Part shown: positions 1 through 37,472 of the stretch, one piece after another
Layout: each line of letters begins with the position of its first letter
Position numbering within the stretch: the stretch's first letter is position 1
Source of the DNA: Pseudomonadota bacterium
Lineage (GTDB): Bacteria; Pseudomonadota; Gammaproteobacteria; Xanthomonadales; Xanthomonadaceae
Assembly (NCBI GenBank): GCA_018240435.1
Contig: JAFEFT010000039.1
Coordinates: 2,759 to 40,230 of the forward strand
DNA length: 37,472 nucleotides
Reading direction: 5' to 3'
Notes under the pieces: generated by a model
The model's database searches: none
Seen by the model: the letters and a program-made list of their open reading frames with translations, nothing else
What the model was told of the DNA's origin: nothing
Program-made: the position numbers and the translations under genes

Positions 1-872
1 TTGATCGGGTCGATCTCGGTGACCACGACACGGGCACCGTAGGCGCGCAGCGAATGCGCCGAGCCCTTGCCGACGTCGCCGTAGCCGCACACCACCGCGA
101 CCTTGCCGGCGAGCATCACGTCCATCGCGCGCTTCAGGCCGTCGGCCAGCGACTCGCGGCAGCCGTAGAGGTTGTCGAACTTCGACTTGGTCACCGAATC
201 GTTGACGTTGATCGCCGGCACCAGCAGCTTGCCGTCCTGCGCGAGCTGGTAGAGGCGGTGCACGCCGGTGGTGGTTTCCTCGGAGACGCCCTTCCAGTCC
301 TTGACGACACCGTGCCAGAAGCCCGGGCGCTCTTTCGCGACGCGCTTGAGCAGGTCCTTGATGACCTGTTCCTCGTGGTTGCCCGACGCGGTGTTGACCC
401 AGTCCGAACCGTTCTCGAGCTCGAAACCTTTGTGAATCAGCAAGGTCACGTCGCCGCCGTCGTCGACCACCAGCTGCGGGCCTTGGCCGTTCGGGAAGCT
501 CAGCGCGGCGAGCGTGCAATCCCAGTATTCCTCCAGCGTCTCGCCCTTCCACGCGAACACCGGGGTGCCCGACGCGGCGATCGCGGCGGCGGCATGATCT
601 TGCGTCGAAAAAATGTTGCACGAGGCCCAGCGCACCTGCGCGCCGAGATCGCGCAGCGTTTCGATCAGCACCGCGGTCTGGATGGTCATGTGCAGCGAGC
701 CGGTCACGCGCACGCCGGCGAGCGGCTTGGCGGGTGCGTACTTGCGGCGGATCGACATCAGCCCCGGCATCTCGTGCTCGGCGATGTCGATTTCCTTGCG
801 GCCCCAGTCGGCGAGCGACAGATCGGCGACCTTGTGGTCGTGGGCGGGGATGGGCTTGGCGACAGCGTTCAT
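1..872 (-). CDS. ahcY: Adenosylhomocysteinase, 3' part cut by the window edge
   Basis: Hydrolyses S-adenosylhomocysteine to adenosine and homocysteine, which removes the inhibitory product of SAM-dependent methylation. The frame is open from ATG 872-870 to the window edge, giving about 290 residues; the C-terminal part lies outside. Recognisable stretches are the N-terminal [15 protein letters not shown] and [18 protein letters not shown]-like blocks, a [12 protein letters not shown]-like region, the [20 protein letters not shown] block, and the NAD-binding start [20 protein letters not shown]. An AGGAG-like Shine-Dalgarno (GGAG, 880-883 on the complement) sits 8 nt before the start. The gene is transcribed leftwards and preceded by an SAH riboswitch, so expression should rise when SAH accumulates. 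Identification is secure; only the downstream partner genes are unseen. Confidence 0.97.
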
Positions 873-909
873 CGGTGGACTCCGTTCGGGTGAGTGCCCG
901 CAGCCTGCC

Positions 910-930
910 GCCGGCTTCGCAGAAGCCGGC
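910..930 (-). promoter_or_regulatory. Perfect 9-bp hairpin in the ahcY leader
   Basis: Two 9-bp arms, GCCGGCTTC and GAAGCCGGC, flank a 3-nt loop between the riboswitch aptamer and the ahcY ribosome-binding site. No U-run follows, so it is not an intrinsic terminator. It may be part of the expression platform or simply a stable leader hairpin. Confidence 0.5.
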
Positions 931-949
931 ACGGCGCGCGGATCGTGAC

Positions 950-1168
950 GGGCGCGGTTGTGAAAACCGTCATGGCCACGCCGAGCCTGTTCCCGGAGAT
1001 TTCATCGTCGTCGCCAACCGTGCGTGGCGGGCCTTCCACGACCGTGCGTGGCGGACCTCCCACAACCGTTCGCGGTGAGCCCATCAAGAACCGTTCGTGG
1101 TGAGCCTGTCGAACCATGAACGGCTGCCTCGACACGACGACAAAACCGGGATTGCAGCGCCCCTCGGC
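950..1168 (-). promoter_or_regulatory. SAH riboswitch with greatly enlarged P2 arm, upstream of ahcY
   Basis: Read on the minus strand, the leader holds the conserved SAH-riboswitch 5' core GAGGGGCGCTGCAA (around 1152-1166) and the 3' core CAGGCTCGGC (980-989). All expected helices can be drawn. P1 is GCCGAG (1163-1168) with CTCGGC (980-985). P2 is TCCCGG (1146-1151) with CCGGGA (991-996), and it continues as GTCGTCG (1135-1141) with CGACGAC (1007-1013). The P4 pseudoknot is GGGCGC (1157-1162) with GCGCCC (950-955). The family normally has a P2 loop of only a few to some tens of nucleotides. Here about 149 nt lie inside P2, filled by tandem repeats. Known members of the class sit before ahcY and switch expression on when SAH binds. 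No U-tract terminator is seen, so control may be at translation. Confidence 0.85.
1016..1123. repeat. Four tandem ~24-bp repeats plus inverted end, inside the SAH riboswitch
   Basis: Units begin at 1016, 1040, 1064 and 1089, each starting (A/G)ACCGT(G/T)CG(T/C)GG. The last unit has the widespread intergenic form CCGTTCGTGGTGAGCCTGTC and is closed by the inverted end ACCATGAACGG (1113-1123), so it can fold as a hairpin. The units diverge progressively leftwards. The whole block sits within the P2 arm of the ahcY riboswitch. Confidence 0.8.
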
Positions 1169-1182
1169 GGGGAACCTCCGGA

Positions 1183-1188
1183 ATTATA
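1183..1188 (-). promoter_or_regulatory. Putative -10 element of the ahcY promoter
   Basis: A perfect TATAAT on the minus strand lies about 15 nt before the first riboswitch helix, which places transcription start near 1175, just ahead of the aptamer. No good -35 box is seen at 16-18 nt. The position relative to the riboswitch is the main support. Confidence 0.55.
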
Positions 1189-1310
1189 TCGCGGAATCGC
1201 GATGAAAAGATGAATTGCCGCGGTCGTCGTTCAAGCGGTGCGGCGTTCGCTGGGTAGCGCGTGGCGCAACCCATCGTGCGCATCGACGCCCAGCGTGCGC
1301 CGCGCCACCC

Positions 1311-3078
1311 TCACGAATGCGTCGCCTTGCGGCGCTCGCGGAAGCCTTGCGGCGGGCCATCGGCGCCAGGGTCGGTCGCCGGGTCGTGGCGCACCACGCG
1401 GTTGCGACCTTCGCGTTTGGCGCGGTACAGGGCGCCGTCGGCGTGGGCGAGCAGGTGTTGCAGTTCGTAGCCGGAGACGCGGGCGGCGGCGATGCCGAAG
1501 CTGGCGCTGAGCGGGAAGCCGGGGCTGTCGGGGGCGTCGCCCAGGGCGACGATCTGCGCGCGCATCGCTTCGGCGATGTCGGCGGCGCGTTCGGGCACGG
1601 TGTCCGGCAGCAGGATGGCGAATTCCTCGCCGCCCATTCGCCCGAACAGGTCCACCGAGCGCAGGTGGCGCTGGCAGGCGGCCACCGCGGCCAGCAGGGC
1701 GCTGTCGCCGGCGGCGTGGCCGTGGCTGTCGTTGATCTGCTTGAAATGGTCCAGGTCGATGGCGATCAGGCAAGCCTCGCGCAGCGATTTGGCGCAATAG
1801 CCCAGCTCGGCGCGGACGCGTTCGATGAAATGCTGGCGGTTGAGGATGCCGGTCAGGCCGTCGCGCTGCGCCAGTTTCTGGAACTTGCGCTCCGATCGCT
1901 TGGTGCGCCAGGCGTACAGGCCGATCGAGCCGAGCACGACCAGCAGCAGGGCGATGGCCAGTTCGATCTCGGTGCGGCTGCGGCGATCGACGGTGCGTTG
2001 CAGTTCCAGCACCTGGTTGCGCTGGCGCAGTGTCACCAGTTGCGCTTTTTTCTCCTGCACCTGCTGGTGGATTTGCTGGTAGGCCAGGGCGCGCGCGCTG
2101 AGGTCGTTGAGGTGGCCTTTTTCGGCGTCGGCGTAGCGGATGTACCAGTGCAGGGCGTCCGCTGCATCGCCTTTGGTTTGCGCAATTTCGTACAGCACCT
2201 GGCTGGCGGCGATCAATGCGACCGAGTTCGATCCGGTCTTGGCGGCCTGCAAGGCCAGCGCGCGCGCGCGTTCGCCATTGCCCTGTGCCCAGGCGATCCG
2301 CGCCAGCGTGGCCTGGACTTCTTCGCTCAGTGCCGGGTAGCCGATCCGGTCGATTTCGGCCAGATGCCGTTGCAGGGCGGCATCAGCGGCGACGGGCTGC
2401 TTGTGGTCGAGGTAGCGCTCGGCGGCGAGCACGCGGATGCTGTTGGCGTACAAGCCGTCGTTGGCTTGCGTGCAGCGCGCCAGCGCTTCCGGGTAGCCGG
2501 CCTCGAACGCGCCATCGGCGCGCTGCGACAGGGCGAGCATGCGGTAGTACTGCGCCTGGCAGGCGATGGCGTCGGAGTCGGCGGCGGCCAGCATTTGATC
2601 CGCATAGCGCAGGGCGAGCTCGATCTGGCCGGCTTGCGCGTAGAGCGAGGCGGCGTTGGACTGGATGCGTTGCCGGGTCGGCGGGTCGCGCACGGCGGGC
2701 AGGGCCGCGACCAGGCCATCGAGCAGGGCGTAGGCTTCCGCGTAGCGCGTCGCATTAGCCAGCACGGTGACCATCGAGCCGGTCGCGCGCAGGCGCAGAC
2801 AGCTGACGAAGGATCCGCAACGAAGCTTCGTCGTTGCCCTGATACCCGGCTTCCCAGCCGTGCAGGTAATGCAGCAGATCCTGCTGCGAGGGAGTCAGGG
2901 CGGTGGGATCGGCGTCGAGGCGATGCAGCAGCTCGACGAAGCGGGCGTGGTCGGCGGTCTTGATCCGGTCGGCCTGTTGCAGCAGGCCGGCTGGCGGCTC
3001 GGCGGCGACCGCCGCGGCCAGCGGCAACCACAGCGCCAGCACGATGCCAGTGACGGTACGCGCCGGTCGCGTGCTCAT
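1311..3078 (-). pseudogene. TPR-TM-GGDEF diguanylate cyclase, frameshifted (copy A)
   Basis: Homologue of the intact cyclase at 3786-5579. ATG 3078 opens a signal peptide (hydrophobic core GIVLALWLPLAAAVAA) and the motif ADRIKTADHARFVELLHRLD. This frame reads to about 2800 and then stops at about 2755. Homology resumes in another frame at LRLRATGSMVTVL (near 2800-2765) and continues through helical TPR-like repeats, a membrane segment (ELAIALLLVVLGSIGLYAW) and a complete GGDEF domain. The domain has GGEEF and an RSVD inhibitory site five residues upstream, both typical of an active, product-regulated enzyme. Compared with copy B, roughly 10 residues are missing at the junction, so a small out-of-frame deletion is likely. 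Either the gene is broken, or a shortened protein starts at ATG 2774 without the signal peptide, or the assembly has an error. Confidence 0.8.
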
Positions 3079-3140
3079 GGCGTGGTGGCCGCCAGCCCAG
3101 AGCCGGTGATTTTCTCCACGTCCTGTGAAAAAGGTCGCGC

Positions 3141-3169
3141 GGCCAGTCCGGTACACGCCCGGACTGGCC
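3141..3169 (-). terminator. 11-bp perfect hairpin between precursor A and cyclase A
   Basis: GGCCAGTCCGG and CCGGACTGGCC pair around a 7-nt loop. On the minus strand a TTTTT run follows 8 nt after the stem, too far for a textbook intrinsic terminator. It could attenuate read-through from the precursor gene into the cyclase gene. Confidence 0.35.
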
Positions 3170-3251
3170 TTGCTGGGTCAATCGATGGCGTGATCAATCC
3201 AGAGCGGGCCATCCATGGCCAGCCATCGAGGCTGAAGAAAAACATCGCATC

Positions 3252-3533
3252 TCAGGCAATGCAAGCATGGGGCTGGCGGCGGACATCCTCGTCCTCGCAA
3301 TCCGGCACATCGTCCTCGTCTTCGTCGTCCTTGCCCGTAGTTATGTTCTTGTGCGCGATGGTGCGGCTGCCGCTGAGGGCTTCCAGCGCGGCACGGTCGA
3401 AGTTGTGGATCGCCGCGCGCGCCAGCGGATCGAGCGCGGCTTCGTCCATGATCCGATCCAGCGCGCCGGAGTCGGCGTCATGCCATTGCGCGTTGGCACC
3501 GACGCGTTGCAGGAATTCGGTGATGCAGGTCAT
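3252..3533 (-). CDS. Borosin precursor-like peptide A, BBD-type helical leader with acidic tail
   Basis: Encodes 93 residues from ATG 3533, chosen because a GGGG-type Shine-Dalgarno lies 8-10 nt upstream and the start matches that of copy B. Residues 1-55 form a predicted helical domain (FLQRVGANA, ALDRIMDEAALDP, AAIHNFDRAALEALSG). They align without a gap to the peptide at 5602-5889, with 17 identities in 68 by my count. The helical part resembles the borosin-binding domain of SonA-type precursors. After it come SRTIAHKNITTG, then a run of Asp/Glu (KDDEDEDD) and an Arg/His/Cys tail. If it is a methyltransferase substrate, the core is the segment around residues 56-67. That segment is more polar than usual, so this copy could be diverged or non-substrate. 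Confidence 0.65.
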   Translation of the reverse strand: MTCITEFLQRVGANAQWHDADSGALDRIMDEAALDPLARAAIHNFDRAALEALSGSRTIAHKNITTGKDDEDEDDVPDCEDEDVRRQPHACIA

Positions 3534-3785
3534 GGTTTTCCCCAAGGTTGAACCGGACGACGGTACCGGCAGCCGTTCGCGCCGAGCCGCTGCGTCCGGG
3601 CGGCTCCTGCCGGGGGGCGACGATAGCGCAATCGAGGCGATTCGTCGGCGGCGGTGCATCTGCATCGTGTTCGCCAACGGCGAGCGCCTGCCGATGCAGG
3701 TCAGCGGGCAGGTGGTGGGCCAGAGAAGGTTTTTCAGGGCTGCCGGTGGTGCGGTGGCGCGTGCCGCCGTTCCGCGATGGCGATG

Positions 3786-5579
3786 CTACCCGTGCCGCCG
3801 CTCCGGCACGCCCGGTGGCGGGCCATCGCTGACGAGCGCAACGGTGCCGTGTGCGATCACCCGATCGCGGCCACTGCGCTTGGCCTGATACAGCGCGTCG
3901 TCGGCCTGCGCCAGCAGTTGCGTCAGGTCGTAGCCGGCGGCGCGCGCCGAGGCGATGCCGAAGCTGGCTGTCACCGCAAACGCCGGCCCGCCGTCAGAAC
4001 CTTGCAGCGCCGCAATTTGCGCCCGCATCATCTCGGCGATATCGGCGGCGCGGGCGGGAATGGTGTCGGGTAGCAGGATGCCAAACTCTTCGCCGCCGAG
4101 CCGGCCGAAGATGTCCACCGAGCGCAGATGTTTTTGACAAGCGGCCACCGCGGCCTTCAATGCGACATCGCCGGCGGCGTGACCGTGGGTATCGTTGATC
4201 TGCTTGAAGTGATCGAGATCGAACGAAATCAAACTGGCCTCTCGCAACGACTTTCGGCAATAGCGTAATTCGGCCTGCGCGCACTCGATGAAGTATTGCC
4301 GATTGTGGATTTCGGTCAGGCCGTCGCGCTGCGCGAGCTTCTGGAACTTCAACTGCGAGCGCCGCGTCCGCAGCGCATACAGGCCGAGTGAGCCGAGCAG
4401 CACCAGCAGCAAGGCGACGCCCAATCGCACCGCCAGCAGACTTTTGGCATCGACTTCGCGCTTGAGCTTGAGCAACTGATTTTGCTGATTGAGGGCGGCG
4501 ATTTCAGCCTTGCGCGCGGCCACTTGCTGATGGACTTGCTGGTAGGCCAGCGCGCGCGCGCTGACGTCGCTCAGGTAGCCTTTGTCGGCGGCGGCGAATT
4601 TTTCGTGCCAATCGAGCGCCGCCACGGCGTCGCCGCGATGCTTGGCATCGCGATAGAGCACGCCGAAAGCATCGGCGGCGGCTTCGGTGCTCTGGTTTTT
4701 CGGCACTTCCGAAGCCGCGCGCTGGGCGTAGCTCCGCGCCTGCTCGGCATCGCCTGCCTTTTCTTCCGCCAACGCCAGCACCGCGTCCACTTCCGAGGTG
4801 GTGGCCGGATAGTGGGTGGCCTGAGTTTGCTCGTAGTGCTGTCGCAGTATCGCGATCGCGTCTTGCGTGCGGCCATGATCGAGGTAGTAGCGAGCCGCTT
4901 GGGAGCGCGTGATCGCCGCGTAGATTGGCTCGCCGATGTTTTCGCAGGCGGTGATCGTGTTTTCGAAGTCCTGATCCGCCAGCGTGACTGATTTGTCCTG
5001 CCGCAACGCCAGTACCCGCAGCGCGCCGCCCTTGCACGGGCCGTGAGAGGTCGGGTCGGCAGCGATATATTTATTCGCGAATGACAATCCCAGCTCGTAC
5101 TGCCCCGCCTGACTGAACAGCATCGAAGCCACGCCCAGAGCCTGCGCACGCGCATCCGGATCGGTGGCCTGTGGCAGCACGTCGAGCACTTTGCTCAATC
5201 GCGTATAGGCTTCGAGGTTGCGCGATGCGATCGTCAACAGGTTGACAGAGGTCACGCCGGCGCGCAGGCGAACAGTGGCATCTTGCTGGCTGTCGATGAT
5301 TGCGTCGAATGCCGGCATCGCCTTGGCGAAATCGCCGGAAAACGCCAGTTGCCAGGCATGCAGGTATTGCAGATAACTGCGTTGCTGCGGCGTGAGCGAC
5401 GCGTGCTCGCCGTCGAGTTGCGTCAGGATGCTCTGGAAGGTGCGATTGTCGGAGGTCTTGATCGCATCGGCGCGCTTGAGCAGGGCGGCGACATCGTCCG
5501 CCAATGCGACCGGCGCGTATGCCGCCACCGCGAGCGCGATGGCGAGCGTAATTGCGCGCTGGCAAGAGCGAAAGCGCAT
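3786..5579 (-). CDS. Diguanylate cyclase with secreted TPR sensor region (copy B)
   Basis: A 597-residue membrane enzyme predicted to make cyclic di-GMP from two GTP. Residues 1-27 are a signal peptide ending in ALA. Residues 30-345 are helical repeat (TPR-like) and would lie in the periplasm. A short coiled coil (about 350-378) precedes one membrane helix (382-403), and the GGDEF domain fills 415-575 in the cytoplasm. GGEEF is at 495-499 and the RxxD inhibitory site (RSVD) at 486-489, so both catalysis and product inhibition are expected. The start ATG 5579 is 22 nt after the stop of precursor B, so the two are almost surely co-transcribed. The pair repeats as precursor A plus cyclase A downstream. 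What the TPR region senses is unknown. Confidence 0.9.
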   Translation of the reverse strand: MRFRSCQRAITLAIALAVAAYAPVALADDVAALLKRADAIKTSDNRTFQSILTQLDGEHASLTPQQRSYLQYLHAWQLAFSGDFAKAMPAFDAIIDSQQDATVRLRAGVTSVNLLTIASRNLEAYTRLSKVLDVLPQATDPDARAQALGVASMLFSQAGQYELGLSFANKYIAADPTSHGPCKGGALRVLALRQDKSVTLADQDFENTITACENIGEPIYAAITRSQAARYYLDHGRTQDAIAILRQHYEQTQATHYPATTSEVDAVLALAEEKAGDAEQARSYAQRAASEVPKNQSTEAAADAFGVLYRDAKHRGDAVAALDWHEKFAAADKGYLSDVSARALAYQQVHQQVAARKAEIAALNQQNQLLKLKREVDAKSLLAVRLGVALLLVLLGSLGLYALRTRRSQLKFQKLAQRDGLTEIHNRQYFIECAQAELRYCRKSLREASLISFDLDHFKQINDTHGHAAGDVALKAAVAACQKHLRSVDIFGRLGGEEFGILLPDTIPARAADIAEMMRAQIAALQGSDGGPAFAVTASFGIASARAAGYDLTQLLAQADDALYQAKRSGRDRVIAHGTVALVSDGPPPGVPERRHG

Positions 5580-5601
5580 CGCGACGACGCCAGTTGTCGC
5601 C

Positions 5602-5889
5602 CTAGAGCGCGCCGATTTCGGCCAGCGCCATCCGGATTTCGTCGTCGTCGCGCTGCGGTTCGTCTGGTTTGTCGTCCTCGTCTTCCTTCACCGGGAACAG
5701 CAAACAGGCAACGACGTGCTTCGCGCCCAGCGCGAGGGGAAGCGATCGACCGTCAGCGCGCGCCAATGCCGCTTGTTCGAATGGCGACAGACCTCGTGCA
5801 TTCATCACAGTCTGCAAGGTATTTGCGTCGGCATGGCGGAGGCTGGCGTCCTGACCCATTGTCTCGAGAAACGCGATCGCATCGTGCAT
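5602..5889 (-). CDS. Borosin precursor-like peptide B, BBD-type leader and hydrophobic core
   Basis: Encodes 95 residues from ATG 5889. The N-terminal part (1-55) has the pattern AIAFLETMGQDASLRHAD, then TLQTVMNARGLSP and LARADGRSLPLALG. This three-helix pattern with GQDA, GLS and a Gly end matches the borosin-binding domain of SonA of Shewanella, as I recall that sequence. The following segment KHVVACLLFPV (57-67) is hydrophobic and beta-branched, as expected for a backbone-N-methylated core. It is followed by KEDEDDKPDE and a second acidic stretch. The gene lies in the same direction as, and 187 nt below, the methyltransferase-acetyltransferase pair, and 22 nt above cyclase B. The role as substrate is inferred from this context and from similarity; it is not proven. 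Confidence 0.75.
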   Translation of the reverse strand: MHDAIAFLETMGQDASLRHADANTLQTVMNARGLSPFEQAALARADGRSLPLALGAKHVVACLLFPVKEDEDDKPDEPQRDDDEIRMALAEIGAL

Positions 5890-6076
5890 GGTCGTGATCC
5901 GTGTGGGTTGTGGGAAATGTTCGCGGGGGTCGCAGTGGCGCCAGCGCCGTACTCCCCGTCGCGACGCATCGCCCATGGTGCACTCGCGATGGCGGCTCGA
6001 CAAGGGCGATGGTCGCCTCGATGGGTCGAAATTCGTGACTGCCCAAGCGGTTTGCAGCATTCGCGGGTCGCACGAC

Positions 6077-6640
6077 TCACGAGGGTTGGCGGGCGTGCCA
6101 CGCCAGCCATGTTTGCCGATGCGCGGTGCGGATGCGCAAATCCGGATCGCCTGATGCGGCCATCGCCGCCCGATCCAACTCGAAGCCGATGCCGCGAACA
6201 GCGCGATCGGCGGCCTTGTTGGCCGACGGAAACCGGCCTTCGACGGCATCGACCGGCAAGCACGCAAACAAGCGTGCGACGAATCCGGTCAGGATTTCCG
6301 ATGGATAACCTTTGCCATGCGCATGGCGATCGAGAACCAGGCCGATTTCGAGGCGCGCCGCCATCGAGTCGAATGCGTGGCAGCCGACGAAGCCCAGGGT
6401 TCGGTCGGTCGCCGCTTCGACGATCGCCAGCAACAGCACGCGCAAGGGATTGGATTCGTGCGAGCGCAGCAGGTTCGCAAAAGCGCGGGTGGCTACCTGT
6501 GCGGTCATTGGTGGCGCGATCAGCCGCATGGTGGCATCGTCGGTATACAGCGCGCAGAACATCGCCTGATCCTCGGCATGCACGGGCCGAACGCAAAGTC
6601 GTTGGGTGGCGAATGCAAAATCGGCTGTTTCCGCGCTCAT
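6077..6640 (-). CDS. GNAT-family N-acetyltransferase
   Basis: A 187-residue protein of the RimJ/RimL-like GNAT fold, which moves an acetyl group from acetyl-CoA to an amine. Seen are the N-terminal TQRLCVRPVHAED strand, the LEIGLVLDRHAHGKGYPSEIL block (97-117) with the HGKGY acetyl-CoA loop at 108-112, and the C-terminal ANKAADRAVRGIGFE motif typical of the family. Its ATG (6640-6638) overlaps the stop of the upstream methyltransferase (ATGA), which implies translational coupling. Because of this coupling it may modify the same peptide or confer self-protection, but a substrate cannot be read from sequence. Confidence 0.88.
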   Translation of the reverse strand: MSAETADFAFATQRLCVRPVHAEDQAMFCALYTDDATMRLIAPPMTAQVATRAFANLLRSHESNPLRVLLLAIVEAATDRTLGFVGCHAFDSMAARLEIGLVLDRHAHGKGYPSEILTGFVARLFACLPVDAVEGRFPSANKAADRAVRGIGFELDRAAMAASGDPDLRIRTAHRQTWLAWHARQPS

Positions 6641-7452
6641 CCGCCCATTTTCTCCAGCACATCGAGCACGCTCAGTCGCGCGCGAATTTCACGATCTGGT
6701 TTCAGGCGGCGGGCCGGCGGCACGACCAGCGTGTGCTCTTGCGTTACCTCGGCATCGACCAGGTCGCGCAATGGCAGACGACGAACCTGCGCACGTTCGA
6801 TAGGCAACGTCGCGCCGCGATATAGGATGACTGGGTGATCGAGCGGATAGTCGCGCGCCAGCCGATCCACCAGCACCTGTCGATACGCCGCGGCGGTGCC
6901 GAGCTTGGCCAGCGACTGGTCGCCGACCACGCCGACCTGCCACACGATCAGGTAGGCGCCAGGGTCGATGAGGCGCTCATACAGCAGCAACTGGCTGGCC
7001 TCGTAGTGCTGGCAACCGCAGCGGCCGGGATCGATACCGAGGTCGGCGTACAGGCAATCCTCGGCCGAGATACCCGGCTCCATGCGCGCATCGAAACCTT
7101 CGCTGCGGGCAATTTCGATGGCTTTGTGCGAGGGCCAGACGAACACGCCGGGATGGCCGTAGAAGGCGGCGACGACCTGCTTGCCGGCGCGCACTTCGGT
7201 CAACATCGCCTCGACCATCTCGCGATAGGTCTGCATCCGCGATTTGCCCTCGCGGTAGTGCGGCTGCAGGCTGCGCACGTCGGGGTTCATGCCGGCGATC
7301 CATTGCTCGACGATGCCGTCGGACATGCCGGCGAACACCACGTCGGCCTGTTCGATGTAGCTGCGCGCCAGCGGGCTCAGGTGCGAGCCGAGGGTCATGC
7401 CGACGCCGACGCAGGTCAGGCTGCCGGGGCGGGTGGGGCTGGGGTCGGGCAC
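6637..7452 (-). CDS. Split-borosin peptide-backbone alpha-N-methyltransferase (SonM/OphMA type)
   Basis: A SAM-dependent methyltransferase of the tetrapyrrole-methylase fold, 271 residues from GTG 7452. That start gives a GAG ribosome-binding site and a length near SonM. The SAM-site block GSLTCVGVGMTLGSHLSPLA is at 10-29. The loop KSRMQTYREM (70-79) carries the Arg and Tyr that are catalytic in OphMA. FYGHPGVFVWPSH (97-109), MEPGISAEDCLYADLGIDP (124-142) and HYEASQLLLY (149-158) are near-signature segments of borosin enzymes and distinguish it from cobalamin or 16S rRNA (RsmI) methylases. The enzyme has no fused precursor, so it is the split type acting on a separate peptide. Two candidate substrates are encoded downstream on the same strand. 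Confidence 0.88.
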   Translation of the reverse strand: MPDPSPTRPGSLTCVGVGMTLGSHLSPLARSYIEQADVVFAGMSDGIVEQWIAGMNPDVRSLQPHYREGKSRMQTYREMVEAMLTEVRAGKQVVAAFYGHPGVFVWPSHKAIEIARSEGFDARMEPGISAEDCLYADLGIDPGRCGCQHYEASQLLLYERLIDPGAYLIVWQVGVVGDQSLAKLGTAAAYRQVLVDRLARDYPLDHPVILYRGATLPIERAQVRRLPLRDLVDAEVTQEHTLVVPPARRLKPDREIRARLSVLDVLEKMGG

Positions 7453-7650
7453 GGGTCGTCTCGGATGGCGACTGGATGGGTGGGCGGTTTCGGCCAGCGT
7501 TGCGGCGGATCGTTGCAGCGGATCGTTGCGGCCTCGTCCCGCTGCCGGCAGGCATGGCGCTTCCGGCACATGCGCCTGGGCTTGCGCCCGGCGTAGCCTG
7601 CCCTCACCTGAAGGGTGGCGCAAGCACGCGAGTGCAAGGGAGGCGAGACG

Positions 7651-7845
7651 ATGACGACCTTTTTGCTGTGGCTGCTGCTGTTCGTGCTGTGCTGGCCGCT
7701 GGCCTTGCTGGCGCTGCTGGTCTATCCGCTGGTGTGGTTGCTGCTGCTGCCGTTTCGCCTGCTCGGCATCGCCGTGGGCGGGGTGTTCGAGTTCCTGCAC
7801 GCGCTGCTGACCTTGCCGGCGCGGATGCTGCGGCGCGTTGCCTGA
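7651..7845 (+). CDS. Small hydrophobic membrane protein
   Basis: 64 residues from ATG 7651 behind a strong GGGAGG ribosome-binding site. Almost the whole chain is hydrophobic: LLWLLLFVLCWPLALLALL, then VYPLVWLLLLPFRLLG and a third weaker segment, ending with a basic RMLRRVA. Two or three membrane spans are likely. It is divergent from the methyltransferase gene. The stop codon lies inside a repeat that is mirrored at the end of the helicase gene. No function is assigned. Confidence 0.7.
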   Translation: MTTFLLWLLLFVLCWPLALLALLVYPLVWLLLLPFRLLGIAVGGVFEFLHALLTLPARMLRRVA

Positions 7846-8164
7846 GGGCAGAGGACAGAGGACAGAGGACAGAAGGTGGACAGTGGACAGTTGTCAGTAG
7901 GCTGATCCCTTCTCCCTTTGGGAGAAGGTGCCCCGAAGGGGCGGATGAGGGCAGACGCCCGCAACTTGCGATGCCGCGGCCGAATGCGTGCTTCCATCAT
8001 CGCGGCGCTACGCGCCACCTCGCTTTCGCGTTTCGGCCTGCGCATTCCCGCGCAGTCGCTCGACGACGCGCGAACCGGTGGTTGGCAAGGCCAACATTCC
8101 GCCCGAACGGAGAGGGCCCCAATCGTCTGCCAACTGCCTACTGTTTACCCTCTGTCCTCTGTCC

Positions 8165-8173
<9 letters not shown>
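7837..8173. repeat. Inverted GAGGACA repeats enclosing CCTTCTCCC-type palindromes
   Basis: The left arm starts GTTGCCTGAGG and runs into CAGAGGACAGAGGACAGAG (7837-7873). The right arm (8143-8173) is its reverse complement. A shorter AGTAGGC/GCCTACT pair lies further in. Between them are a 9-bp hairpin CCTTCTCCC/GGGAGAAGG (7908-7928), CCCCGAAGGGG (7931-7941) and unlabelled spacer. No gene is seen. The arms include the stop codons of both flanking genes. Confidence 0.75.
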
Positions 8174-11623
<3,450 letters not shown>

Positions 11624-11657
11624 TCGCCCATTCTACCGAGCCGCGGGCATGTTGCCG

Positions 11658-12236
11658 TCAGCCGCCATGTGCGCGTCGGGCCTGCGCCAGCGCCGCATCG
11701 AACACCGCTTCGAGGGTGGCGTCGGCGCCGCGCATGGCATCGACCACGCGCGCGGCCCAGTCGAAATACTCGGCGATGCGCGCCGGCTCCCAGTCGGCCG
11801 GCGGGCTCATGCCGATGTCGCGCACGTTGGCGGTCTTGTCGGCGAACTTGATCAGCCTCGCCTCGCGCGACAACTGCCCGGCGTGCTCGATCTGCGCCAG
11901 CTTGCGCTGCGCTTTCGGCAGCGCCTTGTCGTCGGTCACCGCCTCCACCAGTTCCAGCACGCGTGCGCCGAACTGCGCGCCGATCTCGGCGCGGCGTTGT
12001 TCGATGAACTCCTGCGCCGGCCCGCTGCAATCTTCGATCACGTCGTGCAGCGCCGCGGCCACCAGCACGTCGCCATCGTCGATGCCGGCCTCGACCGCGA
12101 GGATGCGCAGCAGCGCGATCGGATGGTTGATGTACGGAGCGGCCTCGATGCCCTTGCGGCGCTGGTCGCGATGCTGCTGCGCGGCGTAGTCGAGGGCGGC
12201 GATCAGGCGGGGGAGTGGAGGGTCGGTCGCGGGCAT
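11658..12236 (-). CDS. HD-domain (p)ppGpp hydrolase of the MESH1/small SpoT-like type
   Basis: 192 residues covering just an HD phosphohydrolase domain with no synthetase part. The family signature is complete: AAQQHRDQRRKG (18-29), PYINHPI (34-40), ALHDVIEDC (62-70) and KFADKTANVRDIG later on. These supply the metal-binding His/Asp set and the RxKD/ED pairs used to remove pyrophosphate from ppGpp. It lies 34 nt upstream of the helicase on the same strand and may share its transcript. A plain nucleotide hydrolase role is possible, since substrates of single-domain members vary. Confidence 0.85.
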   Translation of the reverse strand: MPATDPPLPRLIAALDYAAQQHRDQRRKGIEAAPYINHPIALLRILAVEAGIDDGDVLVAAALHDVIEDCSGPAQEFIEQRRAEIGAQFGARVLELVEAVTDDKALPKAQRKLAQIEHAGQLSREARLIKFADKTANVRDIGMSPPADWEPARIAEYFDWAARVVDAMRGADATLEAVFDAALAQARRAHGG

Positions 12237-12282
12237 CGTCGGGTTCCTTTCGCCTGCTTGCTCGTGGCGTCGGCGCGCGCTA

Positions 12283-12301
12283 TCTTACCACTGTCTTACC
12301 A
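12283..12301 (+). promoter_or_regulatory. 8-bp direct repeats abutting the antitoxin start
   Basis: TCTTACCA occurs at 12283-12290 and 12294-12301, an 11-bp step (one helical turn), the second copy ending on the A of the start codon. Toxin-antitoxin operons are usually self-repressed by the antitoxin, so this is a candidate operator. No Shine-Dalgarno is visible before ATG 12301. Confidence 0.4.
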
Positions 12302-12597
12302 TGAATTTCGCCATGCCAGCCCCCGCCGACAAGATCACCACGAAAATATCGACCAAGGGCCAGGTGATCTTGCCCAAGGCGATCCGCACCCGCCGGCACT
12401 GGGGCGCGGGCACCACGCTCGTGGTCGAGGATACGCCGGACGGCGTGCTGCTCAAGCCGGCACCGCTGTTCAAACCGACGCGAATCGAGGACGTGTTCGG
12501 CATGCTCAAGTACCGCGGCAAGCCGAAGACCATCGCGGAAATGGATGCCGCAATCGTTGCCGAAGTGAAGCGCCGGCATGCTCGCGGTCGATACTAA
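12301..12597 (+). CDS. AbrB/SpoVT-fold antitoxin (VapB-like)
   Basis: 98 residues from ATG 12301, or 94 from ATG 12313. The domain KITTKISTKGQVILPKAIR (11-29) and the following GTTLVVEDTPDGVLLKP strand pair form the swapped-hairpin AbrB DNA-binding fold. The C-terminal half (IEDVFGMLKYRGKPKTIAEMDAAI) is the usual toxin-wrapping tail of VapB antitoxins with this fold. The stop overlaps the toxin start by 20 nt, which fits coupled translation. It should neutralise the toxin and repress the operon. Confidence 0.9.
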   Translation: MNFAMPAPADKITTKISTKGQVILPKAIRTRRHWGAGTTLVVEDTPDGVLLKPAPLFKPTRIEDVFGMLKYRGKPKTIAEMDAAIVAEVKRRHARGRY

Positions 12598-12967
12598 CGT
12601 CATCGTGCGTTACCTGACCGACGACGATCCGGCGCAGTCGCGGATCGCGCGCCGGGTGGTCGACGGCAACGAAATCCGCGTGCACGACACGGTTCTGCTC
12701 GAATCCGAATGGGTACTGCGCAGCCTGTACGGCTATCGCCGCGAACAAGTGCATGCCGCCCTCGTCGCATTCGTCGGCTTGGCGGGCGTGAGCGTGGGCG
12801 ATACCGGGCGGGCCGCAGCGGCGCTGGCCTGGTTCGGCCAGGGCATGGACTTCGCCGATGCCCTGCATCTGGCCGCTTGCGCCGACGGCGACGAGTTCGC
12901 CACGTTCGACCGCAAGCTCGTCAGCGCGGCGCGCAAGGCGAAGGTCGGCAAGGTGCAAGCGCTGTGA
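12578..12967 (+). CDS. PIN-domain ribonuclease toxin (VapC-like)
   Basis: 129 residues, full length for the family. PIN nucleases cut RNA, often tRNA or rRNA, with Mg or Mn held by clustered acids. Those visible are D5 in AVDTN, E42 in LLESEW, D91/D94 in GMDFADALHLA and D111 in FATFDRKL, so the active site looks intact. It overlaps the antitoxin gene. With the nucleotidyltransferase gene and the methyltransferase stump that follow, it marks an accessory stretch between housekeeping genes. Confidence 0.92.
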   Translation: MLAVDTNVIVRYLTDDDPAQSRIARRVVDGNEIRVHDTVLLESEWVLRSLYGYRREQVHAALVAFVGLAGVSVGDTGRAAAALAWFGQGMDFADALHLAACADGDEFATFDRKLVSAARKAKVGKVQAL

Positions 12968-13115
12968 GGGCGCGCTGGCAGCAAACGGGTCATGGTTCAC
13001 CGACTGGATCCGGATCGGCAATGCACATGACGCTGGAACGCGAAACAAGGACAGTCGCACGCTGGAACGAAGCGATCGGGTGCGGCGGATCGCCATGCTG
13101 GAGCGTAGCGAATCG

Positions 13116-13148
13116 GTTATACGCAAAGTATTGTTGATTGCGTATAAC
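13116..13148 (+). promoter_or_regulatory. Perfect 11-bp palindrome with 11-nt spacer, candidate operator
   Basis: GTTATACGCAA (13116-13126) and TTGCGTATAAC (13138-13148) are exact reverse complements, in AT-rich sequence unlike its surroundings. They end 20 nt before the nucleotidyltransferase start at 13169. No U-run follows, so a regulator-binding site or promoter-overlapping operator is likelier than a terminator. Confidence 0.6.
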
Positions 13149-13168
13149 TCGCGCGACAGGATGCATGC

Positions 13169-14278
13169 ATGAACGCATGGAGATCGCGCATGCCCCGCTG
13201 GATGTCGCTGTCGTCGTCGGCGCAGACGGCCTATGCGCAATTGCTCGACGCTGCGCACGGTGCCGACCTCGCGCGGTCCGTGTCCGATCTGCCGGGCAGC
13301 TTTGCGCGCAAGCAGGTCAAGGGCAAATATTACTGGTACTTCCAGCTGCTCGATGTCTCGGGCCACAAACGGCAGATCTACGTCGGACCCGAGAACGAGC
13401 GCGTGCTGGCTTTGGTCCAGGCCGGCGCGAACGCGGGCGCGAAGCCGGCGCTGGCAGCGCTGGCACGGTCGGCGATCGCGCTCGGCAACACGCCGATGTT
13501 GCCGCGTCATTTCAAGGTGATCCAGCGGCTGGCCGACCACGGCTTTTTTCGCGCCGGTGGCGTGCTGATCGGCACCCACGCCTTCCTCGCCTTCGGCAAC
13601 ATGCTCGGCGTGCGCTGGAGCGATGGCCAGCGCACCCAGGACGTGGATTTTGCCCACGCCGGCAAGGCGCTGACGATCGCTCTGCCGGCCGAGTTCGTGA
13701 TCGATGTTCATGCCGCCCTGGAGTCCTTGCAGATGGGGCTGCTGCCGATCGCGCACGCCGATGGCGCCGCCGGTGCCACCTATCTCGATCCGAAAGATCC
13801 GGAGTTCCAGATCGACTTCCTCACGCCGTTGCACCGCGGCGGCGGCCAGCCGTATCGGCATCCGCAACTGGGAATCACGCTGCAGCCGCGGAAGTTCATG
13901 GAGTATCTGTTGCAGGACGTGCAGCAGGGCGTCGCCTTCGCCGGCATCGGCGCGACGCTGGTGAACCTGCCACACCCGGCGCGCTACGCATTGCACAAGC
14001 TGGTGGTCGCCGGCGAGCGTCCGGTCGCGCGCATCGCCAAGTCGAACAAGGACATCCGGCAAGCCGCGGCACTGCTGTCATGGCTGAAGGAAAATGCCGA
14101 TCGGCAAGTACGCGAAGCGTGGCATGACATCCGCGCGCGCGGCCCGGGCTGGAGCGCTCGCCTGCGCTCCGGTCGCGCCGCATTGGCGCGTGTCGCGCCG
14201 GAACTGGTCGTGGAACACTGGCTGAAGTGGACTGCCGCAAAACGCACGACCGCACACGAAGGAAGCGACGAAGCCTGA
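13169..14278 (+). CDS. Nucleotidyltransferase-fold protein (GSU2403-like family)
   Basis: 369 residues from ATG 13169 behind CAGGA. The N-terminal third carries KYYWYFQLLDVSGHKRQIYVGPE, a beta-rich block found at the start of this family. The middle holds the polymerase-beta-like nucleotidyltransferase signature: GVLIGTHAFLAF (131-142) with the G-T pair, then QDVDFAH with D158-x-D160 as metal ligands, and a third acidic strand near EFQIDFLTP. The C-terminal third is helical (KLVVAGERP, KDIRQAAALLSWL). Related nucleotidyltransferases occur in toxin-antitoxin and phage-defence loci, but no adjacent partner antitoxin is seen. It ends 10 nt before the methyltransferase stump. Substrate unknown. 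Confidence 0.75.
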   Translation: MNAWRSRMPRWMSLSSSAQTAYAQLLDAAHGADLARSVSDLPGSFARKQVKGKYYWYFQLLDVSGHKRQIYVGPENERVLALVQAGANAGAKPALAALARSAIALGNTPMLPRHFKVIQRLADHGFFRAGGVLIGTHAFLAFGNMLGVRWSDGQRTQDVDFAHAGKALTIALPAEFVIDVHAALESLQMGLLPIAHADGAAGATYLDPKDPEFQIDFLTPLHRGGGQPYRHPQLGITLQPRKFMEYLLQDVQQGVAFAGIGATLVNLPHPARYALHKLVVAGERPVARIAKSNKDIRQAAALLSWLKENADRQVREAWHDIRARGPGWSARLRSGRAALARVAPELVVEHWLKWTAAKRTTAHEGSDEA

Positions 14279-14288
14279 ACTGAACTGG

Positions 14289-14831
14289 ATGGGCGACACC
14301 CACGTCCGCCCTGCCGCCGGCCACGTCGCCTGCCGGCTGCTGGACACCGAGCTGGAAGTCGGCGATGCATCGTCCGGCAACCTGCTGCTGCAAGGCGACA
14401 ACCTCGAGGCTCTGCGCAGCCTGCTGCCGCTGTATGCCGGCCGCGTGAAGTGCATCTTCATCGACCCGACGTACAACACCCGCAGCGCGTTCGAGCACTA
14501 CGACGACAACCTCGAGCATGGTCAGTGCCCGTCGATGATGTATCCGCGCCTCGTGCTGCTGCGCGAGTTGCTGGCTGAGGACGGCAGTATCTGGGTGACC
14601 ATCGACGAAAACGAGAGGCATTGCCTCAAGGTCATCATGGATGAGGTGTTTGGGCGGGGGAATTTTGTGGCGAATGTTTTTTGGCAGAAGGCGCACACGA
14701 GAGAGAACAGGACGGATGTTTCTGCCGTGCATGATCATGTGCGGGTACCGCCGGCGGCAGATCTACTGGCCGTAGAAAAAACAAAACGGGCCGCTTGCGC
14801 GGCCCGTTCCTTCGATCGCGAGAGCCTGTGA
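14289..14831 (+). pseudogene. Truncated adenine-specific DNA methyltransferase (type III Mod-like) 5' stump
   Basis: The first ~150 codons match the start of a beta-class Mod protein. LLLQGDNLEALRSLLP is at 32-47, followed by the catalytic motif as DPTYN (59-63, usually DPPYN), then MYPRLVLLRELLAEDG and GSIWVTIDENE, VFGRGNFVANVFWQK. Full Mod subunits are several hundred residues longer, and the SAM-binding motif (FxGSGTT type) is missing. After about 14745 the frame reads through non-homologous sequence and across the metK terminator before stopping at 14829-14831, so the 3' part has been deleted. GC content falls in 14640-14730, a sign of foreign origin. No restriction gene is present. Confidence 0.8.
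14774..14808 (-). terminator. Rho-independent terminator of metK
   Basis: On the minus strand, AACGGGCCGC and GCGGCCCGTT form a perfect 10-bp stem with a 4-nt loop, followed directly by TTTGTTTTTT. It begins 24 nt after the metK stop codon. Confidence 0.95.
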
Positions 14832-14832
14832 C

Positions 14833-16059
14833 TTACTTCTTGCCCTTCAGCCCCGCCGCCTCGCGCAACTGCTCGGCGCGGTCGGTCTTTTCCCACGAGA
14901 ACGTCCACGCCTTGTTCTTGTTGCCGGCGCCGTCGGTGTACTCGATCTCGCGCGGCTTGCGGCCGAAGTGGCCGTAGGAGGCGGTGTCCTGGTACACGGG
15001 ATGGATCAGGTCGAGCATCTTGACGATGCCGTAGGGGCGCAGGTCGAAGTGGCGACGGATCAGTTTTTCGATCTTGTCGTCGCCGATCGCGCCGGTGCCG
15101 AAGGTGGTGACCGAGATCGAGGTCGGCTCGGCGACGCCGATGGCGTAGCTGACCTGGATCTCGCACTTGCGCGCCAGGCCGGCGGCGACGATGTTCTTCG
15201 CCACATAGCGCGCGGCATACGCGGCCGAGCGATCGACCTTCGATGGATCCTTGCCCGAGAACGCGCCGCCGCCGTGGCGGGCCACGCCGCCGTAGCTGTC
15301 GACGATGATCTTGCGGCCGGTCAGGCCGCAATCGCCGACCGGGCCGCCGATCACGAACTTGCCGGTCGGGTTGATGTGCACCTTGTTCTTCGGCAGCGAC
15401 TTCAGCCACGCCGCCGGCAGCACCGGCTTGAGGATGTGCTCGTACACGCCTTCGACCAGATCCTTGTGCTTCACCGAAGGATCATGCTGGGTGGATAGCA
15501 CCACCGCATCGAGGCCGGCGATGGCGTCGTCCTCGAAGCGCAGGGTGACCTGCGACTTCGCGTCCGGGCGCAGCCACGGCAGCTTGGAATTCTTGGCCTT
15601 GCGCACCTTGGCCTGTTGCTCGACGAGGCGATGGGCGTAGTAGATCGTCGCCGGCATCAGCAGATCGGTTTCGTCGCAGGCGTAGCCGAACATCAGGCCC
15701 TGGTCGCCAGCGCCTTGTTCCTCGGGCTTCTTGCGATCCACGCCCTGGGCGATGTCGGGCGACTGCTTGCCGATCAGGTTGAGCACGCCGCAGGTGTGGC
15801 CGTCGAAGCCGACTTCCGAATTGGTGTAGCCGATGCCGTTGATGACCTTGCGCGTGAGCGCTTCGATGTCGATCCACGCCGAGGTGGTGATCTCGCCGGC
15901 AACGATGGCGACGCCGGTCTTGACCATCGTTTCGCAGGCGACGCGCGCGCTCTTGTCCTGCGCGAGGATGGCGTCGAGGACGGCATCGGAAATCTGGTCG
16001 GCGACCTTGTCCGGGTGGCCTTCGGACACCGATTCGGAAGTGAAGAGATGGCTGCTCAC
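14833..16059 (-). CDS. metK: S-adenosylmethionine synthetase
   Basis: Makes SAM from methionine and ATP. 408 residues from GTG 16059; this start has AAGGA 10 nt upstream and gives the canonical N-terminus ([21 protein letters not shown]). GHPDK (14-18) binds ATP phosphates. Other family blocks are [25 protein letters not shown] (flexible loop), [20 protein letters not shown] and [19 protein letters not shown]. It supplies the methyl donor that the borosin enzyme uses and that AhcY later recycles. The 165-nt gap to the divergent gene at 16225 should hold the promoter; I see no SAM riboswitch in it. Confidence 0.97.
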
Positions 16060-16224
16060 GGGCGGTATATCCTTTGATTCGGATGGAAGGATGAAATTGG
16101 AACCCGGCATGATACAACCCCGCAGCCGGCGATGCACGCCTTGTCGCCGATGCGGTTGCCGGCAGATCGGCATGCTGCCGTACACTGGGTGCCGATGGCG
16201 CCGACGCGCCGGGTGGGGCGAGCA

Positions 16225-16677
16225 ATGAGCGATTTCGACGAGGATTCGATTCCGGGGCTCGACGAATTGCCCGAGCCGATGCAGAGCAAACTGCGCCAAC
16301 GCATCGCCAGTCTGCCGGCGCCGGCGCGCGAGAAACTGCTGCGCGAGGGCCTGCCCAAGGTCGAACGTTTGCTGAAGATGCTCGGTGGCAACGCGTCGCG
16401 GGTCGCGGCCGATGTGCCCAGACCGCCCGGCGTCGGCGATCTGCTGGCGGCACTGCGCAGCCACGAATCGCGTGCGGATACGTCCGCCGCCACCGCGCCC
16501 GATGGCAGCAGCGGCGGCACGGTGCGCACCGCCAAGGTTGCCGCGCGCACGCGCGAAGTGGACATGAGCGTGCGCATTCCGACGGTGGCGCCGGGCGATA
16601 CCGGCAGCCAGCGCGGATGGGTGGTGGGCGGCGCGATCGCGCTGATCGGGGCGGTGTGGTACGCCCTGCAGGGCTGA
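16225..16677 (+). CDS. Hypothetical protein with C-terminal membrane anchor
   Basis: 150 residues from ATG 16225. The N-terminal half is charged and helical ([29 protein letters not shown]). A Ser/Thr/Ala-rich linker (about 85-115) follows, and the chain ends with one hydrophobic segment [20 protein letters not shown], so it would be anchored in the inner membrane with most of the chain in the cytoplasm. Divergent from metK and convergent with dusB. I do not recognise the family. Confidence 0.7.
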
Positions 16678-16692
16678 AGCGGCGCGCAGCGG

Positions 16693-17685
16693 TCAGGCGG
16701 CGATCGGAAATGCCACACCGGCGATCAGCGCAGCGAAATAGTCGCCGGTCAGGCGCAGTTGATCGTCGGCGCCTTGCGCGCGATTGACGACCGCCCGGAA
16801 GGCGGCGTTTTCTGGTCGATCCTTCGCGTACCAGCCCAGATGCTTGCGGGCGATGCGCACGCCCGCCGGCTCGCCGTAGAAGTCGTGCAGCGCGTGCAGA
16901 TGGCCGAGCAGGATCGCGCGGACTTCGTCCAGCGACGGCGGCGCGAGCGACTCGCCGGTAGCAAGAAAGTGCGCGATCTCGCGGAAGATCCACGGCCGCC
17001 CCTGCGCCGCGCGGCCGATCATCACCGCGTCGGCGCCGGTGTGATCGAGCACGAATCTCGCGCGCTGCGGCGAGTCGATGTCGCCGTTGGCGAGCACCGG
17101 GATCGTCACTGCCGCCTTCACCGCGGCGATGGTGTCGTACTCGGCCTGGCCGTTGTAGAGCTGGTCGCGGGTGCGGCCGTGCACGGACAGCGCGGCGATG
17201 CCGGCGTCTTGCGCGATGCGGGCGATCTCCAGCGCGTTGCGATGCGCGTGATCCCAGCCGGTGCGGATCTTCAAGGTCACCGGCACGTCCACCGCCGCAA
17301 CCACCGCATCGAGGATGCGCGCCACCCGCATCGGCTCGCGCATCAGCGCCGATCCCGCCCAGGCGTTGCAGACTTTCTTCGCCGGGCAGCCCATGTTGAT
17401 GTCGATGATCTGCGCGCCGTGCTCGACGTTGTAACGCGCGGCGTTGGCGAGCTGTCCGGGCTCGGTGCCGGCGATCTGCACCGACACCGGCGCCGGTTCA
17501 TCGGCGTGATCCATGCGCGTGAACGACTTGCGCGTGCTCCAAAAACGCGGATCGGAGATAGTCATTTCCGACACGCACAGGCCGGCGCCCAAGCGCTTGC
17601 ACAGCATTCGGAACGGCTTGTCGGTGACGCCGGCCATCGGCGCCAGCACCACGCGCGGCTCGATGCGATAGGGGCCGATTTGCAT
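16693..17685 (-). CDS. dusB: tRNA-dihydrouridine synthase B
   Basis: FMN- and NADPH-dependent enzyme that reduces uridine to dihydrouridine in the tRNA D-loop. 330 residues from ATG 17685. APMAGVTDKPFR (15-26) is the FMN-site start. DINMGCPAKKV (95-105) carries the catalytic Cys100 and is the DusB form of the motif. TLKIRTGWD, SVHGRTRDQLYNGQAEY, VLANGDI and GADAVMIGRAAQGRPWIF complete the TIM barrel. The start is separated by 28 nt from the stop of the ICMT-like gene, so the two may be co-transcribed. A fis gene, often next to dusB in gammaproteobacteria, is absent here. Confidence 0.95.
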   Translation of the reverse strand: MQIGPYRIEPRVVLAPMAGVTDKPFRMLCKRLGAGLCVSEMTISDPRFWSTRKSFTRMDHADEPAPVSVQIAGTEPGQLANAARYNVEHGAQIIDINMGCPAKKVCNAWAGSALMREPMRVARILDAVVAAVDVPVTLKIRTGWDHAHRNALEIARIAQDAGIAALSVHGRTRDQLYNGQAEYDTIAAVKAAVTIPVLANGDIDSPQRARFVLDHTGADAVMIGRAAQGRPWIFREIAHFLATGESLAPPSLDEVRAILLGHLHALHDFYGEPAGVRIARKHLGWYAKDRPENAAFRAVVNRAQGADDQLRLTGDYFAALIAGVAFPIAA

Positions 17686-17713
17686 GCGCGCATTGTCGCA
17701 TGCGCCTGCCCGC

Positions 17714-18277
17714 TCAATACACCAACGGCAGCAAGCGCCAGGTGCGTTTGCAGTAAGCACGCCAGTCATCGCCGAAGGTTTCGGCGAGCGCGGCTTCCTC
17801 GACGAGGATGCGGCGGATGAACACCACCAGCACGGTGGACAGCACGATCGCCAAGGTCAGCCCGTTGCCGTTGCACAGCAGGTAGCCGATGAACATCAGC
17901 AGCGAGCCGGTGTACGACGGATGCCGCAGCAGGCGATAGGGGCCGCTCTCGATGAGTTTGTGGTCGCTGGCGATCGCCACCTGCACGGTGAAAAATCGCC
18001 CGAGCACATGGATCGACCACGCCCGCAGCAGCGCGCCGAACACGAACGACGCCAGCGCATACGGATAGATTGCGGCGACCTGGGGCAGTCGCGCCGCCGG
18101 CACGGCCAGGCCGGCCCAGATGCCAAGCACGATCGCCAGCGTGATCGCCACCCAGATCAACTGGAAGGTGCCGCGATCCTTGCCCTGCGCGCCCGGCAGC
18201 GGTCGCCGGGTGAGCGAGATGGTCGCCTCGAAGGCGAGAAAGATCACGGCGATCAGGTTCGGCGAAGGCAGCGGCAT
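17714..18277 (-). CDS. Isoprenylcysteine carboxyl methyltransferase-like membrane protein
   Basis: 187 residues from ATG 18277, with an N-terminal span (LIAVIFLAFEATISL), two central spans and a C-terminal pair. The signature of the ICMT/phospholipid-methyltransferase group is clear: FFTVQVAIASDHKLIESGPYRLLRHPSYTGSLL, then EEAALAETFGDDWRAYCKRTWRLLP. Members methylate small hydrophobic substrates or lipids with SAM; true ICMT substrates are eukaryotic, so the bacterial substrate is unknown. The short gap to dusB suggests one transcript. Confidence 0.85.
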   Translation of the reverse strand: MPLPSPNLIAVIFLAFEATISLTRRPLPGAQGKDRGTFQLIWVAITLAIVLGIWAGLAVPAARLPQVAAIYPYALASFVFGALLRAWSIHVLGRFFTVQVAIASDHKLIESGPYRLLRHPSYTGSLLMFIGYLLCNGNGLTLAIVLSTVLVVFIRRILVEEAALAETFGDDWRAYCKRTWRLLPLVY

Positions 18278-18465
18278 GGCGGCGTGTCGGCGGATGGGGC
18301 GGCGCCCGCGGGTCGCCGGCGATCTTCGCACGATGCGGCGACGCCAGTGCGACATCGTCATGGCGTTCGCCTGCCGCCACCCCGGCGCCGGCGGCGGCGC
18401 ATGCAGGTTCCTCGCCGCAGCAGGTCAGGCGATGGCGGCGCGGGTCTCAGCACCCGCGCGCCGGA

Positions 18466-21309
18466 TCAAAACGTGTATTGCCAGTCGGCGTACCAGAATC
18501 GACCCGGAACGTCGTAACTCGGATCGAAGGAGTTCGCCGTCGTGATCGCGACCGGTGGCGCGAGGTTGAAGGCGTTGTTCACGCCCAGGCGCAATGCCAT
18601 GTGGGTGTTCGGCTTCCAGCTCAGGTACAGGTCGGTATAGGTGCGGGCGCCGATGACGTGGATCGGATCGCCGCCCAGGCGAGGATCGGGCGGGGCCGCG
18701 CTGCACAGGTTCGGGTAGCCGGAGTACACGAACCAGCTGCAGTCTTCGTGGAGTGCCGAAAAATAGCGCCAGCGTGCGCCCGCGCCCCAGCGGTCGCGTT
18801 GCCAATCCAGCGACAGCACCGAACGCCAACGCCAGGTGACATCGCCAGGGTTGTCGTACAGGCCCGCCGTCGAGACCGGCGGTGCGCCCTTGGGAAGCTC
18901 GACCACGAAGCGTGTCAGATACGACGTATCCCAGCGCAGGCGGAATTCGCCGAGCCGGGTTTGCCGGCGATAGCCGATCCCGAGGTCGTAGCCCTCGAGG
19001 CTGAAGCGGCCGTTGTTGTGCAAGCGTGCGTCGACCGAGGTCAGCCAACCGGTCGCCGGGTCGCGGGTCTGGTACTGGCAGGCGCTGGCGATGCCCTGTT
19101 CGTAGCACAGATCGAGCAGGTAGTCGGCACCGATGGCGTCGATGGTGTCGCGCAGGTCGATATGCCACCAGTCCAGCGAAGCGTCCAGGCCGGCGATGGC
19201 GTGCGGACTCCACACCACCCCCAAGCTGCGGTTGCGCGATCGCTCCGGTTGCAGGGTCGGGTTGGAGCCGGACAAAATCACCGGCCCGGCCAGCGGGTCG
19301 ATGCCGCCGGCAGGCACGCCGGCGGCCCGGCATCGCGTCGCGACCACTCCGGTGAAATCCACCACGCAAGGGTCGAATGCGAGGAAATCCACGCCGGCTT
19401 GTTTCGCGGTGATCGACGAGTACATCTCATCCATCGACGGCGCGCGAAAGCCCGTCGACCATGCGCCGCGCACCAGCCAGTCCGCGGTTGGACGCCAACT
19501 CAACATGGCCTTCGGGTTGGTGGTCGAGCCGAAGTTGTCGTAGTGCGAATAGCGCGCAGCCAGATCCAGATCCAGCGCGTGGGCGAAGCGTTGGTTCTTC
19601 AGCAGTGGCAAGCTCAATTCGACATAGCCCTCGCCGATGCGGCTGCGACCGCTCACCGGCTGGTACGCCGCACCGCCGAAATCGAAGGTCTGGTCGGTGA
19701 GCAAGGGGTCGAGCCGGACATCGGCATGCTCGCTGCGGTACTCCAGCCCTGCCGCGAGGCGCGCCGGGCCGGCCGGCAGCGCGAATATCGTGCCGGAGAT
19801 GCCGAGGTTGAGGTCGCGCAGGCTGCGCGTCTGGCGAACGGCGGCATTGGCGGTGACGTAGTCGTACATCGCATCGGTGAAGCCGTTCTGGCCATGCAGG
19901 ATGTCCAGCGGCACGCAGCCGGAAATGGGTGCGGCCAGCGTTCCGCAACGCAAGCTGCCGCCGTCGACGAACGTCGGGCCCAGGCCGAGGCCGAGATGCT
20001 GCAAGTTGACGCCGCCGGTGATGCTGTCGCGCTCGTTGCTGCGCCCGGCGATCAGCCCCAGCTGCCAATCGAACGGTCGCTGGCCGAGGTTGAGCACGCC
20101 ATCGAGCGACAACGACAGATAGGCCGTCGTCACGTTTTCATCGAACACGCGCGGGCGGATCAGCGGCCGGAACTGGAAGAACGTGACCGGCAGGCCGAAT
20201 GTGTTGAAGGCGTTGTCGGCGGAAATTTCGTCGGCGAAATCGGCATTCCAGCCGAGGATCTTTGGCGCCAGTTGCTGCTGGGAATCGCGATGGTGCACGA
20301 GCAAGTTGGCGTGGAAGGTGGTGTCGGCGCCAAGGTCGCGGTAAGCGGTGACGAACGCAGTCAGGCGCCGATAGGGTGTGCGCAGGTAGTTTTGCGGGGC
20401 GAAGTTGTAGCCGTCGGCATGCGGGTCGAACACGCGGTAGTCGCCGAGCGTCGGATCCCACGTCAGTTGTCCTTTGCTGCCGTTCGGCAATCGGTTGCCA
20501 AAAGGACCGAAGCCGAATCGGCCATTCGGGCCGCCGCGCGATGCGCCCAGACCGTTGGCGCTGTCGTTCGCCGGCAGGCCGAAAATCGGCACTGCCGAAA
20601 TCGCCCGATCGCCGGCCATGATCGGCTTCTGGTCGTCCACGTTGAGGTTGATGGCGATACCGCCGCGATCGCCCTGGTGGCCCCAGGTGCCATCGACGGT
20701 GCGACGTTGCCCGTCGCCGTACTCGCTGGTGGCGTAGTGCGCATTCAACTCGGCACCATCGAAATGATCGCGGGTGATGATGTTGACGACGCCGGCGATC
20801 GCGTCCGAGCCGTAGATGGCCGAGGCGCCGTCGGTGAGGATTTCCACGCGCTGGACGATCGCCACCGGGATGGTGGCGACGTCGATGCCGCCGTCGATCG
20901 AGGTCACGAAACGCCGGCCGTTGAGCAGCACGAGAGTGCGGTTGGAGCCGAGACTGCGCAGGCTGACACGGGTTTCGCCCCGAATGCCGCCGCCGGCGCC
21001 TTCGCTGGCGTTGTTCCAGTCGCTGTTGATCGCCGAGCCGTGGATCGGCAACTGCTGGAGGATATCGCCCAGATTGGTCAATCCGGTCTTGAGCAGATCG
21101 CTGCGATCCAGCACCAGCACCGGTTGCGCGGTCTCGCGCTGGGAGCGGCGGATGTGGCTGCCGGTGACCGTCACCGTCGGCATCAACTTGGCGGGTGGTG
21201 ATGCGGATGCGGGCGGGTTGTCGTCGGCGGCGAGCGCGAGCGCGGGCAGCAGGGCGAAGACGATGGCGACACCGAGCAGGTGGCGACGGCGGCACGGGTG
21301 GACATTCAT
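18466..21309 (-). CDS. TonB-dependent outer-membrane receptor
   Basis: 947 residues from ATG 21309. A signal peptide (VAIVFALLPALALA) is followed by a proline-rich stretch and the plug domain, with VTVTGSHIRRSQRETAQPVLVLDRSDL, SLRSLGSNRTLVLLNGRRF and RVEILTDGASAIYGSDAIAGVVNIITR. The barrel contains RWSTGFRAPSMDEMYS-like and NPTLQPERSRNRSLGVVWSP blocks and ends in Phe (DWQYTF), as outer-membrane barrels do. The start codon overlaps the kinase stop (ATGA), so the receptor is translated with a kinase and sigma-like factors. The ligand cannot be told from sequence; the plug resembles those of broad nutrient or peptide receptors in this order. Confidence 0.93.
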   Translation of the reverse strand: MNVHPCRRRHLLGVAIVFALLPALALAADDNPPASASPPAKLMPTVTVTGSHIRRSQRETAQPVLVLDRSDLLKTGLTNLGDILQQLPIHGSAINSDWNNASEGAGGGIRGETRVSLRSLGSNRTLVLLNGRRFVTSIDGGIDVATIPVAIVQRVEILTDGASAIYGSDAIAGVVNIITRDHFDGAELNAHYATSEYGDGQRRTVDGTWGHQGDRGGIAINLNVDDQKPIMAGDRAISAVPIFGLPANDSANGLGASRGGPNGRFGFGPFGNRLPNGSKGQLTWDPTLGDYRVFDPHADGYNFAPQNYLRTPYRRLTAFVTAYRDLGADTTFHANLLVHHRDSQQQLAPKILGWNADFADEISADNAFNTFGLPVTFFQFRPLIRPRVFDENVTTAYLSLSLDGVLNLGQRPFDWQLGLIAGRSNERDSITGGVNLQHLGLGLGPTFVDGGSLRCGTLAAPISGCVPLDILHGQNGFTDAMYDYVTANAAVRQTRSLRDLNLGISGTIFALPAGPARLAAGLEYRSEHADVRLDPLLTDQTFDFGGAAYQPVSGRSRIGEGYVELSLPLLKNQRFAHALDLDLAARYSHYDNFGSTTNPKAMLSWRPTADWLVRGAWSTGFRAPSMDEMYSSITAKQAGVDFLAFDPCVVDFTGVVATRCRAAGVPAGGIDPLAGPVILSGSNPTLQPERSRNRSLGVVWSPHAIAGLDASLDWWHIDLRDTIDAIGADYLLDLCYEQGIASACQYQTRDPATGWLTSVDARLHNNGRFSLEGYDLGIGYRRQTRLGEFRLRWDTSYLTRFVVELPKGAPPVSTAGLYDNPGDVTWRWRSVLSLDWQRDRWGAGARWRYFSALHEDCSWFVYSGYPNLCSAAPPDPRLGGDPIHVIGARTYTDLYLSWKPNTHMALRLGVNNAFNLAPPVAITTANSFDPSYDVPGRFWYADWQYTF

Positions 21310-24300
21310 GGCGGTGCTCCACGGTTGACGGACGCCGGTTGCGACGCAGAACCCACGGGGTCGAGCGTGATGGCGACCACGCTCAGATTGCCTTCCGAGA
21401 GGATGCTGGCAGTGACCCGCAGCTCCAGCCCAGCCAGTTCGCGCGTGGGCTCCGGATTGGCCAGGTCGGCGGCATACAGTGCCGCCGACGCGCCACCGTG
21501 GGCCACGATCTGCGATTCGCCGTAGGCGCCAACCCAAGCCAGGCGGGTGTGGCCGTCGTCGCGGCCCGGGATTGCCTCTTCGGCGCTGCCCAGGCGCAGC
21601 GGCAGATCGCGGAAACCACCGTCGCGGTAGCGCAGGCGAACCTGGCCGACCACGCCGTCGGCGTTATTGATATTGCTGGTGATCGCGCCCAGCACGTGCA
21701 GCCGTGCGTATGTGCCGGGCGCCACGTCCACCGTCAGGCGGTCGCCGCGCGCGCTGGACGGACCACCGGCGACGATCGGCCCGCCACGCAGCTCGACCAC
21801 GCCACGCAGGTCGTAGTCGACGCCGAGCAGGCGCTGCACGCCCAGCGGCAGCACGCACAGGTTGCCCAGTCTGCGTCTGCGTAGCAGCTGGGTCGAGAGC
21901 CCCACGCGGTGCAACGGCGCCGTGAACCATGCGTCCAGATCGAGCAGGCGGGCAGGAGTGTCGGGCAAGCGTGGCGGAATGGCGTCTGCCGGCGGCGTGC
22001 ACGACCATGCCGACGGCGGTGCCTGCGCCGATTTCGGGTTGGTGCTCGCGAACGCGAGCTCGCGCTGCCGCCAGGCCGCACGCAGTGCGGGTGATGGCGG
22101 GACGAACGCAGTGCCCGGTGCCGGCGCGGTCTGCGTGGCGGTGGCGGCGACCACGGCGACATCGCGTGTGTCCGGAGTGAGATCCCAGAGCAGCCAGCGG
22201 CCATAGGTGGTGCGCACCAGCAAGCGCCCACCGTCCGGCGCAAACGCCATTTGCGCGATCCGTTCTGAGATGTCCGTCGGGACCTGTAGCGGTGAGCCGA
22301 TCAACTGGCCACTGACCATGTCGATCAACAGCACGCCGTTCGCAAACGCCTGTGCGAGCAGGCGACCGTCCGCGCTCAACGCCTGGGCGCGGCCGGGCGT
22401 GGCGTTCGGGCGTGGCAGTTCGACCGGCTGACTGCTGCCGTCGCGACCCACCAACAGGCTGGCGCCGTACTCGGCGGCCGATCCGCCGCGGTCACCGAGG
22501 ATCGCGATCCGGCCGTCCGTCGGGCGCAACAGCAGGCTGTGCGCGTTTGCCAGAATCTTTTGGCTGTGCAGCAGGCGGCCATCCGCCGACCAGCGCTGCA
22601 GGACATTGACGACTTCGTCCTGGGCGGCCACGAACTGCACGACGCCGCCGCTCACCGGATCGAACACGGCGTGCTCGACGATGTGCGCGGCGTCCGGCGC
22701 GGGGAAGCGACGCAACGGGCGCGACAGGTCGGAAATCGCGTACAGCCGGCTGCCATCCTCTGCGGGAACCAGCAGGCGACTGCCGTCGGCGCTGAGTTCG
22801 GCGGCGTAGAACGGCATCGATCCACCCGGCCCCAACGGCCGCCCGCTGCGCAGATCCCAGGCCTGCAGGAAACTGGTCTCCGCGTCCATTCCGCCGGCCA
22901 GAGTCCAGCGCACCACCGCAGTGCGGCCATCGGCGCCGAGCAACAGGCCCGTCGGGGTTGCCGGCAACTCGATCGGGGCGATCCGGTCGCGGTCTGCGCG
23001 CCAGTCCAGCACATGCAGGTAATGCCCGCTGCTGGCGACCAGGTCGCGACCGCTGGCGTCCAGCGCGGCAAAGCCGACCGGTTGCCGAAGCACGATGCGC
23101 GGCGACAGCAAGGCCCCGGTCATCGCGTCCTGCACCCACAGCTGCCGGCCGGCGACGCCGACCAGGTGCTTGCCGTCGAAGCGCAAGACGTCCTCGCGCT
23201 GGTTCGCAGCCCGTGCATCGCGCAGCGGCGACGCAGGCAAGCGCCACAGCTTCAGGCTGCCGTCCATGGCGCCGGTGACGAGCAATCGCTGGCGCAGATC
23301 GAAAGCGCTGGCAAAACGTTCCACGATGGCGTTGTGGCTGATCTCCGGTGCCAGCTGCACCGGGTTGCCGGCCAGCGACGCGTTCGGGTCGACGGTGCGC
23401 CCACCCGCCTGCCACATCGTGACCTTGTCCCATTCCATCAGCAGTGCGGTACAGGTGTCGGTAGCACCATCGCATTCGAACTGGTGGCCAGTGACCGGTG
23501 TCGGGCGGGTCACGAGGTACTGGGGGATGCCATCTGGCATCGAGAACACAAGGAAGTCGCCACCATTTTCGCTCACCGCCAGGCGTTTGCCGTCGGGGCT
23601 GAAGCTGATCCAGTAGGCCTGTTCGGACAGGTTCGCGCTCAACTCACGCGTCTTGCCGCTGTCGGCATCGACCAACAGCGTTGCGCCATCGTCGCGTCCC
23701 AGCGCCAGGGTGCGCCCGTCCGGGCTGGCCGCCCACGCCATGAAGCGCCCATCGGCGCGGCCGGTGGTGATGGTGGCGCGCACCCGCAGGCTCGCCGGAT
23801 CGAGGATGCGCACGCCGTCGGCCTGGTAATACCGGGCGATGAAATGCGCGTGCGGGGCGAGCAGCCAGCCGGGACGGAACTGATCGAGCGGGGTATCGCC
23901 GGCGACCGGCGACAGCGGTTTCCAGCCATCGGCCTGCCAGAGCCGGTAGTGGCGCAGGTCGGTATCGAACAGCAGCACCGCGTGGCCGTCGTCGCTCCAG
24001 GTCTCGCTGGAAACGCGGTCTTCGCCGGGCACGTGGGTCTGCGCACCATCGGCCAGCGCCAGCCGCCATTCGTGCAGCCCGCCGGGGCGGATCTGCAGCA
24101 TGTTCCAGTGCCGCGACACCAGCAGCCAGCGGCCATCGGGGGTGAAGCGCAGCCGACGCAATTGGCCGTCGAGGGCCTCGCCCTTGTGCATCGCCAACTT
24201 CACCCGCCAGAGCTGGCGGTGGCTGGCGAGGTCGTACAGTGCGACCGTGTACGGCTGCAATCCCAGCGCGAGGTAACGCGCATCCGGGCTGATCGCCAGC

Positions 24301-25694
24301 ACGTGGATCGGCGCGCCGACATCGAATGCGTCGAACAGGGCGGGCGTCGTCGCCTGCACAATCGCCAGATAACGGCGTTCGAAGGCTTCCGCGTCCTTGT
24401 CGCCGGCAGTGGTCTGTTCGCGCAGGTTGGTGGCGAGGAAGGGCAGAGTTTCGTAGTGGCGCTGCTGCTCGAACAAGCGGTGCGCGGTCTCGTGGCGTTG
24501 CGCCCACAGGTTGGTGCGGGCGATCCGCGCATTGCCTTCGGCGCGCCGCCATTGCAAGGTGCTGGCGACCAGGCCGATCGCCAGCGCGAGGATCGATGCG
24601 GCGACTGCGGCGGCCAGTCGCGGCTCACGGTGCGCCCAGCGACCGAGCCGTTGCAGGGTGTTGAGCTGGCGAACGCTGACCGGCCGGCCGTCGATGAAAC
24701 GACCCAGATCCTCGGCCAGTTCGTGCGCATTGGGATAGCGGTCGGACGGCGTTTTCGCCAGACACTTCTGGCAGATCGCTTCCAGATCGCCCGGGACGTT
24801 GCGTTGTCCGCGCAAGCTGGGCACCTGGTCGTGCACGACGCGTGCGATGGTGTCCTGCGGCGTGTTGCCAAGGAACGGCGGCCTGCCGCTCAGCAGTTCG
24901 TAGAGGATCGCGCCCAGCCCGTAAATGTCGGTTGCCGGGCTGAGTTTGTGCGATTTGAGCTGGGCCTGTTCGGGCGCCATGTACGAGGGTGTGCCGGAGA
25001 CCTCGTCGAGGTCGGCGGCAAACGATTCGTCCAGCCGCCGGGCGAGACCGAAATCGGCGACCAGTGGCTCGCCGCGATCGTCGAGCAGCACGTTCGCCGG
25101 CTTGAGGTCCAGATGCAGCACGCCGAGCCGGTGCGCGTAATCGAGTGCGTCGGCGAGCTTGCGCAACAGCCGCGCCGCGTCAAGGGCGCGGTACGGGCCG
25201 TTCTTCATCAGCAGCTGCGCCAGCGACGGGCCGCGCACGAGTTGCATCGAGAAGAAATTGAGGTAGTCGCGGCTGCCGATCTCGTAGATCGCCACGATGT
25301 TCGGATGCTGCATGCGGGCGGCGCTTTGCGCTTCTTGCTTGAAGCGAGCGATGAAATCGTTCGATGCCCAGGGCCCGGCCGCGAGCAGCTTGAGCGCAAC
25401 CTCCCGTTCCAGCCCGTGTTGATGGGCGCGGTACACCACGCCCATGCCGCCCTGGCCGATCTTTTCGAGCAATTCGTAGTCGCCGAACCGGCGCTGTTGC
25501 GGGTCGTCGAGGTCGAGTTCGAGCGCCTCCGGCGGCAACAGAGCCAGATGCCGCGAGGCGAGTGTTCCCGATCCGACCTCGCCGCTGAAATCGGCGAACG
25601 CCAGCCGCGCCAAGGCGGTGTCATGGCCCGGCAGCGCCATCGTGATCTGCGCGGAAATGTCGGCCGAGGATGGATCGCGACCGGGGGTGTTCAT
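21306..25694 (-). CDS. Ser/Thr protein kinase with transmembrane helix and propeller-like C-terminal half
   Basis: 1462 residues. The Hanks-type kinase domain (72-335) has the glycine loop GQGGMGVVY (80-88), ATP Lys102 (VALK), Glu121, DFG 214-216 and SGTPSYMAPEQ. The catalytic loop reads HLDLKPAN (194-201), Leu in place of the usual Arg; Asp196 is kept, so activity is still expected. A membrane helix follows at about 359-380. From about 420 to 1230 come repeated SPDGR(T/W)LALG-like strands, typical of WD40/beta-propeller repeats, and a final beta-sandwich-like domain of unclear family. The start overlaps the stop of the sigma-like gene upstream (ATGA) and the stop overlaps the receptor start. 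The periplasmic propeller could sense a ligand. Confidence 0.92.
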   Translation of the reverse strand: MNTPGRDPSSADISAQITMALPGHDTALARLAFADFSGEVGSGTLASRHLALLPPEALELDLDDPQQRRFGDYELLEKIGQGGMGVVYRAHQHGLEREVALKLLAAGPWASNDFIARFKQEAQSAARMQHPNIVAIYEIGSRDYLNFFSMQLVRGPSLAQLLMKNGPYRALDAARLLRKLADALDYAHRLGVLHLDLKPANVLLDDRGEPLVADFGLARRLDESFAADLDEVSGTPSYMAPEQAQLKSHKLSPATDIYGLGAILYELLSGRPPFLGNTPQDTIARVVHDQVPSLRGQRNVPGDLEAICQKCLAKTPSDRYPNAHELAEDLGRFIDGRPVSVRQLNTLQRLGRWAHREPRLAAAVAASILALAIGLVASTLQWRRAEGNARIARTNLWAQRHETAHRLFEQQRHYETLPFLATNLREQTTAGDKDAEAFERRYLAIVQATTPALFDAFDVGAPIHVLAISPDARYLALGLQPYTVALYDLASHRQLWRVKLAMHKGEALDGQLRRLRFTPDGRWLLVSRHWNMLQIRPGGLHEWRLALADGAQTHVPGEDRVSSETWSDDGHAVLLFDTDLRHYRLWQADGWKPLSPVAGDTPLDQFRPGWLLAPHAHFIARYYQADGVRILDPASLRVRATITTGRADGRFMAWAASPDGRTLALGRDDGATLLVDADSGKTRELSANLSEQAYWISFSPDGKRLAVSENGGDFLVFSMPDGIPQYLVTRPTPVTGHQFECDGATDTCTALLMEWDKVTMWQAGGRTVDPNASLAGNPVQLAPEISHNAIVERFASAFDLRQRLLVTGAMDGSLKLWRLPASPLRDARAANQREDVLRFDGKHLVGVAGRQLWVQDAMTGALLSPRIVLRQPVGFAALDASGRDLVASSGHYLHVLDWRADRDRIAPIELPATPTGLLLGADGRTAVVRWTLAGGMDAETSFLQAWDLRSGRPLGPGGSMPFYAAELSADGSRLLVPAEDGSRLYAISDLSRPLRRFPAPDAAHIVEHAVFDPVSGGVVQFVAAQDEVVNVLQRWSADGRLLHSQKILANAHSLLLRPTDGRIAILGDRGGSAAEYGASLLVGRDGSSQPVELPRPNATPGRAQALSADGRLLAQAFANGVLLIDMVSGQLIGSPLQVPTDISERIAQMAFAPDGGRLLVRTTYGRWLLWDLTPDTRDVAVVAATATQTAPAPGTAFVPPSPALRAAWRQRELAFASTNPKSAQAPPSAWSCTPPADAIPPRLPDTPARLLDLDAWFTAPLHRVGLSTQLLRRRRLGNLCVLPLGVQRLLGVDYDLRGVVELRGGPIVAGGPSSARGDRLTVDVAPGTYARLHVLGAITSNINNADGVVGQVRLRYRDGGFRDLPLRLGSAEEAIPGRDDGHTRLAWVGAYGESQIVAHGGASAALYAADLANPEPTRELAGLELRVTASILSEGNLSVVAITLDPVGSASQPASVNRGAPP

Positions 25695-26419
25695 GGCGAA
25701 CCCCGGGTGAGGGCCGCAAGCAGCGCGTGGCGCTCCTCGCGCAGCGCGGCTTCGTCGTCGACGGTGCGCGCGAGTTCTTCGTCGATCAGTTCGCGGAAAC
25801 GCTGGCGCAGTCGCTTGAGCGCGGTCGCCACCGCGAGTGGCTGGCCGCCGCTGGCGCGGGCGATGGCATCGAGCTGGCCGGGCGCCGGATCGACCGAAAG
25901 CAGCGGCAGCAGGCTCTCGAACAGCGCCGTGTGCCCGCCTTGTCGCGCCTCGGCGCCGAGCCGTCGCAGCGCCTGCGCGAGCAATTCGTCGGCGTAATCG
26001 CGATCGAAGGCGGCGTATGGGTCGTGCGTGACCTTGCCGAGCGCGGCGAAGCGTCGCTCCAGTTCGTCCTGCGGGAACGGCGCGGTGACGGTGTCGGTGG
26101 AAACTCGCGAGCCGGCGGCGAGATATTCTTGCAAGCGTTCGATCAGGTAATGGCGAAAACGCCGCTCGCGCGCCGGCGGGTCACGCCGCAGGCGAACAGC
26201 CAGTGCCGCGAAGAAACCGGCGACCAGCGCGAATGCGGCCGGCGCTTCGTGGCCTTGACGCCGCACGCAGGCATACACCGGGAACCAGTACTGCCGCGCG
26301 AGCACGGTGAGCGCTTCGCCGTTGGCAGGCTCGTCGCGCATGGTGGCGATGATCGACCAGCGCGTACGTCCGAAGGACGCCGCGAGGGGCGGTTGCGACG
26401 GGCGGTCGTGGTGTGCCAT
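25691..26419 (-). CDS. ECF-like sigma factor, divergent (second of pair)
   Basis: 242 residues from ATG 26419 with a perfect GGAGGTG ribosome-binding site. It opens with FGRTRWSIIATM, matching TTRWSLI in the neighbour at 26490-27173, and shares the layout region 2 - linker - region 4. Region 2 is weak: the expected DDLxQxxF stretch reads as EAPAAFALVAGFFAAL, lacking most acidic positions. Region 4 (IARASGGQPLAVATALKRLRQRFRELI) is well kept. It may therefore bind DNA while its core-polymerase contacts are altered. Its stop overlaps the kinase start, so a regulatory pairing with the kinase is likely. Confidence 0.75.
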   Translation of the reverse strand: MAHHDRPSQPPLAASFGRTRWSIIATMRDEPANGEALTVLARQYWFPVYACVRRQGHEAPAAFALVAGFFAALAVRLRRDPPARERRFRHYLIERLQEYLAAGSRVSTDTVTAPFPQDELERRFAALGKVTHDPYAAFDRDYADELLAQALRRLGAEARQGGHTALFESLLPLLSVDPAPGQLDAIARASGGQPLAVATALKRLRQRFRELIDEELARTVDDEAALREERHALLAALTRGSP

Positions 26420-26489
26420 TGCACCTCCGGGTGGAAGCTTCTGGCCTCTGGTACTGGATCGGGCGATGCCGATGACCGGCGTCGCCGGC

Positions 26490-27173
26490 CTACAGCGTGT
26501 CGCGCAGCAACATCAACTCGTGCTCCAGCGTTGGCGTGTCGGCTACCGTATGCAGCAATTCCTCGCGAATGCGCTCGCGCAGGCGCGTGCGCAGGCGTTT
26601 GACGGTTACCGCGACGCCATTGGCGGTCATTCCCAAGGCCTTGCCCGCGCGTTCGTATTCGCCGGGGTCGGGTGGTTCGAGCAGGAAGGGCTGCAACGCG
26701 TCGAACAGTCGGCGCCGGTCAGCGGCATCGCATTGCGCGCGCAGCCCGTCCAGGGCCCGCCGCAACACCGCCAGCGCCCAAGCGCGATTGAACGCATGTT
26801 CCGGATCCTCGCGTTCTGGGGCGACGATCGATTCCAGGGCCGCGGCGTCGTGCATCGCACCGCCGCCACGTTTGCCGGCAGCGGCGGTGACCGCTTGGCT
26901 GTGCAGGAAATTGCGCAACGCCGCCAGCAGATAGGGCCGGAACCCGCCGCGCAACGGATCGGCGCGGGCAGGGAGGTTGTTTTCCAGCAAGTGCAGGAAG
27001 AACGCCTGCGCGAGATCGTCGCTGTCGCCAGCGTGGCGGCCGTGATGGCGGATGTACGCGATCACCGGCTGCCGATAGGCACGGCACAGCCAGTCCAGCG
27101 CCGCGCGCCCGTCCGCATCGTCGACGCGTGCCTGCTGAATCAGACTCCAGCGTGTGGTCGCGAAACCGCTCAT
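26490..27173 (-). CDS. ECF-like RNA polymerase sigma factor (first of pair)
   Basis: 227 residues from ATG 27173 behind GGGGAGG. Starts FATTRWSLIQQA, as in a group of ECF-type factors best known from planctomycetes and some proteobacteria. Region 2 is clear (YIRHHGRHAGDSDDLAQAFFLHLLE, 53-77) and region 4 ends in GMTANGVAVTVKRLRTRLRERIRE, a good helix-turn-helix. No anti-sigma gene is adjacent; instead a related sigma-like gene, a kinase and a receptor follow on the same strand. In known kinase-linked ECF groups, phosphorylation replaces an anti-sigma factor, so that is an attractive inference here. Confidence 0.85.
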   Translation of the reverse strand: MSGFATTRWSLIQQARVDDADGRAALDWLCRAYRQPVIAYIRHHGRHAGDSDDLAQAFFLHLLENNLPARADPLRGGFRPYLLAALRNFLHSQAVTAAAGKRGGGAMHDAAALESIVAPEREDPEHAFNRAWALAVLRRALDGLRAQCDAADRRRLFDALQPFLLEPPDPGEYERAGKALGMTANGVAVTVKRLRTRLRERIREELLHTVADTPTLEHELMLLRDTL

Positions 27174-27272
27174 TCGCGCCTCCCCAGCGCGATACTAGCA
27201 CCGCTCGCATGTTCCGCGCGGCCGGCGATCGTGGCGGTCGTCCGGTGCCGGAAGATCAGGCTGTTGGTGTGC

Positions 27273-27839
27273 TCACGCGAGCAGCGCGTGCAAGTTCCAC
27301 AACCCCAGGGCGAGAAACAGCAAGGCCGCGGTGATGCGCGCGGTGCGCAGCGGGATGTGCGCCGCGAAGCGGGCGCCGAGCCACACCACCGGCACGTTGG
27401 CCAGCATCATTCCCAATGTGGTGCCGACCACCACCTGCCACAGCGGTCGGTACTGCGCGGCGAGCGCGACGGTGGCGAGCTGCGTCTTGTCGCCCATCTC
27501 GGCGAGGAAGAAGGCGATGATCGTCGCCACGATCAAGCCGTGGCCGGCACCCTTGTTCGCATCCTCGGCATCGGCCTGGTCGGGAATCAATGCCCACGCC
27601 GCCATCGCGATGAACGACACCACCACCGCCCACTGCATCGCCCGCGGCGCGATCCATTGCGCGAGCAGGGCACCGACGCCGCCGGCCATGGCGTGATTGG
27701 CGAGGGTGGCGGCAAGGATGCCGATGCAGATCGGCCATGGCCGGCGATATTTCGCGGCCAGCGTGAGCGAGAGCAGTTGCGTCTTGTCGCCGATCTCGGC
27801 GAGGGCGACGGCGCTGAGGGAAACGAGGAAGGCTTGCAT
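27273..27839 (-). CDS. GDT1/TMEM165 (UPF0016) family manganese exporter, MneA-like
   Basis: 188 residues from ATG 27839 with six predicted membrane helices in two similar halves. Each half carries the family motif ExGDKT: AEIGDKTQ (14-21) and AEMGDKTQ (113-120), whose acids form the cation path. Members in Vibrio and Xanthomonas export Mn2+, while others move Ca2+ or H+. The yybP-ykoY riboswitch directly upstream, which binds Mn2+, strongly supports manganese export induced by excess metal. Confidence 0.93.
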   Translation of the reverse strand: MQAFLVSLSAVALAEIGDKTQLLSLTLAAKYRRPWPICIGILAATLANHAMAGGVGALLAQWIAPRAMQWAVVVSFIAMAAWALIPDQADAEDANKGAGHGLIVATIIAFFLAEMGDKTQLATVALAAQYRPLWQVVVGTTLGMMLANVPVVWLGARFAAHIPLRTARITAALLFLALGLWNLHALLA

Positions 27840-27907
27840 GGGTGTGCTCCGGGCCGGGCATGGGACGCAGGAAACACGAACGCACCCGGCCAGGCTGCAT
27901 CCGCGCT

Positions 27908-28030
27908 TCCTGGTCTGGCCCATCGATGCGGTGCATCGACCCGGCGCGCCATGGCTGTCGCTCGATCGAGCAGGCCAAGCATGTTGACGCGCGGTCCCGC
28001 GGACGCGGGCGGCTACTCCCCAGAAACCAA
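27908..28030 (-). promoter_or_regulatory. yybP-ykoY manganese riboswitch
   Basis: Minus strand. The invariant loop GGGGAGTAGCC lies at 28011-28021, TCAACATGC at 27979-27987, and the closing GGCCAGACC at 27910-27918. The outer helix pairs GGTTTCTGG with CCAGACC. These are the class hallmarks: L1 and L3 docking to bind Mn2+. The aptamer ends about 70 nt before the exporter start, which leaves room for an expression platform. Confidence 0.92.
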
Positions 28031-28037
28031 CAGGCAC

Positions 28038-28043
28038 ATTATA
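28038..28043 (-). promoter_or_regulatory. -10 box of the riboswitch transcript
   Basis: A perfect TATAAT on the minus strand 17 nt before the riboswitch core. No consensus -35 is found. The same AT-rich spot may also serve the divergent aldo/keto reductase gene. Confidence 0.6.
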
Positions 28044-28082
28044 TAGGTGTCGGTGCAATCACGCCGCTCATCGGAGCCGTTC

Positions 28083-29054
28083 ATGGAATACCGTCGTCTG
28101 GGGTCGTCCGGCCTGAAACTCTCGGCGCTGTCGCTGGGCTCGTGGGTCACCTTCAGCAACCAGCTCGATCGCGGCAAGGCGCGCGCGCTGATCGCGCAGG
28201 CGTTCGAGGCCGGCATCAATTTCTTCGACAACGCCGAGACTTACGCCAATGGCGAGTCGGAGCGGATCATGGGCGATGTGCTCGCCGACTTGCGCTTGCC
28301 GCGCGATGCATGGTGCGTGTCGAGCAAGGTCTACTTCGGCGCGCATGAACATCCGGCGCCGACGCAAAAAGGATTGTCGCGCAAGCATGTCATCGAGGCC
28401 TGCGAGCAAGCCCTGCAGCGGCTGCGGGTGGACCATCTGGATCTGTACTACTGCCATCGTCCCGATGCGGACACGCCGATCGTCGAGACGGTGGGCGCGA
28501 TGGACACGCTGATCCGGCAGGGCAAGGTTCTCTACTGGGGCACCTCGGAATGGCCGGCCGAAGCGATCGCGCAGGCGGCCGACATCGCCCGTCGCCATGG
28601 CTGGTACGGCCCGACGATGGAGCAGCCCGAATACAACCTGCTGCATCGCGAGCGGGTCGAGGTCGAGTACGCGCCGCTGTATTCGGAAGTCGGATTGGGT
28701 ACGACGATCTGGTCGCCGTTGGCATCGGGATTGCTCACCGGCAAGTACAACGCGGGCATTCCTGCTGGTTCGCGAATGGCGACGCCCGGTTACGAATGGC
28801 TGGCGCGGCGGATGGGTACGCCCGAAGGCCAGGCGCGAATCGAACGCGCCCGGCGCTTCACCGCGCTGGCCGCCGAGTTGGGCGCGCCGCCGGCGCAGCT
28901 GGCGATCGCGTGGTGCCTGAAAAATCCGCACGTGTCGTCGGTGATACTCGGTGCCAGCCGCCCCGAGCAGTTGCAGGAGAACCTCGGCGCCCTCGCGCTG
29001 TCGTCGCAATTGGATGCGGCGACATGGGCGCGCCTCGAAGTCGCGGCGGCGTGA
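28083..29054 (+). CDS. Aldo/keto reductase, K+-channel beta-subunit-like
   Basis: 323 residues from ATG 28083 with a GGAG site upstream. An NADPH-dependent oxidoreductase with the classic tetrad: Asp49 and Tyr54 (FFDNAETYANG), Lys82 (SSKVYFG) and His125 (LYYCHRPDAD). TSEWPAEAI, MEQPEYNLLHRE, PLASGLLTGKYN and SSVILGASRPEQLQENL mark the AKR6/YghZ-KvBeta branch. The physiological aldehyde or ketone is unknown. It is divergent from the Mn exporter and followed, 61 nt on, by the SPFH gene. Confidence 0.94.
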   Translation: MEYRRLGSSGLKLSALSLGSWVTFSNQLDRGKARALIAQAFEAGINFFDNAETYANGESERIMGDVLADLRLPRDAWCVSSKVYFGAHEHPAPTQKGLSRKHVIEACEQALQRLRVDHLDLYYCHRPDADTPIVETVGAMDTLIRQGKVLYWGTSEWPAEAIAQAADIARRHGWYGPTMEQPEYNLLHRERVEVEYAPLYSEVGLGTTIWSPLASGLLTGKYNAGIPAGSRMATPGYEWLARRMGTPEGQARIERARRFTALAAELGAPPAQLAIAWCLKNPHVSSVILGASRPEQLQENLGALALSSQLDAATWARLEVAAA

Positions 29055-29115
29055 GCCGGCACGGCCGCAAGCGAGGGCTATAATCGTTGTCCTCGGCAAC
29101 AAACCGGAGAACGCC

Positions 29116-30078
29116 ATGCAATTTCTCGTCCTCGTCGTGCTCGTGCTGGCGTTGGTGTTCGTCCTCAAGGCGGTGCGGATGGTGCCGCAAGGCTATGAGT
29201 GGACGGTCGAGCGCTTCGGCAAGTACACCAACACGCTCGACCCTGGCCTGCACTTCCTGTTTCCGGTGGTGCAGAGCATCGGCCGCAAGATCAACATGAT
29301 GGAGCAGGTGATCGACGTGCCCTCGCAGGACGTGATCACCAAGGACAACGCGGTGGTCAAGGTCGACGGCGTGGTGTTCTTCCAGGTGCTCGACGCCGCC
29401 AAGGCTGCCTACGAGGTGGCGCAACTGGAGATCGCCATCCTCAACCTGGTGATGACCAACATCCGCACCGCGATCGGTTCGCTCGACCTCGACGAATCGC
29501 TGTCCAAGCGCGACGAGATCAACGCCAAGGTACTGGTGGCGGTCGATGCCGCCACCCATCCGTGGGGCCTGAAGGTCAACCGCATCGAACTCAAGGATAT
29601 CCAGCCGCCGCGCGACCTGGTCGATTCGATGGCCAGGCAGATGAAGGCCGAGCGCGAAAAGCGCGCCAACATCCTCGAAGCCGAGGGCCTGCGCCAGGCG
29701 GCGATCCTCAAGGCCGAAGGCGAAAAGCAGTCGGTGATCCTCGAAGCCGAAGGCCAGCGCGAAGCCGCTTTCCGCGCCGCCGAAGCGCGCGAACGCACCG
29801 CCGAGGCCGAGGCCAAGGCGACGACGATGGTCAGCGAGGCGATTGCCGGTGGCAACGTGCAGGCGATCAACTACTTCGTCGCGCAGAAGTACATCGAGGC
29901 CTTCAAGTCGCTGGCCGAGGCGCCGAACCAGAAGTTCGTGCTGATGCCGATGGAATCGGCCGGCGTGCTCGGCTCGCTGGCCGGCATCGCCGAGCTGGCG
30001 AAAGAAAGTGTCGGCAAGCAGTCGGCGGTGTCGGTGCGCGCAGCGTTCCCGGTGTCGCCCGGCCCGCAGGGGAGCTGA
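29116..30078 (+). CDS. SPFH/band-7 membrane protein, QmcA/stomatin-like
   Basis: 320 residues from ATG 29116 behind GGAGA. One N-terminal membrane helix (FLVLVVLVLALVFVL) precedes the SPFH domain (VPQGYEWTVERFGKY, PGLHFLFPVVQSI, VPSQDVITKDNAVVKVDGVVFF). A long Glu/Ala coiled coil of about 175-260 (AEREKRANILEAEGLRQAA) drives assembly into large rings. Stomatin-type partners of NfeD scaffold membrane microdomains. The next gene, NfeD, starts 1 nt after the stop, as is usual for this pair. Confidence 0.96.
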   Translation: MQFLVLVVLVLALVFVLKAVRMVPQGYEWTVERFGKYTNTLDPGLHFLFPVVQSIGRKINMMEQVIDVPSQDVITKDNAVVKVDGVVFFQVLDAAKAAYEVAQLEIAILNLVMTNIRTAIGSLDLDESLSKRDEINAKVLVAVDAATHPWGLKVNRIELKDIQPPRDLVDSMARQMKAEREKRANILEAEGLRQAAILKAEGEKQSVILEAEGQREAAFRAAEARERTAEAEAKATTMVSEAIAGGNVQAINYFVAQKYIEAFKSLAEAPNQKFVLMPMESAGVLGSLAGIAELAKESVGKQSAVSVRAAFPVSPGPQGS

Positions 30079-30079
30079 C

Positions 30080-30514
30080 ATGACTCACGTCCAGATCGCT
30101 TGGGCGAGTGCCGCCGTCGTGCTGATGGTGGCCGAGATCGCCGCGCCGGGCGCCTTCATGCTGTGGCTGGGCTTTGCCGCCGCCGGCGTGTTCCTGCTGC
30201 TGCTGGCGCTGCCCGACCTGGCCGCGATCTGGCAGGCGGTGGCGTTCGTGCTGCTGGCGATCGGCAGCGTCAGCGTCTACTGGAAGCTGTTCCGCAGCCA
30301 GCGCGCGCGCAGCGACCAGCCCTTGCTCAATCGTCGCGCGGTGCAGCTGATCGGGCAGGTGCATCCGCTGGAAACGGCCATCGTCAACGGCCGCGGCCGG
30401 GTCAAGATCGGCGATGCATTCTGGGCCGTGGAAGGCGCCGATGCTCCCGCTGGCGCGCGCGTGCGCGTGGTAGCGGTGCATGACATGTCGTTGCGGGTGG
30501 AGCGCGAGGGATAG
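30080..30514 (+). CDS. NfeD-family membrane protein, SPFH partner
   Basis: 144 residues from ATG 30080, with a GGGGAG site in the end of the SPFH gene. Three N-terminal spans (VVLMVAEIAAPGAFMLWLGFAAAG and following) and a C-terminal OB-fold-like beta domain (LIGQVHPLETAIVNGRGRVKIGD...VRVVAVHDMSLRVE). This is the short NfeD1b-type form without the protease domain. It should stabilise the SPFH ring. A 31-copy heptamer array begins 8 nt after the stop. Confidence 0.93.
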   Translation: MTHVQIAWASAAVVLMVAEIAAPGAFMLWLGFAAAGVFLLLLALPDLAAIWQAVAFVLLAIGSVSVYWKLFRSQRARSDQPLLNRRAVQLIGQVHPLETAIVNGRGRVKIGDAFWAVEGADAPAGARVRVVAVHDMSLRVEREG

Positions 30515-30522
30515 GTGGCGGC

Positions 30523-30742
30523 GGGAATCGGGAATCGGGAATCGGGAATCGGGAATCGGGAATCGGGAGTCGGGAATCGGGAATCGGGAATCGGGAATCG
30601 GGAAGCGGGAATCGGGAAGCGGGAAGCGGGAAGCGGGAAGCGGGAGTCGGGAGTCGGGAAGCGGGAAGCGGGAAGCGGGAATCGGGAAGCGGGAATCGGG
30701 AATCGGGAATCGGGAATCGGGAAGCGGGAAGCGGGAAGCGGG
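30523..30742. repeat. 31-copy 7-bp tandem array with three unit variants
   Basis: Perfectly phased heptamers: GGGAATC (16 copies), GGGAAGC (12) and GGGAGTC (3), without a single indel, ending in GGG at 30742. Seven is not a multiple of three, so apparent reading frames through it are artefacts. It follows nfeD and has relatives at 32863-33009 and 37342-37472. Confidence 0.95.
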
Positions 30743-30785
30743 TCAACGCATGCTGGCCGCAAGGATTCCTTGCCCCGCCGACCGG

Positions 30786-30910
30786 GTGAAAGCCCCTCTC
30801 CCACCGGGAGAGGGGTTGGGGTGAGGGGCCGGTCGAACATCGCGCCGGCCCCGTCGCCGGGTGGTGAAAGCCCCTCTCCCACCGGGAGAGGGGTTGGGGT
30901 GAGGGGCCGG
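30786..30910. repeat. Two direct copies of a 47-bp palindromic element
   Basis: Copies at 30786-30832 and 30864-30910, 78 bp apart, read GTGAAAGCCCCTCTCCCAC then CGGGAGAGGGG and TTGGGGTGAGGGGCCGG. Each has an internal CCCTCTCCC/GGGAGAGGG stem. Such elements recur in Xanthomonadales intergenic DNA. Confidence 0.85.
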
Positions 30911-31246
30911 GCACCCGCCAACTCCACGCGCGGACAGCCCCTCATCCGGCGCTCCGCGCCACCTTCTCCGTGCGGGAGCAGGGTTGACGCTACTTGCAAA
31001 GGCCGGATGGGGCGCTCTGCAACGCTCCACCCATCATGGCGAGCGCAGCGAAGCAAACCGATGTCTGTCTGGATCGCCACCCCACTTCGCGGCTCGCGAT
31101 GACGGTTGCGTGGCGGGCACGCGCGCCGTCGCCCAGCTCGGGGCGCGAGCGGCAATCGGTCACCTGACCTCCTGCGGGCGCCGCCGCAGCCTGCGATAAT
31201 GCGCAGCCTCGCGGCGATCACGCCGCTTTTCCGGATCGAGCCACGC
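30911..31246. other. Repeat-rich spacer upstream of gcvT, no gene seen
   Basis: Holds a CCCCTCATCCGGCGCTCCGC-type fragment (30939-30985), related to the element at 7920-7950, and a short AGCGCAGCGAAGCAA piece near 31040. No convincing frame and no glycine riboswitch core (GGAGAG... CTCTCAGG) was found. The gcvT promoter must lie in its right end but is not clear. Confidence 0.6.
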
Positions 31247-32350
31247 ATGAGCCAGACCGCCGCGCCCTTGCAGCAAACCGTCCTCAACGCGACCCATCGC
31301 GCGCTCGGCGCCAAGATGGTCGATTTCGGCGGCTGGGACATGCCGATCCACTACGGCTCGCAGATCGACGAGCATCATCAGGTGCGCCGCGATGCCGGCA
31401 TGTTCGATGTCTCGCACATGACCGTGGTCGATCTGCATGGCGCGCGCGTGCGCGAATTCCTGCGCCACCTCGTCGCCAATTCGGTCGACAAGCTCAAGGT
31501 GTCGGGCAAGGCGCTGTACACCGCCATGCTCGACGAAAGCGGCGGCGTGATCGACGACCTGATCATCTATTACCGCGACGAGAGTTTCTTCCGGCTCGTC
31601 GTCAACGCCGCCACCCGCGACAAGGATCTGGCGTGGATCGGCAAGCAGGCCGCCGCGTTCGCCGTGGAAGTGAAGGAGCGCCCGGAGTTCGCGATGATCG
31701 CCGTGCAAGGCCCGAACGCGCGCGCGAAGGTTGCCGGACTGCTGTCCGAGCCGGGCCGCGCGGTGGCGATGAAGCTGGGCAAATTCGCGGCCGCCGAGGT
31801 CGATGGCATGTTCGTCGCCCGCACCGGCTACACCGGCGAGGATGGCTTCGAGATCATGCTGCCGGAAGGCGATGCGGCGGCGTTCTGGCAGCGCCTGCTC
31901 GATGCCGGCGTCAAGCCGGCGGGCCTGGGTGCGCGCGACACCCTGCGTCTGGAAGCGGGCATGAATCTCTACGGTCAGGACATGGACGAAACCGTGTCGC
32001 CGTGGGAGGCGGCGCTGGCGTGGACGGTGGCGCTCGACGAAGGCCGCGTCTTCATCGGTCGCGCCGCGCTGGAAAAGCAGAAAGCCGCCGGCGTGCCGCG
32101 GCAGATGATCGGTCTGGTGATGGACGAAAAAGGCGTGCTGCGGCATGGGCAGAAAGTGCGCACCGCCAACGGCGATGGCGAAATCCTGTCGGGCACGTTT
32201 TCGCCGACGCTGGGCAAGGCGATCGCGTTCGCGCGCGTGCCGGCCGGCGAGCCGGGCGCGGTGAGCGTGGACATCCGCGGCAAGGACGTGCCGGTGCGGG
32301 TGGTGAAGTTCCCGTTCGTCAGGGATGGCAAGGCGCAGGCGGGCATCTGA
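31247..32350 (+). CDS. gcvT: Glycine cleavage system T protein (aminomethyltransferase)
   Basis: Takes the aminomethyl group from lipoyl-GcvH, releases ammonia and makes 5,10-methylene-tetrahydrofolate. 367 residues from ATG 31247. Family blocks are [100 protein letters not shown] and [15 protein letters not shown]. First gene of the gcv run. The distance to gcvH (114 nt) is long for an operon but all genes share a strand. Confidence 0.97.
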
Positions 32351-32464
32351 TGGCGGTGGCCGATCCGGCGTCGCAAGCGTCGCCGGTGTGCTGCTGAAAC
32401 CCGCCCCACCCATCGCTACAATGACCGCTTCCGCAACCCGAACCCGACCCGCAACGGAGCTGAC

Positions 32465-32860
32465 ATGAACGAGATTCCCGGCGACCTGAAGTTCCTCAAA
32501 TCGCACGAGTGGGCGCGCAAGGAAGACGATGGTCGCGTCACCATCGGCATTTCCGAACACGCCCAGGGGCTGCTGGGCGATCTTGTCTATGTCGAACTGC
32601 CGGGTGTGGGCGACACCGTCAAGGCCGGCACCGCCTGTGCCGTGGTCGAGTCGGTCAAGGCCGCTTCGGATGTCTACAGCCCGGTTTCCGGCACCGTTGT
32701 CGCCGTCAACGAGGCGCTCTCCGACAAGCCCGAGACGATCAACGAAGACGCCTTCGGCGAAGGCTGGATCTTCGCGGTCAAGCCCGACGATGACGGCGAG
32801 CTCGACGAACTGCTCTCGCCCGACGACTACGCGGCGATGGTCGAGGACGAGGAGCACTGA
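32465..32860 (+). CDS. gcvH: Glycine cleavage system H protein
   Basis: 131-residue lipoyl carrier that shuttles the aminomethyl group between the P, T and L proteins. ATG 32465 follows [25 protein letters not shown] (10-30), [14 protein letters not shown] and [17 protein letters not shown] mark the fold; Lys65 in SVKAASD is the lipoylation site. The C-terminus is acidic (MVEDEEH). A 17-bp inverted repeat begins 3 nt after the stop. Confidence 0.97.
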
Positions 32861-32862
32861 AC

Positions 32863-33009
32863 AGCCGGGAATCGGGAATCGGGAACGGGAAATCGGAAGA
32901 GCAGGCTTTTCCGGCTGCGGTATCTGACCGTCTTGTCGATGTCCGGGTTCTTGGCTGACACGCGCTGCCGCTTCAACGATTCCCGATTCTCCATTCCCGA
33001 TTCCCGGCT
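32863..33009. repeat. 17-bp perfect inverted repeat made of heptamer units, between gcvH and gcvPA
   Basis: AGCCGGGAATCGGGAAT (32863-32879) is the exact reverse complement of 32993-33009. The 113 nt between contain further partial copies (GGGAATC, GATTCCC) and no gene. Transcribed, it would form a long stem directly before the gcvPA start at 33018. Confidence 0.85.
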
Positions 33010-33017
33010 CTGACCCC

Positions 33018-34367
33018 ATGCCCTTTATCCCGCACACCGAAGCTGACGTCACGTCCATGCTCGCCGCCATCGGCGTCGCGCGCATCGAGGATCTGTTCGA
33101 CGAGATTCCCGAAGAATTGAAAGTGCACGCGCTGCACGGGGTGCCACCGGGGCTGTCGGAGATGGATACCAACCGCCTGCTGAAGGAGCGGGCGCGGATG
33201 GATGCGGTCGAGCTCAACTTCGCCGGTGCCGGTGCCTACGAGCACCACATTCCGGCGGCGGTGTGGCAGATCGTCGGTCGCGGCGAGTTCTATTCGGCCT
33301 ACACGCCGTATCAGGCCGAGGCCAGCCAGGGCACGCTGCAGCTGATCTACGAATACCAGACGATGATGACGCGGCTGACCGGCATGGATGTCAGCAATGC
33401 CTCGCTGTATGACGGCGCCACCGCGCTGGCCGAGGCCGTGCTGATGGCCGAGCGTTCGCGCAAGAAGGGCGCGCAGCGGGTGCTGGTGCCGACTTCGGTG
33501 CACCCGGCCTACCGCAAGACGCTGCTCACCATCGTCGCCACCCAGGACATCGAGGTGGTCGAGGTCGACTGCCCGCAGGGTCGCCTCGAGTTGGCCGATC
33601 TGGAAAAAATTGCCGGCGAGTTCAGCGCGCTGGTGATTCCGCAGCCCAACTTTTTCGGCGTGCTCGAGGAAGTCGATGCGCTCACCGACTGGGCGCATGC
33701 GCGCGGTGCGCTGGCGATCGCGGTGGTCAATCCGCTCACGCTGGCGGTGCTCGAGTCGCCCGGCGAGTGGGGCGCGCGCGGCGCCGACATCGTCTGCGGC
33801 GAAGGCCAGCCGCTGGGCGTGCCGCTGTCTTCGGGCGGGCCGTATTTCGGCATCCTGTGCTGCAAGAAGGAACTGGTGCGCAACATGCCCGGCCGCATCG
33901 TCGGCCGCACCACCGATCTCGACGGGCGCACCGGTTACGCGCTCACCCTGCAGGCGCGCGAGCAGCACATCCGCCGCGCCAAGGCGACGTCCAACATCTG
34001 CACCAACCAGGGCCTGCTGGTCACCGCGGCGACCATCCACATGGCGCTGCTCGGCCCGGAAGGCGTGCGTCGCGTCGCTGCCGCCAGCGTCGCCAACACC
34101 CGCACGCTGGCGCAGCGCCTGCTGCGCATCCCCGGCGTGCGCGCGCTGTTCCCGCAGCATGCCCACTTCCACGAGCAAGCGTTCGTGCTGCCCAAGCCGG
34201 CGCACGAGGTGATCGAAAAGCTCGCCGGCGAGCACATCCTCGCCGGTTACGCGCTCGGCGAAGAGTATCCGGCGCTCGGCGACGCGCTGCTGGTGTGCGT
34301 CACCGAGACCAAGAGCGAAGCCGACATCGAGCGCTTCGCTGCCGCGATCGCCGCTGCGATCGCGTGA
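33018..34367 (+). CDS. gcvPA: Glycine dehydrogenase (decarboxylating) subunit 1
   Basis: 449 residues, the N-terminal half-subunit of the two-gene P protein. Decarboxylates glycine with pyridoxal phosphate supplied by the second subunit. [29 protein letters not shown]-like [69 protein letters not shown] and [25 protein letters not shown] are all diagnostic. The gcvPB partner does not follow; a putative terminator and a histone-like gene do, so it must be encoded elsewhere. The ribosome-binding site is poor and sits against the repeat hairpin. Confidence 0.96.
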
Positions 34368-34386
34368 AGAAATTCTGTTGAAGCGC

Positions 34387-34412
34387 GCGCGAACGCACGA
34401 ATGCGTTCGCGC
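34387..34412 (+). terminator. 11-bp hairpin after gcvPA
   Basis: GCGCGAACGCA and TGCGTTCGCGC pair around a CGAA loop, 20 nt after the gcvPA stop. No clean U-run follows, only scattered T, so it may be a 3'-end stabiliser or a weak terminator. Confidence 0.45.
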
Positions 34413-34701
34413 AATCTTGCGCAATTTTGCTTGTGCGACGCGAAATCGGCAGCGCACGAACGCTGTTCGCGGAAAAAATTTTCATGCTTCGCGGTGCGCG
34501 CGGATGTCGTTTGCGGCGCCGCGAAGCTCGCCGTCGAGCGGCGCGGCACGATCGCGTTCATGCGTGCAAGCCGCGCCAATGCTCGCTCTTGCGCGACGAT
34601 GTGGAAGTCGGTGGCAATGCCGCAGATGGCGTTGCCGCAGATGCGTGCGACGATCGCCGCAAGCGCGCATGAACTGTTGCAAAAAAAATTCTGCAAAGTT
34701 G
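34413..34701. other. Spacer without a convincing gene
   Basis: Open frames exist on both strands but none has a good ribosome-binding site or recognisable protein pattern. GCGCAA and GCGCGA strings recur, and an AAAAAAAATTC run lies at 34681-34690. Confidence 0.5.
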
Positions 34702-34730
34702 TTGACACGTGCGTGAAGCGTGATTAGGTT
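34702..34730 (+). promoter_or_regulatory. Sigma-70 promoter upstream of the H1-like gene
   Basis: A perfect -35 TTGACA (34702-34707), a 17-nt spacer, and -10 TAGGTT (34725-34730). Transcription should start near 34737, about 325 nt before the H1-like start. An AAAAAAAATTC run just upstream could be an UP-like element. Confidence 0.7.
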
Positions 34731-34760
34731 TCGCGCAGCAGACACGAACTGCGGAAGAGA

Positions 34761-35048
34761 GTGACAACGAACGAACTGCCAGTCGCAAGATCGAACAAGG
34801 GAACCACCGACAGCTTCCTCCCGGTGGACCAAGGGCAGTCATCCCCCGAAAAAAGTCGCCTCTTCACCCCCGATGCCGTCATCCATGCGCCCGCGTCGTT
34901 CATCGATGCGGGCGTTTTCGCGAGCCAATTCGCGCACCGTCCGGTGCGCGCAACCCATCCGTCCGCCAGCGCTCGATGCGGGGCGGCGGTCGGTCGCGGC
35001 GTCCGCCGCACCGTTGCGTTGAAACTGGGCAACACCCACAGCCACTGA
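34761..35048 (+). CDS. Possible small protein in the H1-like leader
   Basis: A GTG at 34761 opens 95 codons about 24 nt after the predicted transcription start, with GGAAG 4-5 nt before it, and closes 13 nt before the H1-like ATG. The sequence (MTTNELPVARSNKGTTDSFL...) has no recognised domain and its second half is Ala/Arg-rich, as random high-GC frames are. Placement favours a real gene, composition does not. It could be a leader of regulatory RNA instead. Confidence 0.35.
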   Translation: MTTNELPVARSNKGTTDSFLPVDQGQSSPEKSRLFTPDAVIHAPASFIDAGVFASQFAHRPVRATHPSASARCGAAVGRGVRRTVALKLGNTHSH

Positions 35049-35061
35049 CGAGGAGTGACAC

Positions 35062-35340
35062 ATGGCTACTGCCAAGAAAGCTGCTGCGAAGAAGAAACCC
35101 GCTGCGAAAAAGGCCGCCAAGAAAGTCGTGAAAAAGGCCGCCAAGAAGGTCGTGAAGAAGGCCGCCAAGAAGGTCGTGAAGAAGGCTGCCAAGAAAGTTG
35201 CGAAGAAGCCGGCCGCCAAGAAGGTCGCGAAGAAGGCTGCGAAGAAGCCTGCTGCCAAGAAGGCCGCGAAGAAGGCCGCTGGCAAGAAGAAGGCTGCGGC
35301 CCCGGCCGCGGTGCCGGCCGCGCCGACTCCGGCGATGTAA
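35062..35340 (+). CDS. Histone H1-like Lys/Ala-rich nucleoid protein
   Basis: 92 residues made almost wholly of Lys, Ala, Val and Pro. Repeats of KKVVKKAA and KKPAAKK type fill positions 6-80, and an Ala/Pro tail (PAAVPAAPTPAM) ends the chain. It resembles the C-terminal tail of eukaryotic H1 and the bacterial Hc/AlgP-like group, which binds DNA without sequence specificity. The gene has GAGGAG 7 nt upstream. It is bracketed by its own promoter and terminator. Its tandem repeats make length variation between strains likely. Confidence 0.9.
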   Translation: MATAKKAAAKKKPAAKKAAKKVVKKAAKKVVKKAAKKVVKKAAKKVAKKPAAKKVAKKAAKKPAAKKAAKKAAGKKKAAAPAAVPAAPTPAM

Positions 35341-35381
35341 GACAGCCCCGACTGTCGTAATTGCAACAAGGCAATAGATCC

Positions 35382-35421
35382 ACTCTCTCCCTGTACCTGC
35401 CCAGGCAGGGAGAGAGTTTTT
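35382..35421 (+). terminator. Rho-independent terminator of the H1-like gene
   Basis: ACTCTCTCCCTG and CAGGGAGAGAGT form a 12-bp stem with a 12-nt loop, followed by TTTTT. It lies 41 nt after the stop. Confidence 0.93.
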
Positions 35422-35651
35422 GTCCGGATGGGCATCCATTTTCGACCCGCTGTCGCGTTCGTCGGCAGCGTCTTCCGAATCCACGCGGCGATCTGGATCG
35501 CCGGAATCGCCGTGGCGAACGACTGCCGCGCCGATCCGGTGCCACAATGCCGTCGCGGCCGGCGAGGGTCGGCAACGACAGCCACTGTCCGCCTCAGCCC
35601 CTCGTGTGCCGTTGGCGATGACGAGGGTGGCTCGCTCGCAGGGGGCGCGTG

Positions 35652-37337
35652 ATGTCGGCAGCCCGCAACATCGAAATGAACTGGTGCAAGGTCGCGCTGG
35701 CGACCATCGGCGATGGCGTCATCGGCCTGGATGGCGCCGGTGTCGTGGATTTCCTCAATGCCGCCGCCGAGCGGATGACGGGCTGGCCGCAGGCGATGGC
35801 GGTCGGGCTGCATGTGTCGCACGTGCTGCCGCGGATCGGCGTGCGCGAGCCGCCGGTCGATGCCGATGCGGCGGCGTTGTCGGCGTGGTTCCACAGTTCC
35901 ACCGATTCGGCGACGACCTTGCGCATGCGCGATGGTGGTCAGCGCGAGGTGCAACTGGCGATGGCGGTGGTGATGGATGCCCAGGGCGCGCCGGAAGGCC
36001 TGGTGTTGACCTTCCGCGATCTGTCGCAGACCGCACGCCTGATGCGCGAGTTGACCCATCGCGCCAGTTACGATCCGCTGACCGGCGCCTACAACCGCGA
36101 GGAATTCGAGCGCCGATTCCGGCAATTGCTCGGCGACGCCCATGCCGGCGGTGGCCCGCATGCACTGTGCTTCATCGACCTGGACCAATTCCGCCTGGTC
36201 AACGAAACCTGTGGCCATGCCGCCGGCGATGCCCTGCTCAAGCAGGTCGCCGGCGTCTTGCAGATGATCATCGGCGGCGAGGATGTGCTGGCGCGGATGG
36301 GCGATGACGCCTTCGCCGTGTTGCTGGCGCAGACCGGAGACCATCGTGCGATGCAGGTCGCCCAGCAGGTGGTCGAGGCGATCGGTCGCATGCGCTTTGG
36401 CTGGGGCGATCGCCATTTCGCGGTGAGCTGCTCGATCGGCGTGGCGCCGCTGACGGCGAGCGCGCACGCCATCGACGTCGTGCAGGTCGCCGCCGAGGCC
36501 GCCTGCCAGGTGGCCAAGGATGGTGGCCGCAACCGCGTGCACCTGTTCGAGCCCGCCGATGCCGGCGTCGCCCATCGCCACGATCAGATGCGCTGGGTGC
36601 CGCGGCTGGAGGCCGCGCTGGAGGTCGGCGACTTCCAGTTGATGTTCCAGGACATCGTCGCCACCGCCACCGGCAAGGCCAGCGGCCGCCATCTGGAGGT
36701 ATTGCTCTGCCTGCCCGACGCCAGCGGCAAGCTGGTTTCGCCCGGCGAGTTCCTGCCGGCGGCGCAGCGTTACGGCTTGATGGGGCGCATCGACCGCTGG
36801 GTGACGGCGCAGGTCGGCGAATGGCTGCATTGGCGCGCCGGTACCGGGCGGCTGTTGCCGGAACTGGTGACGATCAACCTCTCCGGCTCTTCGCTGGGTG
36901 ATGCCTCGTTCCGCGAATTCGCCGAGGAACAGGCGCGCGAGCTGCCGCCGGGCGGATCATTCTGCTTCGAGATCACCGCCGGCGAGGCGATCGCCAACCT
37001 CGACGAAGCGGCCGACTTCATCGCCCGCATGAAGCGCCACGGCTGCCGTTTCGCGCTCGACGACTTCGGTTGCGGCCTGGCTTCCTTCGCCTATTTGCAG
37101 CGCTTGCCGGTGGATTTCGTGAAGATCGACGGCCAGTTCGTTGCCGGCGCCGCCACCGACCCGGTCAAGCGAGCGATGGTCGAGGCCATCCACCACATCG
37201 GCAAGGTGATGGATCTGGCGACGATCGCCGAGCGCGTCGAAGATGACGAAACCTTCGCGTGCATGCGCGCCGTCGGCGTGGATTACTGCCAGGGCTACCT
37301 GTTCGGCAGCCTGCGGCCGCTGCTGAGTTTGCCGTGA
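35652..37337 (+). CDS. PAS-GGDEF-EAL protein with degenerate GGDEF site
   Basis: 561 residues from ATG 35652 (GTG 35649 is in frame). A PAS domain (about 10-120: GDGVIGLDGAGVVDFLNAAAERMTGW) precedes a GGDEF domain (about 135-290) and an EAL domain (about 315-555). The GGDEF motif reads GDDAF (near 216-220), so cyclase activity is unlikely; LTGAYNREEF and the SIGVA block remain. In the EAL domain the motif is EVL (near 349). Metal-site Asn (TINLSG), Glu (FEIT), the Asp pair (LDDFGCGLASF) and the Lys of VKIDGQF are kept, so c-di-GMP breakdown is possible. No signal peptide or membrane span: a cytoplasmic protein. It would act on the same second messenger as the cyclases at 3-6 kb. Confidence 0.94.
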   Translation: MSAARNIEMNWCKVALATIGDGVIGLDGAGVVDFLNAAAERMTGWPQAMAVGLHVSHVLPRIGVREPPVDADAAALSAWFHSSTDSATTLRMRDGGQREVQLAMAVVMDAQGAPEGLVLTFRDLSQTARLMRELTHRASYDPLTGAYNREEFERRFRQLLGDAHAGGGPHALCFIDLDQFRLVNETCGHAAGDALLKQVAGVLQMIIGGEDVLARMGDDAFAVLLAQTGDHRAMQVAQQVVEAIGRMRFGWGDRHFAVSCSIGVAPLTASAHAIDVVQVAAEAACQVAKDGGRNRVHLFEPADAGVAHRHDQMRWVPRLEAALEVGDFQLMFQDIVATATGKASGRHLEVLLCLPDASGKLVSPGEFLPAAQRYGLMGRIDRWVTAQVGEWLHWRAGTGRLLPELVTINLSGSSLGDASFREFAEEQARELPPGGSFCFEITAGEAIANLDEAADFIARMKRHGCRFALDDFGCGLASFAYLQRLPVDFVKIDGQFVAGAATDPVKRAMVEAIHHIGKVMDLATIAERVEDDETFACMRAVGVDYCQGYLFGSLRPLLSLP

Positions 37338-37341
37338 GGCG

Positions 37342-37472
37342 GGGAATCGGGAATCGGGAATCGGGAATCGGGAATCGGGAATCGGGAATCGGGAATCGGG
37401 AATCGGGAATCGGGAATCGGGAATCGGGAATCGGGAATCGGGAATCGGGAATCGGGACTCGGGAATCGGGAG
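37342..37472. repeat. Heptamer array GGGAATC, at least 18 copies, cut by the window edge
   Basis: Starts 4 nt after the stop of the EAL gene. Nearly all units are GGGAATC; one GGGACTC is the only variant seen. Same family as the array at 30523-30742 but far more homogeneous. Confidence 0.95.

What the first reader, a model, noticed from the sequence alone, without database searches (positions are those of the whole stretch)
1311..7452. Candidate split-borosin RiPP locus
Seen: a tetrapyrrole-methylase-fold enzyme with YGHPGVF, MEPGISAEDCLYADLGIDP and KSRMQTYREM segments, which are features of the borosin backbone N-methyltransferases OphMA and SonM, not of cobalamin or RsmI enzymes. Downstream on the same strand are two short proteins with a helical N-terminal domain like the borosin-binding domain of SonA and a separate tail. 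Established: split borosin enzymes methylate a distinct precursor's backbone amides. Inference: 7452-1311 is one biosynthetic or regulatory unit. Borosins with diguanylate cyclases and a GNAT as neighbours are, as far as I know, little described.
Basis: partly seen in the sequence, partly recalled or inferred. Interest (0 to 1): 0.93.

Follow-up and report, generated by a model that had tools for sequence, protein, structure and literature searches.

The report
Split borosin paired with diguanylate cyclases
This stretch of DNA encodes an enzyme that most likely methylates the backbone of small peptides, and each peptide gene sits beside a gene for a membrane-bound sensor enzyme, so the peptides may be signals read by their own sensors.

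Summary
Window 6637-7452 (-) encodes a borosin-type peptide-backbone N-methyltransferase: best solved match SonM (E 3e-77), with corrin methylases near 2e-3, and the four SonM active-site residues I checked are kept. The two short downstream proteins are SonA-like precursors: a 39-row profile containing both finds SonA first in the PDB, and the model of the first has five helices with SonA as its top 17 fold matches. The diguanylate cyclases are part of the system. In 60 related genomes, 39 of 40 precursor places are followed by a TPR-GGDEF gene; that cyclase occurs in 30 genomes, all among the 32 with the methyltransferase. SonA is followed by such a cyclase in 12 of 12 SonM loci read. Precursor-cyclase pairs also occur far from the methyltransferase. 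The cyclase's TPR domain resembles peptide-pheromone receptors, among other TPR proteins. Chemistry and parts are a known kind. The bold reading, an N-methylated peptide signal read by its own c-di-GMP-making receptor, is not shown, and a co-evolution test did not support core-TPR matching.

The parts
6637..7452 (-). Split-borosin alpha-N-methyltransferase, SonM type, 271 aa
   Evidence: SonM E 3.3e-77, OphMA-type about 1e-55, cobalt-precorrin-4 methylase 0.002; Y66, R72, Y76, Y98 match SonM Y58, R67, Y71, Y93; tree
6077..6640 (-). GNAT-family acetyltransferase, possible tailoring enzyme
   Evidence: Pfam Acetyltransf_3 E 1.9e-19; a GNAT lies within 1.5 kb on the same strand in 72 of 81 methyltransferase loci
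5602..5889 (-). Precursor 1, 95 aa: SonA-like five-helix leader, hydrophobic core, acidic tail
   Evidence: first row of the profile whose best PDB match is SonA; AlphaFold model and Foldseek
5683..5721 (-). Predicted core of precursor 1, residues 57-69 (KHVVACLLFPVKE); residues 63 and 65 line up without gaps with SonA L63 and I65
   Evidence: leader aligned to SonA without gaps; SonA sites from PMC8429565; extension to the core is inference
3786..5579 (-). Cyclase 1: signal segment, TPR domain, membrane helix, GGDEF domain with GGEEF, 597 aa
   Evidence: Pfam GGDEF and TPR; hydrophobic segments at 8-28 and 376-405 and GGEEF; TPR model pLDDT 94.4
3252..3533 (-). Precursor 2, 93 aa, SonA-like leader, different core type (TIAHKNIT), acidic tail
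   Evidence: leader profile match E 8e-16, row of alignment A1; same core type in same-genus locus L032
1311..3080 (-). Cyclase 2, split between two frames (ORFs 2755-3156 and 1311-2774)
   Evidence: both pieces match cyclase 1; frames shown; GGEEF and RSVD in the 3' piece

Best explanation
A split-borosin locus coupled to c-di-GMP signalling. Shown by sequence and models: one SonM-type methyltransferase, two SonA-type precursors, and a TPR/membrane/GGEEF cyclase after each precursor. Inferred from SonM: the enzyme binds each precursor through its leader and methylates backbone amides of the core in the cytoplasm. Inferred and not shown: a protease, and perhaps the GNAT, finishes the peptide, it reaches the periplasm, and there it is bound by the TPR domain of the cyclase encoded beside it, which changes c-di-GMP synthesis. 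Separate estimates: split borosin 0.97; N-methylates its precursors 0.9; product and cyclase act in one pathway, in either direction, 0.8; mature peptide is the ligand of the cyclase 0.35. The confidence below is for the coupling in either direction.
For: SonM-like enzyme with the tested active-site residues; SonA-like precursors; 79 of 86 TPR-GGDEF genes in 80 loci plus the window have a precursor directly upstream and four of the other seven have a short gene that looks like one; without that sampling bias, 39 of 40 precursor places in 60 genomes are followed by a TPR-GGDEF; cyclase in 30 genomes, all among the 32 with the enzyme, in none of the 28 others; pair on another contig of this genome, which has a single methyltransferase; methyltransferase and GGDEF in one open frame in three genomes; cyclase after SonA in 12 of 12 SonM loci; GGEEF in 79 of 79 paired cyclases and RxxD in 74; TPR fold like Rap, NprR and AimR receptors.
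Against: No protease or exporter is part of the conserved gene set. Core-TPR distances show little beyond phylogeny, partial r 0.08 to 0.13, and core-GGDEF is stronger, 0.29 to 0.37. TPR proteins of other function score as high or higher than pheromone receptors. Nine of 45 TPR-GGDEF places have no precursor within 700 bases, two of which show one with a looser profile. Two distant methyltransferase genomes in a class-wide sample show no such cyclase. Cyclase 2 is split between frames here.
Confidence: 0.8

Rival explanations
1. Reverse direction: the cyclase senses some other periplasmic cue and c-di-GMP controls the making or release of the borosin, which is an ordinary bioactive or metal- or redox-related peptide.
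For: The linkage data do not give a direction; the core peptide does not track the TPR domain beyond phylogeny.
Against: Several pairs may share one methyltransferase, each precursor keeping its own cyclase, also far from the enzyme gene, which a single upstream regulator would not need.
Confidence: 0.35
2. The whole precursor, through its leader, and not a released peptide, is the partner of the TPR domain, so that the precursor works as a small regulatory protein of the cyclase.
For: Leader-TPR distances correlate after control for GGDEF and methyltransferase, r 0.45 to 0.57, and 0.45 after adding GNAT.
Against: A GNAT control also reaches 0.43 with the leader, so much of this is shared fast evolution. 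The TPR domain is predicted periplasmic while the precursors read here begin directly with the leader and show no signal peptide by eye.
Confidence: 0.12
3. The enzyme is a tetrapyrrole (cobalamin or siroheme) or RsmI-type methylase and the short genes are unrelated.
For: Pfam TP_methylase fold and weak NCBIfam matches to corrin families far below their cut-offs.
Against: 263 bits to SonM against 21 bits to cobalt-precorrin-4 methylase; SonA-like precursors beside it.
Confidence: 0.01

Closest known systems
Type IV split borosin SonM/SonA of Shewanella oneidensis (PMC8429565)
   Same: Separate methyltransferase and precursor, the four active-site residues checked, five-helix leader, hydrophobic core after it; a TPR-GGDEF gene directly after SonA in the locus with a 100% SonM match
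   Different: 48% identity to SonM over 253 positions and a separate clade; two precursors each with a cyclase; a GNAT; longer acidic tails (net acidic in 72 of 79 paired precursors)
Fused fungal borosins OphMA/dbOphMA
   Same: Homologous methyltransferase, E about 1e-55 to 1e-57
   Different: Precursor is a separate protein here
RRNPP peptide-pheromone receptors (Rap, NprR, AimR)
   Different: Those receptors are cytoplasmic (recalled); this TPR domain is predicted periplasmic and joined to a GGDEF domain. Works-like only, not a member. APPBP2, APC/C subunits and MalT score about as well

Membership tests
Split borosin | SonM/OphMA-type alpha-N-methyltransferase | tested here: met
   E 3.3e-77 to SonM, about 1e-55 to OphMA type
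Split borosin | Conserved core-binding residues Y58, R67, Y71, Y93 (SonM numbers) | tested here: met
   Y66, R72, Y76, Y98 here; kept in 81 of 81 aligned rows, window included
Split borosin | Precursor encoded apart from the enzyme | tested here: met
   5602-5889 and 3252-3533
Split borosin | Five-helix borosin-binding leader in the precursor | tested here: met
   profile of 39 precursors: first seven PDB sequences are SonA, best E 2.6e-6; five helices within 3-53; top 17 Foldseek rows SonA, though best Foldseek E is 0.14. Precursor 2 was tested by profile only
Split borosin | Hydrophobic core after the leader | tested here: met
   precursor 1 VVACLLFPV. Precursor 2 has the less hydrophobic TIAHKNIT, inconclusive for that one
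Split borosin | Alpha-N-methylation of core amides shown by mass | not testable with these tools
   needs co-expression and LC-MS/MS
Split borosin | Heteromeric enzyme-precursor complex | not tested
   only single chains could be modelled
Tetrapyrrole methylase | Closest to corrin, siroheme or RsmI enzymes | tested here: not met
   best corrin match 21 bits against 263 for SonM; NCBIfam corrin models far below cut-off
Diguanylate cyclase | GGDEF domain with GG(D/E)EF motif | tested here: met
   GGDEF E 8e-41 in cyclase 1; GGEEF in both cyclases
Diguanylate cyclase | c-di-GMP synthesis | not testable with these tools
   needs an assay
RRNPP pheromone receptors (works-like only) | TPR superhelix binding a peptide encoded next to it | tested here: inconclusive
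   fold and adjacency fit; binding untested; TPR proteins of other function score equally
RRNPP pheromone receptors (works-like only) | Cytoplasmic receptor of an imported peptide | tested here: not met
   TPR lies between an N-terminal hydrophobic segment and the membrane helix before the GGDEF domain, so it is predicted periplasmic by a simple hydropathy scan

The most novel reading that the evidence does not exclude
Split borosins of this branch, SonA included, are backbone N-methylated peptide signals of Gram-negative bacteria. Each precursor travels as a pair with its own periplasmic TPR receptor that makes c-di-GMP, and one shared methyltransferase serves several such pairs in a genome.
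Probability: 0.35. Interest if true: 0.85.

Novelty: new member of a known kind. Interest (0 to 1): 0.6.

Why it matters
I know of no settled biological role for a bacterial split borosin (recalled; the main borosin surveys were not held here). A near-constant pairing of precursor and membrane cyclase, also present after SonA in the locus that matches the model strain, turns the question of role into a direct gene-deletion test. If right, it would add backbone-methylated peptides to the inputs of c-di-GMP signalling and name a receptor candidate for many orphan precursors.

Tried and rejected
Tetrapyrrole methylase: rejected on scores. phmmer of precursor 1 alone against the PDB found nothing; only the profile reached SonA. 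GNAT against the PDB: nothing at E 1e-3. Foldseek E-values of the precursor model are not significant alone (best 0.14, none at 0.001); I rely on the consistency of the list.

Co-evolution: distance-matrix tests were meant to show that cores match TPR domains. They did not: partial r 0.08 (66 pairs), 0.11 (62), 0.08 (47), 0.13 (55), reached by 138, 50, 207 and 33 of 1000 permutations; with the leader also held fixed it is -0.10. Leader-methyltransferase was 0.03 to 0.07 although these two are the known binding partners, so the test has little power or bias. Leader-TPR 0.45 to 0.57, but leader-GNAT 0.43. 79 pairs existed; 78 entered and 66 remained after near-duplicates were dropped.

Sampling limits: the 80 loci were found with patterns from this enzyme (97 confirmed, 80 kept). 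The cyclase search scored at most 22 candidates a genome, the TPR search at most 7, so weaker copies can be missed. In one search, 9 of 45 TPR-GGDEF places had no precursor within 700 bases: for G008 and G042 a looser profile sees one, G004:C34 lies at a contig end, and for G000:C22, G017 and G029 I read the upstream small frames and saw none. Fisher's p for co-occurrence (8e-15) ignores relatedness. Rfam: no riboswitch inside the locus at E up to 1; one SAH riboswitch match beyond it. Shared gene clusters besides the four named were lineage-bound.

Papers: PMC8429565, parts 1-3 of 10 and passages; PMC11395268, part 1 of 5 and passages; PMC11285071, passages; PMC4814920, outline with abstract and a term search without hits. 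Imani 2022, Cho 2022 and Lee 2024 were seen only as citations; Imani, Cho and one further DOI were not held. 'Borosin' with 'diguanylate' gave 0 papers, searches gave none on the link except that PMC11395268 holds 'GGDEF'. I do not claim the link is unpublished.
Full report
What is there. On the minus strand, window 7452 to 1311 encodes a 271-aa methyltransferase (6637-7452), a GNAT (6077-6640), precursor 1 (5602-5889), cyclase 1 (3786-5579), precursor 2 (3252-3533) and cyclase 2 (about 3080 to 1311). Methyltransferase and GNAT overlap by four bases; precursor 1 ends 22 bases before cyclase 1. Cyclase 2 is split between two frames, so it is broken or mis-assembled.

The enzyme. It matches SonM at E 3.3e-77 and OphMA-type enzymes at about 1e-55; cobalt-precorrin-4 methylase stops near 2e-3. 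Identity to SonM is 122 of 253 aligned positions; the residues facing SonM Y58, R67, Y71 and Y93 are kept here and in 81 of 81 aligned rows, window included. PMC8429565 reports lower activity when these residues of SonM are mutated. In a tree of 45 rows the window enzyme lies with Rhodanobacter and Dyella enzymes, inside a supported clade of 36 rows apart from SonM. Of 77 Shewanella genomes, 66 have a SonM-type enzyme (64% or more identical to SonM) and 25 a second type (48 to 54%); 24 have both (counted from its rows). In the one genome that I followed (G060) the second type is the window's type (locus L056).

The precursors. Precursor 1 by itself finds relatives beside methyltransferase genes in many loci. 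A profile of 39 precursors, both of the window's included, finds SonA as the first seven PDB sequences, best E 2.6e-6, over the leader. The model of precursor 1 (mean pLDDT 80.4) has five helices within residues 3-53, as PMC8429565 describes for the SonA leader; its first 17 fold matches are SonA chains. After the leader comes a short hydrophobic stretch: 69 of 79 paired precursors have a Cys in residues 51-75 and 53 have Cys, three residues, Pro; 72 of 79 have a net acidic tail (that script's printed label is reversed, its values are acidic minus basic residues). A precursor in L152 repeats the Cys-x-x-x-Thr-Pro-Glu unit four times, which helps to mark the core. Precursor 2 lacks the Cys and Pro; the same-genus locus L032 has a precursor of the same core type.

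The cyclases belong to the system. In the 80 loci plus the window, 79 of 86 full TPR-GGDEF genes have a precursor directly upstream, 78 of them within 56 bases or overlapping (the overlaps come from over-long frames), the last being the window's split cyclase 2. Of the other seven, four (L093, L103, L109, L110) have a short gene that looks like a precursor, by near-threshold score or by eye, and three have none. These loci were collected through the methyltransferase. The whole-genome searches are free of that bias: in 60 genomes 39 of 40 precursor places are followed within 1200 bases by a TPR-GGDEF, and 36 of 45 TPR-GGDEF places have a precursor within 700 bases upstream. The fortieth precursor is in G031, where GGDEF and methyltransferase share one frame (L030). 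The methyltransferase (E below 1e-50) occurs in 32 of the 60 genomes, and the cyclase (E 1e-40 or better) in 30, all among those 32; none of the other 28 has it. In a class-wide sample of 274 genomes the TPR family (E 1e-20) was found only in the window's own genome, and two other genomes have a distant methyltransferase at 38% identity.

Pairs away from the enzyme. The window's genome has one methyltransferase and a further precursor-cyclase pair on another contig (L141), besides one TPR-GGDEF without a visible precursor (L142). G055 has a pair about 87 kb from its enzyme (L143). Pairs on other contigs in G004 (L148) and in a Rhodanobacter genome (L183) are weaker cases, since those contigs are short. 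Within the genus, core type and cyclase type broadly go together: window pair 2 and an L032 pair are each other's best cyclase match at 63%, and the cyclases of the L032b and G004:C10 pairs both match L141 best, with the same core type. Not all agree: cyclase 1 is closest to the L141 cyclase (60%), though its core resembles that of G004:C43 (52%) (some cyclases there are partial).

SonA too. All 12 SonM loci read (L184-L195) have SonA and this cyclase. The words held of PMC8429565's main text do not include GGDEF; its supplement could not be read.

Processing. No protease or exporter belongs to the gene set shared across genera. In 25 of the loci L001-L110 a pepsin-like protein lies in the fetched flank (Pfam Asp); in several Shewanella loci it ends at or near the GNAT start, as in L079. 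It occurs in 6 of 60 relatives, all with the methyltransferase, and not in this genome. It may belong with the shewasins (recalled, not tested); PMC4814920 reports shewasin D as a pepsin-like enzyme found mainly in the cytoplasm (abstract).

Standing. Every borosin feature that could be tested is met, except that the core of precursor 2 is unclear. The link to a paired TPR cyclase is strong and general in this branch; what it means is a hypothesis. GGDEF and borosins stand together in one figure legend and the key surveys were not held, so I claim no priority for the link.

Noticed in passing
L079:6545-8254 and 24 other loci of L001-L110: A pepsin-like aspartic protease gene near the borosin genes, in several Shewanella loci just before the GNAT; in 6 of 60 relatives, all with the methyltransferase, and not in this genome. 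A candidate maturation protease.
   Followed up: partly
   Followed up: partly
L152:4902-5336; L096:10516-10800; L034:9953-10219: Precursors with repeated core-like units, four in L152.
   Followed up: no
L039:10423-10854, L040:10473-10904, L033:452-2227: Precursors of Steroidobacter, Povalibacter and a same-genus genome whose tails are lysine-rich and basic instead of acidic.
   Followed up: no
L141:1029-3292 (own genome, another contig): Third precursor-cyclase pair of the host genome, without a methyltransferase in the 6 kb read.
   Followed up: partly
window 943-1171 (-): SAH riboswitch match, 35.4 bits against a gathering score of 37, spread over 229 bases by an insert, upstream of an S-adenosylhomocysteine hydrolase gene (3-872, -).
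   Followed up: partly
window 2755-3156 and 1311-2774 (-): Cyclase 2 is split between two frames, either a frameshift or an assembly error.
   Followed up: partly
window 21306-25694 (-), 26490-27173 (-): A 1462-aa protein with a kinase domain and WD40-like repeats; a sigma-70 region 2 protein lies on its upstream side with one unassigned gene between them.
   Followed up: no
77 Shewanella genomes: Two borosin methyltransferase types in the genus: 66 genomes with the SonM type, 25 with a second type, 24 with both.
   Followed up: partly
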